From NCBI GenBank assembly GCA_903833215.1, contig CAILEM010000035.1, positions 1 through 58,333 of the forward strand: 58,333 bases of DNA, written 5' to 3'. A program made the position numbers and the translations under genes. Positions 1 to 58,333 of this stretch are shown one piece after another; the stretch's first letter is position 1, and the number at the start of each line of letters is the position of its first letter. Source of the stretch: an uncultured Armatimonadota bacterium (GTDB taxonomy: Bacteria > Armatimonadota > Fimbriimonadia > Fimbriimonadales > Fimbriimonadaceae). The notes under the pieces are model-generated. The model was given only the letters and a program-made list of their open reading frames with translations. It had not been told where the DNA came from and searched no databases.

Positions 1-1
1 C

Positions 2-139
2 GCCGAACTGGAAGAAACCATCAAGGACTACCTCCGAATTCACAACAGAGACGCCAAGCCATTTAAGTGGACGGCATCCGCTGAATCAATAATCGACAAA
101 GTCAATAGATGTCGAGGGATTAACGACTCAGAACACTAG
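2..139 (+). CDS. IS630-family transposase, C-terminal end (partial)
   Basis: The first 45 codons of the window read in frame 2 to a TAG stop and match the end of IS630/Tc1-like DDE transposases: the stretch HNRDAKPFKWTASAE followed by an amphipathic SIIDKVNR tail is typical of that family. The rest of the transposase, including the DDE residues, lies outside the window. Its stop codon abuts a truncated LacI-type reading frame. IS630 elements insert at TA (often CTAG), and a CTAG sits at 136-139, so the element probably ends there, with the stop codon formed at the junction. Family call is fairly sure; the element boundary is inferred. Confidence 0.8.
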   Translation, partial: AELEETIKDYLRIHNRDAKPFKWTASAESIIDKVNRCRGINDSEH

Positions 140-468
140 AGGGCCTCGTTGAAGAACTCACTTCTATCGGCTGCACCGCCGTCATTTGCTGGACAGAAAG
201 CCTTGCCGGGCGCCTCCTCGAAAGGCTCACCGGAGCGAATGTCGCCGTGCCCGATCAAATCAGTGTTGTTGGGTTCGACTCAACACAATTCTGCGAAACG
301 ACTACCCCTCGATTGACTGCCGTTCGGCAACCCATTCGAGAGATGGGCGCTTTTGCTGCGCAATCCCTTTTGAATCTCATCTCTGGCCAAAAACAAGGCC
401 AGCTCTCGACGGTATTCCCTTGCACGTTTGACGTGCGAGGCTCGACTGCTATTCCATCTCAAAGCTGA
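140..468 (+). pseudogene. LacI-family transcriptional regulator, C-terminal remnant
   Basis: An open frame without a proper start runs from the transposase end to TGA at 466-468. It encodes the C-terminal ligand-binding lobe of a LacI/GalR regulator: GCTAVICWTESLAGRLL, then VAVPDQISVVGFDST, then TPRLTAVRQPIREMG, which are the classic closing motifs of the family. The N-terminal HTH and first lobe are missing, so the gene appears to have been cut by the IS630 element directly upstream. The next gene starts only 9 bases after its stop with a GAGGA ribosome-binding site inside the remnant's end, so regulator and pseudopilin were probably one transcript. A start inside the remnant (GTG 247) is possible but would not give a functional regulator. 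Confidence 0.75.
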
Positions 469-477
469 GGAATCTTA

Positions 478-1392
478 ATGAACCGAAAAGCATTTACCTT
501 AATTGAGTTGCTCGTCGTGATCGCCATCATCGCGATCTTGGCGGCAATCCTATTCCCTGTTTTTGCCCAAGCCAAGCTTGCCGCCAAGAAGGCGTCTTGC
601 GTCAGCAATCAGAAGCAGGCCACTCTCGGATGTCTCATGTACTCCAATGACTCCGACGACATGTTCCCGATGGCCGAGTATGGCGACAATTATTCGTCGG
701 CAACTCCCCACATCACTTGGACAACCACGACGTATCCTTACATCAAGAACGGCGACCAATCGGTTGACCCAACTGCTGGCAATACGGTTTCGACCGGTAA
801 AGCCGGAATCTTCCTAGATCCCGCCGCACGCATCGTCGACCAAACCAAAGTTAGCCAAGAAGGCTACTACTTTGGAGTCAACCGGCTCATCTGCATCGCC
901 AACTACAACGGTGGTGAATCGTGGTTCGACGGAAACGGCCAGGTCCTCCCTTCCATGACCGCCACCCAGATCGACACCCCTTCCGAGAGAATTCTGATGG
1001 CTGAGAAAGGCCTTAACTCGGTTGAAGACGGATGGAACTATCCTTGGTTCGTCGATTGGCAGTTCCAGTACATCGATTCCATCGCACACACTCCAGGTAA
1101 TGCTGCGACTGTGTACCGCGATGGCGACACCTCTTGGAATCCAAGTTCGCCAGTCTATTCGCCGAAGTACGATACAGACTGCGCACACGGCATCTCTGAT
1201 GGTAACTGGGAGTGCGCAGCTCACCCACGATACCGTTATGCTCAAACATCGGTTATCTCCTACACCGATGGCCACACCAAGGCTCTGCACAAGGGTCAGA
1301 TCCAGTGGTTCCACAACATCTATGTCCCACGCGGCGACATAACGAGCAACAGCTGGACCTACGGCTGGTACTACCCGTCTGAGCCATTCTAG
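478..1392 (+). CDS. Prepilin-type N-terminal cleavage/methylation protein (pseudopilin)
   Basis: 304 residues. The N-terminus is a class III (type IV pilin/T2SS) signal: a short basic leader MNRKA, then FTLIELLVVIAIIAILA with the Glu at mature position 5, and an FPVFAQA helix end characteristic of Armatimonadota and Planctomycetota pseudopilins. The globular part contains CVSNQKQ and, near the C-terminus, YTDGHTKAL, resembling the H-X9-DG end of DUF1559-like proteins. Likely exported and anchored in the inner membrane, then processed by prepilin peptidase. GAGGA lies 7 bases before the ATG. It follows the LacI remnant and precedes a lipoprotein gene. The substrate or filament role is unknown; many such orphan pseudopilins occur in this phylum. 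Confidence 0.85.
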   Translation: MNRKAFTLIELLVVIAIIAILAAILFPVFAQAKLAAKKASCVSNQKQATLGCLMYSNDSDDMFPMAEYGDNYSSATPHITWTTTTYPYIKNGDQSVDPTAGNTVSTGKAGIFLDPAARIVDQTKVSQEGYYFGVNRLICIANYNGGESWFDGNGQVLPSMTATQIDTPSERILMAEKGLNSVEDGWNYPWFVDWQFQYIDSIAHTPGNAATVYRDGDTSWNPSSPVYSPKYDTDCAHGISDGNWECAAHPRYRYAQTSVISYTDGHTKALHKGQIQWFHNIYVPRGDITSNSWTYGWYYPSEPF

Positions 1393-1401
1393 GCTAACTC
1401 T

Positions 1402-1435
1402 GATGGGTGGGCAAGGTCATACTTGCTCACCCATC
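1402..1435 (+). terminator. Intercistronic hairpin after the pseudopilin gene
   Basis: A 14-bp stem (1402-1415 with 1422-1435, one G-U pair) with a 6-base loop starts 9 bases after the pseudopilin stop. No T-run follows, so it is either a weak terminator or an mRNA-stabilising hairpin between the pseudopilin and the lipoprotein gene. Confidence 0.5.
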
Positions 1436-1478
1436 CGTGACTCCCGACGCCATATCTCGGGAATACTCCAAAGTGACG

Positions 1479-1790
1479 ATGAAGAACATGAGTAAAAAAT
1501 CGATCGCACAGCTGTCAACAACCAAATCAGCTCGATCTCTTTTCGTATTAGTAGCGGGCCTTGCGTTTCTAGCTCCCATCGTCGCTGGCTGTGACGATAA
1601 TAACCGCGTCCCAACCAAGACAGAAGTTCAAGCTGCCGATGTAAACCGTCAGTCGTTTATCGACAAGATGAACATCCCCGAAAGCCAAAAGGCGATGATG
1701 AAGTCGCATATGGGTGGCCCGCCCGTCGAGAATCCCGCGGCAGCAGCCCAAGCCGCCGCCGGTGCCCAAAAGCCCGCCAACCGACGCTAG
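1479..1790 (+). CDS. Small predicted lipoprotein, function unknown
   Basis: About 103 residues from the chosen ATG (MKNMSKKS...); a second ATG three codons later is equally possible, and upstream in-frame starts would place non-signal residues before the leader. A basic, then hydrophobic stretch (LFVLVAGLAFLAPIVAGC) ends in a lipobox with Cys at about residue 38, so it should be lipidated. The mature part is short and low in complexity, ending in an Ala/Gln/Pro-rich tail (NPAAAAQAAAGAQKP). It lies just behind the pseudopilin and is probably co-transcribed with it past the hairpin. No recognised domain; I cannot assign a function. Confidence 0.65.
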   Translation: MKNMSKKSIAQLSTTKSARSLFVLVAGLAFLAPIVAGCDDNNRVPTKTEVQAADVNRQSFIDKMNIPESQKAMMKSHMGGPPVENPAAAAQAAAGAQKPANRR

Positions 1791-1797
1791 CTACAGT

Positions 1798-1821
1798 AGA
1801 AGCGAGGCGTGCCTCGCTTCT
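1798..1821 (+). terminator. Perfect 11-bp inverted repeat, terminator-like
   Basis: AGAAGCGAGGC (1798-1808) and its exact complement (1811-1821) are separated by two bases, 7 bases after the lipoprotein stop. A T-run is lacking. It probably ends the LacI remnant-pseudopilin-lipoprotein transcript. The rest of 1822-1968 shows nothing I recognise. Confidence 0.5.
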
Positions 1822-1968
1822 CGCTACCGCAGTAACAACCCAGATTTGGCCTCCACCGGAGGGCTGGTACTCACTGCGGTGACCCTTGAGCTTTCAGGAC
1901 TGCTGCAGTGAGGAATTGCATGTTTCGAATGAGTCATTTTCGCCAGAAACTGCGTCTGATTCAGTGAA

Positions 1969-2463
1969 ATGGCAGAGATTCCCCCGACCCAGTTTGCCGC
2001 TTACCCAAGAGGCAATTCAGTCAGTAACTACGGGACCGTCGAACAACTCGAGGCACTGGGCGGCGGTTACTTCGGGCTCAACACCGTGTTCACCGTGAAC
2101 TTGGTGATTGCTGTATCTCTGAATGCTGCGTCAAGGACTTACGGCCCCATTGCCCTACTCATTGGAGCGTTGTTCCTTTTTGCGGTGGTCGCCGCCCTAA
2201 GCTATCCTCAGAATCAAAAAATCGCCTATGGCAAGAGCTGGCCCAACTCAAAGGCCCTGCTCGCTTCCATACTCATGGGTCTCAACTCGGCGTTATGCTA
2301 TGGCCTGGTTGGTTACGTCGTGATGCAGAACATCGCGATGAAAGAAATGAAGCTCTACGGAATTCAATCTGGCCTATTTGGTCTCAAGAAGAAAAATTTC
2401 GAGAACTTTGTCGCCAATCGACGAAACCAGAATTCAGCACCTTTCCCGCCTGTTATTCCTTGA
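1969..2463 (+). CDS. Hypothetical membrane protein
   Basis: 164 residues. Three hydrophobic segments are visible: about residues 34-55, 58-79 and 93-120. The N-terminus (MAEIPPTQFAAYPRGNS) is polar and the C-terminus is basic (LKKKNFENFVANRRNQNS), which predicts it to be cytoplasmic. No family recognised. It converges on the GH74-type gene, with seven bases between the two stop codons. No strong ribosome-binding site precedes the ATG, so the start is uncertain; coding status rests on the coherent membrane pattern. Confidence 0.6.
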   Translation: MAEIPPTQFAAYPRGNSVSNYGTVEQLEALGGGYFGLNTVFTVNLVIAVSLNAASRTYGPIALLIGALFLFAVVAALSYPQNQKIAYGKSWPNSKALLASILMGLNSALCYGLVGYVVMQNIAMKEMKLYGIQSGLFGLKKKNFENFVANRRNQNSAPFPPVIP

Positions 2464-2470
2464 TTGAACG

Positions 2471-4702
2471 TCAGCGAATATCACCATAAACCACACCGCG
2501 CCCGTGGGTTCCGACATAAACACGCCCGTAAACACGTGGATCTCCCGTGATCTGCAAGATCACGCCCCACTGATGCTCGTCATCGTTGATTCGAATCCAG
2601 TGTCCGCCAAAGTCATCAGACCGGAACACACCTCTTTGGCCACGAATCACTCCCACGAGAAACAGCGCAGGCGCTTGTGCACCAGGTGCTGATTTCCCAA
2701 ATCCGAATGCGTGGATCTGTTCGATGCCACCGATTTTGAGGAACGGCGTAGCGATGTCCGTTGTGTGATACAAGCCGTCAAAGGCGGATATCCAAAGGTC
2801 CCCTTCCCTGCCAGGGGTCGTCCAGAGCCAGTCCATACTTCCCCGATTGTCGCCTCTTTCGCCCACACGTAAGGGCAAACCATTGGGTAGCACCAGCGAC
2901 TTAGCACGGAAATTCGCACCCCCATCTTCACTCGAATAAACATTGCCGCCAAAGAGATCGAGAGCAAAAAACTTCTTTGGGTTCACTGAATCCGATACAA
3001 CGCGGATATTTCGAGGCAAACCGGAACACTCTAACCAACTTTTTCCATTGTCCCGCGTGTAGTAAGGAGTGCCGCCGGCTGGAGTCCAAATCCATGTCGA
3101 TGCATCGGTTGCGATCGCGATGCGCCCCAGGCGACTGTTCGGTTGTGGCGTCGAAGTCGGTGGTTGCCATGTCTTGCCACCATCGAGCGAATAGCCAAAT
3201 GCAGCTCCACCTCGTCCACCAGCTACGTTTCCTGCCCTCAGTACAACATGGGGCTTCGCGTATGCAGCCATCACCGCGTTGGTGTTGCCAAAGGTAGGAT
3301 TTCCATAATTGCCCTCCGGAGAGGGTTTGTCCAGATTCCAGTGCACGAATCCGCCGTAATCACCGATGGCAGAGAACAGGTGAACACCTGCTGTCGGGCT
3401 AGCCAACTCAAGTGCCACCGTCTCCTCAATACCCTTACTAACCACCGACCATTTCGTCGGTTTGCCATGATCCATTTCAGTTAAGTTGAAGGTCTCGTAC
3501 CCACCGTAGCCAGTCGTGAATGTGGCGTGGTTTGGATTAGTAGGATCAATCTTGAGATCGAATAGCCAGTGGATTCCGGTCTTCTTGACGTAAGGTGCCA
3601 ACGCGAAATCGTAGGTCGCCCCACCTTTGTGGAAGACGGGATTCCAGGTATTACCAGCGTCAAGACTCCTAAAAATCTCCTCTCCACCCGGATGGCCAAA
3701 GGTGCTTACGATGACGACATTCGGTTTGCCTCTTTGCACCGATACCGCGGCGTACCCAAATCGCTTGGAAACACCATCCGGCTTCTCCGGCGTAATGTCC
3801 GTCCAAGTGTCCGTCTGCGTCGAAAGCTTCCATAGCGATCCATCCCGCATCGGCGACGGTCCTGCGCTTGAGCCGTAGGGCACGTAAAGCGTTCCGTCGG
3901 AGGCTAAATCCATCCGAGTTGGCCGGTTCTGAGTTGGCTCGCCAGGAATAGGCTGCCAAGTCTCACCAGCGTCCCGGCTGCGGAACAAATTATTCTGTCC
4001 CATCACGGACACGGCGGCAAAGATGATCGAAGAGCCTTTGCCCTTTCCTCCACTTGCAGGATCGAAGATGACAGAGACGATCCCAACTCCTGCGCTAGGT
4101 GGCTGCGTCTCTGAGGTCTGCCCAACTGGAAAAGACGTGACCGCGTTCCAGCTTACGCCATAGTCCATGCTCTTCCAGAGCCCGGCCTGTCGAGAGCCGA
4201 AATACAGAATATTGCCAGCGTTCGGATCGACCGCCAAGCGCTCTCCGTTGCCACGACCGTTCTCGTTGCCACCCATCCTAAAGGGCAGGTTCGTCCGCTC
4301 AAACGACTTGCCTCGATCTTTGGATCTAAGAATCGCAGCATTCGGGCTACGCGAGTTGGTGTACATGCCGCAGGCGAGATACACACGGTTGGGATCTCGC
4401 GCATCGAGCGCGATACTCTCCACTCCCAAAAGATTCGTGTCTTCGTAACTCACCCAATCTTGAATAGCCTCCCAACTCTTGGATCGAGAGTTCCATCGGT
4501 AAGCGCCACCAATATCTGTGCGGGCATAACGAACGTCTTTGGCTTTCGGATGAAAGATAATTCCATCGACAAACCCGCCTCCGACCATCTGCACGCTCTT
4601 CCATTTGTATTTCTGAGAGGAAGGCACTTGGGCTGATGCGATTGCGGCCATCACGACAAAACCCATGAACGCGGCATTGCGACATTGAAGCGACCCATTC
4701 AT
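2471..4702 (-). CDS. GH74-type xyloglucanase / BNR-repeat glycoside hydrolase, secreted
   Basis: 743 residues, with an N-terminal hydrophobic export signal ending near ASA|Q (residue 24). The mature start (YKWKSVQMVGGGFVDGI, then YARTDIGGAYRW and SWEAIQDWVS) matches GH74 xyloglucan-active endoglucanases; the Asp of TDIGG corresponds to the family's catalytic base. At least eight Asp-box (SxDxGxxW-like) motifs are spread along the chain (SKDRGKSF, SMDYGVSW, SRDAGETW, SLDAGNTW, SLDGGKTW, TRDNGKSW, SEDGGANF, SDDFGGHW), as expected for two seven-bladed propellers. Predicted to cut xyloglucan outside the cytoplasm. The neighbouring sugar ABC transporter could import released sugars, but that link is inferred. 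Confidence 0.85.
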   Translation of the reverse strand: MNGSLQCRNAAFMGFVVMAAIASAQVPSSQKYKWKSVQMVGGGFVDGIIFHPKAKDVRYARTDIGGAYRWNSRSKSWEAIQDWVSYEDTNLLGVESIALDARDPNRVYLACGMYTNSRSPNAAILRSKDRGKSFERTNLPFRMGGNENGRGNGERLAVDPNAGNILYFGSRQAGLWKSMDYGVSWNAVTSFPVGQTSETQPPSAGVGIVSVIFDPASGGKGKGSSIIFAAVSVMGQNNLFRSRDAGETWQPIPGEPTQNRPTRMDLASDGTLYVPYGSSAGPSPMRDGSLWKLSTQTDTWTDITPEKPDGVSKRFGYAAVSVQRGKPNVVIVSTFGHPGGEEIFRSLDAGNTWNPVFHKGGATYDFALAPYVKKTGIHWLFDLKIDPTNPNHATFTTGYGGYETFNLTEMDHGKPTKWSVVSKGIEETVALELASPTAGVHLFSAIGDYGGFVHWNLDKPSPEGNYGNPTFGNTNAVMAAYAKPHVVLRAGNVAGGRGGAAFGYSLDGGKTWQPPTSTPQPNSRLGRIAIATDASTWIWTPAGGTPYYTRDNGKSWLECSGLPRNIRVVSDSVNPKKFFALDLFGGNVYSSEDGGANFRAKSLVLPNGLPLRVGERGDNRGSMDWLWTTPGREGDLWISAFDGLYHTTDIATPFLKIGGIEQIHAFGFGKSAPGAQAPALFLVGVIRGQRGVFRSDDFGGHWIRINDDEHQWGVILQITGDPRVYGRVYVGTHGRGVVYGDIR

Positions 4703-5036
4703 GACTCAACTATATCAGCTATGCATTTTGGTTCGTCCAAAATGTCATTAAGGGGTGCGAGATTCGCTCCCAGTAGCTCAAAATAACGGACATGCCGATT
4801 CGTCGCACGATGGCCAGTTTCAGCGTTGCAGTCTTCTTGCCATTTGTGTCTGCTGTTCTTCGGGACAACCGGCAAATAGGTAGTCACCAACCAGATCGAA
4901 GACAAACACTGGGATTTTGTTAGATTTGCCGGTAGCATCTTCAAGTTGGGTTAACTTTTCGGAAGACAATCTCGGCAAGCTGAGATCGACAAGGGCGCAG
5001 TGCTAACACCATTGTGTAGGTTTGAGATCAAAACGG

Positions 5037-5052
5037 TTAAGCTTAAGCTTAA
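5037..5052. promoter_or_regulatory. Perfect 16-bp palindrome upstream of sugar ABC operon (operator candidate)
   Basis: TTAAGCTTAAGCTTAA is a perfect palindrome ending 25 bases before the binding-protein ATG. A TTGAGA at 5022-5027 could be a -35 box, placing the palindrome over the -10 region, a classical repressor position. LacI-family operators are palindromes of about this size, though they usually have a central CG. The rest of the 4703-5077 gap holds no gene I can support. Confidence 0.5.
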
Positions 5053-5077
5053 TAAGAAAGGACACAGGAGGAATTCG

Positions 5078-6115
5078 ATGATGCGTTTCAAAGGAGCAGC
5101 GTTGGCGGCAGGTCTCGCCATGCTTATGATTGCAGGTTGCGGTTCAGGCGGCGATGCAGCAAAACAGACAGACGGCGGCACGACCCCTACAACGACTACC
5201 GACAAGGGCGGCAAAAAAGAGCTAACGATCGCCGTGATCCCCAAGGGTTCTACCCACGACTACTGGAAAGCCCTCCACGCTGGCGCGAACCTCGCCGCTA
5301 AAGAATTGGGCGTCAAGATCGACTTCAAGGGCCCCCTCAAGGAAGACGACAAGGAAGATCAGATCAAGACCGTCGAGAACTTCGTGACGACGAAGGTTGA
5401 TGGAATCGTTCTCGCTCCCCTCGACAATGTCGCTCTGGCCAAGCCAGTTGAGGCGGCCGTCGCCGGTGGTATCCCCGTCGTAATCATCGACTCGTCTCTC
5501 AAGAGCGATAAGTACGCCGCAACCGCGATGACCAACAACTACAAGGGCGGCGAGATGGCAGGCGAAGCCATGGTCAAGCTCCTTGGTGGAAAGGGCAGCG
5601 TTATCGTTCTCCGCTACATGGCCGGTTCCGCAAGCACGATGGACCGAGAGCAGGGCTTCTTGGACGTGATCAAGAAGAACCCAGGCATCAAGATTCTTAG
5701 CGACAACCAGGAAGGCGGATCCACCGCTGACTCCGCTCAGCAGAAGGCTGAGGGCCTCCTCGGCGGCTTCAAGAACCCAGACGGTTCGCTTCAAGCCCAG
5801 GGCATCTACTGCCCCAACGAGTCCACCACGTTTGGCATGCTCCGAGTTCTTGATGAGAACAACTGGTCCGGCAAAGTCAAGTTCGTTGGCTTCGACTCAT
5901 CGCCGAAGCTCATCGAAGGCATGAAAGCCGGCAAGATCGATGCACTCGTTGTCCAGGACCCATTCAAGATGGGCCACGACAGCGTCGCGACGATGGTCAA
6001 CATCATCAACAAGAAGCCGTTCGAGAAAGCTGAAGACACGGGAGCCACTCTCGTGACCAAGGCAAACATGAACGACGCCGCGATTGCCAAGTTGCTCACA
6101 CCTCCCCAGGACTAA
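5078..6115 (+). CDS. Sugar ABC transporter substrate-binding lipoprotein (RbsB-like, Peripla_BP_4)
   Basis: 345 residues from the ATG that follows a strong AGGAGG site; a longer in-frame extension has no such site. The signal peptide ends in a lipobox (LMIAGC, Cys 21), followed by a Gly/Thr-rich linker. The fold is that of pentose/hexose binding proteins: KELTIAVIPKGSTHDYWKAL at the mature start, VDGIVLAPLDN, GGIPVVIIDSSL, then KVKFVGFDSS and KIDALVVQDPFKMG. It delivers a sugar to the permease encoded at 7664-8644. The exact sugar cannot be read from the sequence. First gene of a three-gene operon, separated from the ATPase by a stable hairpin. Confidence 0.9.
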   Translation: MMRFKGAALAAGLAMLMIAGCGSGGDAAKQTDGGTTPTTTTDKGGKKELTIAVIPKGSTHDYWKALHAGANLAAKELGVKIDFKGPLKEDDKEDQIKTVENFVTTKVDGIVLAPLDNVALAKPVEAAVAGGIPVVIIDSSLKSDKYAATAMTNNYKGGEMAGEAMVKLLGGKGSVIVLRYMAGSASTMDREQGFLDVIKKNPGIKILSDNQEGGSTADSAQQKAEGLLGGFKNPDGSLQAQGIYCPNESTTFGMLRVLDENNWSGKVKFVGFDSSPKLIEGMKAGKIDALVVQDPFKMGHDSVATMVNIINKKPFEKAEDTGATLVTKANMNDAAIAKLLTPPQD

Positions 6116-6136
6116 TCCTGGACTGACCCAAAAACC

Positions 6137-6171
6137 TGGTCGCTGCACTCAGTTAGTGAGTGCAGCGACCA
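6137..6171 (+). terminator. Perfect 15-bp intercistronic hairpin
   Basis: Arms 6137-6151 and 6157-6171 are exactly complementary around a 5-base loop. No T-run follows. Its place between a binding-protein gene and its ATPase gene is where other ABC operons carry hairpins that protect the upstream mRNA or partially terminate, giving more binding protein than membrane complex. Confidence 0.65.
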
Positions 6172-6203
6172 ACGGCAAGTGCCTTTCCCCTAGACAACGC
6201 AAA

Positions 6204-7667
6204 ATGGCTTTTCTTTCGATGCACGGCATTTGCAAACGGTTCGGCGCCACCGTCGCGCTGGACAACGTAAATCTCGATTTTGAACGGGGTGAAGTACACG
6301 CCCTCGTTGGCGAAAACGGCTCTGGGAAGAGCACGTTGATGCGAGTTCTTTCCGGTGCAATCAAAGCTGACGCTGGCACCATCACCTTTGACGGCCAACC
6401 CTACTCGCCTCACAACCCCATGGACGCACGGCGTATGGGTATCGCGATGATCTACCAAGAGCTTGCGCTCTGCCCCCATCTCTCGACCGCTGAAAACGTT
6501 TTACTCGGGATGGAGTTGCATAGCTTTGGGGTGATTGATCGCACCACCAGCCGGCAAAGGACCGAAGAAGCACTCAAGCTTCTTGGCATCACCAATTTGA
6601 ACGTCGATGTGCCTGTGAGCACACTACCGATTGCAACTCGACAACTCGTGGAAATAGCCCGAGCAGTTGCCCTCGATTCCAAGGTGGTCGTCCTAGATGA
6701 GCCCACCAGCAGCTTGACTCAAGCCGACGTAGAGAAGCTGTTCGAAGTCGTCCAAATCCTGCGCGATAAGGGCGCCGCCATTGTATACATCTCCCACTTC
6801 CTTGATGAGATTAAGCGCATTTGCGACCGAATGACCGTGCTGCGTGACGGCGTCAACGTCGGAGCCGCCAAGGTCGCCGATGTCGATACCGACACGATTG
6901 TCTCAATGATGGTAGGTCGGAAGATCGACACGATATACCCACGTTCCGAGCGCCATCCTGGCGAAGTGCTTCTTGAGGTCAAGGGCTTACATGGGAAGAA
7001 AAAGCCGGAAGACGCCTCACTTGAACTGCGTCGAGGCGAAGTTCTTGGCATCGCGGGACTGAACGGATCGGGACGCACCGAGTTGATGCGCTGCATTTTC
7101 GGCCTGGACTCCGTCAAGTCTGGCAAGATCAAGATCGGCACCTATGAGGGCACCGCAAAACCTGCGAAGCGGTGGAACGAAGGTGTCGGCATGTTGAGCG
7201 AGGATCGAAAGCTGGAAGGTCTAGCCCTCACGATGACCATCGCCGACAACATGACGATGACGAAGCTGAAGCCAATCATCTCCAACGTGCAGCAGGGCGA
7301 AGATGCCAAACAGTGGATCGCGAAGACCGGAGTCAAGTGCCGTAGTCCACTGCAGGCGGTTGGCGAACTGTCGGGCGGAAATCAGCAAAAGGTCGCCATC
7401 GCCCGATTGCTCTATCACGATGTCGACGTTTTGTTACTAGATGAGCCGACCCGAGGAATCGACGTCGGAAGCAAGGAGACTATTTACGCTTTGATCGATC
7501 AACTGGCGCTGCAAGGAAAAGCCGTACTCATGATTAGCAGCTATCTGCCCGAGCTTCTCGGCACCTGCGACCGAATCGCCGTCATGCACAAGGGAAATTT
7601 GGGGCAGACCCGATTGGTTGCCGAAACCGACGCCGAAGCCATTATTCGTGAGGCTGCTGGAGCATGA
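6204..7667 (+). CDS. Sugar ABC transporter ATP-binding protein, two NBDs (RbsA/MglA/XylG-like)
   Basis: 487 residues from ATG 6204; upstream in-frame sequence crosses the hairpin and is unlikely to be coding. Two fused nucleotide-binding domains. NBD1: Walker A GENGSGKST, a family-typical weak signature (STLPIATRQLVEIAR), Walker B VVLDEPTSSL. NBD2: degenerate Walker A GLNGSGRTE, strong signature LSGGNQQKVAIARLL, Walker B LLLDEPTRGIDVG. This layout is standard for the CUT2 (monosaccharide) ABC class. It powers the permease whose ATG overlaps its stop by 4 bases. The ribosome-binding site is weak, which fits lower expression than the binding protein. Confidence 0.92.
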   Translation: MAFLSMHGICKRFGATVALDNVNLDFERGEVHALVGENGSGKSTLMRVLSGAIKADAGTITFDGQPYSPHNPMDARRMGIAMIYQELALCPHLSTAENVLLGMELHSFGVIDRTTSRQRTEEALKLLGITNLNVDVPVSTLPIATRQLVEIARAVALDSKVVVLDEPTSSLTQADVEKLFEVVQILRDKGAAIVYISHFLDEIKRICDRMTVLRDGVNVGAAKVADVDTDTIVSMMVGRKIDTIYPRSERHPGEVLLEVKGLHGKKKPEDASLELRRGEVLGIAGLNGSGRTELMRCIFGLDSVKSGKIKIGTYEGTAKPAKRWNEGVGMLSEDRKLEGLALTMTIADNMTMTKLKPIISNVQQGEDAKQWIAKTGVKCRSPLQAVGELSGGNQQKVAIARLLYHDVDVLLLDEPTRGIDVGSKETIYALIDQLALQGKAVLMISSYLPELLGTCDRIAVMHKGNLGQTRLVAETDAEAIIREAAGA

Positions 7668-8644
7668 AGAACATCCTTAAGAATTCGTCGCTTACCAACT
7701 TGCTTGGTTTGGTGATCGCATGGTGCTTCATCTTTGCGTTCTTCTGGTGGAAAGCGCCACCTAACTTCCACTCGCTGGATAACTTCCAGACGATGGCGCG
7801 TCAGGTCATGCCGATCGTAGGGATTGCCACGCTTGGAATGACTTGCATCATCATCTGCGGTGGCATCGACCTGTCCGTGGGGTCTGTCGTCGCGTTTGTC
7901 ACTGTCGTCATTGCTCGTCTGCTTCTGCAATTCCACGTCTCACCTTGGGTCGCCCTGTTGGGCGGTGTTGTCGGTGGTGGGCTTTGGGGCTTCGTCAACG
8001 GCTTCATCATCACACGCCTGAAGGTCGTTCCGTTCATCGTAACCCTAGGCACATACCTGTTCGTCCGTGGTGCCGCCAAGGGCCTCGCCAACAGTCGAAC
8101 CATCGATAGTCCAAGCAGTTGGCTCAACGATCTCACAAGTCAGCCCAAAGGCAACCACGCGTGGTATGCGTTCTGGAACCTGTTCCCCACCGGTGTATGG
8201 GTCACCATCGTCGGTGCGGTATTGGTCGCCTGGATGCTCAAGCGCACTCGATTTGGTCGGCATATCGTCGCCGTCGGCTCCAACGAACAGGCTGCCCGGC
8301 TGTGCGGAGTTCCAGTTGAGCGTGTCAAGCTCGCCGTCTATGTTCTGGCTGGCCTCTTCATGGGTCTCGCCGGACTCATGCAATATTCGCGATTGACCCT
8401 CGGTGACCCGACTGCAGCTGACGGACTCGAACTCAAAGTCATCGCCGCTGTCGTCATCGGTGGCGCGAGCCTGAACGGCGGCCAAGGCTCGATCCTTGGT
8501 TCGTTGCTCGGTGCTTGGATCATGACAACCATCAGCACCGGCTGTTCCCAAATGGGTCTCGACAACTGGGTAGAGCAAATGATCACCGGCGCGATCATCG
8601 TCATGGCCGTGGCCGTCGACAAGCTGCGTCTACGCCGCGAGTAG
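7664..8644 (+). CDS. Sugar ABC transporter permease (RbsC-like, BPD_transp_2)
   Basis: 326 residues, strongly hydrophobic with roughly eight to ten membrane spans. Family hallmarks include GIATLGMTCIIICGGIDLSVGSV, LKVVPFIVTLGTYLFVRGAAKG and GGASLNGGQGSILGSLLGA, typical of CUT2 permeases. Its start ATGA overlaps the ATPase stop, indicating translational coupling. It forms the membrane channel with the 6204-7667 ATPase and receives substrate from the 5078-6115 lipoprotein. One permease is enough because CUT2 systems use a homodimer. Confidence 0.92.
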   Translation: MKNILKNSSLTNLLGLVIAWCFIFAFFWWKAPPNFHSLDNFQTMARQVMPIVGIATLGMTCIIICGGIDLSVGSVVAFVTVVIARLLLQFHVSPWVALLGGVVGGGLWGFVNGFIITRLKVVPFIVTLGTYLFVRGAAKGLANSRTIDSPSSWLNDLTSQPKGNHAWYAFWNLFPTGVWVTIVGAVLVAWMLKRTRFGRHIVAVGSNEQAARLCGVPVERVKLAVYVLAGLFMGLAGLMQYSRLTLGDPTAADGLELKVIAAVVIGGASLNGGQGSILGSLLGAWIMTTISTGCSQMGLDNWVEQMITGAIIVMAVAVDKLRLRRE

Positions 8645-8725
8645 AGCATGAGGTGTCCCAGCATCATCGACAGCCACCGCAACAGCCTCCGCACGTGACA
8701 TGAAAATCGTGATCACCAACCGACA

Positions 8726-8852
8726 CCGTAGTCGGCGGTGATCGTACCGCCGCAGCAGCCACGGGAATGTGCACGAAAATATGGGTCGACCCACACCCAT
8801 GCACGGTGTGATTCATCATTGCGAACGTCGGTACAATCACCGCCGACTACCG
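8726..8852. repeat. Palindromic intergenic element, copy A
   Basis: About 127 bp. The left end (GTAGTCGGCGGTGATCGTACC, from 8728) and right end (8830-8850) form a long inverted repeat with one mismatch; the interior is partly conserved with copies B and C, including GTGTGATTC near the right arm. No coding capacity. It lies downstream of the permease gene. Confidence 0.75.
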
Positions 8853-8892
8853 GGGCTCGTCGAGTGGATAGGTTAGGGAGCGATAATCAGGA

Positions 8893-9201
8893 ATGGTTGG
8901 CAAACCGGCGATCCGTGTTCCAAGGAAGATCTTCCTCATTCTGGGCTGTCTGATCGTCCTTGGCTGCATAGCATTTGTGGTGACCTTACGTCGCTCGCGC
9001 GACTGGGTCGATCTCGCCGCATGTAAGCCTTCTGGCGTAGCACCAGTTCGCGCGGCCCTCGATTCAGCGGGAATCCCAACGTCGGGATATCATCAAATGG
9101 GCGGAGACTTTGTGACCGTCCATAGTGCCGACAAAGTGGCAGCACGGCAAATCATCCGGAAGCTTAAAGTCAGCCATCACGAGTACTTCGCCCGTTTTTG
9201 A
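8893..9201 (+). CDS. Small membrane-anchored hypothetical protein
   Basis: 102 residues. A basic N-terminus (MVGKPAIRVPRK) precedes one membrane segment (about residues 12-32), then an exported domain of about 70 residues containing LAACKPSGVAPVRAALDSAG and GDFVTVHSADKVAARQIIRKL. The latter resembles short SPOR- or DUF2007-like domains that pair two strands with a helix, but I cannot assign it. A GGAG lies upstream of the ATG. It is bracketed by copies A and B of the palindromic element. Confidence 0.6.
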   Translation: MVGKPAIRVPRKIFLILGCLIVLGCIAFVVTLRRSRDWVDLAACKPSGVAPVRAALDSAGIPTSGYHQMGGDFVTVHSADKVAARQIIRKLKVSHHEYFARF

Positions 9202-9224
9202 ACCTAACCACAAATGGCCCGCAG

Positions 9225-9357
9225 CCCCCGTAGTCGGCGGTGATCGTACCGACGCAGCAGCCGTTTGAAATTCACATGAACCCAGGGTTGCCATGCACAA
9301 AGGCTCAATGTGATTCATCGTTCCGATTGTAGGTACGATCACCGCCGCCTACGGGGG
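9225..9357. repeat. Palindromic intergenic element, copy B
   Basis: About 133 bp with complementary ends: left arm CCCCCGTAGTCGGCGGTGAT from 9225 and right arm 9332-9357, one mismatch. Same orientation and internal motif (GTGTGATTCATCGTTCCG) as copies A and C. It begins 23 bases after the stop of the small membrane protein gene and ends just before the stop of the convergent gene at 9386. Confidence 0.75.
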
Positions 9358-9385
9358 TTGCTGGAGTTCGCCGGGTGTGGACTTC

Positions 9386-9805
9386 TCAACCACGATTTCC
9401 GAGGCATGGTCGATCTGGCAAGTCAAATTTCTTCGTCAGGAACTGAAACACCACAAAACTCACCAGCGGAGTTCCGACGTAGAGGACAAACTGCATCAGC
9501 CAGGACCGGAGGCTTCCGTGCAGGACGAACAGATGCGGGAACAGAAACGCCAAACCGCACACGATGAAGATCAAGGTCGCGAGCCACACCCGCCGAATTG
9601 CCCAGCCAATGATCAGGAAGAACCCAACGACGGCACAGGTGATACTTATGGCTTGAACGTGAAAAAAGGCAGGCCTACTACCGAACACTACACTGACGAG
9701 TTGGGCAGCGAAGTGTGCCGCGAGACCCGAGACGAATATCGCGGCAACCACCTTGAGAAACCCTTCGACCGTTAGTTGTTCCCGTTGTACCGTGTCTGTT
9801 CTCAT
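9386..9805 (-). CDS. Hypothetical integral membrane protein
   Basis: 139 residues with four hydrophobic segments (about 16-37, 48-70, 72-92 and 102-122) and a short basic C-terminus. No family recognised. Its ATG overlaps the stop of the upstream pseudopilin gene by 4 bases, so the two are translationally coupled and probably work together, but nothing in the sequence shows how. Confidence 0.65.
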   Translation of the reverse strand: MRTDTVQREQLTVEGFLKVVAAIFVSGLAAHFAAQLVSVVFGSRPAFFHVQAISITCAVVGFFLIIGWAIRRVWLATLIFIVCGLAFLFPHLFVLHGSLRSWLMQFVLYVGTPLVSFVVFQFLTKKFDLPDRPCLGNRG

Positions 9806-10431
9806 TCGCTTCTCTGTTGAATCCGATCGATATCAATGAACAGTTCCGACCAAGTGAATCCCACTGTGGGCCCGGGAGGTTCTGGCACCGTCTCCAGTTT
9901 CGTGTGGCCATCAGCCCAAAGCGTCAACACCTTCTTGGGATGCGGTACGAAATCAGGAATCTCAGATCCAAGAATATACGGTCCTGGCTCAAACTTAAAG
10001 TCGTCATAAAAAACCGAGACGAGCATGGGAGCCGGTGGTCTTTTCAATAATGGGAAGCAAGACACCGGTCCCTCAGACCCACCGCAGACCTTGGAATTCG
10101 CGTACCCATACGAACCAACCATCGCCTCGAAGGGTGAAGCCTGCTCAGCTGAGGCTCTCCAATAGTCAGCGGGATCATAGGTGATCTTGGTTCCAAGCAG
10201 TTTCATCGCCATCGTTCGGTCCGGCAAGTCCCTCCAGTTCCCAGATTCATCCAAATAGAGCGCCAGCGCCACATAGCATTGGTGAAGGTTATTGATCGAG
10301 GTCGTCCTCAAACTCGCCTTCTTAGCCCCGCCCAAAGTCGGAATCAAGATTCCCGCTATGACTCCAATGATCGCAATCACGACGAGCAGTTCAACCATCG
10401 TAAACGCGCGGACTTTCTTGGGCGTGTTCAT
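9802..10431 (-). CDS. Prepilin-type N-terminal cleavage/methylation protein (pseudopilin)
   Basis: 209 residues. The leader MNTPKKVRA is followed by FTMVELLVVIAIIGVIAGIL, with Glu at mature position 5, the hallmark of type IV pilin/T2SS pseudopilins. The C-terminal region contains VLTLWADGHTKLETV, a variant of the DG-H motif found in DUF1559-like proteins. Unlike the 478-1392 pseudopilin it has few Cys and a Pro-rich mid-section (PPAPMLVSVFYDDF). Coupled to the membrane protein gene at 9386-9805. No pilus assembly genes are adjacent. Confidence 0.85.
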   Translation of the reverse strand: MNTPKKVRAFTMVELLVVIAIIGVIAGILIPTLGGAKKASLRTTSINNLHQCYVALALYLDESGNWRDLPDRTMAMKLLGTKITYDPADYWRASAEQASPFEAMVGSYGYANSKVCGGSEGPVSCFPLLKRPPAPMLVSVFYDDFKFEPGPYILGSEIPDFVPHPKKVLTLWADGHTKLETVPEPPGPTVGFTWSELFIDIDRIQQRSE

Positions 10432-10593
10432 CTTGTTGGTTTAGTCTGAAGCCTCCGGGAATCTGTGTCGGCGAGGTTACCAGATAATTTTATGGCACTG
10501 GCAATATCAATCCTCAAACACCTCACTTAACAATCGGTGAACGTTCCGCCACAGCAGCTAACCAAATTCACGCAAATACCGTGATCACCAAAG

Positions 10594-10727
10594 GCCCCCG
10601 TAGTCGGCGGTGATCGTACCGACGCAGCAGACTGCCAAATCCGTGTGAACGTAGGTGTGACTCCACACCAAGCATGCTGTGATTCGTCGTTCCGGACGTC
10701 GGTACGATCACCGCCGACTACGAGGGC
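10594..10727. repeat. Palindromic intergenic element, copy C
   Basis: About 134 bp. Left arm from 10594 and right arm ending at 10727 are complementary over more than 25 bases with one or two mismatches. Interior shares GACGCAGCAG and GTGTGATTCRTCGTTCCG-like sequence with copy B. It sits in the 436-bp gap between the orphan ABC ATPase gene and the pseudopilin gene; apart from it, that gap shows nothing I recognise. Confidence 0.75.
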
Positions 10728-10867
10728 TCGTGGAATTGATGGGTTAGGAAGCTTCCGCTGTTCCCGATGCCTAATGCCGACCGATTTGCCCAAAACCAGC
10801 CATTTGAAATAACGCGCGATGGATTTGGAACAGGATCTCATCCACTCGTCCAACCGTCGAGCGGAAC

Positions 10868-12265
10868 TCACTTCCCTGCTTTCAAATACCCATAAATCTT
10901 TTCAACCGAAAACGCCGACCGTTCCACGGATCGCACGATCCGGCCGTCTACCATGATCGCGATGCGATCACAGAAGCTGACGAGTTCTTCGACATTGGTC
11001 GAAGCAGCGATGATCGAAGTGCCTTGGTCGGCGATGTCGTGGATCGCGCGAGCGACTTCAATCCGACAGGCGACATTCAGACCGCCGGTTGGGTTATCAA
11101 ATAGAAGCACCGAGCATCCTGCCTTGAGGCAAGCTGCGATCGGTGGCTTCTGCGGATTCGCAGAATTGAGTTCACGAATCGGACTGCTCGGCGAGTAGGC
11201 GTACTCGCGGCCCACCCCGTCCATTAAAGCCCCGTGGGGATCGGGAATGAACCCGACGCCAGCCCCCATCGCATCCTCGCGCGTTTTGATCCTTGAAGGT
11301 TGGGAGGCAGCTCGAAGATAGATCTCGCCTTCGGTTCGTGGCACTGCTCCACCCATCGCCCGCACAACTTCTGACTGTCCCGCGCCATACAGCCCAACCA
11401 ATCCCACGATTTCGCCACGTCGAACTTTCAGGCTCAGCGCGTGCACACAGTGGTCGATGCACAAACTCTCCACCCGAATGGCAACTTCTGGCCAGGGTGC
11501 CCGAGGAGGCATCGCAGGAATCTGGGTGAGGTCGCGCCCAACCATCTCGCCCGTGAGTTGAGCGGCAAACACGCTGTCGGGGTCGTGGCAGGCGATGAGG
11601 GCACCGTCACGCAGAACAGAAATCTGGTCTCCAACCTGCAGCGCTTCTTCTGCCCGAGACGTGAAGTAAACCACCCCGGTGTCGGCATATTGAAGCTGAG
11701 ACAGGCGCTGAAACAGAGCTTCCATCTCTTTGTACGCCAGCGACGCGCTTGGATCGTCCAGCAGGATCAGTGCCGCCGTCTTTCCGACCGTCGCCGCAAT
11801 TTGAACGAGTTTCTGCTTTCCGGGTGGTAGCTCGCACATTCGAGTTTTGGGGTCAACATCGGAAAGGCCATACATCGAGAGCTGACCACTTGCCCGTTCG
11901 TGGAACGCTTTCATGTCCACGAGCCCAAACTTCTTCGGTATTGCTTCGAGTTGAAGCGCCTCGGCGACGGTCAGGCGACTCGTTCGATCCAAGCCCTGCT
12001 TTACGTACCGAATCGTCTTCGCTAAGGCATCTTGCTCTGACTTGAGCGAGGTGAGTTGCCCCTGAATGTGAATCGAGCCGGTCGCCGGTTTTGTGACTCC
12101 ACCCAAGATATCGGCCAAGGCGGTTTTGCCCGCACCGCTCTGCCCCACGACGGCATGTATCTGCCCAGGGTGAACAGTCAGGTCCACTCCCGTTAGCACT
12201 GGACGAGTTCCCTTGAACTCCTGGGAAATCCCCTTCGCGATCAACGAAGGAAACATGTGCGGCAT
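10868..12265 (-). CDS. Orphan sugar-type ABC ATPase with degenerate motifs
   Basis: 465 residues with the double-NBD layout of RbsA-like proteins. NBD1 keeps Walker A (GQSGAGKTA) but has Walker B LILLDDPSAS, with Asp in place of the catalytic Glu, and a weak signature (LPPGKQKLVQIA). NBD2 has GLYGAGQSE, an internal region shorter than in the intact homologue at 6204-7667, a broken signature (LNSANPQK where LSGGNQQK is expected) and LLFDNPTGGLNV with Asn in place of Glu. Both sites therefore look poorly able to hydrolyse ATP. No permease or binding protein is adjacent. It may be a regulatory or decaying paralogue; the frame is intact over its whole length, which argues against a recent pseudogene. 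Confidence 0.8.
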   Translation of the reverse strand: MPHMFPSLIAKGISQEFKGTRPVLTGVDLTVHPGQIHAVVGQSGAGKTALADILGGVTKPATGSIHIQGQLTSLKSEQDALAKTIRYVKQGLDRTSRLTVAEALQLEAIPKKFGLVDMKAFHERASGQLSMYGLSDVDPKTRMCELPPGKQKLVQIAATVGKTAALILLDDPSASLAYKEMEALFQRLSQLQYADTGVVYFTSRAEEALQVGDQISVLRDGALIACHDPDSVFAAQLTGEMVGRDLTQIPAMPPRAPWPEVAIRVESLCIDHCVHALSLKVRRGEIVGLVGLYGAGQSEVVRAMGGAVPRTEGEIYLRAASQPSRIKTREDAMGAGVGFIPDPHGALMDGVGREYAYSPSSPIRELNSANPQKPPIAACLKAGCSVLLFDNPTGGLNVACRIEVARAIHDIADQGTSIIAASTNVEELVSFCDRIAIMVDGRIVRSVERSAFSVEKIYGYLKAGK

Positions 12266-12413
12266 TCAATGAAGATACCTAGAAGCTGATTTCCAAGACT
12301 GCAACCCTTAGCGCCTTAGCCAGTCGCAATTCGGGTCCAGAAATCCGATTTCCATTAACTCTTCCTAAGGTTTGGTCCGTCCATTTCGCCTGTGGTTAAG
12401 GTAAAAACCAGCC

Positions 12414-13463
12414 GTGAATATCGACCTTCTAAAGGAACTGACAGAAGCACATGGAACGTCGGGTTACGAGGACGCAATACGAGAGATCGTCAAGCGCGAA
12501 CTCGGCGGACTCGGCACTCTTTCCACTGACTCGATGGGCAACCTTATCTGCGTCAAGGCTGGAACGGCGGGGTCCAGTGCCAAAAAGCTGATGCTTGCCG
12601 CCCACATGGATGAAATCGGGTTTGTTGTGAAGTTTATCGACTCCAACGGCTTCCTTCGACTCAACCCACTCGGTGGCTGGGACCCTCGACAGATGAACAG
12701 CCAGCGCGTCGTCGTACATACCAAGTCCGGCCCTATCCAAGGCGTCCTCATGTACGGCACCAAGCCCGCTCACCTTCTCAGCGACTCTGAAAAGGCCCAG
12801 GGTCAAAAGCTTGATGACTTCTTCGTCGACATCGGCCTAAGCGGTGAGACCGTCAAGTCGAAGGTTCGGTTAGGCGATCAGGTCACGATGGACGGTCGAT
12901 TCTCGCAGATCGGCAATCATTTCACCTGCAAGTCGATGGATGACCGCGTCGCCGTATTCGTGATGATTGAAGCACTCAAAGCTGCTGGTGACCACGGCTG
13001 CGATGTCTATGCTGTTGCGACGGTTCAAGAGGAAATTGGCCTTCGAGGTGCATCGGCTGCAGGCTGGAGCATCAAGCCTGATATCGCAGTTGCCCTCGAC
13101 ATCACTCTCGCAAACGACATCCCTGGTGTTCCTGAGCCAGATCAGATCACGAAGTTGGGAGGCGGCGCCGCCATCAAGATCATGGATAGTTCCTTGATCT
13201 GCCACCCGAAGATTGTTGAGCACTTCCGATCACTCGCTGAGAAGAACGAAATCAAGCACCAAATGGAGATTCTCTCCCGCGGTGGAACCGATGCAGGCGG
13301 AATTCAGCGCCTACACGGCGGCATTCCTTCGTTCACCCTCTCCATCCCTTCCCGCTATGTACACACGGTCAACGAGACAGTACATGCGGAAGACGTTCAA
13401 GCTTGTATCGACCTCTTGGCTCGATACATCGAAGACGCGCAGAACGGCGACTACGCCTATTAA
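12414..13463 (+). CDS. M42-family metallo-aminopeptidase
   Basis: 349 residues from a GTG start. The family's metal and catalytic motifs are in order: LAAHMDEIGFVV (His and Asp ligand and catalytic region), KSMDDRVAVF (bridging Asp), VATVQEEIGLRGA (catalytic Glu pair), ALDITLAND (Asp) and SRGGTDAGGI followed by a late His region (PSRYVHT). Length is normal for M42 peptidases, which form large tetrahedral cytoplasmic complexes and trim peptides or glucanase-linked substrates. It stands alone and ends in a strong hairpin shared with the convergent gene. Confidence 0.9.
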   Translation: MNIDLLKELTEAHGTSGYEDAIREIVKRELGGLGTLSTDSMGNLICVKAGTAGSSAKKLMLAAHMDEIGFVVKFIDSNGFLRLNPLGGWDPRQMNSQRVVVHTKSGPIQGVLMYGTKPAHLLSDSEKAQGQKLDDFFVDIGLSGETVKSKVRLGDQVTMDGRFSQIGNHFTCKSMDDRVAVFVMIEALKAAGDHGCDVYAVATVQEEIGLRGASAAGWSIKPDIAVALDITLANDIPGVPEPDQITKLGGGAAIKIMDSSLICHPKIVEHFRSLAEKNEIKHQMEILSRGGTDAGGIQRLHGGIPSFTLSIPSRYVHTVNETVHAEDVQACIDLLARYIEDAQNGDYAY

Positions 13464-13468
13464 GCAAA

Positions 13469-13498
13469 AAGGTGCAGGAGACTCCTCTCCTGCACCTT
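13469..13498. terminator. Bidirectional rho-independent terminator
   Basis: A perfect 13-bp stem (13469-13481 with 13486-13498) around a CTCC loop lies between the convergent M42 peptidase and 221-residue protein genes. The minus-strand transcript continues CCTTTTTGCTTA, giving a U-tract for the 13529-14194 gene; the plus-strand side is weaker. Confidence 0.8.
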
Positions 13499-13528
13499 AA
13501 ATCGCATTTCCCTCTCCGAAAACGTGAT

Positions 13529-14194
13529 TTAGTTGACGCCGACCTGGATGGTTCCAGCTGCGGTGTACGAGCGTGCGCCTTGAGCTGCCTGAGTCAGGGT
13601 GAGCTGGCGAGTAAGTTGAAGAGTTGCTCGGCCATCGAGTGGGAGCTGTGTGATCGCGTTCAGGTTGAGCGTCGAACCGTTGAAGTTATCGTCGATAAGA
13701 GCTACGCCTGTGCCGGAGAGCACAACGCCGTTCGTTGGGTAGTCCTGAAGCAGGGACATCGTGTAAGCGATCGTTCCGATAGAAGAACCCATGCCGTAGA
13801 AACCAGCGGCAGTGAAGGTCAGGCTTCGGTTCGTTCGAACCTCGATGCTGTTGCTCTGAAGACCATCGTAACCAGCGCCGATGCCCTGGACGTTGTAAAC
13901 GCCGCCGAAGTTACCGCTGAGGTAAACGTAGGAGCTAACGTTGACAACCGTGTTCACTAGGAACGCTGCGTTGGTGTAAGAAGCGCCAACAATGCTGTTG
14001 GAGTTGCCGGTACCGTTAACGCTGCCTGCGAACAGGTATGCATTAGCGCCGTCGCCGTTGAGAACGTAGGTTGCCTGGCCGTTTGTACCGACCGAACCAT
14101 CGTATGAGAACACACGATTGGTGAGGCCCTGGCCCATAGCTGCCACAGCCACGCTTCCACCTACGAGAGTGAGTGCGATTTTTTTGAAGTTCAT
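13529..14194 (-). CDS. Secreted 221-residue protein of unknown function, paralogue 1
   Basis: 221 residues from the ATG matching its tandem paralogue; longer in-frame extensions cross the promoter. The signal peptide (MNFKKIALTLVGGSVAVAAMGQG) is followed by a Gly/Asn/Thr/Ser-rich chain predicted mostly beta: VFSYDGSVGTNGQATYVLNG, AAFLVNTVVNVSSY, NRSLTFTAAGFYGMG, LLQDYPTNGVVLSGTG, LDGRATLQLTRQ. No Cys-based or catalytic motif is visible. It is roughly 85 percent identical, by eye, to the next gene. Preceded by paired AACCGGTT motifs and AAAAGGG as ribosome-binding site. Probably a cell-surface or envelope protein; function unassigned. Confidence 0.75.
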   Translation of the reverse strand: MNFKKIALTLVGGSVAVAAMGQGLTNRVFSYDGSVGTNGQATYVLNGDGANAYLFAGSVNGTGNSNSIVGASYTNAAFLVNTVVNVSSYVYLSGNFGGVYNVQGIGAGYDGLQSNSIEVRTNRSLTFTAAGFYGMGSSIGTIAYTMSLLQDYPTNGVVLSGTGVALIDDNFNGSTLNLNAITQLPLDGRATLQLTRQLTLTQAAQGARSYTAAGTIQVGVN

Positions 14195-14259
14195 GAAATT
14201 GACCCTTTTCTCCCGACAACGATTAACGAAGCCGGATTGAGATATAGTTTCCCATGTTC

Positions 14260-14284
14260 TTAACCGGTTAAACAAGAACCGGTT
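14260..14284 (-). promoter_or_regulatory. Paired AACCGGTT motifs upstream of secreted paralogue 1 (operator candidate)
   Basis: TTAACCGGTTAA at 14260-14271 is a perfect palindrome with a central CG, as in LacI-family operators; a second AACCGGTT lies at 14277-14284, 15 bases away. A TATATC sequence closer to the gene could serve as -10, so the sites would cover the -35 region. Confidence 0.55.
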
Positions 14285-14331
14285 TTGTGTGACATACCAT
14301 CAGCCTCCGAATATGCCTCAGAAACGCAAAA

Positions 14332-14358
14332 GGGCGAAGAAGTCCTTGTTCTTCGCCC
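14332..14358 (-). terminator. Rho-independent terminator of secreted paralogue 2
   Basis: GGGCGAAGAA (14332-14341) and its complement TTCTTCGCCC (14349-14358) flank a 7-base loop. Read on the minus strand, the stem is followed by TTTTGCGTTT. It lies directly downstream of the 14394-15059 gene, so the two paralogues are separate transcripts. Confidence 0.8.
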
Positions 14359-14393
14359 TCGGGAATCACATCCCCTCTTCAATTTGTGGCGAC

Positions 14394-15059
14394 TTAGTTG
14401 ACGCCGACCTGAATTGTTCCGGCCGCGGAGTAAGACCGACCACCCTGCGCTGCCTGGGTGAGGCTGAGCTGACGTGTCAACTGAAGCGTCACTCGTCCGT
14501 CAAGTGGAAGCTGTGTGATCGCGTTCAGATTGAGCGTGGCACCGTTAAAGTTGTCATCGATCAGGGACGTCCCAGTTCCACCTAGAACCACACCGTTTGT
14601 TGGATAGTCCTGAAGCAGGGACATCGTGTATTGAATGGTTCCGACCGCCGCACCCATTCCGTAGAAACCAGCGGCAGTAAATGTCAAGCTGCGGTTCGTT
14701 CGAACTTCAATTTGATTTGTCTGTGCGCTGTCGATACCTGCACCAATGCCCTTCACGTTATATACACCGCCAAAATTTCCGCTGATGTATAAGTAGGAAC
14801 TCACGTTTACTACTGTGTTTACCAAGAACGCAGCATTGCTGTAGGAAGCACCGAGAATTCCATTGGAGTTGCCTGTTCCGTTGACGCTGCCTGCAAAGAG
14901 GTAAGCACTTGCACCGTCACCGTTGAGAACGTACGTGGCCTGGCCATTTGTACCGACCGAGCCATCGTAGGAGAAAACACGATTCGTGAGACCTTGGCCC
15001 ATAGCCGCCATTGCCACGCTTCCACCTACGAAAGTGAGTGCGATTTTCTTGATGTTCAT
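14394..15059 (-). CDS. Secreted 221-residue protein of unknown function, paralogue 2
   Basis: 221 residues with signal peptide MNIKKIALTFVGGSVAMAAMGQG. It shares nearly all landmarks with paralogue 1 (VFSYDGSVGTNGQATYVLNG, NRSLTFTAAGFYGMG, QLPLDGR, LTRQLSLTQAAQG, AAGTIQVGVN). Differences are scattered, and synonymous differences are frequent, so the duplication is not very recent. Own terminator and a TTTAACCGATTAAA site upstream. No recognised domain; the beta-rich, Gly/Asn-rich composition suggests an envelope or matrix protein. Confidence 0.75.
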   Translation of the reverse strand: MNIKKIALTFVGGSVAMAAMGQGLTNRVFSYDGSVGTNGQATYVLNGDGASAYLFAGSVNGTGNSNGILGASYSNAAFLVNTVVNVSSYLYISGNFGGVYNVKGIGAGIDSAQTNQIEVRTNRSLTFTAAGFYGMGAAVGTIQYTMSLLQDYPTNGVVLGGTGTSLIDDNFNGATLNLNAITQLPLDGRVTLQLTRQLSLTQAAQGGRSYSAAGTIQVGVN

Positions 15060-15111
15060 GAATTCGACTCCTACCTAGGCTGTTCACCTAGACACCTTCA
15101 GTCTGGCACCA

Positions 15112-15125
15112 TTTAACCGATTAAA
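15112..15125 (-). promoter_or_regulatory. TTTAACCGATTAAA site upstream of secreted paralogue 2 (operator candidate)
   Basis: A near-palindrome that shares the AACCG core with the sites before paralogue 1, about 53 bases upstream of the ATG. Shared control of the two genes by one LacI-like repressor is an inference from this similarity. Confidence 0.45.
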
Positions 15126-15262
15126 CCAGGTAATCAACGGTAGGGGAGACCAATCGACATAAATGCGGTACCGCGTTCGTGTTGAGGGTGCTTTTTCAGC
15201 TTGGAAGAGTGATCATCAACCACCATCGCTGAACCCTTTTGCATCTAGCTCCCGTATAACCG

Positions 15263-16033
15263 ATGATGGTTCGGACTCACGGACTCAAGAAACATTTTCA
15301 GGACCCCAAGACAGGCCTTAAGAAGGCTGTCGACGGAATCGACATCGAAGCAAAGCCGGGTCGGATTTTTGGATTGCTTGGTGCCAACGGCGCCGGCAAA
15401 ACAACGATCCTCAGGATGCTTTCAACGGTTATCACTCCAACATCGGGCACGTCCGAAGTTGCTGGATTTGACATCATCAAGCAGCCTCAGGAAGTCCGCG
15501 CAAACATCGGCTTCATGTCGAGTTCAACCGCACTCTACGGTCGCCTAACTTCTCGTGAAGTTCTCGAATACTTTGGGCGACTGTACGGACTCGATGAAAA
15601 GCGACTCAAGGATCGAATGAAGTACGTCATCGACAAACTTCAGATTGAAGAGTTTGCTGACCGACTTTGCGACAAGCTCAGCACGGGCCAAAAGCAGAGG
15701 GTGAGCATTGCCAGGACGATTCTTCACGACCCCAAGGTCTTGTTCTTCGATGAGCCAACGGCCGGGCTTGATGTTGTTACCAGCCAAACCGTCATGGAGT
15801 TTATCGAGGAGGCACGTGACCTCGGCAAGACCGTCGTATTTAGCACCCACATCATGAGCGAAGTCGAGAGACTCTGCGACGACCTCGCTGTCATTCACGA
15901 TGGCGTCATCGTTGCCACCGGGACCCCACAGACGATGCGGGAAATCAGCGGTGAACAGAACTTGGAACGCGCTTTCCTCCACCTTGTCAAGTTCCAGGCG
16001 GGTTATGTCAGTGCAAGGCTGGGCACCGTATGA
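15263..16033 (+). CDS. ABC transporter ATP-binding protein, NatA-like
   Basis: 256 residues with a single NBD: Walker A GLLGANGAGKTT, Q-loop region GFMSSSTALYGRLTSREVLEYFGRLYG, signature LSTGQKQRVSIAR, Walker B VLFFDEPTAGLDV, H-loop FSTHIMSE. The sequence after Walker A and the GRLT-EVL pattern match the DrrA/NatA exporter group. Its stop overlaps the start of the permease gene by 4 bases. The pair resembles the sodium-extruding NatAB system, but substrate cannot be fixed from sequence. Confidence 0.88.
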   Translation: MMVRTHGLKKHFQDPKTGLKKAVDGIDIEAKPGRIFGLLGANGAGKTTILRMLSTVITPTSGTSEVAGFDIIKQPQEVRANIGFMSSSTALYGRLTSREVLEYFGRLYGLDEKRLKDRMKYVIDKLQIEEFADRLCDKLSTGQKQRVSIARTILHDPKVLFFDEPTAGLDVVTSQTVMEFIEEARDLGKTVVFSTHIMSEVERLCDDLAVIHDGVIVATGTPQTMREISGEQNLERAFLHLVKFQAGYVSARLGTV

Positions 16034-17226
16034 ACGAAGTCATGATCATCGTCCGCAAAGAGCTTCGCGAAATGTTTCGCGACAAGCGGGTTCGTTTCAA
16101 TGCGTTCGTAATGCCCCTTTTCCTGATCCTGATGATGGTTCAGTTGTTTGGGTTTGTGATGAAAGCGGCCGTCGGTGGCACCAAGTCAACGGTGTATTTC
16201 GTCGACAGCACGGGTGGAGTTGGTGAGTCGCTCAACAAGTCAGCTATTTCGGGCGCGGTGACAAAAGGCGGGCTCGGCATCAAAACGGTGTCGTCCATAG
16301 ACGAGGGCATTAAACTTATTCAGCAAGAAAAGGCCAAGCTGGTACTCGCCCTGATGCCACCCACGACAGATGGGCAAGTTCGGGTCGAAGCCTACTATGA
16401 TCCGAAGCAACAGATGGGCAACCTCGCCCTATCTGGTGTTGAGCAAGCGCTCGCGAAGGCGAACAAAGAGGCTCTGGTCGAAACACTCAAGGAGAAATCC
16501 ATCCCAGAATCGGCTGCTGAGAGAATAAAGATCATTCCCAAGGAAGTAAAAGTCGGTCAAGCAGGAGCCGGGGCAATGATCGTGTCTCTATTGCCGTACA
16601 TGATCGTTCTGTTCGCGTTCAGCGGAGGCATGAGCATGGCCGCCGATTTGGTGTCCGGCGAAAAGGATAAGAACACCCTAGAGACACTCTTGATCACACC
16701 CGTCGAACGCACCCACATCGTTCTCGGGAAATTTCTTTCCTTGGCGGGAGTGTGTTTCCTTAGTAGTGTCTCCTGCCTTGCTGGCATGGCCCTCGCATCA
16801 GCGATCAAGCTACCCGGCAGTGAATTGATGTTCAAGGATGGTTTTGGAGTCACACCTATCGCCGCCCTAACGATCATCATCGTCTTGTTGCCGCTCGTGG
16901 CATTTTTCGCCAGTGTCCTCATCGCAATCAGCAGCTACGCAAAGAACCCGCGAGAAGCGCAAACCTATTTGGCAATCGTCAACTTTATCGTCATCATGCC
17001 TGCCGTGTTCAGCCAAGTTATCGGCTTGACCGATCTCGGTACAAAGCTGTGGATCAACTGTGTGCCGGTACTCAACACCGCGAACAATATCCGAGCCGCG
17101 CTGTTAGGCAAGACTGATTGGCTCGCCGTCGGAATTACCGTCGGAGTGAGCGCTCTCCTTGCTGCCATCGCGATAATTGTCGCTGTCAAACTTTTCAATC
17201 GCGAAGAGGTCCTCGTCCGGGTCTAA
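16030..17226 (+). CDS. ABC-2 type permease, NatB-like
   Basis: 398 residues. It starts with a cytoplasmic MNEVMIIVRKELREMFRDKR, typical of ABC-2 permeases, then one membrane span (about 22-45), a large extracytoplasmic domain to about residue 175, and five or six C-terminal spans. VSGEKDKNTLETLLITPVER, just after the second span, is the conserved coupling element of NatB-type permeases. It works with the ATPase encoded immediately upstream, to which it is coupled by an ATGA overlap. Confidence 0.88.
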   Translation: MNEVMIIVRKELREMFRDKRVRFNAFVMPLFLILMMVQLFGFVMKAAVGGTKSTVYFVDSTGGVGESLNKSAISGAVTKGGLGIKTVSSIDEGIKLIQQEKAKLVLALMPPTTDGQVRVEAYYDPKQQMGNLALSGVEQALAKANKEALVETLKEKSIPESAAERIKIIPKEVKVGQAGAGAMIVSLLPYMIVLFAFSGGMSMAADLVSGEKDKNTLETLLITPVERTHIVLGKFLSLAGVCFLSSVSCLAGMALASAIKLPGSELMFKDGFGVTPIAALTIIIVLLPLVAFFASVLIAISSYAKNPREAQTYLAIVNFIVIMPAVFSQVIGLTDLGTKLWINCVPVLNTANNIRAALLGKTDWLAVGITVGVSALLAAIAIIVAVKLFNREEVLVRV

Positions 17227-17236
17227 TCTCGGATAG

Positions 17237-18058
17237 ATGCCAATTCGTCTTCTTGCTGTCGACCTTGATGGGACGCTGCTCACCTCCGAGCGCGTCCCCC
17301 ACCCCGAAAACGTCCTCGCGCTTCGCCGAGCCCATGAAGCTGGCATCTTGGTTGTTCCCGCCAGCGGGCGCATCGCCGCCAGCATCGCTCAGTTCTCAAA
17401 GGAGTTGGGACTTTCACCCGCGATGATTTGCAGCAACGGCTCCCACGTCCAGGACCCTGATGGGAATGAGCTCTTGCACATCGGGCTATCAAAAGAAGCG
17501 GTTGAGATCACCCTCAAGTACACCGAAGCGGTCGGCGTCCACACGAGTGCCTATACACGCAACGAACTCTTCTTCCTTACCGATTCCCCCTGGGGTGAGG
17601 TCTATCGCCAACGCGTCCGTTCCGTCATGCCGAAAAGCGCCACAGCCGACGAGGTCCGCCAGATGAACCTCCTCAAGCTCATCCTTATCGACCATCCGTC
17701 TGCCATCAAAGGCCACCACGACGCCCTCGCGGATCTCCTATCATCTCGCCTCGGCGCCCTCACCGAATCAGAACCCGAATACCTCGAAGTCCTCTCCCCC
17801 GAAGCAAGTAAGGGCCTCGGCTTAAAAGTGCTGAGTGAATCCCTCGGCATCGCCCAATCCGAAACCGCCGCAATCGGCGACTACCTCAACGACCTAGAAA
17901 TGGTCCAATGGGCCGGCATCGGCGCCGCCATGGCCAACGCAGAACCCGAAGTCAAAGCCGTCGCCCAGCTCGAAGTAACCACCAACAACAACGCCGGAGT
18001 AGCCGAGTTCATCGATTATCTGATCGAGCGGAACAGGAGAGAGTTGGAGCCTAAGTAG
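17237..18058 (+). CDS. Cof-type HAD-superfamily phosphatase
   Basis: 273 residues. HAD motif I DLDGTLLTSERVPHPENVLAL at the start, motif II SGR (VVPASGRIAASI), a C2B cap in the middle, a Lys in ASKGLGLKVLSESLG (motif III) and GDYLNDLEMVQWAGIGAAMANA (motif IV, metal-binding Asp pair). This order and cap type are those of Cof/YidA-like sugar-phosphate phosphatases. Starts 10 bases after the NatB-like gene and may be co-transcribed. Substrate unknown. Confidence 0.88.
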   Translation: MPIRLLAVDLDGTLLTSERVPHPENVLALRRAHEAGILVVPASGRIAASIAQFSKELGLSPAMICSNGSHVQDPDGNELLHIGLSKEAVEITLKYTEAVGVHTSAYTRNELFFLTDSPWGEVYRQRVRSVMPKSATADEVRQMNLLKLILIDHPSAIKGHHDALADLLSSRLGALTESEPEYLEVLSPEASKGLGLKVLSESLGIAQSETAAIGDYLNDLEMVQWAGIGAAMANAEPEVKAVAQLEVTTNNNAGVAEFIDYLIERNRRELEPK

Positions 18059-18109
18059 GTCAGAAGTCACCAACGCCGTGCCGTCCGCTGTCGATCACAC
18101 CGCAATCGC

Positions 18110-18136
18110 CTCCGGTTTGCCAAAGGCAAACCGGAG
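18110..18136. terminator. 12-bp hairpin between convergent genes
   Basis: CTCCGGTTTGCC (18110-18121), AAA loop, exact complement (18125-18136), between the HAD phosphatase and coaX stops. Neither side has a clear T-run, so terminator function is plausible but not certain. Confidence 0.5.
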
Positions 18137-18154
18137 TGAGCGCAAACATTACGC

Positions 18155-18922
18155 TTAGGCGCTCGACAACCGCTCGGTGGCGATCACCAAACCATCCATC
18201 GTCAAGGTCGGCTCGTACGACTCGATCGATTTGCACAAACCGACAAAGAGATTCCCTAAACCACCCGTCGCCAAAATCGTCGCATTGCCACCCAACTCGG
18301 TATTGATCTTGTCGGCGAGGGCGTCAATCGCTCCGGCGTAGCCGAGCATGATGCCGGACTGCAGGGACTGAACGGTGTTCCGGCCAATCGCGTGCTCAGG
18401 TGCCACATATTCGACCCGAGGCAGCTTAGCTGCCTTGTCGAAGAGAGCTTGGCTGGATAGAGTTACGCCCGGCAAGATTGCGCCACCCACATAGCTTCCA
18501 TCAGAATCTATCGAATCAAACGTCGTCGCTGTTCCGAAGTCGACGACGATGATTGGCGGAGTGAACCTAGCAAGCGCCCCAAGTGCATTGGCAATTCGGT
18601 CGGCACCGACGGCATGGGGCGGATCGTACTCCACCTTCAAACCAACTTGTGCCCCAGTCTTCAAAAAGTGGACCGGCACTTTCAGCCAACGTTCACCGAC
18701 TTTCTTCCAGGCGACATCGAGGGCCGGCACAACCGATCCACAGATCGCCGCATCAACCGCCCAGGGGATGCCGCTGAGGTCGAACATGCTCCGAAGCCAA
18801 GATACGATCTCATCTTCGGTGACGTGATTCTGCGTGCTGCGACGCCAGATCGCAAGCCACTTGCCCTCCGACCAAACGCCGCAAACGGTGTGGGTATTCC
18901 CTACATCAATCGCCAAGAGCAT
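18155..18922 (-). CDS. coaX: Type III pantothenate kinase
   Basis: 255 residues. Motifs of the CoaX class: LLAIDVGNTHTVCGVW (phosphate-binding, N-terminal), PHAVGADRIANALGAL, PIIVVDFGTATTFDSID, YVGGAILPGV and ILATGGLGNLF. It makes 4-phosphopantothenate, the first step to coenzyme A, and unlike CoaA uses no P-loop. It starts within the last 17 bases of glmM, so the grpE-glmM-coaX order forms one minus-strand operon. Confidence 0.93.
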   Translation of the reverse strand: MLLAIDVGNTHTVCGVWSEGKWLAIWRRSTQNHVTEDEIVSWLRSMFDLSGIPWAVDAAICGSVVPALDVAWKKVGERWLKVPVHFLKTGAQVGLKVEYDPPHAVGADRIANALGALARFTPPIIVVDFGTATTFDSIDSDGSYVGGAILPGVTLSSQALFDKAAKLPRVEYVAPEHAIGRNTVQSLQSGIMLGYAGAIDALADKINTELGGNATILATGGLGNLFVGLCKSIESYEPTLTMDGLVIATERLSSA

Positions 18923-20279
18923 AAGTTAGGTCCACTCTGCCATGCACAAGGCCGCCAAGTTCTCGCTCCATAGCACTAACGATGCGGTCAGCGATTCGAT
19001 CGCGAAGCGCATATTCGTCAGCCTCAACCATCACGCGAATGACGGGTTGGGTGCCGCTCGGCCGAACGACGATTCGACCGTGGCCCACGATCTCCGTTTC
19101 GCCTTGCTCCAACTCAGCGGCAATCTTCTCTTTCCATCCTGCCGTCGACTCCACGCCAACATTGATCATGATCTGTGGCCATGGCTCGTAATCGTCGTAG
19201 AACGCTGAAGCCTTTCGGCCTTCACGCTTGAGGACGCGAAGGAGTTCAAGCATCGTCATTAAGCCGTCGCCTGTTGGTCCGCGTCTCGGGAAAATGATGT
19301 GGCCACTCTGCTCGCCGCCAACTAGCGCCCCGGTTCGGGCAATCGCTTGAGCAACGTACTTGTCACCAACAGGAGTTCGTTCGAGTGTGATACCGCGGGC
19401 TTCCATATAAGCGGCAAATCCGCCGTTGCTCATCACCGTACCAATCACGATCGGGGGAACAAGTTCACCTGACTGCTGGTAGTGAGCAGCCCAGATGCCA
19501 ATGGTTCGGTCACCGTTAATGAGCCTTCCCTGCTCATCACTAAACACGGCTCGGTCTGCATCGCCATCAAAGGCGACGCCGACGTCCGCGCCGACTTCCT
19601 TCGTCAGTTCTTGAATCAACTCCGGCTTAGTCGCTCCACCTTCCGCGTTGATGTTCATGCCGTCAGGGTCCGCACCCACAAGCACAACCTCGGCACCCAA
19701 CAGTTCAAGTGCCCTGGGCCCAAGTACGTAACCAGCCCCGTGCGCCGCGTCGACGGCGACTTTCATCCCATCAAGCCGCTCGGGCACCACGCTCACCAAG
19801 AGCTCAAGGTAAGCATCGAGCGCGGCGAGATCGGTCGTAACAACGCCAACTCCAGCACCCACTGGCCCCGGCTCGGATGCCTCCATGAGCGCCTCAATCC
19901 TCTCCTCAACTTCGTCCGTCAGCTTACAGCCATCATGGCCCACGAATTTGATTCCGTTATCCGGGGCTGGGTTATGGCTCGCGGAAATAATCGCTCCCAT
20001 CCCAAAGTCTCCGGTACGGGCAACGAATGCGATCGCGGGAGTCGGAGCTACCGCGAGAAGGACGACGTCGATGCCAACCGAACACAAGCCCGCAGCCAAG
20101 GCCGAGCAAAGCATCGTGCCAGATCGGCGAGTATCCATCCCTATCACAACGCGTCGAACTTGATCCGTCTCAATCAGCCAGCGACCAGCCGCTTGCCCCA
20201 AAGACAGGGCTAGTTCAGACGTCAGCTTCTTGTTCGCAACGCCGCGAACGCCGTCGGTGCCGAAGTACTTGCGGCTCAT
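18906..20279 (-). CDS. glmM: Phosphoglucosamine mutase
   Basis: 457 residues. It begins MSRKYFGTDGVRGVAN and carries the phosphoserine motif AIISASHNPAPDNGIK, the metal loop VAFDGDADRAVF, the sugar-binding loop LVGGEQSGHII and the phosphate-binding end GRIVVRPSGTQPVIRVMVEA. Converts glucosamine-6-phosphate to glucosamine-1-phosphate for peptidoglycan and lipopolysaccharide precursors. Overlaps grpE upstream by 4 bases and coaX downstream by 17 bases. Confidence 0.95.
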   Translation of the reverse strand: MSRKYFGTDGVRGVANKKLTSELALSLGQAAGRWLIETDQVRRVVIGMDTRRSGTMLCSALAAGLCSVGIDVVLLAVAPTPAIAFVARTGDFGMGAIISASHNPAPDNGIKFVGHDGCKLTDEVEERIEALMEASEPGPVGAGVGVVTTDLAALDAYLELLVSVVPERLDGMKVAVDAAHGAGYVLGPRALELLGAEVVLVGADPDGMNINAEGGATKPELIQELTKEVGADVGVAFDGDADRAVFSDEQGRLINGDRTIGIWAAHYQQSGELVPPIVIGTVMSNGGFAAYMEARGITLERTPVGDKYVAQAIARTGALVGGEQSGHIIFPRRGPTGDGLMTMLELLRVLKREGRKASAFYDDYEPWPQIMINVGVESTAGWKEKIAAELEQGETEIVGHGRIVVRPSGTQPVIRVMVEADEYALRDRIADRIVSAMERELGGLVHGRVDLTYALGD

Positions 20280-20869
20280 GCGTTCTTTGCGACCTTCACT
20301 CGGGCAGGTCGAATCACCTTCTCACCCATCTTGTATCCTGGTTCGATTTCGAGAGTGACAGTGTCTTCCGGGTGCTCCGTGCTCACTTCCGTTCCGAGCG
20401 CCTCATGAAGCTCAGGATCGAAGGGCTCACCCACCGACTGAATGCGCTTTACGTTCTGGGTCTCAAGTGCCGACCGGAGTTGTCGCTCGACAGCCTTGAT
20501 TCCGCCGAGAAGGGACTCCACCGTCGCACCAGCATCGATGTGAGCAATGGTCCTCTCGAAGTTATCAAGCACGGGCAAAAGCTCCGTCACAAACTGTTCG
20601 GTCGCGGTTTGACGTAACGCAAGAATCTCTTGCTGATTTCGCTTGCGATAATTTTGGAAGTCGCGTTGGTAGTTCTGAAGATCCGCTAACGTGCGCAACA
20701 CCTGTTCCTTCGCCTCATCGCGCTCAGATGTCAGTTGCTGGATCTCTAAATACAGCGCCTCCAAATCATCTGCGACGACATCTCCGAGCTGCTCTTCAAC
20801 AGTTTCGGGAGCCGTCTGATCTTCAATCTTGGGTTCGTGTTCTTTGTGGTCTTTCTTATGGCTAGACAA
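20276..20869 (-). CDS. grpE: GrpE nucleotide exchange factor for DnaK
   Basis: 197 residues. A charged, disordered N-terminus (His/Glu/Lys-rich), a long coiled coil (ALYLEIQQLTSERDEAKEQ through LQNYQRDFQNYRKRNQQEI), then LLPVLDNFERTIAH and the beta-wing region with PFDPELHEALG and GYKMGEKVIRPARVKVA, all diagnostic. Promotes ADP release from DnaK. dnaK and dnaJ are not adjacent; instead the gene leads a glmM-coaX operon, overlapping glmM by ATGA. Confidence 0.95.
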   Translation of the reverse strand: MSSHKKDHKEHEPKIEDQTAPETVEEQLGDVVADDLEALYLEIQQLTSERDEAKEQVLRTLADLQNYQRDFQNYRKRNQQEILALRQTATEQFVTELLPVLDNFERTIAHIDAGATVESLLGGIKAVERQLRSALETQNVKRIQSVGEPFDPELHEALGTEVSTEHPEDTVTLEIEPGYKMGEKVIRPARVKVAKNA

Positions 20870-20986
20870 TGCAGGTGTCTCCTAGTCTTAGGCTAGATGT
20901 TACCTTTTGAGCCACTCAAGCCCGAATGATTCGGCCTTTACGATGCGTCACAGATGGGTAGGACAAAAGACCGCTTCGGGCACGAT

Positions 20987-21014
20987 TTCAATTCACAGCA
21001 ACAGGGCTTATACT
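20987..21014 (+). promoter_or_regulatory. Candidate sigma-70 promoter of the GspE/PilB gene
   Basis: TTCAAT at 20987-20992 and TATACT at 21009-21014 are separated by 16 bases. Transcription would start near 21021, about 70 bases before the chosen ATG. Moderate match only. Confidence 0.4.
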
Positions 21015-21091
21015 GTGGTTCAAATCCAAACTCTGGAATAAGAGGATTCAGGCGCCCCAAAGGTCCGGATTCCGTTAACGAAAAACATACC

Positions 21092-22360
21092 ATGGCACTT
21101 CTTGATCAGTCGCAAACAAACTACGGGGCCGCAAAGCGTTTCCGCCTCGTCCTTCGCGAACAGGGCTCCATCCGAGAGATGGGCGGTGAAGACATGTCGA
21201 TCGCGGTCGGTATCACCGACAGCATCTTCATGAACGCGCTAGACACGGGCACGTCGGACATCCACTTGCAGCCTGAGCGTGATCAGCTGAAGATTCGTTA
21301 CCGACAAGACGGCGTCCTCCACGACACGGGGCAGCTACCGAGCGAGCAAGCACAAAACGTTCTTGCCCGTTTGAAACTGGCTTCCGGCATGCGAATCGAC
21401 GAAAACCGCGAGCCTCAAGACGGTCGTATCGACATGGAATACCTCGGACGCCGACTCAGCGCTCGTGCTTCCTGTATCCCATGCCTTAACGGTGAGAAGT
21501 TCGTTATGCGTCTTCTCGACCCGAACGCCATGAAGGTCGATCTCTCCAAGCTCGGAATGCCCGAGGATGTATTGCGCAAATGGCAGAAGGCGGTTCAGAT
21601 TCCTTACGGTCTGATCCTGGTCACTGGCCCTACGGGATCTGGAAAGACCTCAACCCTTTACGCTTCTCTTCATACCCTCGACTCGAGAACGCGAAACATC
21701 GTTACTGTCGAAGACCCAATCGAATACGAATACGACCGAAACATCGCTCAGGTGCAGGTCACGGAGCGAATGACCTTCCCTAAGGTAATGCGTACATTCC
21801 TTCGACAAGACCCTGACGTCATGATGGTTGGAGAAATGCGCGACCCAGAGTCGCTCGCCATCGGTATCCAAGCTGGACTTACTGGCCACTTGGTCATGAG
21901 CACGCTCCACACCAACAACGCAATCGAAACCATCGGCCGTATGGTGGACATGAACGCAGAGCCGTACCTGATCTCCGGCGTTTTGGTCGCGATCCTTGCC
22001 CAGCGTCTTGTGCGTCTGAACTGTCCGAAGTGCCGCCAGCCTTACAAGCCTACGGAAGACGAAGTCAGATCGCTTGACTTAACTGACGAGGATCTCGAGA
22101 AGGGTCGTTTCGCAAAAGGCGTCGGATGCGGCGACTGCCGCGGAACCGGTTACAAGGGTCGAATCGGCGTTTTCGAACTCGTCTTGGGGACCCCAGAATT
22201 TCGAGTTGCGGTTGCTAAAGCGTCCGACTACCTCGGAATGGTTGAAGCTGCCAAGCGACAGGGATACCGGACGATGTTGGAAGACGGAAAAGCCAAGGCA
22301 CTCGCTGGCTGGACCACTCCCGACGAAATCATCAAAGCCGTCTACACGCAGGCAATGTAG
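21092..22360 (+). CDS. GspE/PilB-family assembly ATPase
   Basis: 422 residues from ATG 21092; a longer in-frame extension lies over the candidate promoter and looks non-coding. Domains: N2-like region with SDIHLQPERDQLKIRYRQDG, Walker A GPTGSGKTSTLY, Asp box (IVTVEDPIEYEY), Walker B and His box (DPDVMMVGEMRDPESLAIG, TGHLVMSTLHTNNA), and a tetracysteine zinc loop (NCPKCRQPY ... GCGDCRGTGYKGRIGVFEL), which is found in GspE/PilB but not PilT. At 422 residues it lacks the usual N1 (T2SSE_N) domain. It probably drives type IV pilus or type II secretion assembly, and could serve the orphan pseudopilins seen in this window. Confidence 0.85.
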   Translation: MALLDQSQTNYGAAKRFRLVLREQGSIREMGGEDMSIAVGITDSIFMNALDTGTSDIHLQPERDQLKIRYRQDGVLHDTGQLPSEQAQNVLARLKLASGMRIDENREPQDGRIDMEYLGRRLSARASCIPCLNGEKFVMRLLDPNAMKVDLSKLGMPEDVLRKWQKAVQIPYGLILVTGPTGSGKTSTLYASLHTLDSRTRNIVTVEDPIEYEYDRNIAQVQVTERMTFPKVMRTFLRQDPDVMMVGEMRDPESLAIGIQAGLTGHLVMSTLHTNNAIETIGRMVDMNAEPYLISGVLVAILAQRLVRLNCPKCRQPYKPTEDEVRSLDLTDEDLEKGRFAKGVGCGDCRGTGYKGRIGVFELVLGTPEFRVAVAKASDYLGMVEAAKRQGYRTMLEDGKAKALAGWTTPDEIIKAVYTQAM

Positions 22361-22399
22361 GACAAACACCGAACCCATCGCACCGGTATTCTGGGCGGC

Positions 22400-23833
22400 A
22401 TGCACGCCGAAATGCTGATCGATGGGTTCTTTGTTGGTGGCCCTTGCGACCAATCCGTTGGAAAGCAAGTCATCCGGGCCCCGTTTACAGGCAAGATCGT
22501 CGGAACCGCAGCAGAGGGTGGTTGGAGCGAGTTGAAAGCATGCCTCGACGCTGCCGACGAAGCATTCGGAGACTGGCGGCGTAGCTCGCGGTCGGTAAGG
22601 CAAGACTTGCTTCGGAATGTCGCCAAAATTGTCCGCGAGCGATCCGAAGAACTCAGTGAACTGCTAGCTCTCGAAGTGGGCAAACCCATCACCGCGAGTC
22701 GCGGCGAAGTCGCCCGCCTTGCCCTGACATTTGATCTCGCTGCCGATCAAGTCGCGAAATTTGGCGTCAAGTCCATTTCCCTCGACCAAGATCCTCGGGG
22801 AGAGGGTTATCAAGGATCTGTACTTAGATTTCCCTTGGGCGTGATCTTCTGCATCGTTCCCTATAACTGGCCCTACAACCTGACCGCCCATAAGATCGCC
22901 CCCGCGTTAGCAGCGGGAAATACAGTGATCGTTAAACCTTCTCCACTTGCTCCACTATCAACGCTGGCTTTGATCCGGATCCTCCATGAAGCGGGATGTC
23001 CTCCTGGCGTCGTCAATGCATGGAACGGTCATTCCTCTCTCGCCCAAAAAGCTCTGGCCGATCCAAGAGTCAAGATGCTCAGTTTCACAGGGTCCGCTAC
23101 TGTAGGATGGAAACTGAAGGAGTTGCTTCCTGATCGAAAAGTAACTCTTGAACTTGGGGGAGACGCATCCGCCATCATCTGTCGCGACGCAGACCTGGAT
23201 TGGGCAACCAAAAGAGTTGTGGCGGGAGCATTTAGCTATGCCGGACAGATTTGCATCTCGATCCAGCACGTCCTGATTGATAGCGCGATTTACGAGCAGG
23301 CAAAATCGATGCTGGTCGCCCAAACCAGAGAATGTCCGACCGGCGATCCGATGCTCGCGTCAACCGTCTGCGGACCCATGATTTCCTCGGAAGCTGCCGA
23401 CCGTGTGATGGCTGCAATCGAAGAAGCCGTGGAAATGGGAGCAAAACTTCTCGCAGGCGGAGGTCGCCACGGCAATGTTATTCAGCCAACTCTGCTCGAA
23501 AATGTTTCCGCCGAGGTCGCACTCGGTCGCGAGGAAGCATTCGGTCCAGTGCTAACGATTTCTTCATTCGAAACCACCGACGAGGCTGTTAAGCAAGTCA
23601 ACGCCTCCCAATACGGAATCCACACAGGCGTGTTCACATCTGATTTCCGTCTTGCCGAATCAATGTTCCGTGACCTAGAGGTCGGGGGAGTTGTAATCAA
23701 CGACTTCCCCACACTCCGCTTCGACAACATGCCTTACGGTGGAGTCAAGCGAAGTGGCTTCGGTAGAGAGGGGGTTCGCTACGCGATGGAAGAAATGAGC
23801 GAACTCAAGTCTCTCGTTATCCGGCAATTATAA
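22400..23833 (+). CDS. NAD(P)-dependent aldehyde dehydrogenase
   Basis: 477 residues; ATG 22412 (MLIDGFF) is an equally plausible start. ALDH motifs are complete: IVPYNWPYNLTAHKIAPALA (Asn of the oxyanion hole), AAGNTVIVKPSPLAPLS, FTGSATVGWKL, VTLELGGDASAI (general-base Glu) and SYAGQICISIQHV (nucleophilic Cys). The GQICIS form is shared with lactaldehyde and GapN-like members, so the substrate is probably a small hydroxy- or phospho-aldehyde; exact activity not assignable. Converges on the carbonic anhydrase gene with 3 bases between. Confidence 0.88.
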   Translation: MHAEMLIDGFFVGGPCDQSVGKQVIRAPFTGKIVGTAAEGGWSELKACLDAADEAFGDWRRSSRSVRQDLLRNVAKIVRERSEELSELLALEVGKPITASRGEVARLALTFDLAADQVAKFGVKSISLDQDPRGEGYQGSVLRFPLGVIFCIVPYNWPYNLTAHKIAPALAAGNTVIVKPSPLAPLSTLALIRILHEAGCPPGVVNAWNGHSSLAQKALADPRVKMLSFTGSATVGWKLKELLPDRKVTLELGGDASAIICRDADLDWATKRVVAGAFSYAGQICISIQHVLIDSAIYEQAKSMLVAQTRECPTGDPMLASTVCGPMISSEAADRVMAAIEEAVEMGAKLLAGGGRHGNVIQPTLLENVSAEVALGREEAFGPVLTISSFETTDEAVKQVNASQYGIHTGVFTSDFRLAESMFRDLEVGGVVINDFPTLRFDNMPYGGVKRSGFGREGVRYAMEEMSELKSLVIRQL

Positions 23834-23836
23834 GGA

Positions 23837-24451
23837 CTAGAACCGTCCGTACACATCGAGGCTGGGTTCGAGAGTGTAGACAAGCCCGGTTTCCATCTCA
23901 TAAACCGCTCCAACAATCGATGTGGTTCCTTCAAGCAAGGAACCTCTCAATGCATAGGAATCACGCGCGAGGTGCTCAACCGTTTGCTGGACGTTCTGCT
24001 CGACGGCCTCAAGGTACAAATCGTCGGGGCGTCTTGCCTTTGCCCGATAGACTGCGCTCAAGACGCTAAAGCGATGGAGACCACCCGCGCCGCCTTTATC
24101 ACCATCCAAGAGTTGACCTATAGCGAGACAGCCGGTGTGGCCCATCACCATTACGAGCGGAACGTGAAATTCGTTGACCGCAATATCTAACATCCACTTC
24201 GCGCTATCACTGGCGACATTCCCTGGAACTCGGCTCGCAAAAATCGAGCCAAGTGGCTGGTCGAAAATCAATTCGGGCGAAACGCGACTGTCAGCACACG
24301 CAATAATCGCGGCGCGTGGTGCTTGATTGCGCGAAATGGCGAGAAGGTCCTGAGGAGAGTAACTGTAAGTCTGCGGCTGGCCTTCACGAAATCTACGGTT
24401 ACCTTCCAGCAGATCATCTAGGACTTCCTGTGCTTGGGCGGTAAGGGTCAT
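23837..24451 (-). CDS. Beta-class carbonic anhydrase
   Basis: 204 residues. Zinc ligands and the dyad are clear: AIIACADSRVSPELIFDQPLG (Cys and the Asp-Arg dyad) and VMGHTGCLAIG (His and Cys). ASRVPGNVAS and the C-terminal GAVYEMETGLV strand are typical. Interconverts CO2 and bicarbonate in the cytoplasm, supplying bicarbonate to carboxylases. Monocistronic by position. Confidence 0.93.
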   Translation of the reverse strand: MTLTAQAQEVLDDLLEGNRRFREGQPQTYSYSPQDLLAISRNQAPRAAIIACADSRVSPELIFDQPLGSIFASRVPGNVASDSAKWMLDIAVNEFHVPLVMVMGHTGCLAIGQLLDGDKGGAGGLHRFSVLSAVYRAKARRPDDLYLEAVEQNVQQTVEHLARDSYALRGSLLEGTTSIVGAVYEMETGLVYTLEPSLDVYGRF

Positions 24452-24533
24452 GTTCCCATTAAGATACCGGTATCCCGCCCAACCGCTGTGTTCCTATCTG
24501 ATGACGATTGCTCCTGTTGACTGAGACGAGCTG

Positions 24534-26342
24534 TTACTGTCCCGTTCCGGCGCTACCCGCCGCGATCACAACAGGCGGATCTTGCTTGCCGGACTTATCT
24601 TGGAGGGCCCGGCTGTGACGAACGTTGATCAACGCCTGACTACTGGCATGCGGAGGTCGCTTCCGCTGATTGAACGCCTTGTAAAGCACAGGCCATGCCG
24701 CATCAATGCCATGCGACAGGTCAAATATCATGACCCCTTGCGTCGAAGCGCAAGCCGCCTGCAGCGCATTAAGTAGAGCGGCGGGATTATCTTGAAAATC
24801 GTAAAGGTCGATGCCTGCATACGTCCAGCACTCGTCACGAACGATGCGATTAGTGAGGGTGCCCGCGGCTTCAATCGAGTTTCCAATTCCTATCCCACGA
24901 CTCATTGCGTCATAAACCGTCGGCGTTGAATAGTAGCAACCTGAGATCAAGAAATCGAGCAAGGGCGCGGTAGCGGCTTTTTTGTATCCCGGAGTAAGGA
25001 ACCAAAAGCCAGCATTGCTTGAGGGCGAACCGTAGTTATCACCCAGCGCGGGGTAGTCGCCATACCATGAGCCGACGTAGAGACCAAGCTGAGCCGTCGG
25101 TTTGACTTCTTTCACCGCATGCTTCACCTTAACAAGGTAGTCGTGCAGAACCTGCGCTCTCCATGACATCCAAGCGTCGTAATATGGCCCTGGCTTGATT
25201 CCGCGAATCAAATTTCTGCTAAGCGTGAACTTAAAAACGTCATCCGGCCAGGTCAGTTTCTTTTGAACGTGATGCTCAAAGAGATCTCGCGTAAGTTCAC
25301 TGAAGTCGGCATTCATTCCGCCGTACCGCAAGCGGTCATCATAAATGATTCCGTCAACGGGATAGTTTTTAGCCACTTCCTGAGCGATCGACATCTCGTA
25401 CCGCTGAACATCCAAGTTGTTCGGATTCATCATCAACGGATACTGCTGTTCTCGGGGATCCGAAAACGACACGTAATCCGGATCGGTGTCGAATTTAACC
25501 TGCCCGTTCAACTTGTAATTTTCTCGAAGGAAGGTCGCCGCCTCGCCAGTTCCAAACAACAGCACGTTTCCTCGTGGCAGAGGCGACAGGCCGATCGTCA
25601 GAGCCATCTGATCGAATTTGTTCAGCATTCGGAAATCTCGACCAAGCAATATCGCGAAACCATCGGGTCCAGATTTCGGGAGCTCCGCAATCGAATTGAA
25701 CTCGCTCACCATGCCAAATTGCAGCTTGTTCATCTGCGTGCACATATCGAAGCCTTTGCCATCATCGATGCGTACGACCGGTTTCGCCTGGTAGGCAACG
25801 CTTTGCCAGTCCTTCTTCTCAAAACCTGGTCCCGTCTGAAAAAGCTTGTGTCCCTCGCTAAAAGCGTTCAGGCTGGCATAGATCCACAAATTAGCGGCCT
25901 TCGCTTCGCGAGCCATGATCGCAAGCGGGTCGAAACCGGCTGGAAGCGTCTGCCCGCGCCATTCGGTTAATTTCGGAGCGATGGTGCTGTTATAGAGGAC
26001 TTGCCCCGAGATTGGCTTTACGTCGTACACGATCGTGTTGAAGCCGACATCCCGAATCTGCTTCACAAGCTCGATGATTTTTGTTTCTGTATTCACCCGC
26101 TCAACGTTTGCCGTGCCGTCGATCCACAGAATTCTGCCCTGTAGGTTGTACGATCGGGCCAGTTGTTGGGCGTTGCCAACTCCATTAGAGAAGGAGTCGA
26201 TCATCACTCCCGGAACCGTCGACAACGGTGCAAGCAGTTCAAAACGCGGTTTGACTTGAAACGGCTGCTGTGCAGACTTCGGAGTTTGAGATTGCGGGAG
26301 GCAAATAGAAATCAACGCCGCAGCGGCGAACGACAAAACCAT
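24534..26342 (-). CDS. GHL10-like putative glycoside hydrolase, exported
   Basis: About 602 residues from ATG 26342, chosen because MVLSFAAAALISICLP is a signal-like start; a longer frame needs TTG 26420 and would overlap the divergent gene. The N-terminal half carries ETKIIELVKQIRDVGFNT, YDVKPISGQVLYNS and ANLWIYASLNAFSEGH, matching the GHL10 (formerly DUF187) TIM barrel; later YPVDGIIYDDRLRYGG and QLGLYVGSWYGDYP fit the barrel's catalytic side. Family members are thought to act on polysaccharides or peptidoglycan. The domain call is fairly safe; the substrate is unknown. Confidence 0.72.
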   Translation of the reverse strand: MVLSFAAAALISICLPQSQTPKSAQQPFQVKPRFELLAPLSTVPGVMIDSFSNGVGNAQQLARSYNLQGRILWIDGTANVERVNTETKIIELVKQIRDVGFNTIVYDVKPISGQVLYNSTIAPKLTEWRGQTLPAGFDPLAIMAREAKAANLWIYASLNAFSEGHKLFQTGPGFEKKDWQSVAYQAKPVVRIDDGKGFDMCTQMNKLQFGMVSEFNSIAELPKSGPDGFAILLGRDFRMLNKFDQMALTIGLSPLPRGNVLLFGTGEAATFLRENYKLNGQVKFDTDPDYVSFSDPREQQYPLMMNPNNLDVQRYEMSIAQEVAKNYPVDGIIYDDRLRYGGMNADFSELTRDLFEHHVQKKLTWPDDVFKFTLSRNLIRGIKPGPYYDAWMSWRAQVLHDYLVKVKHAVKEVKPTAQLGLYVGSWYGDYPALGDNYGSPSSNAGFWFLTPGYKKAATAPLLDFLISGCYYSTPTVYDAMSRGIGIGNSIEAAGTLTNRIVRDECWTYAGIDLYDFQDNPAALLNALQAACASTQGVMIFDLSHGIDAAWPVLYKAFNQRKRPPHASSQALINVRHSRALQDKSGKQDPPVVIAAGSAGTGQ

Positions 26343-26384
26343 CCCTCGCGTTGTACCCGCTTGCACCACCAGACTCAATTCGTC

Positions 26385-26678
26385 ATGCTGGTGTCCGTGC
26401 GACAAATCGTGATTTCTCAAGAAAATGATTGCGTCAATGCCTTCGATCTGGCTGTGATCGCATTAGGTTTGACCAGCAAGAGATTTCCCCTGAAGGGAAT
26501 CACGGGCAGCATCCACTGGCATATCAAGCGTCCGGGAGAGTCTGGCACCCTTGAGGCAACATACGATCCCAAGGGACAGCGGCTGTGGCTTGAAGTTCGG
26601 ACGAATCGGGCTGCCACCTGGCAACCCGCGGTGATTGAGAGTCTGTTAAGTCAATTCAAGCCAGACACCGAATCGTAG
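26385..26678 (+). CDS. Small hypothetical protein
   Basis: 97 residues from ATG 26385; a longer in-frame stretch upstream is antisense to the hydrolase gene and has shadow-like composition. The sequence has a plausible globular pattern (DLAVIALGLTSKRFPLKG, GSIHWHIKRPGESGTLEATY, RLWLEVRTNRAATW, IESLLSQFK). It shares features with short polyketide- or PilZ-free beta proteins, but no family is recognised. Divergent from the hydrolase gene with 42 bases between starts. Confidence 0.55.
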   Translation: MLVSVRQIVISQENDCVNAFDLAVIALGLTSKRFPLKGITGSIHWHIKRPGESGTLEATYDPKGQRLWLEVRTNRAATWQPAVIESLLSQFKPDTES

Positions 26679-26701
26679 ATGAAGCAAACGAAACGCCAAA
26701 A

Positions 26702-26729
26702 ACGCGACGGCACAATCGTGCCGTCGCGT
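26702..26729. terminator. Bidirectional rho-independent terminator
   Basis: Perfect 12-bp GC-rich stem (26702-26713 with 26718-26729) with AATC loop between convergent genes. The minus strand reads on as TTTTTGGCGTTT, a good U-tract for proS; the plus strand has ATTTTT only after a gap. Confidence 0.8.
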
Positions 26730-26748
26730 ATGTAAGCGATTTTTCGAC

Positions 26749-28251
26749 CTAGTAAGCCTTTCCGAAAACAACCCGCTGCTTGCTGGGCTTGCCCGTCAAA
26801 ATGCAAACCCCAGGCTCCACATCGGATGGATCTAGCGGAGTTAGCGGGATGCAGCGAATCGTTGCTTTCGTCTTATCTGCAATGGCCTGCTCCGTTTCCG
26901 CTGTGCCATCCCAGTGGGCCATGATGACGCCGGCACCGCCTTCGGCGGCAAAGGCTGCTTCAAATTCTTCCCAGGTGTCGACCCGCCGAGTGCTAGCCTC
27001 TCGGAACGCCAGTGCTTTGTCCCAGATCGCTTGCTGGATCTCCGTCATCAACGCAACACATCGATCCACGACTTCTGCCACGGGAAGCGAAACCTTTTCT
27101 CCGGAGTCTCTTCGCGAAACCATCAGCGCCCCAGCATCCAGATCCCGTGGACCAACCTCAACTCTCACCGGTACCCCGCGAAGTTCCCAGTAGTTGTATT
27201 TGAACCCAGGGCTTTCCTTCTCTCGCTTATCGACCTTGACACGAATGCCTTTAGCCTTAAGTTCTGCAGCAAGTTGATCACTCGCTCCAAAAGTCCGTGT
27301 CCGCGTTTCTTCGTCGCGTCCCATAGGAACAATGACGACTTGGATTGGAGCAAGCTTTGGCGGGCAAACAAGGCCCTTGTCATCGGAGTGGGCCATGATG
27401 AGGGTTCCGACGAGCCTCGTCGACACTCCCCATGAAGTCGCGTAGACATACTTGAGCGTGTTGTCACGGTCGACGAACTGGGTTCCAAAAGCCTTTGCAA
27501 AGTTCTGCCCGAGGTGGTGCGACGTTCCTGCCTGAATGAACCGAAGGTCTTGTGTGAGTGCTTCGATGCAGTAGGTATGGTCGGCACCAGGAAAAGTCTC
27601 ATTCTTGCTTTTCAGTCCGCGCACCACTGGGACTGCCATCCACTCTTCGGCAAACTTTACATAACACTCGTTGAGAATCGTGAGCGCCTCTGCTTCCGCT
27701 TCCTCATATGTTTCGTGAGCGGTATGACCTTCCTGCCATAAGAATTCAGCCGTTCGAAGGAATAAACGGGTTCTCATTTCCCATCGCACAACATTTGCCC
27801 ACTGATTGATGAGCAGAGGCAAGTCGCGGTAGCTTTGAATCCATTTGGTGTAGGTATTCCAAATGACGGTCTCGCTCGTGGGACGAACAATTAGTTCCTC
27901 TTCAAGCTTGGCTTCTGGATCTGGAATGAGTCCTGGCCCGTTCGGATTTTTCTTAAGTCGGTGGTGGGTGACAACCGCACACTCCTTCGCAAACCCGTCC
28001 ACGTGCTCGGCCTCCTTCTCCAAGAAGGATCTCGGTATGAATAGCGGGAAGTAGGCATTTACATGTCCCGTCTCTTTGAACATATCGTCCAGGGCACGCT
28101 GCATCAGCTCCCACAGGGCATATCCATGGGGCTTAATAACCATGCATCCGCGAACTGCAGAATAATCTGCAAGGTCAGCTTTAAGGACGAGTTCGTTGTA
28201 CCACTCGCTGTAATTTGTCTCTCGGGAAGTAATTCCCAGGTTGCTACTCAC
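26749..28251 (-). CDS. proS: Prolyl-tRNA synthetase (archaeal/eukaryote-like type)
   Basis: 500 residues from GTG 28251, the start that gives the family-typical beginning ([25 protein letters not shown]-like); a TTG further upstream would add 19 unrelated residues. Class II motifs: motif 2 around [24 protein letters not shown], motif 3 [18 protein letters not shown]; anticodon-binding domain after [10 protein letters not shown]; zinc-like C-terminal region ending RVVFGKAY. The archaeal-type ProRS lacks the bacterial editing insertion; this form is common in several bacterial phyla. Charges tRNA-Pro. Confidence 0.93.
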
Positions 28252-28383
28252 CCTTCGAGTTTGACACACGGGGCCTTCAGTAAGTGTCCCAACAAAATCA
28301 CTGCCCAAAGCAGATAAACTTGCCGATAATGAGACGACGGGGACTCGATCCGATAAATCGGAGATTCTCCATCGTAAGTGTAG

Positions 28384-31300
28384 ATGGATGTAGTTAAGCC
28401 TGAAATGGGCTCAAATGGCGAAGCGTCGCTTTTGGGCGGCCAAGAATTTGCTGAGGCCGTTTTCAACCAATCTGGTTGCGTCATCGTCGCGGTTGATAAA
28501 CAAGGAATTATTCTCAAGGTTAACAAGGCATGTGAGCTGATATCCGGCTTCACAGAGGCCGAGCTTGTTGGCAAATCTTATATCGACGTGCTGGTCCCAG
28601 AAGAGCTCAAAGTTCGGGCTCGTGCTGGACTGGAACGGCTCGCTATCACGAAAATAACCACGAAGATCGAAAGTCGCTGGACTCGAAAAGACGGATCCGC
28701 CCTGTTGCTCGAGGGCTCATCCAGCGTTATGACGGATGCATCGGGCGAGGTCGCCTATATCCTTGGCATTGGAATTGATGTCACCAAGGAGCGCGAAGCC
28801 CAAGAAGCATTGCGTACTAGCCAGGAACGACTTGCCCTCGCCATCAAAAGCTCCCAAGACGGAATTTGGGAAGTGGATGTTGTCAACAACGAACACTACT
28901 ATTCTCCGCGCTGGAAGGAAATTATTGGTTACAAGGACGAGGAGCTACAAAATGACCGTGCTACATGGTTCTCACGTATTCATCCCGATGACCTAGAAGC
29001 TGTCCAGCGATACCAAGGCGAGTTCAATCAGCACCCCGAAATGCGACATGAAGTCGAATTTCGCATGCGCCACAAAGATGGATCCTGGCGATACATCTTG
29101 AGTCGAGGAATTGCGATCTACGAAGATGGCAAGCCACTTCGCATCGTTGGATGCCACAAAGACATCACATTACGAAAACTCCAAGAACATGCACTACGAG
29201 AAAGCGAAGCTGGACTGCTTGATGCACTAGAGATAGCGAATCTGGGCCAATGGGAACTGGATTTGTCAACCCACTCTATTCGATGGACCCCTCAAACATA
29301 CAAGATCTACGGCATCGACCCAGACGAGCGACCATTGACGATGGAGGAATTACTCGACACTGTTCACCCCGACGACCGGGAGCATGTTCGAATCAGCGTC
29401 AAACACGCAGAAGAGACGGGAGAGCCATATCGTGTAAAGCGCAGGATCTATCGGGCTGACGGAGAGTTAAGGCACGTTACTGCCACCGCCCGTGTGGTCC
29501 TGGATTCTGAGGGCCATCCTGTTCGGGTGGTCGGCGTTGTTCAAGACGTTACCGAGCAACAGATTGCTGAAGAAGCCATCCACAAAGCGAGAGAACAGGC
29601 ATTGGAAGCCTCCCGACTGAAGTCGGAGTTCCTCGCAAACATGAGCCATGAAATTCGAACCCCAATGAATGGTGTCATCGGAATGGCAGACCTGCTCCTC
29701 GATACGTCTCTCGACCAACAGCAGAAGGAATACGCGCACACCATTCGAAGCAGTGCTGATGGCTTGATGTCCATCCTCAACGACATCCTCGACTTCTCAA
29801 AAATCGAAGCTGGCAAGATGGAGATTGAAGTCGCCGAATTCGATGTCCTTCAGGTTGTCGAAGACGTTGCCTCACTCTTCGGAAAAGTCTGTTGGGAGAA
29901 CGGTGTTTCAGTCGTTATCGACGCCGAGTGGGGCCAACCAGCACGATATCTTGGCGATGGAAGGCGCCTGCGCCAAATCCTCATCAATCTGACGAGTAAC
30001 GCTCACAAGTTCACAAGCGCGGGATCAATCACTTTGGGCCTTCGTACAAGCGACGAAGGTGTGCACCTTTGGGTAGCCGATACGGGTTCGGGAATATCTC
30101 CAGATCGGCATCATGCGATCTTCGAGAGTTTTACTCAGGCTGACGGATCGACAACTCGCCGCTATGGTGGCACCGGACTTGGGTTAGCCATCGTCAAGCA
30201 ACTCACAGAACTCATGGGAGGGGATGTTGCTCTCACGAGCGAGCAAGAGAAAGGAAGTCGCTTTGATGTCGTTCTCCCACTAGAACGTGCCACATCAGAA
30301 TTGCCTACATTGCCGTTGGCGAGTCAAGCAGTGCTTCTGGTTGCAGAGCAACAGCAACTGATCGACTCAATTCGTACATGCTTCGAACAGTTGGGGGCTG
30401 CAGTCGATGCGGTTCAGAACACCACCGATGCTGTGATTTGTATCCAGAACACCCAGTTCAATACGATTCTCGTGGGTCCTCGCATCGCCCGTTCTGGGTG
30501 GGGCAATCTTCAAAAGGCGCTGGGAGATTCCGGCGGAAATCTCGTCCTCATCACTCACGAAAATGCACCTGCTCCAGCAGGATTTGACGCTGTCCTCTCG
30601 CTCCCGTTGACGCGAAGTTCCATTGCGAGCGCGTTGTTAGCCACATCAAACGGCAGCACAAACCAAACCCTCGTAAAGCCCACCACATTTTCTGGATTGC
30701 ACGTCCTCCTTGCGGAAGACAACCTCGTCAACCAAACCGTTGCTGTACATCAGCTGGATCGAATGGGATTCACGGTTGAAACTGCGATCAACGGCTTGCA
30801 GGCTCTTGAGCTGGTCAGAAAGAACCACTATGACCTCGTCCTCATGGATGTCCAGATGCCAGAAATGGACGGACTCGCGGCAACTCGAGCCATTCGAGCC
30901 GACGAGTCACTTGATTATCGTCCCACGATTCTTGCAATGACGGCCCATGCGATGCAAGGCGATCGCGAACGGTGCCTTGATGCTGGTATGGACGACTACA
31001 TAAGCAAGCCCGTTCGGCCCCAAGAACTGCTAGAAAAATTAATCGATTGGCTCGACCCTGCGAAGCTCTCGGCATCGGGAATCGAGTGGGACTACCTTCA
31101 CGATCTATCCGAAAACGATCCTCAGTTCGAACGTGAAATCCTGGAGGTCTACCTAAAGACCACGCCGCATTTGATGCAAGGCTTGGTCGACGCCATTCGA
31201 ACGCATTCTTTCCAAGTTGCGATTCGTTTGGCCCACACCTTACACGGAAGCAGCAGGTCGATCGGTGCCAATCAGTTTGGTGATCTCTGCCAAGAAATCG

Positions 31301-31410
31301 AGTCCCTTGCTGAACAGAGCCAAGCCTATCGCCACGTCGATAGACTGGAACGTCAATACGCAGAACTGATTGAGGAATGTCAGAATTTCGTGACGCGCGG
31401 GGCCGAGTAA
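28384..31410 (+). CDS. Hybrid sensor histidine kinase with three PAS, receiver and HPt domains
   Basis: 1008 residues, no membrane span, so probably cytoplasmic. Order: PAS 1 (about 20-130), PAS 2 with PAC (about 140-262), PAS 3 with PAC (about 275-395), HisKA with [10 protein letters not shown] (phospho-His 422), HATPase with [20 protein letters not shown] and [10 protein letters not shown], a degenerate receiver-like segment (about 640-760) lacking an acceptor Asp, a canonical receiver LLAEDN ... [13 protein letters not shown] (Asp 822) and an HPt domain with LAHTLHGSS (His 951). A complete internal phosphorelay. No response regulator with an output domain lies next to it, so it is an orphan. 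Confidence 0.93.
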
Positions 31411-31474
31411 CCGGTCCTACCGCTGCTTATGTCAAACTCATGATCTTCCGCGACGATGCGGAGAGAGGGCGAAC

Positions 31475-32650
31475 ATGGCAATCATTTCAGTTAGAATTCC
31501 GCAACTCGGCGAGGGCCTTCAAGAGGCACGCCTCGTCGGCATGCTCAAGCAAGCAGGCGAAAAGGTCAAGCGCGACGAACCCATCTACCAGATGGAAACC
31601 GATAAGGCGGTTATGGACGTCGAATCACCTTACGACGGCATCCTAACCGAATGGTTAGCTAAGCCTGACGATATTCTCGCCATCGGTGCAGAAGTCGCTT
31701 ACATGGAGGTCGAGGGAGACGTCCAGGAAATGACCGTTCATGGTGCACCCAAACATGCAGCGCCGGTTGCAGGAACGGACGATACTCAATCTACGCCGAC
31801 GCCGCGCAATACGAACATACCGCCAAAGACACGAGCCTACGCAAAAGAAAAAGGGCTCACCGAGGACCAACTGGCAAAGTTGGCATCCGGTGGTTCCAAA
31901 CTCATGCCGGCCGACATTGATGCTTTCTTGGCAAACGCGGGTGGATCTACCACCTCAACCTATGCCGAAGCTCCAGTGGAGCCAAAGCAGCGCTTGATGG
32001 CATCGCGTCTTGCCCGAGGCGCTCAATTGGTCGTACCTGGAACCATGAGCATGGCGGTCAGTTGGACGAGCATCGATCACCTTCGATCACGCTATAAAGC
32101 CAGTGGCGGTGAGTTCAGCCCAAGCGCCTTTACGATGTTCGCATTCGCGGTAGCCCATGCGTTACGAGATTTCCCCATCTTCCGATCAACGTTGATCGGA
32201 GACGATACGTTGCGAACCTACAAGCACGTTCAACTTGGTATTGCCGTAAGTCTCCCCGGTGATCAACTTGTCCTTGCAGTCATTCCAGACGCAGACAAGC
32301 TCACGTGGCGGGAGTTCGCGGATACCGCAAAGGAGCGAATCGAGTTAGCCAGAACTGGCAAAGATCAGGCGAACGAAGCGGTGACCATCTCTCTCACCAA
32401 CATGCAGAGTTTCGGCCTTCGAGATGCCGTGCCGGTCGTGGTTCCACCTGCAGTCGCTACGCTTTTCCTAGGCGCGACATATAACGGCCTTGCACCGGAT
32501 TCCGTGGACCTTCAGCTTCAGCGGACCGCCAATATGGCACTTACCTTCGACCACCGGGTTCTGAACGGAGTTGGAGCAGCCGAGTTCCTCAACGCGATTA
32601 AGAAGAAAGTGGAGGCGATTAGCACCCTTATTGATGGAGGCATCGGTTGA
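31475..32650 (+). CDS. Lipoyl-dependent acyltransferase (E2 of 2-oxoacid dehydrogenase complex)
   Basis: 391 residues. N-terminal lipoyl domain with METDKAVMDVESP (lipoyl Lys 44), a linker, an E3-binding domain (PPKTRAYAKEKGLTEDQLAKL, about 110-145) and a C-terminal acyltransferase domain. The usual catalytic HxxxDG motif reads FDHRVLNG here, with Asn in place of Asp. First gene of an operon with a class I amidotransferase-like hydrolase, a biotinyl carrier and HMG-CoA lyase, each overlapping the next. E1 and E3 genes are not in the window. Context points to branched-chain 2-oxoacid oxidation; the substrate is inferred. Confidence 0.85.
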   Translation: MAIISVRIPQLGEGLQEARLVGMLKQAGEKVKRDEPIYQMETDKAVMDVESPYDGILTEWLAKPDDILAIGAEVAYMEVEGDVQEMTVHGAPKHAAPVAGTDDTQSTPTPRNTNIPPKTRAYAKEKGLTEDQLAKLASGGSKLMPADIDAFLANAGGSTTSTYAEAPVEPKQRLMASRLARGAQLVVPGTMSMAVSWTSIDHLRSRYKASGGEFSPSAFTMFAFAVAHALRDFPIFRSTLIGDDTLRTYKHVQLGIAVSLPGDQLVLAVIPDADKLTWREFADTAKERIELARTGKDQANEAVTISLTNMQSFGLRDAVPVVVPPAVATLFLGATYNGLAPDSVDLQLQRTANMALTFDHRVLNGVGAAEFLNAIKKKVEAISTLIDGGIG

Positions 32651-33366
32651 AGCCGGTCATCGGAATCACCGTCGACTGCAAGCGCGATCCAGAGGATGCA
32701 CGTACGCGCGGCAAACTGGAGCTGAACTGGAACTACGCTCAGGCTGTCGCTGACGCGGGCGGCATCCCAATCCTGATTCCGCCAATGGCGGATATGGAAA
32801 AGCTCTCACAACTCATTGACGGCTGGCTGATCCCTGGTGGAGATGACATCGACGCGAAACAATTCGGGGAAGAAAATCACCCGAAGGTCTCTCTCCAAGA
32901 CCCAGCCAGATTCGAGGGAGAAAAGAAACTTTGGGAGCAAATCTCGACCGATCTTCCCGTTTTTGGCATCTGCTATGGCTGTCAATTCCTGAATGTCGTT
33001 CGAGGTGGCACCTTGATCCAGCATTTGCCCGACGTCGTTGGCCATGAATCGCACACCGGTGGAACCGTGCAGACCTATGAAGTCGAGACGGATTCGAGAT
33101 TAGGCTCCGTCATCCAGACTCCGAAGATTAACGGCAAGAGCTACCATCACCAGGCAGTAAAGGCAGTTGGCGAACATCTAGCCGTTGTCTCTAAGGGTGA
33201 GGACGGAACTATCGAAGCCATCGAAGCCACGGATCGGCCGTGGGTCATTGGTGTCCAATGGCACCCTGAGCGTTCAATTGAGGATCCGGCAACCCAACGT
33301 CTGTTCGAAGACTTTATTGCTGCTGCCGCCAGATTTGCCGATAAGAAGCAACCGAGATCCCTATGA
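32647..33366 (+). CDS. Gamma-glutamyl-GABA hydrolase-like class I glutamine amidotransferase (peptidase C26)
   Basis: 239 residues from TTG 32647, which overlaps the E2 stop (TTGA); KPVIGITVDCKRDP at the start is typical. The nucleophile elbow is LPVFGICYGCQFLNV, and the His-Glu pair lies in VQWHPERSIEDPAT. LIPGGDDIDAKQFGEE matches the PuuD/C26 subfamily. Family members cleave gamma-glutamyl amides; here it sits within a coupled acyl-CoA catabolic operon, so its true substrate may differ from gamma-glutamyl-GABA. Confidence 0.85.
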   Translation: MKPVIGITVDCKRDPEDARTRGKLELNWNYAQAVADAGGIPILIPPMADMEKLSQLIDGWLIPGGDDIDAKQFGEENHPKVSLQDPARFEGEKKLWEQISTDLPVFGICYGCQFLNVVRGGTLIQHLPDVVGHESHTGGTVQTYEVETDSRLGSVIQTPKINGKSYHHQAVKAVGEHLAVVSKGEDGTIEAIEATDRPWVIGVQWHPERSIEDPATQRLFEDFIAAAARFADKKQPRSL

Positions 33367-33809
33367 AACGCTTCGTCAACGGCGACGAAGCGGAACTTCT
33401 ACCGCACGCCTTCCACGTTCATCTGGTCGGAGACAGGTGGATGGTGCGCACTCCCGAAGGGTCATTTTCAGCATTTCTAGTGCGACAAAATTCGACCAGT
33501 TGGGTGTCCTTCAAGGGCCATCAATATCGAGTTGAGCAACGTCAAGCCCGAAGACAATCGGCTGGACACATCGGAACGGGAGAACTCCACGCCATGATGC
33601 CAGGTCAGATTGTCGATGTTCGGCTCGCGGAAGGCGATTTCGTCAAGAAGGGAGATACCATTCTGGTGCTGGAAGCGATGAAGACCCAACAAGGTTTCGC
33701 TGCCCCGTTTGACGGCCAAGTCACGAAAATTTGCGTAGGCAAAGGCGACCAAGTCAAAGACGGCGCTCTTCTTGCCGTTGTCGAAGCTCGGAGTCAGGTA
33801 GATGACTGA
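33363..33809 (+). CDS. Biotinyl (acyl-CoA carboxylase carrier) domain protein
   Basis: 148 residues. The C-terminal 75 residues are a biotinyl domain: MPGQIVDVRLAEGDFVKKGD, then LVLEAMKTQQ with the biotin-accepting Lys 107, then GQVTKICVGKGDQVKDGALL. The N-terminal 60 residues (MKRFVNGDEAELLPH ... WVSFKGHQYRVEQ) resemble the linker before the carrier domain in MccA/PccA-type proteins. It would shuttle carboxyl groups, but biotin carboxylase and carboxyltransferase genes are absent here. Start overlaps the previous stop by 4 bases; its end overlaps HMG-CoA lyase by 8. Confidence 0.88.
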   Translation: MKRFVNGDEAELLPHAFHVHLVGDRWMVRTPEGSFSAFLVRQNSTSWVSFKGHQYRVEQRQARRQSAGHIGTGELHAMMPGQIVDVRLAEGDFVKKGDTILVLEAMKTQQGFAAPFDGQVTKICVGKGDQVKDGALLAVVEARSQVDD

Positions 33810-34713
33810 TCAGGTTCGGATCATTGAAGTGGGGCCACGAGATGGACTTCAGAACGAACGCATTCCAATCCCAGTCGATGCCAAACTTCGGTTCGTAAGC
33901 AAGCTCTTAAACGCAGGAATTCACGAGATTGAGGTCACGAGCTTTGTCTCGCCGAAGTGGGTGCCTCAGCTTGGGGATGCCCAGATCCTTTGGCCACAGT
34001 TGCCGCCTGGGGGGCTGTACAGTGCGCTCATTCCGAATATCAAGGGTCTAGAACGAGCCTTGGAAGTCGGTGTGGAACGAATTGCGCTATTCACCGCTGC
34101 TAGCGAGTCATTCACACAAAAGAACATCAATATGTCGATTGCGCAGTCGCTTGAGACTTTTGGTGAAGTGATTGCTCAATTTCGGGCTGCCAAGCCGCAG
34201 GGCTGGGTTCGAGGCTACGTAAGTACCGCGTTCGAGTGCCCGTACGAGGGCAGAATCAGCCCAGAACGCACATGTGATGTAGCTCGCCGCCTCATCGAAC
34301 TCGGAGTCGATGAAGTGTCGATCGGAGATACCATCGGAGTGGCTGCTCCAGACGAAGTTAGGGCGCTCACCAAGAGACTCATCGACGTCTTGCCTGTCGA
34401 GAGACTCACTTACCACTTCCACGATACCTACGGCTGTGCGATAGCCAACGTGGCGGAGGCCTTAGAACTCGGAGTAGCAAGCTTCGACTCCAGCGCGGGT
34501 GGTTTAGGCGGCTGCCCATATGCACCAGGTGCGACGGGCAACCTAGCGACGGAAGACCTGGTGTACTTCCTCCGCCGCAGTGGAGTCGCTATTTCACCAG
34601 ATCTTGTTCGCCTGTCCCAGGCGACCTTGGAAATTTTACAGATCCTCGGACGTCAGCCGACGGCGAAGGCGCAGGTTGCTCAACTTGCGGCTTCTGAAAC
34701 ATGCCCCACGTAA
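33802..34713 (+). CDS. Hydroxymethylglutaryl-CoA lyase
   Basis: 303 residues. Signature motifs: RIIEVGPRDGLQNERIPI, VTSFVSPKWVPQLGD, the metal site THFHDTYG-like (LTYHFHDTYGCAIAN) and the HMGL loop SSAGGLGGCPYAPGATGN with its catalytic Cys. Cleaves HMG-CoA to acetyl-CoA and acetoacetate, the last step of leucine breakdown, which fits the neighbouring E2 and biotinyl carrier. Its 3-prime end overlaps the convergent membrane-protein gene by 125 bases. Confidence 0.93.
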   Translation: MTDQVRIIEVGPRDGLQNERIPIPVDAKLRFVSKLLNAGIHEIEVTSFVSPKWVPQLGDAQILWPQLPPGGLYSALIPNIKGLERALEVGVERIALFTAASESFTQKNINMSIAQSLETFGEVIAQFRAAKPQGWVRGYVSTAFECPYEGRISPERTCDVARRLIELGVDEVSIGDTIGVAAPDEVRALTKRLIDVLPVERLTYHFHDTYGCAIANVAEALELGVASFDSSAGGLGGCPYAPGATGNLATEDLVYFLRRSGVAISPDLVRLSQATLEILQILGRQPTAKAQVAQLAASETCPT

Positions 34714-35539
34714 ATAAACCCAGTCCTAACAGGGCCACCAATCCGGTTGACAGTTTTTCATCCTTTGAGAGTTGAAATTCCTTCCAGTTCACGATGAGGA
34801 CCACGCAGCCTATGGGGACCAGTGCTGGTAGCGAGAGATGCAAAAGGTTTACGATCAACATGTACACCAAAAGCGTCGGAATCACCACCATGGCTGTCCT
34901 CTTGCCTTGCATGTTGAGCTTGAAGATGGCAACCAAAAACATCGCCAAGAACATAAAGTCCGCTGGCCCAGCCAGTGCGCCTGGGGCAATCTTAACACCA
35001 TGGGCCTGATGGGATGCGACGGGGATTTGAGCGGCAATGGCTGGTAAGAAATTTGGCGCCGCCTTCATCAATACTTGGGTCAAACCCAATGGACTGAACA
35101 CGAGAAAGCAGTCAAGGAATACCAGAAAAATCGCGATGGGGACAATGATGTTTCGATCTTTGATGAGGGTCGCTAGCAACGCCCCCAAACCGACGCACCA
35201 AATCGGCAAACCAACCTGCCCCAATGCGTTGATCGCTTGCGATGGAATGCCACTCTGGTCAAGAAAGCGGCTCTTAAGGACAAAGCAGCCAACTTGCAGA
35301 ACGACACCGAAGATCAGGAATTGAACGGCTCGCTTCCAATCCCAAGAATTTTGGGCGGCCAAGAAAAGCGCAAGCAAAGGGCCACCAAGAAATAAGCAGC
35401 CCATCACCACATTAGCAATCGGAGCGATCGCAGGCGGCACTTCGCCAGCAACCTGGAGAATCACCCGCAATACTGCCAGCACTAATAGCGTAAGGATGAA
35501 CGTTTCAATGCCGCGCTTGGGCCCAGGCGTCGCTTGCAT
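34589..35539 (-). CDS. Hypothetical polytopic membrane protein
   Basis: 316 residues from ATG 35539. Nine or ten hydrophobic segments from about residue 14 to 285, then a Pro/Ser-rich C-terminal tail (QPAPSPSADVRGSVKFPRSPG) that lies antisense to the end of the HMG-CoA lyase gene. Starts inside the last 35 bases of the glycosyltransferase gene, so the two are coupled. No family recognised; could be a flippase or polymer-associated membrane protein by context, which is only a guess. Confidence 0.65.
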   Translation of the reverse strand: MQATPGPKRGIETFILTLLVLAVLRVILQVAGEVPPAIAPIANVVMGCLFLGGPLLALFLAAQNSWDWKRAVQFLIFGVVLQVGCFVLKSRFLDQSGIPSQAINALGQVGLPIWCVGLGALLATLIKDRNIIVPIAIFLVFLDCFLVFSPLGLTQVLMKAAPNFLPAIAAQIPVASHQAHGVKIAPGALAGPADFMFLAMFLVAIFKLNMQGKRTAMVVIPTLLVYMLIVNLLHLSLPALVPIGCVVLIVNWKEFQLSKDEKLSTGLVALLGLGLFTWGMFQKPQVEQPAPSPSADVRGSVKFPRSPGTGEQDLVK

Positions 35540-36707
35540 ACTTCGAAAGCTCCAGTTTCCTATCAATCACGCCACGATAGACGGACACGACATCTTCGCA
35601 CATTTGCGACACACCTTGGTTCCGTACCGACTTCAAAGCCTGATCGCTTAGCTTCGCGTGCAAAACGTCATTTTGCATGACGGACATCGTCATTTGCGCG
35701 AAAGCTTCCGGATCATTCTTGACCACAAATCCATTCACGCCTTCGACAATCGATGCGCTTGCTCCCCCACCCGTCACGGCGATTGCGGGCAAACCATACG
35801 TCATCGCTTCTTGAACAACCAGGCCCTGAGTTTCTGTAATCGATGCAAAAACGAACAAATCCGATGCTGCGTAAAATTTGTCAACTTCGGCACGAGGAAC
35901 CGAGCCCACAAACCGGACTTGGTCGCCAATATGCAACCTGCGTGTCATCGCCATACACTCATCCCGAAATGGACCATCACCCACCAGCCAGAGTCTTAAG
36001 GTGCGATCCTGAGCCAGTGTCTGTGCCGCCATCTCAAACAACACCCCCAGGTTCTTCTCCCTCGCCAGCCGCCCAACGTACAGCATGATGCGTTGATCTG
36101 GAGCAATCCCCAACGCCTGTCGAGCGTCAGACCTTGAGATCATTTGGCCTCGTGGGATGCCAGTGGGAATAACGGTCACGGGTGATGTCACGGAATGCCG
36201 CCGAAGCCACTTCAAAGATGCCTCCGATGGCGTGATCACATGGTCCATGTGGTTGTAATAGAAATTGGTATGTTTGGCAATCCGAAACCGAACGTATCGA
36301 TGAGGCAGCAACTTGAAATAGTGCGCGTACCGATCATAAAGCGTGTGATACGTCGAAACGATGGGAATCCCGTGGGCCTCAGCCCAGCGAAAACCAACCA
36401 TCCCTAAAAAGAATGGCGTGTGAGTGTGAATGACATCAAACTCGTGGCGCCGAAACTTCTTCAACATTCGATAAAACGGCGGGTAGGAGACGGGATATCC
36501 CCGCGAGATGGGCGTCTCGATGGCCCGACACCGATACGTGTTCGGATCAGGATCCTGGTAGCCGGGATATCTTGCCGTGAATAGGTGTACTGAGTGGCCT
36601 TGATGGCGAAGTTCGCCAATGAGGATGTCGAGGCTAACGCTCACCCCGTTGAGGATCGGTAACGCACTATCAGAGAAGATAGCCACACGTAACCGATCTC
36701 TGTTCAC
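35505..36707 (-). CDS. Family 4 (GT-B) glycosyltransferase
   Basis: 400 residues from GTG 36707, chosen because GAGGA lies 10 bases upstream at the end of the preceding gene; a TTG 13 codons earlier is the alternative. N-terminal RLRVAIFSDSALPILNGVS and VIHTHTPFFLGMVGFRWAE, then VTVIPTGIP, IMLYVGRLAREKN, LWLVGDGPFRDE and a donor-binding end LVVQEAMTYGLPAIAVTGGG with the EX7E-like region. This is the pattern of diacylglycerol glucosyl/mannosyl transferases such as PimB- or MgtA-like enzymes. Likely builds a glycolipid at the inner face of the membrane. Confidence 0.87.
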   Translation of the reverse strand: MNRDRLRVAIFSDSALPILNGVSVSLDILIGELRHQGHSVHLFTARYPGYQDPDPNTYRCRAIETPISRGYPVSYPPFYRMLKKFRRHEFDVIHTHTPFFLGMVGFRWAEAHGIPIVSTYHTLYDRYAHYFKLLPHRYVRFRIAKHTNFYYNHMDHVITPSEASLKWLRRHSVTSPVTVIPTGIPRGQMISRSDARQALGIAPDQRIMLYVGRLAREKNLGVLFEMAAQTLAQDRTLRLWLVGDGPFRDECMAMTRRLHIGDQVRFVGSVPRAEVDKFYAASDLFVFASITETQGLVVQEAMTYGLPAIAVTGGGASASIVEGVNGFVVKNDPEAFAQMTMSVMQNDVLHAKLSDQALKSVRNQGVSQMCEDVVSVYRGVIDRKLELSKYASDAWAQARH

Positions 36708-36711
36708 TCTT

Positions 36712-37332
36712 TCATTCCTCTGGAAATCGGCCGTGCTCGTCGACAAATCGTACGATATCGCTCAGTCGAAAACGCCTCTGCCCACCCGTCGTCCGATGGT
36801 GGGCAAGCCAACCACGATTCGTGTAACGCCTGACCGTTGCGGGACAGACACCGAGCAGACGACTCGTTTCTTCAAGCGATAACTCAGGATCAAGCAGTCG
36901 GCGGATCAGTTCTTGTCTACTTTCCTTGAACTCACCGCGGTAGTAGTTTGCCGTAACGGAGTCATCGTAGAAGCCGGATAGAAACTCAACGCTCTTCGGC
37001 AAAGACAGCCAAACGCTCTGCAGTGCTGGGTCAATCTTTTCTGTCGGAGTCTGTACTTTGTTTTGAGAAGATCGGCGCGGACGGGGAGCCCGCATTTCTG
37101 TCTTGCGGAATTTAGTCTTTGGCCCCTGCGGTTCCTTATCAATGACAGCCGGACTTGCTTTGCCGTTGATATAGGCACCAATGGACGGGATCACAACATC
37201 GTATGCGCTACCGTCAACCTCAGTTGACGCATCGTCGCTCGCCTGGTGGTCCAGAAAAGCATTCTCTATATAAGCAAGCGGATCAAAGTTCTTCGTTCGC
37301 AATCCCATTTCCTCGTTGAACAACTTGGGCAT
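36712..37332 (-). CDS. MerR/excisionase-type helix-turn-helix protein
   Basis: About 206 residues from ATG 37332; the start is uncertain (GTG 37386 and ATG 37308 are alternatives). The C-terminal 60 residues are a MerR-like winged helix: SLEETSRLLGVCPATVRRYTNRG, then a wing HHRTTGGQRRFRLSDIVRFV. The N-terminal 140 residues are unassigned, with an acidic start and a basic Arg/Lys/Pro-rich central stretch (APRPRRSSQNK). Lies between queA (upstream) and the glycosyltransferase gene, whose GTG begins 4 bases past its stop. Likely a DNA-binding regulator whose targets are unknown. Confidence 0.75.
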   Translation of the reverse strand: MPKLFNEEMGLRTKNFDPLAYIENAFLDHQASDDASTEVDGSAYDVVIPSIGAYINGKASPAVIDKEPQGPKTKFRKTEMRAPRPRRSSQNKVQTPTEKIDPALQSVWLSLPKSVEFLSGFYDDSVTANYYRGEFKESRQELIRRLLDPELSLEETSRLLGVCPATVRRYTNRGWLAHHRTTGGQRRFRLSDIVRFVDEHGRFPEE

Positions 37333-37389
37333 TGTACTTAATGGATTGAGCCAAGACAGGGGGCAAAAACCTCTATTTTTCCGCACCTT

Positions 37390-38400
37390 TTACACAATCA
37401 GCATGGAGTCTCCAAAACTCAAAAACCTATAACGTTTCTGAACAGCCTGTTCGTACGCATTTAGGACTTTTTCACGGCCAACAAACGTTGAAAGCATCAC
37501 CAACATTGTTGTGCCTGGCAGGTGGAAATTCGTAAACATTCCATCCACGATCTGAAAAACAAACCCAGGTCGGATGAATAGGCGCGTGTCCTTCACCCCG
37601 GAACTCACCGATTTGGGACCAATCGCAAACGATTCCAATGTCCGAACCGAGGTTGTTCCCACCGCAATAATGCGCCCTTTGGTCGCATTGATGATTGAAG
37701 CGGCAGCTTCTGTGATCTCACACCATTCCCCATGCATCTTGTGCTCATCGAGGTTCTCGACCTGAACTGGACGAAACGTATCGATTCCGACATGGAGTGT
37801 TACGTAAGCGATTTGAACACCAGCTTCCATGAGCGATTTCAAAATCTCATCTGTAAAGTGCAGCCCAGCCGTCGGTGCCGCTGCACTTCCCTTCGAAATG
37901 CCGTAAACCGTTTGATACCGTTCACGATCGGAAAGCCTTTCATGAATATATGGAGGAAGGGGAACATGGCCCACTGCGTCCAGCCGCTCTTCCAAATTGG
38001 GAACAGCGTCAAATTCAATTTGCTTGAGCCCCTCGCCGAGGTCGACTCCAACCGTCGCTGACAGGCCTCCGTCAAACTCGATTCGGGTGCCCTCTTTCAG
38101 CCGCTTTCCAGGCTTCAGGAGGGCCTCAAACTGCTCCGCGCTGAGATGCCTGATCAGCAATGCCTCAACCGCTCCCCCCGTTTCCTTCTTCCCAAGTAGC
38201 CTGCGCGCCGATACTCGGGTGTTGTTCATGACAAGGGTATCGCCTTCTTTGAGCAAGTCGACGACTTGGCAAAATGCACCGTGCTCAACATCTCCATTTT
38301 TGTGGAGCACCAACAAGCGTGACGCTGCCCGATCCTCGAGAGGGGTTTGAGCGATCAAATCTTCGGGAAGTTCGTAGGTGAAGTCGCTTAGGCGGTCCAT
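37390..38400 (-). CDS. queA: tRNA S-adenosylmethionine ribosyltransferase-isomerase
   Basis: 336 residues. MDRLSDFTYELPEDLIAQTPLEDRAASRLLVL at the N-terminus, VMNNTRVSARRLLG, VPLPPYIHERLSDRERYQTVYG, GSAAAPTAGLHFT and NFHLPGTTMLVMLSTFVG are family landmarks. Transfers the ribosyl part of SAM to preQ1 in tRNA, giving epoxyqueuosine. Overlaps the HAD hydrolase gene upstream by 13 bases. No preQ1 riboswitch recognised upstream. Confidence 0.95.
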   Translation of the reverse strand: MDRLSDFTYELPEDLIAQTPLEDRAASRLLVLHKNGDVEHGAFCQVVDLLKEGDTLVMNNTRVSARRLLGKKETGGAVEALLIRHLSAEQFEALLKPGKRLKEGTRIEFDGGLSATVGVDLGEGLKQIEFDAVPNLEERLDAVGHVPLPPYIHERLSDRERYQTVYGISKGSAAAPTAGLHFTDEILKSLMEAGVQIAYVTLHVGIDTFRPVQVENLDEHKMHGEWCEITEAAASIINATKGRIIAVGTTSVRTLESFAIGPKSVSSGVKDTRLFIRPGFVFQIVDGMFTNFHLPGTTMLVMLSTFVGREKVLNAYEQAVQKRYRFLSFGDSMLIV

Positions 38401-39098
38401 GCCAGAGCCTCCGGCAGATCAAGCAGTGATTTGATCACCGGATACTCGCTGACAACAACTGATCGATCAATCTTGATCGATCGAATTCCGGCTGCTTCGG
38501 CACCCTGAATATCGTCGACGGGGTCATCTCCGACGTGCAACACATCCTTTGGCTCGAATCCCGCTCGTGACAAAGTAATTTCAAAGAGCCTTGGATCGGG
38601 TTTCTCAACCCCTTCTTCAAGTGAGGCGGTCACGACAACAAAGCGCTCGTAGAGCCCAAACATCCGCAACACGCGATGGAGGGAGTAGTCCCAATTCGAA
38701 ATAACTGCGAGTTGAACGCCCATCGCTTCGAGTCGGTCGAGGCACTCTACCACGTCGTCGTACAGGCTGAAGACAATGGAATTTGGTCCAAATCCGAGTT
38801 CATCGGCGGCATCTTGCATCTCTACAAGCCGATCGGTCGGCATCTGAATCGCGGTTAGCCAATCAGTGGCAAGGCGTGTCCAAAAGCTCGTCTGCAACGC
38901 GGTATCTCGTGCCATGTTCACATGGACGAACTCCATGATTCTCGCCATGTACAAGCTCTGGTATGTCTCTGCAGCGGCTTCGCCGACGGTCAGCCCAATA
39001 TGATTGGCACAGTCCACTGCGAATTGGCCCAGAGTCCAACCAGGAGGTACTTCGACAAGAGTTCCGGCACAATCGAATGTGACTAATTTGGGAATCAT
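38388..39098 (-). CDS. HAD-superfamily hydrolase with altered motif I
   Basis: 236 residues. Motif I reads VTFDCAGTLVE: the nucleophile Asp is present, but the second Asp, normally the general acid/base, is Ala. Motif II LAVISNWD, motif III Lys in GVEKPDPRLFE and motif IV VGDDPVDDIQGAEAAGI are intact, with a helical C1 cap between. This fits HAD-IA (HDHD3/phosphoglycolate phosphatase-like) proteins. The missing Asp could mean another catalytic mechanism or a non-phosphatase role. Starts within the last bases of the DUF2905 gene. Confidence 0.85.
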   Translation of the reverse strand: MIPKLVTFDCAGTLVEVPPGWTLGQFAVDCANHIGLTVGEAAAETYQSLYMARIMEFVHVNMARDTALQTSFWTRLATDWLTAIQMPTDRLVEMQDAADELGFGPNSIVFSLYDDVVECLDRLEAMGVQLAVISNWDYSLHRVLRMFGLYERFVVVTASLEEGVEKPDPRLFEITLSRAGFEPKDVLHVGDDPVDDIQGAEAAGIRSIKIDRSVVVSEYPVIKSLLDLPEALAWTA

Positions 39099-39325
39099 CT
39101 TTTGATCCTCTGAACAACAAAAAGAATAAAACTTAGGAGGGCGCTTACCAAAGGCATTGAGGTGATCGGTATAAACAGTGCGAATCCATCGCGTTGAACG
39201 TTGATGTCTCCCGGCAATCTTCCAAGACGCAATCCGGGTACTTTCGAAGACATCAAAACAACGGCTCCGATCAAGGCGATCGTCAAACCGACCCCGATCA
39301 ACATTTTCCCAAACTGTTCACTCAA
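39095..39325 (-). CDS. DUF2905 family small membrane protein
   Basis: 76 residues with two membrane spans (about 7-26 and 53-72). The loop between them, VPGLRLGRLPGDINVQRDGFALFIPI, matches the DUF2905 signature (LGRLPGD). Members are often found near queA and ruvABC; here it overlaps the HAD gene by 4 bases and heads the queA operon. Function unknown. Confidence 0.85.
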   Translation of the reverse strand: MSEQFGKMLIGVGLTIALIGAVVLMSSKVPGLRLGRLPGDINVQRDGFALFIPITSMPLVSALLSFILFVVQRIKR

Positions 39326-39416
39326 TATCGCTTCCCCGCCGTATCATCGATTTCTGACAACCGGCTATGCAAGTATGAAGGCTGTCGTATTCAATTCGTA
39401 AAGGATGTCTCGCATC

Positions 39417-40121
39417 ATGAAACCCGTACTTCGCGCTTCCCTCTGGCTTTCCGCAGTTCTTCTGTGTTCCATTGCATCCGCCGATGGACTTTCGCTCAAG
39501 CGCATTCCAAAGACGGGCGACGCCTTCAAATACACGATGAAAGTGGATTTTGAAGCTAACGGCGTGCACGGTACCATCCAAGCCACCCTTCTGGAACAAC
39601 TGACCGAAGTAGACATTGACGGCAACTACACGGTCCAGCAAACGCAGATCGAAGCCACTGGCACCTACGATGGCGAAAACTTTGATGTCCCAGCCAGGCC
39701 TCCAATTTCGATGACTTACAAACCGAACCGCCAGGTATCTGGGATCAAAGGCACGCTTGTGGACGAAAACGCATACCGAGTGGAGAACCTCGCCACAATC
39801 TTGGACCCTGGCAAGTTAGTTAACGTCGGTGATATTTGGGCGGCAGACATCAAGGCCGACAAAGTCCTGGGAACCAAGTCGGTGCGACTGGAATACAAGC
39901 TCGTTTCCGAGGAGAAGGTTGGCGGCGTCGACACGATCAAGATCAAGGGAACTGGCAAGGAGCAAGAGTCCGATAACTCCCCGCGTAACGAGTTCACCAT
40001 CTGGCTGAGCAAGACCGATGGCTCAATCGTCCAAAGTGAATCGAAGTGGACGAATGCGCCGTTTCCTGGCATCACTTCACCTGTGAGTGCCACGATCAAA
40101 ATTACGAGAGTTGCTGCATGA
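39417..40121 (+). CDS. Secreted protein of unknown function, paralogue A
   Basis: About 234 residues from ATG 39417, which has AAGGA 8 bases upstream; ATG 39405 is too close to that site. Signal peptide MKPVLRASLWLSAVLLCSIASA. The mature part is beta-rich: LKRIPKTGDAFKYTMKVDFE, VDIDGNYTVQQTQIEATG, LVNVGDIWAAD, VRLEYKLVSEEKVGGVDTIKIKG, NEFTIWLSKTDGSIVQSESK. This resembles proteins that measure or carry a lipid-like ligand (DUF6263-like), but the match is loose. Coupled to a paralogue by an ATGA overlap. Confidence 0.72.
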   Translation: MKPVLRASLWLSAVLLCSIASADGLSLKRIPKTGDAFKYTMKVDFEANGVHGTIQATLLEQLTEVDIDGNYTVQQTQIEATGTYDGENFDVPARPPISMTYKPNRQVSGIKGTLVDENAYRVENLATILDPGKLVNVGDIWAADIKADKVLGTKSVRLEYKLVSEEKVGGVDTIKIKGTGKEQESDNSPRNEFTIWLSKTDGSIVQSESKWTNAPFPGITSPVSATIKITRVAA

Positions 40122-40852
40122 TGAGGGCCTCATTCCTTACCCGTTTCGCAGTTGTGCCACTAACGATGTCATTGGCTCTAGCAATCCGTCAGGAGCCAAC
40201 ATTTGATCTCACATGGCATCCAAAAACTGACGATGCTTTGTCTTACAAAATGCGCTTCGAGATCGAAAGCAACCCAGAAAAATTTGCTTTTGTAGGACAC
40301 ATCAAATCCCGTGTTGTCAAAGTTAAACCCAACGGCGACTACGATGTCGAAACCAGTATCAAAGATGCTCACGTTCTTCATGGCACTCATGACGACACCG
40401 TTCCAAACGACGACAAGGCGACGATCGACACCTACAACGCAAAGGGACAGAAGATATCTTCCAGCGAAGACAATGACGCGAGTGAACAGGCAAATCCAGG
40501 ATTCAACACACTTGACGCAGTAACCGACCAACTCTCACCCAAGGATCCCGTCGCAATAGGTGGAACTTGGTCATCAATCATCAAACCGAATGCCAAGCAA
40601 AAACGTGAGGCAGCCCGAGTGAACTATACCCTGATTGGCAAGGTCAAAGAAGGCGCCTATCCTGCCCTCAAGATCGAGTACAAGTATCGAGAGACTGAAA
40701 AGGACCATCCAGTCACCGCCGAAGGATACGTCCTTGTAAGCCAGGATGACTTTTCACTCGTCCGGTTCGAAGGAGCCATCAAAGGCGCGAAGTTTAGCGA
40801 TGACGCTGACTTCCCCAGTGGCGACGCAACGCTGAGCGTAGTTCGCGATTAG
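40118..40852 (+). CDS. Secreted protein of unknown function, paralogue B
   Basis: 244 residues from ATG 40118, overlapping the previous stop by 4 bases. Signal peptide MMRASFLTRFAVVPLTMSLALA. The layout follows paralogue A: WHPKTDDALSYKMRFEIES, VKPNGDYDVETSIKDA, PVAIGGTWSSI, ARVNYTLIGKVKEGAYPALKIEYK, GYVLVSQDDFSLVRFEG. Identity between the two is low but the block order is the same, indicating an old tandem duplication. Probably act together outside the cytoplasm; no catalytic residues apparent. Confidence 0.7.
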   Translation: MMRASFLTRFAVVPLTMSLALAIRQEPTFDLTWHPKTDDALSYKMRFEIESNPEKFAFVGHIKSRVVKVKPNGDYDVETSIKDAHVLHGTHDDTVPNDDKATIDTYNAKGQKISSSEDNDASEQANPGFNTLDAVTDQLSPKDPVAIGGTWSSIIKPNAKQKREAARVNYTLIGKVKEGAYPALKIEYKYRETEKDHPVTAEGYVLVSQDDFSLVRFEGAIKGAKFSDDADFPSGDATLSVVRD

Positions 40853-40860
40853 GAGAAAGC

Positions 40861-41442
40861 CTACGACTTGGACCGATCGCCGCGAAGTCGGAAGCAGCGA
40901 CGGCAGCGAGCCTCATAGCTTTCGGTCGCCCCAATGAGGATGATCGGGTCGTCCCAGTGGGCCGGCTTCCCGTCGATCACGCGATAGGTGTGACTCGCCG
41001 GAGACCCGCACTTCATACATATGGCCCGCAGTTTGACCACTTCGTCTGCCGCCGCTAACAGCTTCGGCATCGGCCCGAAAGGTTGCCTGCGAAAATCTTG
41101 ATCCAACCCTGCACACACGACGTCGCGGCCAGCATCGGCCAAGTCCACCACCAAACCGACGATGGATTCATCAAAGAACTGAGCCTCTTCAATTAAAACG
41201 ACTTCTGTGTCGGCATCCAGCTTTGCCTTCAATTCTTGGATGGATCCAACCGGAACCGCGGAATGCTTGGCACCCATGTGGGTGACGACCATCGTCTGGT
41301 CATACCGATTGTCCACCGATGGCTTGAAGACCTGAACCTTCTTCTTGGCATACAAAGCACGTCGAGCGAGGCGAATAAGCTCCTCAGTTTTCCCAGCGAA
41401 CATGCTGCCGCATACAACGGTGACCTTCCCTGGCTGCTTCAT
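40861..41442 (-). CDS. tdk: Thymidine kinase
   Basis: 193 residues, the TK1-type length. Walker A CGSMFAGKTEELI, Walker B-like VVLIEEAQFFDESI with the catalytic Glu, and the zinc-binding lasso with CMKCGSPASHTYR and CRRCF. Phosphorylates thymidine for DNA precursor salvage. Overlaps the FmdB-type gene upstream by 4 bases. Confidence 0.94.
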   Translation of the reverse strand: MKQPGKVTVVCGSMFAGKTEELIRLARRALYAKKKVQVFKPSVDNRYDQTMVVTHMGAKHSAVPVGSIQELKAKLDADTEVVLIEEAQFFDESIVGLVVDLADAGRDVVCAGLDQDFRRQPFGPMPKLLAAADEVVKLRAICMKCGSPASHTYRVIDGKPAHWDDPIILIGATESYEARCRRCFRLRGDRSKS

Positions 41443-41774
41443 AGGTCTTCGTCTCCCCCAGCTTCGCCAGACATCTCAGCCTCAAACAACTCTTCCATCT
41501 CGTCGGAGACATCTTCGTCCATCGCCTTCCCCATCTCTCGCATCACTTGCCGCATCTCCGTCGAGCTTTCTGGTTCCGCCATCCCTTCCAATCGATCGGC
41601 AAGATCGTCGACGCGATCATCCTCGGTCCTGACCCTTGCGAAGCGACTCACCAACTTTACGGTGTTTTCGCTTTTGCAGTTGGGACATCGAGTTTCGTCG
41701 GGCTCGGCAACCATTCCAATTAGGGCCGAAAACTTCCGATGGCAGTCGGAGCATCGGTATTCAAAAACAGGCAC
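41439..41774 (-). CDS. FmdB-type zinc-ribbon protein
   Basis: 111 residues. The first 45 are the FmdB/CxxC_CxxC_SSSS zinc ribbon: MPVFEYRCSDCHRKFSALIG and RCPNCKSENTVKLVSRF, with two CxxC pairs. The rest is very acidic (DEDVSDEMEELFEAEMSGEAGGDEDL), presumably disordered. Such proteins are proposed regulators; a target is not known. Co-transcribed with tdk through an ATGA overlap. Confidence 0.85.
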   Translation of the reverse strand: MPVFEYRCSDCHRKFSALIGMVAEPDETRCPNCKSENTVKLVSRFARVRTEDDRVDDLADRLEGMAEPESSTEMRQVMREMGKAMDEDVSDEMEELFEAEMSGEAGGDEDL

Positions 41775-41796
41775 TGTTTCAGAATACCGGGACGCT

Positions 41797-41840
41797 GAAA
41801 AACAAACCAGCCTCCCAGAACAGGATGTTCCGAGAGGCTG
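41797..41840 (-). terminator. Rho-independent terminator of the HD-domain gene
   Basis: Stem CAGCCTC (41808-41814) with GAGGCTG (41834-41840) and an inner GAAC/GTTC pair. On the minus strand it is followed by GGTTTGTTTTT. It lies between the HD-domain gene and fmdB-like gene, so these are separate transcripts. Confidence 0.7.
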
Positions 41841-41971
41841 TTAGTGTGAGTCTGAATTTCAGAGCGGAAGTCTGCTTCATTGATTGGAAACAAGTTTCCA
41901 ATCGGGCTAGTTTACTGGTGGAGTGGCACCTTCCATGACTACATGGTAACACGACTTTTGAGAATCCGAAC

Positions 41972-42508
41972 TTATTTTTTTCTTAATTCACGGTGGATGG
42001 CATCCCAGAGGAATTTGTTCCGTTCCCGAGGAACGACACTCAGAATTTGCTTTGTCTGACCGAGATATCGCTTGAGCTTTTTCCCCTTCTTGGTGCGATG
42101 CGCTTCACGCACGTTGGCCAAACGATCCGCCAACTTTATCACCTGCGCTTGCGCCGACATTCCAGATATTTCCGAAACAAGCTTGTCCGCGCGCAATTGC
42201 CAAATCTCATCTTTACTCAGGTTCGCAATCTCAATCGCACTCGGTTCATCACGCGTCAACTCTGAGACCAGGGCGGCGACTTTGGAACCGAACCATTTCT
42301 CGATATCTCCAACCGATAGCGAATCTGTCTCAACGGTGTCGTGGAGCGCAGCGGCACAAAGCATCTCCAAGTCCGTAACTTGCCCTACGTGCCGAAGATT
42401 CAGCACCACCTCGATGACATGAGTGACATAGGGCAACGCGGGCTGTTCATCGCGCCACATGCCCGAGTGAGCCCGCGTGGCGATTTCGATTGCAGTCATC
42501 AACGACAT
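41972..42508 (-). CDS. HD-domain hydrolase, SpoT/MESH1-like
   Basis: 178 residues from ATG 42508; a TTG six codons earlier is possible. HD-type motifs: LPYVTHVIEVVLNL (His), CAAALHDTVETDSL (HD pair, with Glu-Asp following) and VIKLADRLANVREAHRTKKG near the second metal site. These are the landmarks of RelA/SpoT-type HD domains that hydrolyse (p)ppGpp; the small, stand-alone size fits MESH1-like enzymes. No synthetase domain. Predicted cytoplasmic; substrate inferred from family. Confidence 0.82.
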   Translation of the reverse strand: MSLMTAIEIATRAHSGMWRDEQPALPYVTHVIEVVLNLRHVGQVTDLEMLCAAALHDTVETDSLSVGDIEKWFGSKVAALVSELTRDEPSAIEIANLSKDEIWQLRADKLVSEISGMSAQAQVIKLADRLANVREAHRTKKGKKLKRYLGQTKQILSVVPRERNKFLWDAIHRELRKK

Positions 42509-42581
42509 AGCATTCAGGTCTCCCAATTCTGCCGTTAGGCCGACATCAGCATAACCGGTCTAGAACACCCTCGTGAATCGC

Positions 42582-42953
42582 CTAGAGCCGCTGCCGGTTC
42601 CATGTGGAAAAATCTTTCGATCCAGAATCTCGGATTTTCAGCGTATTGCCATGTCCCTCAAACTCCAGATGCACGGCGGGCGGCCTCTTGAGCACCTGCT
42701 CGTGACGAACCAGTGTCTGGAATTTCAGTTCCAGTTGGCTTCCGGATCTCTCATAGCTACCAGCGCCAACCCAATCGGCCTTCCCACAGGCAACTGCGAA
42801 CCTGTGGTCCGAGTAGATATCTATGCGGCATGCCTTCGCATCTTCGATAGGAAGCGGTCCCAACCATCGTCCTTCGATGTTCTGCCCCGAACACCCTAAC
42901 GATCCAAAAGCTACCGCAACGCACACCGTTACGCTGAGGCAAAATCGAATCAT
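42582..42953 (-). CDS. Small predicted lipoprotein
   Basis: 123 residues from ATG 42953; ATG 42965 adds four residues. Signal MIRFCLSVTVCVAVAFGSLGC ends in a lipobox. The mature part starts SGQNIEGRWLGPLP and continues with DIYSDHRFAVACGKADWVGAGSYERSGSQLELKF, a lipocalin- or copper-like 'GRWxG ... GxY' beta pattern seen in small sensing lipoproteins. No firm family. Its start codon overlaps that of the divergent DsbA-like gene. Confidence 0.68.
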   Translation of the reverse strand: MIRFCLSVTVCVAVAFGSLGCSGQNIEGRWLGPLPIEDAKACRIDIYSDHRFAVACGKADWVGAGSYERSGSQLELKFQTLVRHEQVLKRPPAVHLEFEGHGNTLKIRDSGSKDFSTWNRQRL

Positions 42954-43590
42954 GGGAATCACCATACCTGTCGCTCACGACTTCATCTGCCCCTGGTGCT
43001 GGGTCGGACTCCTCCAAGCCAAACGCCTAGAACGTGAGTTTGGAGCAACGATCGAATGGGTCGGACACGAACTCTTTCCTAAAGAGCTTGAGTGGCCAGA
43101 TCGGACTCCTGCCCCGGAGCCGCCCGCGAATCGTCCCAAGACACTTACGCGGTTCGAATTCCTGTTAGTGGCTGACAATATTGAGATGCCGATCGCCGAA
43201 AAGCCGAAGAAGATGCGAACATTCAACGCTCACGAAGCGGTTGAGTACGCCAAAACGGAAGGCCTTGCCAACCAACTTGTAGAGGCCCTATACCGCGCCT
43301 ATTGGGAAAGCGGCCTTGAGATCAACAACCCCGAGATTATCCGACAAGTCGCAACAGGAATCGTGACGGACCTCGATGCACTTGATGAGGCAGTTACTAC
43401 CGAGCGGTTCAAAGACAAGATCGTCCCATTCGATGACGTCTCTTACTCCGTCGGTGTCTACAATGTCCCCACGTTTTTCATAGGAGAAGAGCGATATGCC
43501 GAGCAGCCCTATTCTGCTCTCCGCAAAGCCGCCCAAACCGAATTGGTACAAGCAGCTCTTGCTCGAGCAACGAGTGCAACACCCGGATAG
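42952..43590 (+). CDS. DsbA-family oxidoreductase (2-hydroxychromene-2-carboxylate isomerase / FrnE-like)
   Basis: 212 residues from ATG 42952. The thioredoxin-like site is AHDFICPWCWVGLLQAKRLE (CPWC), followed by a helical insert (HEAVEYAKTEGLANQL, ALYRAYWESG) and a cis-Pro segment VYNVPTFFIGEERYAEQ. No signal peptide, so cytoplasmic, as in FrnE-like proteins involved in oxidative stress. The reaction is thiol-disulfide or glutathione-linked; specific substrate not readable. Confidence 0.85.
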   Translation: MGITIPVAHDFICPWCWVGLLQAKRLEREFGATIEWVGHELFPKELEWPDRTPAPEPPANRPKTLTRFEFLLVADNIEMPIAEKPKKMRTFNAHEAVEYAKTEGLANQLVEALYRAYWESGLEINNPEIIRQVATGIVTDLDALDEAVTTERFKDKIVPFDDVSYSVGVYNVPTFFIGEERYAEQPYSALRKAAQTELVQAALARATSATPG

Positions 43591-43637
43591 AGACGCTAAC
43601 GGACTGCCAGTTTTCGCCGAAAGTTGCAATCACCCGG

Positions 43638-43677
43638 CGCCCCCGTAGTCGCCGGTGATCGTACCGGCGTAGCAGCC
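43638..43677 (+). repeat. Half copy of the palindromic intergenic element (copy D)
   Basis: CCCCGTAGTCGCCGGTGATC and following GTACCGGCGTAGCAGCC match the left arm of copies A-C with a few changes (GCCGG for GGCGG). No right arm is found before the next gene, so it is a fragment or solo arm. Confidence 0.6.
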
Positions 43678-43754
43678 TCTCGATACTCTGCAAAGCGGCA
43701 GGCTGGTGCTTGCTGCCTTAGCGAAACCCCATACATCGCATAATAACCTTCCCA

Positions 43755-44450
43755 GTGGGAAATCTCGATTCAATCTATAAAGACCTCACCTTTCCAGAAG
43801 CCAAGGCAGAGCGACCCTACTGCTTCATCAACATGGTCACCACCATTGATGGGAAGATTCTCAGTGGGGCTCGGGACGAGGATGTGCTCGATTTAGGATC
43901 GAAAAACGACCACGTCGTCATGAAGCGAATTGAGAGCCAAGCGGACGGAGTGATCGTTGGCGGAACCACCTTTCGCGTCGGCCCCAAGAAGTGGAACCCA
44001 ATCCCCGCGACTCGGATCGTGGTGAGTTCGAAAGGCGATCTTCCCTTCGAGTCGACATACCTTCAAGGCGGACACGGCTACATTGCGTCGTCAGATGCAT
44101 CGAACTTTGACGTTCCACCCCCCATCCTCCAAATCAAAGCAGGTGCCCAAAGCCTTGACTTTCGGGTTCTTTTTCACAAGTTGCGAACCGAGCTAGGCAT
44201 TACGCGGTTATTGGTACTAGGCGGAAGCGAACTCAATGCACAGTTGCTTGCACTGGATTTGGTTGACGAGCTTTTCTTGACGATCGCCCCGAAAGTTAAA
44301 CTCGGGCGAGATGTTCCGACTTATGCGGACGGCGATCCGTTGCCTCGTGAGAGCATGCACCGGTACGAACTCGTAGAACACCACGCAGTAGGCGATGAAC
44401 TCTTTATCCGATACCGAAGAAACCAAGGCGGACCCCAAAATCTCGAATAG
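43755..44450 (+). CDS. RibD C-terminal/dihydrofolate reductase-like reductase
   Basis: 231 residues from a GTG start with no strong ribosome-binding site. MVTTIDGKILSGARDEDVL, ADGVIVGGTTFRVGPKKW and TRLLVLGGSELNAQLLALDLVDELFLTIAPKV are signatures of the RibD_C fold, which uses NADPH to reduce a ribosylaminopyrimidine in riboflavin synthesis. No deaminase domain is attached, and other rib genes are absent here, so a specialised reductase role is equally possible. Its 3-prime end overlaps the ABC permease gene by 56 bases. Confidence 0.82.
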   Translation: MGNLDSIYKDLTFPEAKAERPYCFINMVTTIDGKILSGARDEDVLDLGSKNDHVVMKRIESQADGVIVGGTTFRVGPKKWNPIPATRIVVSSKGDLPFESTYLQGGHGYIASSDASNFDVPPPILQIKAGAQSLDFRVLFHKLRTELGITRLLVLGGSELNAQLLALDLVDELFLTIAPKVKLGRDVPTYADGDPLPRESMHRYELVEHHAVGDELFIRYRRNQGGPQNLE

Positions 44451-45624
44451 CCACGATAAACCATCTAAACCAAAGCGAAGGATTTTGCGTCCTCTGGCGC
44501 CTAGCACTTACCTGCTGAGGAACCTCGGGAAAACCATCCCATTAACCGCCGTGATCGTTCTGGCCGTCACCCTCGTGTCGGGGATCATCGCGATGATCGA
44601 TTCGATTCCCTATTCGATCCGAACTGTCTACAAATATGCCAAAGAAGACATTGGTATCACGCCCAGAGGAGACCCCAGTCTTCTGCCCGGGCTTGTCAAA
44701 GACATCCAAGACCACTCACCGGTTCCGATCGGTCGGGTCATCACCTGCCGAGTAACGAGCGCAGTTGTGCACAGCATCGTGGGGAAATGGCCATTCCTAA
44801 TGCTGGGATTCAACCAAGACGATATGCGCTACTACACCGCTCGACAAGGCGCACGTCAGATTGTGGGTCGATACCCTGAGCCCGGAAAGCCTGAGGCACT
44901 AGTAAGTCGACCTGTCGCCAAAAACCTCGGTCTGAAGTTGGGTTCGATTGTCCTAAAACCGGATGATATCGACAACTACTCACCCACTCCGGTCAAGGTC
45001 GTGGGAATTGCGGAAACGGACCGCTGGTTCATGATGGATCCGATCGAATACCAGAGGGCCAACTACTTCCCGCCGATTGACGATGCGATGATCTTTGCGA
45101 AGAATTCCGAAGATCAGGATCGCCTAGACCATTGGGCGGTCAAGCGATTCAAAGGGCAACGGCCACTCGTCTTCGCCTACTTTGAAATCGAGAAGAACAC
45201 CCGAGAGATGTTTGCGACGCTGTACATGATCCTCAACGTGGTCATTGGAGCGCTCGCCTTGGTGATCACATTCATGATGGGAATGCTCATGAACATCTAC
45301 CAATCTCAGCGACTGGTGGAATTTGGTTTGCTTCAAGCTATCGGATACACCAAAAAGCAGTTACTGAGACGAGTCTTGTTGGAGTCGGTGACTGTCATCT
45401 TTGTTGGTTGGTTCTTCGGCATGATCCTAACCTTTGGCCTACTCCACCTAGCCAACGCCCTCCTCATGGCACCCAAAGCCTATGCGCTCGATGTTTTCGA
45501 CCGTGTCGCCTATCTATACACTGTCCCGATTCCGTTTGCGATACTCGTCGTTGCTGTTACTACTGTGGTTCTCAGATTCCGAAAATTCGACCCGGTTGGC
45601 GTCGTCGAACGGAGGCTCGTATGA
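44395..45624 (+). CDS. MacB/FtsX-like ABC transporter permease
   Basis: 409 residues. N-terminal basic cytoplasmic tail, a first span (about 52-72), a large extracytoplasmic MacB-type domain (about 75-275) and three C-terminal spans around MYMILNVVIGALALVITFMMG and AILVVAVTTVVLRFRKFDPVGVVERRL; the last motif is characteristic of FtsX-like permeases. Works with the downstream LolD/MacB-type ATPase, whose ATG overlaps its stop. Probably mechanotransmission or lipoprotein/antibiotic efflux; substrate unknown. Confidence 0.85.
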   Translation: MNSLSDTEETKADPKISNSHDKPSKPKRRILRPLAPSTYLLRNLGKTIPLTAVIVLAVTLVSGIIAMIDSIPYSIRTVYKYAKEDIGITPRGDPSLLPGLVKDIQDHSPVPIGRVITCRVTSAVVHSIVGKWPFLMLGFNQDDMRYYTARQGARQIVGRYPEPGKPEALVSRPVAKNLGLKLGSIVLKPDDIDNYSPTPVKVVGIAETDRWFMMDPIEYQRANYFPPIDDAMIFAKNSEDQDRLDHWAVKRFKGQRPLVFAYFEIEKNTREMFATLYMILNVVIGALALVITFMMGMLMNIYQSQRLVEFGLLQAIGYTKKQLLRRVLLESVTVIFVGWFFGMILTFGLLHLANALLMAPKAYALDVFDRVAYLYTVPIPFAILVVAVTTVVLRFRKFDPVGVVERRLV

Positions 45625-46268
45625 TTCAAGCGACCGGTGCCTCGCTGGCTTATTCGGATCAGGGGCGTCAAGTTTTCGCATGCAAAGACATCGATATCGA
45701 TGTGCGCGAAAACGAGTTCTTGGGCATTCTCGGGCCGTCTGGGTCCGGTAAATCCTCGCTGCTCTACTTGCTAAGCGGCCTCAAGATTCCAACGAGTGGA
45801 CGAATCTTGTATAACGGAGCCGACCTAAGCTCGCTAAGCGACGACCAAAGAAGTCACCTTCGAATCACACAGTTCGGATTTGTGTTTCAACAGCCCTATC
45901 TGCTCGGCTATCTCACGGCCCTTGAGAATGTCTTGGTTTCGACGCCTCAAGACCAGGACCCTGATTCCGCGATTGAGATCCTAGAGAAGCTCGGCCTTGG
46001 GCATAAAACCCACCGTCACCCTCACGAACTCAGCGGAGGCGAGCGCCAGCGAGTTTGTGTTGCCAGGGCCCTTCGTGGCTCTCCACGCGTGATCTTCGCA
46101 GATGAACCCACCGCGGCCCTTGATCACTCGAACGGCGTCAGTGTTGTGACCCTCTTGAATCGACTCAGGGGTAACGGCTCTTTGGTGATGGTAACTCACG
46201 ACCCAAGCATGCTTGCCGAGGCGGATCGGATCGTCAAACTAGCAGACGGGACGCTCGATAACGGCTGA
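45621..46268 (+). CDS. LolD/MacB-type ABC ATPase
   Basis: 215 residues from ATG 45621. Walker A LGPSGSGKSSLLYLL, Q-loop FGFVFQQPYLLGYLTALEN, signature LSGGERQRVCVARAL, Walker B VIFADEPTAALD, H-loop MVTHDPSM. The FQQPYLLGYLTALENV pattern is that of LolD/MacB/FtsE ATPases. Overlaps the permease stop by 4 bases. Confidence 0.9.
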   Translation: MIQATGASLAYSDQGRQVFACKDIDIDVRENEFLGILGPSGSGKSSLLYLLSGLKIPTSGRILYNGADLSSLSDDQRSHLRITQFGFVFQQPYLLGYLTALENVLVSTPQDQDPDSAIEILEKLGLGHKTHRHPHELSGGERQRVCVARALRGSPRVIFADEPTAALDHSNGVSVVTLLNRLRGNGSLVMVTHDPSMLAEADRIVKLADGTLDNG

Positions 46269-46357
46269 TTCTTGGCCCTGTATCGCCAATGGATTGCGTC
46301 ACTAGTGAAAATACGTAAAAACGGTACGTTGTTGAGGCACAGCGAGGCCGTTTTGAA

Positions 46358-46386
46358 TTGACATTGGACTGTACGTCTGGTATTAT
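46358..46386 (+). promoter_or_regulatory. Strong sigma-70 promoter of the polyamine locus
   Basis: TTGACA at 46358-46363, a 17-base spacer and TATTAT at 46381-46386: a consensus -35, optimal spacing and a near-consensus -10. Transcription should begin around 46393. It drives a leader of about 255 bases before speD. No gene is seen in 46269-46357. Confidence 0.8.
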
Positions 46387-46392
46387 CCCCCC

Positions 46393-46650
46393 TGCGTCAC
46401 GGGCGACCGTGGTGCGGCTACGGCAGATGAATCTGCCTTAGGAGACAACCTCTTAGTTGTCGCGAAGACGATGTACAGGACAATTGAAACTGATGGATGC
46501 GGCCAAATCCGCCTGGGTAGGGCCCCTCTAACCGCGCAAGCGCTAGAGCTATCCGTCAGCAACAACTCCACCTCGCCACAGCTGATTCGTCGGGTTTCTC
46601 GCGCAAGAGCTATCTTGTGTCTGCGCACGTCAAACGTGAGGTCTATGTGA
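46393..46650 (+). ncRNA. Structured 5-prime leader of speD, class unknown
   Basis: Between the promoter and speD there is no convincing coding frame but many perfect hairpins: CACGG-GCGA-CCGTG (46398-46411, GNRA loop), GGCAGAT-GA-ATCTGCC (46422-46437), GACAAC-CTCTTA-GTTGTC (46444-46461), a CGT/GACG pairing that would close these into a junction, and a long hairpin 46515-46554 (GGGTAG/CTATCC, CTCT/AGAG, GCGC/GCGC). GCGCAAG...AGCTATC recurs at 46601. It resembles no riboswitch class I know. It could be a metabolite-sensing leader for polyamine synthesis or an independent small RNA. Confidence 0.55.
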
Positions 46651-47268
46651 TTGGCAAACCCTTATATCCTTGTTAGCACTCTAGTGTTCAGCGCCATCGC
46701 TGTCCCATCCCTGACCGAGACAAGACTCTCTTGGATCAAAAGGCTCTTCGGACGAAAAGCACCTGCAGCCATGGCTGCTGTTGCAGCTCCGACTATTGAA
46801 ACTGAAGCGGGTTGGACGCTTATTCCTGCCGATGATCCTGAATCATTCGGTGAATGGCTTGGTAAAGACGAAGAAGGTCTGCCTTTCCGACCAGACGAAA
46901 TCCCTTCATTGGGTTCCCATCTCTTGATTGAGATGTACGGCTGCAATGGTGCCACCCTTGAAACCGAAGAAATCGTAGGTAAGGCGATGAGCGATGCCGC
47001 CGCCGCCAGCAAGGCAACTATCGTCGAGCAGTCATTCCATGAGTTTAAGCCGTTCGGCGTAAGCGGTGCCGTGATCATTCAAGAATCGCACTATACGATT
47101 CATACATGGCCCGAGCACAGATATGCTGCTGTCGACCTGTTCTACTGTGGTGGAACGGTACTTGTCCACAAAGCCGTTGAGGTTCTCCGAGAGAGATTCC
47201 AGCCAGAGCGAATCAAGTTCCTTGTCGTTCGACGCGGACTTCAACACGATGTCGAAAGAACGAATTAG
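46651..47268 (+). CDS. speD: S-adenosylmethionine decarboxylase proenzyme, with N-terminal extension
   Basis: 205 residues from TTG 46651, which has GAGG 9 bases upstream; ATG 46771 has no such site. The C-terminal 125 residues are a bacterial SpeD: GSHLLIEMYGCNGATLE, then the self-cleavage site QESHYTIHTWPEHRYAAVDLFYCGG, where Ser becomes the pyruvoyl group. Family members are normally 115-140 residues; here about 85 residues precede the core, beginning with a hydrophobic stretch (ILVSTLVFSAIAV) and an RLFGRK segment. It makes decarboxylated SAM, the aminopropyl donor for the downstream SpeE. Confidence 0.88.
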   Translation: MANPYILVSTLVFSAIAVPSLTETRLSWIKRLFGRKAPAAMAAVAAPTIETEAGWTLIPADDPESFGEWLGKDEEGLPFRPDEIPSLGSHLLIEMYGCNGATLETEEIVGKAMSDAAAASKATIVEQSFHEFKPFGVSGAVIIQESHYTIHTWPEHRYAAVDLFYCGGTVLVHKAVEVLRERFQPERIKFLVVRRGLQHDVERTN

Positions 47269-47393
47269 TTGTCTACACAACTAACCACAGTTCTTAAATG
47301 AGCCTCAGCCACTGAGGCAATAGCATGAGCAAATAATGGTGGATCAGTGTCGTTCCACCTAAAGCCCTTAGCGACGCAATCCCCTTTTTTACT

Positions 47394-48323
47394 ATGTCTA
47401 GTGACGCAACCGGAATGTTCATTGCCGAGACACACACCTCGGCCGCAATTTGGCACTACCGCGTCGAGAAGATGATTCTCGAAGGCAAAACCCAGTACCA
47501 AACCTATCAGATTTGCGACGTGCCGCGGTTCGGCAAGTCGTTGTTCTTGGATTACAACATCCAAACATCACTCATGGATGAGTACATCTTCCACGAGTGC
47601 ATGAGCCAGCCCGCCATGACGCTGCACCCAGACCCTAAGAAAGTGGTTGTTTGCGGTGGTGGCGAAGGCGCTACGCTACGGGAAGCCCTCAAGCACAACA
47701 CGGTCGAATCGGCGGTGATGGTCGATATTGACGAAGAACTCGTCGATATGGTCAAGGTCCACATGCCTGAGTGGCATCAGGGCGCGTTTGAAGACCCACG
47801 TACGACACTTCTGCACACCGATGCTCGTCAGTGGCTTGTCGATCACAAAGGAGCTGGATTTGACGTCGTATTGAGCGACCTTCCGAATCCTCATGAAGAT
47901 GGTCCGGGACAATTCCTATTCACACGCGAATATTTTGAGATCTGCGCCGAGGCGATGAGCGACGATGGCGTCTTCGCGATGCAGGCCGGTAGCGCCAACG
48001 AGAACTATCCCGAATGCATGATGTCGTGCATCAAGACTCTCGAAAGCATGAAGGACATCTTCCCATATGTATCGGGCTACTATGGACTCGTATCCACGTT
48101 CTTCCAGCCTTGGGGATTCGTCCTCGCAAGCAAGAAGTACGATCCTATGGCCCTCACCGAGGCAGAGATCGCGTCCCGATTCGCTCAGCGTGGTGTCAAG
48201 AATCGATACTACACGCCTCGCTACCACAACTCAGTTTTCACACTTCCTGAGTACCTATGGGAAGCGTACGATCGCAGCGCTCGTGTGCTGACTGATGCTG
48301 AGCCGTTCGTTTGGACGGCCTAA
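47394..48323 (+). CDS. speE: Polyamine aminopropyltransferase (spermidine synthase family)
   Basis: 309 residues from ATG 47394, with no purine-rich ribosome-binding site upstream; ATG 47415 is an alternative. Motifs: GKSLFLDYNIQTSLMDEYIFHECMS, VVVCGGGEGATLREALKH (SAM-binding loop), VMVDIDEELVDMVK, and the active-site DLPNPHEDGPGQFLFTREYF, where most spermidine synthases have DxxDP. The C-terminus contains RYYTPRYHNSVFTLPEYL. Transfers the aminopropyl group from decarboxylated SAM; the altered active-site loop leaves the acceptor amine open (putrescine, agmatine or a longer polyamine). Confidence 0.9.
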   Translation: MSSDATGMFIAETHTSAAIWHYRVEKMILEGKTQYQTYQICDVPRFGKSLFLDYNIQTSLMDEYIFHECMSQPAMTLHPDPKKVVVCGGGEGATLREALKHNTVESAVMVDIDEELVDMVKVHMPEWHQGAFEDPRTTLLHTDARQWLVDHKGAGFDVVLSDLPNPHEDGPGQFLFTREYFEICAEAMSDDGVFAMQAGSANENYPECMMSCIKTLESMKDIFPYVSGYYGLVSTFFQPWGFVLASKKYDPMALTEAEIASRFAQRGVKNRYYTPRYHNSVFTLPEYLWEAYDRSARVLTDAEPFVWTA

Positions 48324-48331
48324 ACGCCTAA

Positions 48332-48366
48332 TTCCTAGCAGATTGCTACCATATATTTGCTAGGAA
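48332..48366 (+). terminator. Inverted repeat after speE
   Basis: TTCCTAGCA (48332-48340) pairs with TGCTAGGAA (48358-48366) around a 17-base AT-rich loop, 9 bases after the speE stop. No T-run follows directly. Probably a terminator or processing hairpin. Confidence 0.5.
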
Positions 48367-48376
48367 CTGGTAACCT

Positions 48377-48430
48377 TTGTTTATCAGGTCCGAGCGGGCC
48401 GCGGCAATGTTGCCGTCGCGAGATAAACAA
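48377..48430 (+). promoter_or_regulatory. Leader hairpin pairing into the start codon of the 48430 gene
   Basis: TTGTTTATC (48377-48385) is complementary to GATAAACAA (48422-48430), whose last base is the A of the ATG. Inside is a second hairpin CGGCAA-TG-TTGCCG (48402-48415). Folding would hide the ribosome-binding region, so translation of the small protein could be regulated by structure. Confidence 0.45.
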
Positions 48431-48741
48431 TGATGTTTAGAAAACTATACTGGGTCACCGAACAGGTTGACTCACTCGGCATTTCTCACGTTACCGGCGT
48501 GTACACCTCCATTCCCGACCTCATTCGTCATGGCCTGTGCCAAACAAACGATAACACTTACCTGAGGTTGACCTTGGCCAAACTCGATAGCGAGAATGAG
48601 CCGTTTGGAACGTGGAGCGAACCTGATTTCTCAGGCATCGGCGACAAGCTCAATGAGTTCGTCATCACCGACGAATTTTCAATTGAACACTGCCAAATGC
48701 TACTGGAAAACCTCGAGGGTCGAGCCAGAATAGCGGCGTAG
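48430..48741 (+). CDS. Small conserved-looking hypothetical protein
   Basis: 103 residues. Begins MMFRKLYWVTEQVDSLGISHVTGVYTSIPDLIRHGL and contains LRLTLAKLDSENEPFGTW and FVITDEFSIEHCQMLLENLEGR, an alpha/beta pattern with good codon-like composition. No signal or membrane segment, so cytoplasmic. It follows speD-speE and is preceded by a start-codon hairpin. No family recognised; a role linked to polyamine metabolism is only suggested by position. Confidence 0.6.
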   Translation: MMFRKLYWVTEQVDSLGISHVTGVYTSIPDLIRHGLCQTNDNTYLRLTLAKLDSENEPFGTWSEPDFSGIGDKLNEFVITDEFSIEHCQMLLENLEGRARIAA

Positions 48742-48750
48742 CAAAGAGCT

Positions 48751-48848
48751 TCTGCGCCTTTCTGCCCGTCTTGAGGATCAAGAGAAGCTCACGTCCGCCC
48801 GAGCACCGTATTGATCCACCTCCCTAACCTGACGGCAGAGGGCGCAGA
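48751..48848. repeat. Long imperfect inverted repeat in intergenic DNA
   Basis: TCTGCGCCTTTCTGCCCGTC (48751-48770) is nearly the reverse complement of GACGGCAGAGGGCGCAGA (48831-48848), separated by 60 bases. It lies between convergent genes and could act as a terminator or be a mobile-element remnant. Confidence 0.45.
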
Positions 48849-48864
48849 GGCCTTTGTGGCGTGC

Positions 48865-49911
48865 CTACTTTCGAGGCGTCGGTGCGGCCGAAGGCGACGA
48901 GAGTTGGTTCCAAGTCTTATTCCAAGGCTCTTTGAGATAAGGGACTTGTACGTCGACTTTCGATGCCGTGAGTTTCTCGAAGAACTTGTGGTCAAAGTCG
49001 TTCTTGATCTGGCCTTTTTGCAGCGCCAATCCCCTTCGAACGAGCTCTCGTTGCGTCGCGGTAGGTGTTTTGTATTGGGCAGCAGTCTTCTTTACAATGT
49101 AGAATTTGGTGCTCGTCCTGCCGACCGTTACCCAGTCTGAAGTCGCCTTCTCCTTCGTTGAAGCCACCACGCTCTGGAATTCCTTCGGCATCTCTGCGAT
49201 GCTGCTAATCGGATAGACCCCGCCCGTTTCCTTTGCACGAGGAGATTCACTAAACTGCTCGGCCACCGCGCCAAAGCTCTTGCCGCCAGCCAGGTCTGCA
49301 TCCACCCTTGCTCTTCGACCCGAACTTGTGACTTGGATATATAGCGAAGCCACTTTAGCTGGCTCCGTAAAGCGTTGTGGGTTCGACTTGATGAAACCAT
49401 CCACTTCGGCAGGTTCAACCGTCACGCCCTTCAAGATAACGTGCTCACGGGCGAGCCCGACGTACAAGTCATCGCGAATCATCTTGTCTGAAAGCCCTTG
49501 ATCATGAAGCATCGCTTCATACGTAGGCCTTAGGGACACTTGAAACTTCAGTTCCGCGTCGATATCCGCCTCGGTGGGCAGCGCACCTGCTTCCTTGGCC
49601 ATCTGAAGCAGAATCTTTTGGTCAACCAGTTCTTGTAGCGACTGGAGTCCAAAGCTTCCAAGAACCCTGACTTCGCTTGCCCCCTTCGCCGTCATCACTT
49701 GGGCCGTCTGTTTGGTACCGGTATGCTGATAGTATTCTTCGAGCGATATCGGCTCGCCATTAACGGTCGCGGCTACAGCGGCCGCAGCTGGCTTAGGTTC
49801 GGCGTCTGTGGTGGCTTTCGGGCCACCACAACCTACCAGGCCCAATCCTAGCACCGATACGAGGACAAAGCCGCCCAAATAGCGAGAGATCAATACGTGG
49901 TTCAAGCCCAT
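48865..49911 (-). CDS. PrsA/SurA-like peptidyl-prolyl isomerase lipoprotein
   Basis: 348 residues from ATG 49911; a longer frame adds a charged stretch before the leader. Signal with lipobox GLGLVGC, then an Ala-rich linker. SurA_N-like region: AATVNGEPISLEEYYQHTG, LQSLQELVDQKILLQMAKEAG, EADIDAELKFQ. PPIC-type domain around ASLYIQVTSSGRRARVDADLAGGKSFGAVAEQFSE. The domain lacks the usual His-His pair at its start, so isomerase activity may be weak. Acts as an extracytoplasmic folding chaperone. Confidence 0.82.
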   Translation of the reverse strand: MGLNHVLISRYLGGFVLVSVLGLGLVGCGGPKATTDAEPKPAAAAVAATVNGEPISLEEYYQHTGTKQTAQVMTAKGASEVRVLGSFGLQSLQELVDQKILLQMAKEAGALPTEADIDAELKFQVSLRPTYEAMLHDQGLSDKMIRDDLYVGLAREHVILKGVTVEPAEVDGFIKSNPQRFTEPAKVASLYIQVTSSGRRARVDADLAGGKSFGAVAEQFSESPRAKETGGVYPISSIAEMPKEFQSVVASTKEKATSDWVTVGRTSTKFYIVKKTAAQYKTPTATQRELVRRGLALQKGQIKNDFDHKFFEKLTASKVDVQVPYLKEPWNKTWNQLSSPSAAPTPRK

Positions 49912-49980
49912 ATCGTACCGCGGCGGGTCGCGATGCCGCCTCATCTCAACGCAACATACATACGTTTAAAAGGAAGCAGT

Positions 49981-50060
49981 GCGCCAATGATGGCCTCAAC
50001 CGAGTCTGAGCTGGGGAGGCTCTGGTAGGGGAAATCCGATTCAAAATCGTGTCGAGACTC
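49981..50060. repeat. Solitary diverged unit of the 143-bp repeat
   Basis: GATGGCCTC, GGGAGGCTCTGGTAGGGG, GAAATCCGAT and GTCGAGACTCC occur in the same order and spacing as in the tandem array at 57584-58196, about 7.6 kb away. Lies between the PPIase gene and the sigma factor gene. Confidence 0.6.
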
Positions 50061-50065
50061 CGCTT

Positions 50066-50842
50066 CTAACAGGGCTGAGAAATGCCTTGGTGAATCATGT
50101 GGACCCGCAATCGATTCATCGCCTGGGTATGAAGGTGATGCGCTCGTGGTTCACTCACACCCAGCACTTTGCCGATTTCTCGAAACGTGAGGCCCTGATG
50201 GTAGTACAGCGCAACGACTAGCTTCTCTCGCTCTGGGAGACGGTCTGTGCCTTGGACAAGGATTCGTCTTATCTCTCGTCCCTGAATCTCTCGATCCGTG
50301 TTGGTGCCTTCGTCGACAACTAAATCAACTAGCCGCAAACCATCTTCAGACCCGCCGCCGATCACCTCTTCAAGGCTATGCACGGTCGTCCGTGTGGTCC
50401 GCACGATCAACTCGCTCACCTGTTGAGCTGGGATACCCATCCGATCCGCAATCTCTTGTTCGGACGGTGCATGCCCCAGTTCCGTTTCCAGAACCATCAC
50501 GGCACGGTCTAGGGCGCGAAGCTTTTCTCGAATAGATCGAGGCACCCAATCTTCTTCACGAAGCATCTCAAGGACGGCACCGCGAATCAGGGCGATCGCG
50601 TACGTCTCAAACTTGACGTCTCTCGTGATGTCGTAATGGTCGACGGCTTTGATAAGTCCGACGACACCGGCACTAACAAGGTCTTCCCTTTCAATGCCGC
50701 CGGGCAGATTTGCTACCAGCCGACCAACAGTTACTTTCACAAGGTAGGCGTAGTGCTGGATCAAATCCGCTCGAGCAAGCGGCTTTCTATAGACTGAAAA
50801 GTCTTCCCACGCGTTCTTCAATGATTCGGGAGAGAGTTGCAT
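50066..50842 (-). CDS. RNA polymerase sigma factor, FliA/WhiG type
   Basis: 258 residues from ATG 50842, which has a GAGG shortly upstream. Region 2: LVKVTVGRLVANLPGGIEREDLVSAGVVGLIKAVDHYD and FETYAIALIRGAVLEMLREEDWVPRS; region 3: ALDRAVMVLETELGHAPSEQEIADRMG; region 4: LPEREKLVVALYYHQGLTFREIGKVLGVSEPRAHHLHTQAM. The domain set and GLTFREIG form are those of sigma-28-like factors. No flagellar genes are near, so it probably controls another regulon, as WhiG does. Confidence 0.88.
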   Translation of the reverse strand: MQLSPESLKNAWEDFSVYRKPLARADLIQHYAYLVKVTVGRLVANLPGGIEREDLVSAGVVGLIKAVDHYDITRDVKFETYAIALIRGAVLEMLREEDWVPRSIREKLRALDRAVMVLETELGHAPSEQEIADRMGIPAQQVSELIVRTTRTTVHSLEEVIGGGSEDGLRLVDLVVDEGTNTDREIQGREIRRILVQGTDRLPEREKLVVALYYHQGLTFREIGKVLGVSEPRAHHLHTQAMNRLRVHMIHQGISQPC

Positions 50843-51067
50843 TCGACCTCGCCCTCCGATCATACGACGTAGGGCTACACCTTAAGGGAGTGTTACATAT
50901 CCTTCGTGAGATTATCACGCCTTTAGCCTCACGTGCGGTAAAGCACGCAACAGGCTTCCATGGGGCTTTAGACATCCTTCGAACTCTATCGGTTCATGGT
51001 AAGGCGAAGCGGTAAGTGAGTCTGATACCAACATCGGAAGCTACAACCAATGCATGATGGGATGCGG

Positions 51068-51829
51068 CTAAATCAGTAGCCGCATCCCATCGTACGCAAG
51101 CGTTACCCCTTCCGGCAACCCTGCATCCACGACGTCATGATCGTAGTCATCGCTAAGGTGCGTCAGAATCGTCCGCTTGGCACCAATCCGCGCGGCGGCT
51201 TCCAGCGCCTGAACCATATTGAAGTGGTTTGGATGCGGCCGATAACGCACAGCGTCCAAGACCAAATAGTCCAGCCCTTCAAGAAGGGGCTCCACTTCCT
51301 CAGGAATGCGGCTCACGTCCGTGATGTAAGCAAAGTTATTCACTCGCAGCCCGATGACCCTCGTCGTGCCGTGCTCCACGATGAACGACAAGATCTCCAT
51401 TCCCCCGATCTCGAATCTCTTCGGAATCTCCAGCAGATCAAATCGCGGGACAACTATTCCCGGCGGATAGTCTTTGAACGCATACGGAAACACCTGCCTA
51501 ATCTGCGCGGCATGCTCGGCCAGAGTGTAAACCGGCATCGCCTTACCTGTCCGCATGCAGATGGATCGAAGGTCATCCATTCCCATGATGTGATCGGCAT
51601 GGGCGTGCGTCACGACAACAGACTCAATGTCGGTAATTCCGAGTCCCGTCACTTGAAGTCGAAGTTCCGGCGCACAATCGACGAGGAGGTTGCCCGTCGG
51701 TCCGAGCAATAGCAGGGATGATCTCGTACGGTGGTTTTTCGGGTTGGCGAGAAATTCAGGTGGATACGTTATCCCCAAGGATGGAACGCCGTTGCTCGTG
51801 CCAGAGCCAAGGATGATGGCCTCTGGCAC
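51068..51829 (-). CDS. Metallo-beta-lactamase-fold hydrolase, PhnP-like
   Basis: 253 residues. ILGSGTSNGVPSLG at the start is typical of the PhnP/tRNase Z-like subgroup; metal sites are VVVTHAHADHIMGMDD (HxHxDH), SFIVEHGTTRVIG, YITDVSRIP (Asp) and RTILTHLSDDYDH. Family members cut cyclic or phosphodiester bonds such as phosphoribosyl 1,2-cyclic phosphate. Its stop lies inside a perfect 12-bp stem (51059-51070 with 51077-51088). Starts directly after the upstream gene's stop. Confidence 0.87.
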   Translation of the reverse strand: MPEAIILGSGTSNGVPSLGITYPPEFLANPKNHRTRSSLLLLGPTGNLLVDCAPELRLQVTGLGITDIESVVVTHAHADHIMGMDDLRSICMRTGKAMPVYTLAEHAAQIRQVFPYAFKDYPPGIVVPRFDLLEIPKRFEIGGMEILSFIVEHGTTRVIGLRVNNFAYITDVSRIPEEVEPLLEGLDYLVLDAVRYRPHPNHFNMVQALEAAARIGAKRTILTHLSDDYDHDVVDAGLPEGVTLAYDGMRLLI

Positions 51830-52438
51830 TTACAGCTCGCCAGCGCGTTGAAGTACTTGCACTCCGACAATCGTGCTAGGAACTTCGGAATACTGAGCCA
51901 AGCGCTCAAGACATCGAGCGAAATTTCGCTCGCCAAGATCATCGAAATTCCCTTGGTCGCGCCGAGCTTGGGCAATCAACTCGACTGCCTCCTCAAAGAA
52001 TCGCGCCCGGTTTTGAGGCAGAGACTTATTGGTAACGGCAGCGTACCGACGACTTAACTGCTCGTAAACCGTTTCCCAGGATGACTTCGCTACGAGCTCC
52101 GCTCGCATCTTGGTCATTTCAGCCTCTTGTAAGCGTCGACGCTCAAGGTCCCGACGCTTTGCTAATTCGTAATCGGCATCCGTCGTCCCGTCGATGAGGC
52201 GAACCAGAAAAGGCTTGCCCACAATCTGGGAGACTGCCATCTCCATGATCCGCTTCGTCTGCTGAAGCCGAAGGTGACCAGCAAGTTCACCATCGGTTTG
52301 AGGAATACCGATGACAATCTGATCCTCTTCAAGCGCGATAGGGCGAACGGCGTTGAGAGCGGCCCAAACACCGCGACCCGACACACCTTTCATGATGATA
52401 GGAAGTGCTTCTTTCCAGATGCCGGCTGGGTCTGCCAT
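51830..52438 (-). CDS. Conserved hypothetical protein with DnaA domain I-like N-terminus
   Basis: 202 residues. The first 80 (IWKEALPIIMKGVSGRGVWAALNAVRPIALEEDQIVIGIP, then AGHLRLQQTKRIMEMAV) resemble the small alpha/beta domain I of DnaA, a protein-interaction module. The rest is helical and charged (KRRDLERRRLQEAEMTKMRAELV, coiled-coil-like, then SLPQNRARFFEEAVELIAQAR). Abuts the MBL hydrolase gene without a gap. Function unknown; the DnaA comparison is by pattern only. Confidence 0.65.
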   Translation of the reverse strand: MADPAGIWKEALPIIMKGVSGRGVWAALNAVRPIALEEDQIVIGIPQTDGELAGHLRLQQTKRIMEMAVSQIVGKPFLVRLIDGTTDADYELAKRRDLERRRLQEAEMTKMRAELVAKSSWETVYEQLSRRYAAVTNKSLPQNRARFFEEAVELIAQARRDQGNFDDLGERNFARCLERLAQYSEVPSTIVGVQVLQRAGEL

Positions 52439-52505
52439 GGGTCACCAATTATAGATGGTTAACGGAAATCTTTGCGACGGTCAATATTGACTTGCTGTTA
52501 ACGAA

Positions 52506-53063
52506 TTAGCTCTGTGCAGGCTGAGATGCCGCGCCGATATACGGAATAAACTTCCCTAACCACTGCCCCTGCAGTTCCGCCTCGCCAACCATTCCCTCAC
52601 CGGCATTGAAATAAACCTCTACTGAGGTTTCAAATTCACCCACTTTGCCGTTCTCAAGAACCGCTTTGATATAGAATTTTGGGTCCTCGACGGCGTCGAG
52701 ATCATATTCAACGAGCACAAGGTTGTGGCTTCGATCATAGCAGTAGCGGGCAAGGACGCGGAAATTCTGTTCGATCCGCCTGGCGCCAGTTTTGCTCTTG
52801 GCCATCGTAAAGAAGCCGTAACCGATCGCAGCGAACATCATGACCACGCCGAGGAAGATCCCCAGAATCGTCAGAGGCACAAGGTTTAGGGTGCCGGCAT
52901 CGGTAATTTCGTTCGTTATCGGCTTTCGAGTGTAGGTGCCACGATAGATTCCTGACACGGAAAACATCCACATCAGGAAACCAGAGATGATGGTTATGGA
53001 AAGGCCACCCACCAGTAGCCAACCGACTAGCCGTTCTTTTACCGATCCAATCTGTCCCCTCAT
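52506..53063 (-). CDS. Hypothetical membrane protein
   Basis: 185 residues with two spans (about 12-33 and 61-83) and a C-terminal soluble part containing RIEQNFRVLARYCYDRSHNLVLVEYDLDAVEDPKFYIKAVLENGKVGEFETSVEVYFNAGEG. The latter is a beta-rich domain I do not recognise. Both ends of the first loop carry Arg/Lys, so the soluble domain should be cytoplasmic. Stands alone. Confidence 0.65.
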   Translation of the reverse strand: MRGQIGSVKERLVGWLLVGGLSITIISGFLMWMFSVSGIYRGTYTRKPITNEITDAGTLNLVPLTILGIFLGVVMMFAAIGYGFFTMAKSKTGARRIEQNFRVLARYCYDRSHNLVLVEYDLDAVEDPKFYIKAVLENGKVGEFETSVEVYFNAGEGMVGEAELQGQWLGKFIPYIGAASQPAQS

Positions 53064-53116
53064 CGCTGATTTCCAGGACGACCTACTTGCCTCTTAAAGT
53101 TCAAGAAGTTAAAACT

Positions 53117-55741
53117 CTACTCTCCTTTCACGAAATACACATAGCTTCCCGACCCTATTTCAAAAGGCTTCGGCCCTTTCGGCAGACTCACCGTCGCCGT
53201 CACGTTCGCGGGGACGGTGACGTGGTATCGGACACCTCCATTCACGCGTCGCCAAGACGACCGAATGAGGCCATGTGGTGAGTGGAATGATGCGCGTGCC
53301 CAAGTCAAATCCCCTACTGTTTGCGGGTGGATGAGGACACGAGCAAACCCAGGTGCGTTAGTATCCAAACCAATCCCAGCCACCCACTGAATAAACCAAT
53401 TACTCACATCGCCAAACATGATGTGGTTGAGCGAAGACTCACCTTTCCAGTCTTCCCAAAGGGTGGTTGCCCCTTGGCTAAACCACCAACCCCAACCAGG
53501 CTGCTCTTTCCTTGCCACCAACTTGTAAGCAAGATCCGATCGACCGGCCTCGGAGAGAACGCGCAAAACGTATTTGGCACCAAGAATGCCAGTGTCGATG
53601 TGCCCTTGCGTCTCGACGTTCTTCACGAGCGAGGCGAAAACAGATGCTCTGCGGGCTTCCGGCACCAAGCCAAAGTAAAGCGAGATCGCTGATGCCGTCT
53701 GGCTCGCATTGCCGTAAGTCCCCTTCGATGCATCCCAGAACTTCGTGTTATATCCAGCCTTAACCCTGTCGGCAAGTCGGGAATACTTCTCTGATGCCTT
53801 CGCATCGCCGAGCAGCAACGCTGCCTTGGAAACAAAGCATGCATCCAAAAAGAGAAATGCGGTTGAAGTCAGCTGGCTCGAGGTTTCGGTGGACCAAGGA
53901 ACCCAGTCCCCAAGGCTGTCAAACGTCAGCACATCGTCGTGCAACTCCGTAGCGAGCGAATCAACGTAGCGAGCTAAATGGTCGAAATGCTCTCTAACCA
54001 CTCGTTTGTCGTCGTGGTACAGCAGTAGGTCGTTCACGATAATCGGATAAGCACTGTCCCATGCCGGATTCCGTCCCCAGGCACCCCACCCTCCGGTGGG
54101 AACGATCACACTTATTTTTCCGTCTGGCGTTTCGTTATCCTTGAGGTCATTGAGCCACTTGGTGTAAAGCGACTCCGACCTGAAGTTCATTAGCCCCGCT
54201 TCGGCAGCAAGGTGGGCATCTCCCGTCCAGCCGTTTTTCTCACGCTGCGGACAGTCGGTCGGAATGCTCTGGGCGTTGCTGAAATATGAATAGCGCGTCG
54301 CCCGTTGAATCTGGTTGAGAAGTTCGTTGGAGCATTCAAATTCGCCAGCAGACTCCAAATCGGTGTGGGCGAAACGCCCTTCAAACTCAGACGCCTGAGG
54401 CTTGTGGTCGAGGCCGGTAACTTCGACATATCGAAATCCACTGTAGGAAAAGCGCTGTTCCCAAGTCTCGATGCCCTTTCCCTTGCAGATGTATGTATCG
54501 GATTGAAATGGCTGGGGAGGAGTTGCCTTCGCCATAAACTGTTCGATCTGGGCGCGATCAATCATGCCGTCCTTGCCGAGACGCTCGCTGTAACGCATCG
54601 TGATCGCCGTACCTTTCGCCTGCCGAACATGAAGCCGGACGTGCCCCGAGAAGGTCTGGCCAAAATCGACGATATAGACGGCTGGTTTTGGCTCGGACAC
54701 TCCAACGGGCCTGATCGACTCGGTGATTGCCACCGGCGGGCAGGGCCTTGCTGAAAGCACACCTTTGGGAGCCTCCATCACGTCGGCAGAAGACCATTTG
54801 GAGTCATCTAGGCGAGGAAGGTCCCAGCCAGGAATCTCTTTCGTGGCGTCATAAACTTCACCGGTATAGATCCCATCGCGGAGGATCGGGCCGGTAGCTA
54901 GCTTCCAAGAAGCATCAGACGTGACGAATTGAGTCTTTCCATCTGAATAGTCAATCGCAAGGAGCACTCGTGTGCGTGGCCTTCCGCGCCATGGAGCGCG
55001 ATCAAAATTCCACGTAGCCTTGTCGTGAACGTCGTACCATCCTGTGCCAAGAACCGCCCCTATGGCGTTGGTCCCACTCTTGAGTTGCCTGGTGACATCG
55101 TATGCAACGGTTAGCACACGCTTATCAAAGTCTGTATAGCCTGGGTCTCGCTCCACAGTGCCGCCCACAGGCTCCCCATTGACGTGGAGCTCGCAGTATC
55201 CGACTCCTGTGGCATAGATTGAGGCTCGAGATATCGTCCCGTGTACCTGGAAGGATTTCCTCAAGAACGGAGCTGGATTCGCGCCATCTGGAGCATTCCG
55301 ACCGATCCAAACGCTACCGTGCCAATCCTTTTCCGATTGGAGTCCCATCTCCCAAAGGCGTGGTTGGCTCCAAGCCGACACATTCCCCGATTTATCCCAA
55401 ACACGGACTTTCCAGAAGTATCGCCCTCGAGGCCGGAGGCTCCGTCCTCGGTACTCGATCTGAGTTGTCTCTGACGACAGAACCTTTCCAGTGTCCCAAA
55501 GGTCGCCAAGATCCTTAGCGATCTCTGCCTGCGAGGACGAAACGAGAATTTGAAATGCGGATTGCTTCCAGTTCTTGGCTGACGATTCATCAACCCAACT
55601 TAGTCGAGGCGATGAGGATCCGACGTTAATCGGATCAACCAGATATTCGCACCGTAGACCCTTTGGAGGAGCACTGAGCTCCTCGTCAAATTGCAGATCA
55701 GTCCGAGTTGCGATGATCGTGAATACGAGAAGTGGAAGCAT
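53117..55741 (-). CDS. GH78 alpha-L-rhamnosidase, exported
   Basis: 874 residues with a short hydrophobic start (MLPLLVFTIIATRT). Domains in order: Ig-like fold with GLRCEYLVDPINVGSSSPRLSW and YFWKVRVWDKSGNVSAWS; N-terminal rhamnosidase domain (FLRKSFQVHGTISRASIYATG, YCELHVNGEPVGG); the concanavalin-like domain; and the (alpha/alpha)6 barrel with SIPTDCPQREKNGWTGDAHLAAEAGLMNF, bearing the conserved Asp/Glu cluster, and GWGWWFSQGATTLWEDW. Releases rhamnose from pectin, flavonoids or other glycosides. Fits the GH74 gene in a plant-polysaccharide role. Confidence 0.9.
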   Translation of the reverse strand: MLPLLVFTIIATRTDLQFDEELSAPPKGLRCEYLVDPINVGSSSPRLSWVDESSAKNWKQSAFQILVSSSQAEIAKDLGDLWDTGKVLSSETTQIEYRGRSLRPRGRYFWKVRVWDKSGNVSAWSQPRLWEMGLQSEKDWHGSVWIGRNAPDGANPAPFLRKSFQVHGTISRASIYATGVGYCELHVNGEPVGGTVERDPGYTDFDKRVLTVAYDVTRQLKSGTNAIGAVLGTGWYDVHDKATWNFDRAPWRGRPRTRVLLAIDYSDGKTQFVTSDASWKLATGPILRDGIYTGEVYDATKEIPGWDLPRLDDSKWSSADVMEAPKGVLSARPCPPVAITESIRPVGVSEPKPAVYIVDFGQTFSGHVRLHVRQAKGTAITMRYSERLGKDGMIDRAQIEQFMAKATPPQPFQSDTYICKGKGIETWEQRFSYSGFRYVEVTGLDHKPQASEFEGRFAHTDLESAGEFECSNELLNQIQRATRYSYFSNAQSIPTDCPQREKNGWTGDAHLAAEAGLMNFRSESLYTKWLNDLKDNETPDGKISVIVPTGGWGAWGRNPAWDSAYPIIVNDLLLYHDDKRVVREHFDHLARYVDSLATELHDDVLTFDSLGDWVPWSTETSSQLTSTAFLFLDACFVSKAALLLGDAKASEKYSRLADRVKAGYNTKFWDASKGTYGNASQTASAISLYFGLVPEARRASVFASLVKNVETQGHIDTGILGAKYVLRVLSEAGRSDLAYKLVARKEQPGWGWWFSQGATTLWEDWKGESSLNHIMFGDVSNWFIQWVAGIGLDTNAPGFARVLIHPQTVGDLTWARASFHSPHGLIRSSWRRVNGGVRYHVTVPANVTATVSLPKGPKPFEIGSGSYVYFVKGE

Positions 55742-55782
55742 CCCGCAATCAGTACCACATCTGAGCCATTGTTCGCGGAAGG

Positions 55783-56340
55783 CTACTCTCCAGTCGAACT
55801 CTGGCTACCTGGAAATTCTGTCTTGTCGCTCACTTTGGTCCAATTTGCGGAGTCGCTTAAACTCGCCAAAAGCCTCTCCACCGTTTTAAACCCAGTGGGT
55901 GCCTCTTTACCGGGCTGCTTGGGTCTAGGCTTGCCCGCGTCGATCACCGCCTTGCGCGCTCCCCCTGCGTTGACCGTGATGGTTGAATGAGGTCCTCGGG
56001 CATCCGCCCCCCCGTATCGAGGTGCCAAAGACCAGTAGCCGCAATCATCAAGAGCCTTGGTGATCTTAGAAAACTCATCTGTGAGCCCTGTCGCTCGAAA
56101 GGTTCCAGAGTTCTTTGCACGGTGAACGACATAGGTCGCGGTTCCATCTCGCTTCAAGGTAATCGCAAATTGAAATGTTCTCGTGATATATCCCGGCTCA
56201 AACGACATGGAGATCGAGGACACCGGGGCGGAGTGTACGACGGGCTTTTCCTCTTGACCTTGCGGCCCCGCTGCGAAAGCGACGGCGCAAACCCCAATCG
56301 CGATGCTCATCGCCCATGCCAAACTTTTTGAAGATCTCAT
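55783..56340 (-). CDS. Secreted hypothetical protein (DUF6438-like)
   Basis: 185 residues from ATG 56340; a longer frame adds residues before the signal. Signal MRSSKSLAWAMSIAIGVCAVAFAAG. The mature part, SISMSFEPGYITRTFQFAITLKRDGTATYV, FRATGLTDEFSKITKALDDCGYW and ARGPHSTITVNAGGARKAVIDA, has the small beta-alpha pattern with a YxW end seen in DUF6438-like proteins. Function unknown; family suggestion is tentative. Confidence 0.65.
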   Translation of the reverse strand: MRSSKSLAWAMSIAIGVCAVAFAAGPQGQEEKPVVHSAPVSSISMSFEPGYITRTFQFAITLKRDGTATYVVHRAKNSGTFRATGLTDEFSKITKALDDCGYWSLAPRYGGADARGPHSTITVNAGGARKAVIDAGKPRPKQPGKEAPTGFKTVERLLASLSDSANWTKVSDKTEFPGSQSSTGE

Positions 56341-56547
56341 AGTTCTGTTTTCTGTACGCTGGAAGTCAGCCCATTCATACCCCGAATGACCCGGCATCGT
56401 GCGACGATCCTGTGTATGAGACATGTTGGGCCCTGATTTGGGTTCGCTCATTTTTCAAGCAGGGCCTGACGCGAAGCAACCGAACAACATCGTCAGATTG
56501 GCTGTGGAACCTACCATCCACTCAAAGCTTCGTGCCAAGCTATTTGA

Positions 56548-57525
56548 ATGGAATTGAGAGAGCTTGGCAAATCAGGTGTAAAGGTATCGGAAATCAGCCT
56601 CGGCTGTTGGACGATGGGTGGCCTCAACTGGGTCAATGGAAATGCGAACGGTTGGGCGAATGTGGACGAGGATGAAATCATCCAAGCCATCAAAGCCGGT
56701 ATCGACGCAGGAGTCAATCACTTCGATAACGCCGATGTCTACGGCAACGGAAAAGCCGAGCAGATGCTGCGGCGAGCCTTCGTTAAGTTGGGCCTAAACA
56801 CCACCGACTACATCATTGCCACGAAGGTTGGTCACTTCCCAGGCACGGCCGCCCATGCCTATGAACCAGCCCATATTCGCCATCAATGCGAGCAGTCCTT
56901 GATCAACCTTGGCCGAGAGTACATCGACGTGTATTACTTCCACCACGGTAGCTTTGGCGAAGGCGACATGTATCTCGATGGTGCCGTTGAGGTTCTCGAC
57001 CGCTTGGTTGAGGAAGGCAAAGTTCGAGTGAAAGGCCAGTCCGCCTACTCCGCAGAAGACTTCCTGCGAGTCACGCCAAAGGTTCGTCCCGCCGTTCTCC
57101 AAAGCTGGGCGCATGCGCTCGACGACCAGTTCATTCGCCCTGGATCCCCTGTCAGCGAACTGATGGGACGCGAGAACATGACGTTCGTCGCCTTCAGCCC
57201 CCTTGCCCAAGCCCGCCTACTCGACAAATACGATCCAGCGAATCCTCCAACATTTGAACCAGGCGACCATCGCCAGAATTCCGGTGCGTTCTCAGCCCCC
57301 GCCATCGCCGAGCTCAAGCCCAAGCTCACCCAGCTAAAGGCCCGCTTCGGAGATTCCATCGAGGATCTCGCATCGGTAGCCCTCAACTACGTCCTAGCCC
57401 AACCCCACGTCGCCTGCGTCATCCCCGGCTTCCGAAACCAGCGCCAGGTCACCGTCAACCTAGCCGCCCAAGGTCGCCCCATGTCCGCCGAAGACGTAGC
57501 CTTCGTGAAGCAAGTCCTAAGTTAA
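56548..57525 (+). CDS. Aldo/keto reductase
   Basis: 325 residues. MELRELGKSGVKVSEISLGCW at the start, HFDNADVYGNGKAEQML (Asp and Tyr of the tetrad), YIIATKVGHFPG (Lys), YIDVYYFHHGSF (His), and the NADPH-binding end CVIPGFRNQRQVTVNLAA. All four catalytic residues present. Typical of TIM-barrel oxidoreductases acting on sugar or other aldehydes; the substrate cannot be told. Divergent from the secreted DUF6438-like gene. Confidence 0.9.
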   Translation: MELRELGKSGVKVSEISLGCWTMGGLNWVNGNANGWANVDEDEIIQAIKAGIDAGVNHFDNADVYGNGKAEQMLRRAFVKLGLNTTDYIIATKVGHFPGTAAHAYEPAHIRHQCEQSLINLGREYIDVYYFHHGSFGEGDMYLDGAVEVLDRLVEEGKVRVKGQSAYSAEDFLRVTPKVRPAVLQSWAHALDDQFIRPGSPVSELMGRENMTFVAFSPLAQARLLDKYDPANPPTFEPGDHRQNSGAFSAPAIAELKPKLTQLKARFGDSIEDLASVALNYVLAQPHVACVIPGFRNQRQVTVNLAAQGRPMSAEDVAFVKQVLS

Positions 57526-57583
57526 CAGAGGTCACTTCGACAATTCCTACGGCCCACTAAACACCGAAAACCCCCGATTCCAC

Positions 57584-58196
57584 GGGAGCACCGCGCCACG
57601 GATGGCCTCTCCAGCTCAAAGCGGGGGGCTCTGGTGGCGGAAATCCGGTCAGCAAAACGCATCGCGACGGAGTCGTGGCTCCATATTCCGGTAGGCACAT
57701 TTGGGATTGAAAACATTCGAATAAACGGGAGCGCCGCGCCACCGATGGCCTCTCCAGCGTCCAAGCGGGGGAGGCTCTGGTGGGGGAAATCCGGTCAGCA
57801 AAACGCGTCAAGACGAAGTCGAGACACCATATTCCGAAGGCACGTTTGAGATCGAAAATTCTCGAAAAAACGGGAGTCCCGCGCCACTGATGGCCTCCAT
57901 CGCGTCAAAGTGGGGGCTCTGAGAGGGAAATCGGGTCCGAAAAACGCGTCGCGACGGAGTCGTGACACCATATTCCGTAGGCACGTTTGGGATCGAAAGC
58001 TTTCGAACAAACGGGAGCACCGCGCCAACGATGGCCCCTCCTGCGTTCAACCGGGTAAGGATCTGAGAGGGAAATCGGGTCCGAAAAACGCGTCGCGACG
58101 ATGTCGTGACACCATATTCCGTAGGCACGATTGGGATCGAAAACTTTCGAATTAACGGGAGCGCCGCGCCACCGATGGCCTCCATCGCGTCCAAGG
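57584..58196. repeat. Tandem array of about 143-bp degenerate direct repeats
   Basis: The marker GGGAG(C/T) ... CGCGCC recurs at 57584, 57727, 57872, 58014 and 58157 (spacings 143, 145, 142, 143), and CCATATTCCG at 57681, 57827, 57969 and 58112. Units also share GGCACGTTTGGGATCGAAA, GATGGCCTC and GGGAAATC. Four full units plus a partial one. Reading frames that run across it on the minus strand look like passive translations of the repeat. Confidence 0.85.
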
Positions 58197-58216
58197 AGCT
58201 GTAAAAGAATTCACTG

Positions 58217-58239
58217 GAGGCTATTCTTGTGTTAGCCTC
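58217..58239 (-). terminator. Hairpin at the end of the partial minus-strand gene
   Basis: GAGGCTA (58217-58223) and TAGCCTC (58233-58239) with a 9-base loop overlap the stop codon of the gene entering from the right. On the minus strand it is followed by CAGTGAATTCTTTT, a weak U-tract. Confidence 0.5.
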
Positions 58240-58333
58240 TGGCGCGCTCTTTTTTTTGCGCACCGAGATTGTTGTCGGACTCACTTTCATCGATCCAATC
58301 GCGCCATGTGGGCTTCTGAAGGTCAATTTCCAC
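58232..58333 (-). CDS. C-terminus of an unidentified protein (partial)
   Basis: A frame open from the window edge to TAA at 58232-58234 encodes 33 residues, beginning VEIDLQKPTWRDWIDESES and ending NLGAQKKERARG. The composition (Trp pair, acidic then basic tail) looks like a genuine C-terminus, and a hairpin covers the stop. The rest lies outside the window. Too short for a family call. Confidence 0.5.
   Translation of the reverse strand: MEIDLQKPTWRDWIDESESDNNLGAQKKERARG

Follow-up and report, generated by a model that had tools for sequence, protein, structure and literature searches.

The leader upstream of speD in an uncultured bacterium of the Armatimonadota probably represents a new family within a known kind of element, the structured cis-regulatory leader RNA. 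It is confined to one bacterial family, in about 35 genomes of the Fimbriimonadaceae, and other genera have a different leader type. The stretch of DNA analyzed (the window) is 58,333 nt in length, and the nearest named relatives of its host are Fimbriimonas and other Fimbriimonadaceae. The leader is approximately 257 bases (46394–46650) and extends to the UUG start codon of speD at 46651. Compensatory base changes strongly support two of its hairpins. There is a slightly better than even chance that the RNA acts in cis on speD translation, by burial of the Shine-Dalgarno (SD) sequence in a helix that would close a four-way junction. The features are as follows.

46358–46386, plus strand: sigma-70-type promoter, TTGACA-17-TATTAT, with TG ahead of the second hexamer
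46394–46411, plus strand: P1, 5' hairpin, core CACGG-GCGA-CCGTG with GNRA loop
46413–46417, plus strand: strand c (TGCGG), pairs with c' (46621–46625), predicted to close the four-way junction
46418–46441, plus strand: P2 hairpin, CTACGGCAG / CTGCCTTAG, strong covariation
46442–46450, plus strand: P3 5' strand, GAGACAACC, probable long-range helix
46451–46591, plus strand: variable insert inside P3, conserved in the closest genomes only
46471–46650, plus strand: candidate leader ORF, 59 codons, ATG to TGA, peptide not conserved
46592–46600, plus strand: P3 3' strand, GGGTTTCTC, probable long-range partner of 46442–46450
46601–46620, plus strand: P4 hairpin, GCGCAAGA / TCTTGTGT, with conserved G-U pairs
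46621–46643, plus strand: predicted P0 3' strand, consisting of c' (46621–46625), b' (46626–46631) and a' (46635–46643)
46647–46676, plus strand: mini-ORF, GTG...TAG, 9 codons, overlaps the speD start; conserved in start and stop codon but not in peptide
46651–47268, plus strand: speD (AdoMet decarboxylase), UUG start, N-terminal hydrophobic extension

The promoter has 11 of 12 consensus bases and is the single one found, with 0.2 expected in shuffled sequences, in agreement with the near-consensus promoter described in an earlier, sequence-only reading of this DNA. Its position places the expected transcription start near 46392. A TTGAC...GGTA motif precedes 29 leaders of the family. Eleven of these 29 promoters have a G-run in the -35/-10 spacer and a C-run past the -10 box (46364–46392 and the corresponding positions in relatives), and the window promoter has only the C-run; the runs are possibly an operator or may be due to chance. 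The product of the gene at 46651 is an S-adenosylmethionine decarboxylase (AdoMet_dc, E 1.9e-37), and speE is the next gene, at 47394. The leader thus does end at a gene of polyamine synthesis, as had been read from the sequence. Nearly all family members examined have the UUG start, and the N-terminus of SpeD (46651–46770) has a hydrophobic stretch of about 20 residues ahead of the conserved enzyme domain. No terminator was found on the plus strand between 46250 and 46800, which makes translation the likelier level of control.

A DNA search of 61 genomes located homologous leader pieces in 25, including the genome that carries the window, and all of these pieces are upstream of speD. Conservation is concentrated in two blocks: the first lies at the expected transcription start, the second ends at the SD and start codon of speD, and the middle is variable. 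Covariance models were built from the two end blocks (R1, and R2 for the 3' end) and each gives one match per genome. All 35 strong R1 matches (E <= 1e-13) are directly ahead of speD. Two weak R1 matches are likewise at speD (G092 and G093), and the remaining weak ones are probably chance. R2 matches are present in 37 genomes, all Fimbriimonadaceae and always at speD, with no match in the remainder of the 291 Armatimonadota genomes searched. The position is therefore consistent in the manner of a structured cis-regulatory RNA, always at speD and one copy per genome.

Rfam 15 shows no match at gathering score in the window. At loose thresholds, positions 46250–46800 give only an unrelated minus-strand match (E 6.9), and a scan of the relatives' loci shows nothing relevant. 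SAM-class families have no match in the window at E up to 10 and none in the relatives, short- or no-insert leaders included. The early impression that the leader belongs to no known riboswitch class is borne out at strict and loose thresholds, both in the window and at the relatives' loci. The literature searched contains no paper that connects Fimbriimonas with riboswitches or Armatimonadetes with structured RNAs.

The perfect hairpins initially noted, one with a GNRA loop, are present as P1 (loop GCGA), P2 and P4; in the window P1 extends to GCGTCACGG/CCGTGGTGC (46394–46416). Folding stability of the leader by itself is only modestly above chance (z -1.78); the argument is carried by conservation and covariation. 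In P2, 8 of 9 pairs have double-sided changes. P4 is paired in 97.2% of cells and has double-sided changes in 5 of 8 pairs, with 18 double-changed cells compared with 3.6 in shuffles (0 of 500 shuffles as high), and its pairing collapses when the partner is slid. Examples of compensatory change are AAGA/TCTT to CCAG/CTGG, CGATC/GATCG and CGACGCC/GGCGTCG. P2 and P4 are strongly supported as real helices by these changes; the sequence-only reading had named absence of covariation in relatives as evidence against itself, and both helices covary. A form of P4 with GCGC/GCGC and a GTGTCT bulge is weaker than the continuous GCGCAAGA/TCTTGTGT pairing, whose G-U positions change compatibly. The repeat GCGCAAG...AGCTATC that had been listed as a feature did not survive comparison: it consists of a conserved site (46601–46614) and a site in the variable insert (46534) that is absent even from the closest relatives.

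P3 is a probable helix between GGAGA(N)AACC-type segments at 46442–46450 and GGGTTTCTC at 46592–46600. It is 87.8% paired, compared with at most 68.5% when the partner is slid, and the strands vary jointly, GAGAGATCC with GGTTTCTC, GGAAAGCC with GGGTTTTCC, and AAATC with GATTC. Native partners pair better than swapped ones (permutation p=0.0007, with related lineages treated as independent), and in 20 of 27 leaders the native site ranks in the top 2% of sites. A local GNRA hairpin of the type AGG..CCU has no double changes and fits less well than the long-range version. The candidate leader ORF begins inside the variable insert enclosed by P3; extra hairpins occur in this insert in close relatives only. 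The c/c' pairing (4 pairs by RNAalifold) is kept in 30 of 30 sequences and is nearly invariant; a C-G pair is changed to U-G in 12 sequences.

P2, P3, P4 and c/c' are predicted to form a four-way junction with arms P0, P2, P3 and P4 and essentially no unpaired bases between the arms. On the alignment with the variable insert cut out, the whole junction has 75 double-changed cells compared with 23.8 in shuffles and 15 double-changed pairs compared with 8.4, with 0 of 500 shuffles as high. RNAalifold recovered c, P2, P3 and P4 unprompted from this spliced alignment. In single-sequence folding a value above 0.5 is reached by P4 in 23 of 30 leaders, by c in 11, P3 in 12 and a in 8. The compensatory changes characteristic of structured cis-regulatory RNA are thus present in P4, P2 and the junction, together with coevolution in P3. 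The proposal that the hairpins are closed into a junction can be made more specific: the junction is a four-way one, with a closing helix that is able to extend as far as the SD.

The closing helix involves the 5' end of the RNA. The P1 strands a (46394–46402) and b (46405–46411) can alternatively pair with the SD region, where the SD GAGG (46638–46641) lies within a', so that P0 would bury it. The SD neighborhood CGTGAGGTC (46635–46643) resembles the 3' strand of P1 (in many relatives it is CCGTGAGGC), and the 5' strand GCGTCACGG can therefore pair with either. The freed P1 3' strand can in turn base-pair to a CACGGT or CACGTC that lies shortly before the SD, and the 5'-end/SD and b/b' pairings nest into a single long helix. 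The 5' segment GGAGAGAACC is predicted to pair at long range, and not just to form a small hairpin.

Duplex predictions show the 5'-end/SD pairing in most lineages; among 40 leaders, more than half have no better partner for the 5' end than the SD window. The two regions coevolve, swapped partners being worse (p=0.0016, again with related lineages counted as independent). Strands a and a' are nearly invariant, so that the SD-burying pairs themselves show no direct covariation. In L111, L132 and L136/L137, P2, P3 and P4 are lost and the 5'-end/SD pairing is kept; L054, with an altered 5' strand (GCTTCGC), still pairs with both partners. Seven leaders that form a loss clade (L017, L019, L026, L112, L115, L122 and L127) keep the other helices and have no 5'-end/SD complementarity. 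Penalized folding gives a median gap between the two states of -0.8 kcal/mol outside the loss clade, the same as in the window, and the states are within 3.5 kcal/mol in 25 of 33 such leaders; in the loss clade P1 is favored by 3 to 7 kcal/mol.

A model with two mutually exclusive states may be drawn from these pairings. In the open state the 5' end would be self-folded as P1 and the SD free. In the closed state P1 would be opened, a and b would pair with a' and b', P0 would zip through the SD, and speD would be untranslated. Pathway logic suggests that the closed state is favored when polyamine or decarboxylated SAM is plentiful, and the trigger could be a bound ligand or stabilization of the compact four-way junction by polyamines. 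Since the SD pairing is lost in seven genomes, and c and P3 fold in a minority of leaders, the switch is proposed as a hypothesis; it offers a specific predicted mechanism that is decidable by point mutations. The more specific reading is tentative and the less probable of the two, namely that the leader is a new riboswitch class in which polyamine, SAM or decarboxylated SAM is sensed through the compact junction and the mRNA 5' end serves as an anti-SD strand switchable between its local hairpin and the speD ribosome-binding site. Most conserved bases are in pairs, a less good fit to a classical ligand pocket, and protein binding or general polyamine stabilization of the junction thus stay in play. 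The pathway and the spermidine riboswitch make feedback by a polyamine or SAM derivative the obvious guess.

The SMK box (SAM-III) and other SD-sequestering riboswitches control translation by pairing the SD into a closing helix. The speD leader is predicted to share this pairing, but has no sequence or model match to them and differs in its two-domain form, with the mRNA 5' end as anti-SD and a competing 5' hairpin. The sole spermidine RNA class in the literature searched is a rare SAM-I variant of Gram-positive bacteria (PMC10853860). For this RNA spermidine has been shown to be the ligand (PMC10853860). The two are alike as cis-acting RNAs ahead of polyamine genes, with four stems and a closing helix (PMC10853860). 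The speD leader differs in several ways: Rfam's SAM-I model has no match in it even when thresholds are loose, one arm carries a long insert, no intrinsic terminator was found, and its hosts are Armatimonadota and not Gram-positive bacteria. Polyamine-sensing RNAs have so far been hard to prove. A separate speD-dedicated RNA family in a little-studied phylum would provide a second, independent test system for sensing of polyamines or SAM derivatives.

Translation of the leader itself could provide another form of control. Polyamine genes are known to have leader peptides, e.g., E. coli speFL and the uORFs of mammalian and plant AdoMetDC, and these are similar in that short ORFs are directly ahead of, or overlap, the gene start. 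Ribosomes on the 59-codon ORF would break P3, P4 and P0, stop at the TGA and restart at the speD UUG. The ATG (46471) is soon after P3, the TGA abuts the UUG, the ATG frame is open to within 20 nt of speD in 24 of 30 leaders compared with 15 of 30 for frame +2, and stops are mostly at 0, -11 or +26 from the speD start. However, stops are scarce in several frames of the region, ATGA depresses frame +1 and so leaves the frame contrast weak, and the ATG has no SD at the usual distance. The conserved peptide expected of a leader peptide is not found, frames through the 3' block differ between lineages, and codon-position bias is absent in four close genomes. The possibility that the 3' block encodes the last part of a leader peptide (VSRARAILCLRT) was rejected, the frame relative to speD differing between lineages. 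Unlike speFL and the AdoMetDC uORFs, the speD leader conserves RNA helices instead of a peptide, and coupling through the ORF is an unlikely explanation. The ORF spans most of the leader, and the original description of these roughly 255 bases as non-coding is uncertain.

Less probable still is recognition of the leader by a regulatory protein (SpeD or a different one) that would bind at twin sites, the 5' hairpin and its look-alike near the SD. The single gene per genome, the resemblance of the SD region to the P1 3' strand and the conserved G-U pairs in P4 and c/c' would agree with such a site, but no candidate protein is at hand and the 3' look-alike forms no stable local hairpin in the folds inspected. 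A constitutive stable leader that protects the 5' end and has no regulatory role, to which the hairpin at the extreme 5' end and the modest folding z-score would conform, is the least probable, as a protective hairpin would need neither compensatory changes in helices distant from the 5' end nor long-range strands that coevolve. With the structured cis-acting leader as the preferred reading, the idea of a candidate new regulatory RNA stands in being regulatory-looking, without Rfam match and tied to speD; the insert with its possible leader ORF and the restriction to one family are additions to it.

The mini-ORF has the form [G/T]TG-ATT...TAG. Its start codon, four bases ahead of the speD UUG, is GUG or UUG, the first base never being A or C, and a UAG closes it after 8–11 codons; a stop within 12 codons is present in 51 of 57 loci, compared with 19% expected from synonymous codon choice. 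General selection on its peptide (MIGKHLHPC) was considered and rejected, base variation being lowest at speD second positions.

Other speD leaders were also observed. A long, highly conserved leader, type B (TGCGCC...GGCGCC, CGTACGGCGGT, GAACGGCCTGCAGG), is present in other Fimbriimonadaceae genera (L103, L104, L119, L121, L139 and L141), about 430 to 60 bases ahead of the speD match, and has no Rfam match. The 5'-end/SD pairing is absent from type B leaders, and its extension to them is unsupported except in L147. The speD loci of WOR-3 and Hydrothermota (L157–L161, L163, L164 and L166) have a conserved ORF of about 20 codons directly upstream, e.g., MHDGDRCTRTCVGLLFVDNW-stop, which may represent a speD leader peptide. 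In HRbin15-like Fimbriimonadales (L150–L152, L154–L156 and L162) a near-invariant MxKVGxLGxRPARS stands at the beginning of the speD frame, and the DNA of this stretch can form a hairpin (CGACCTGCGCGGTCG).
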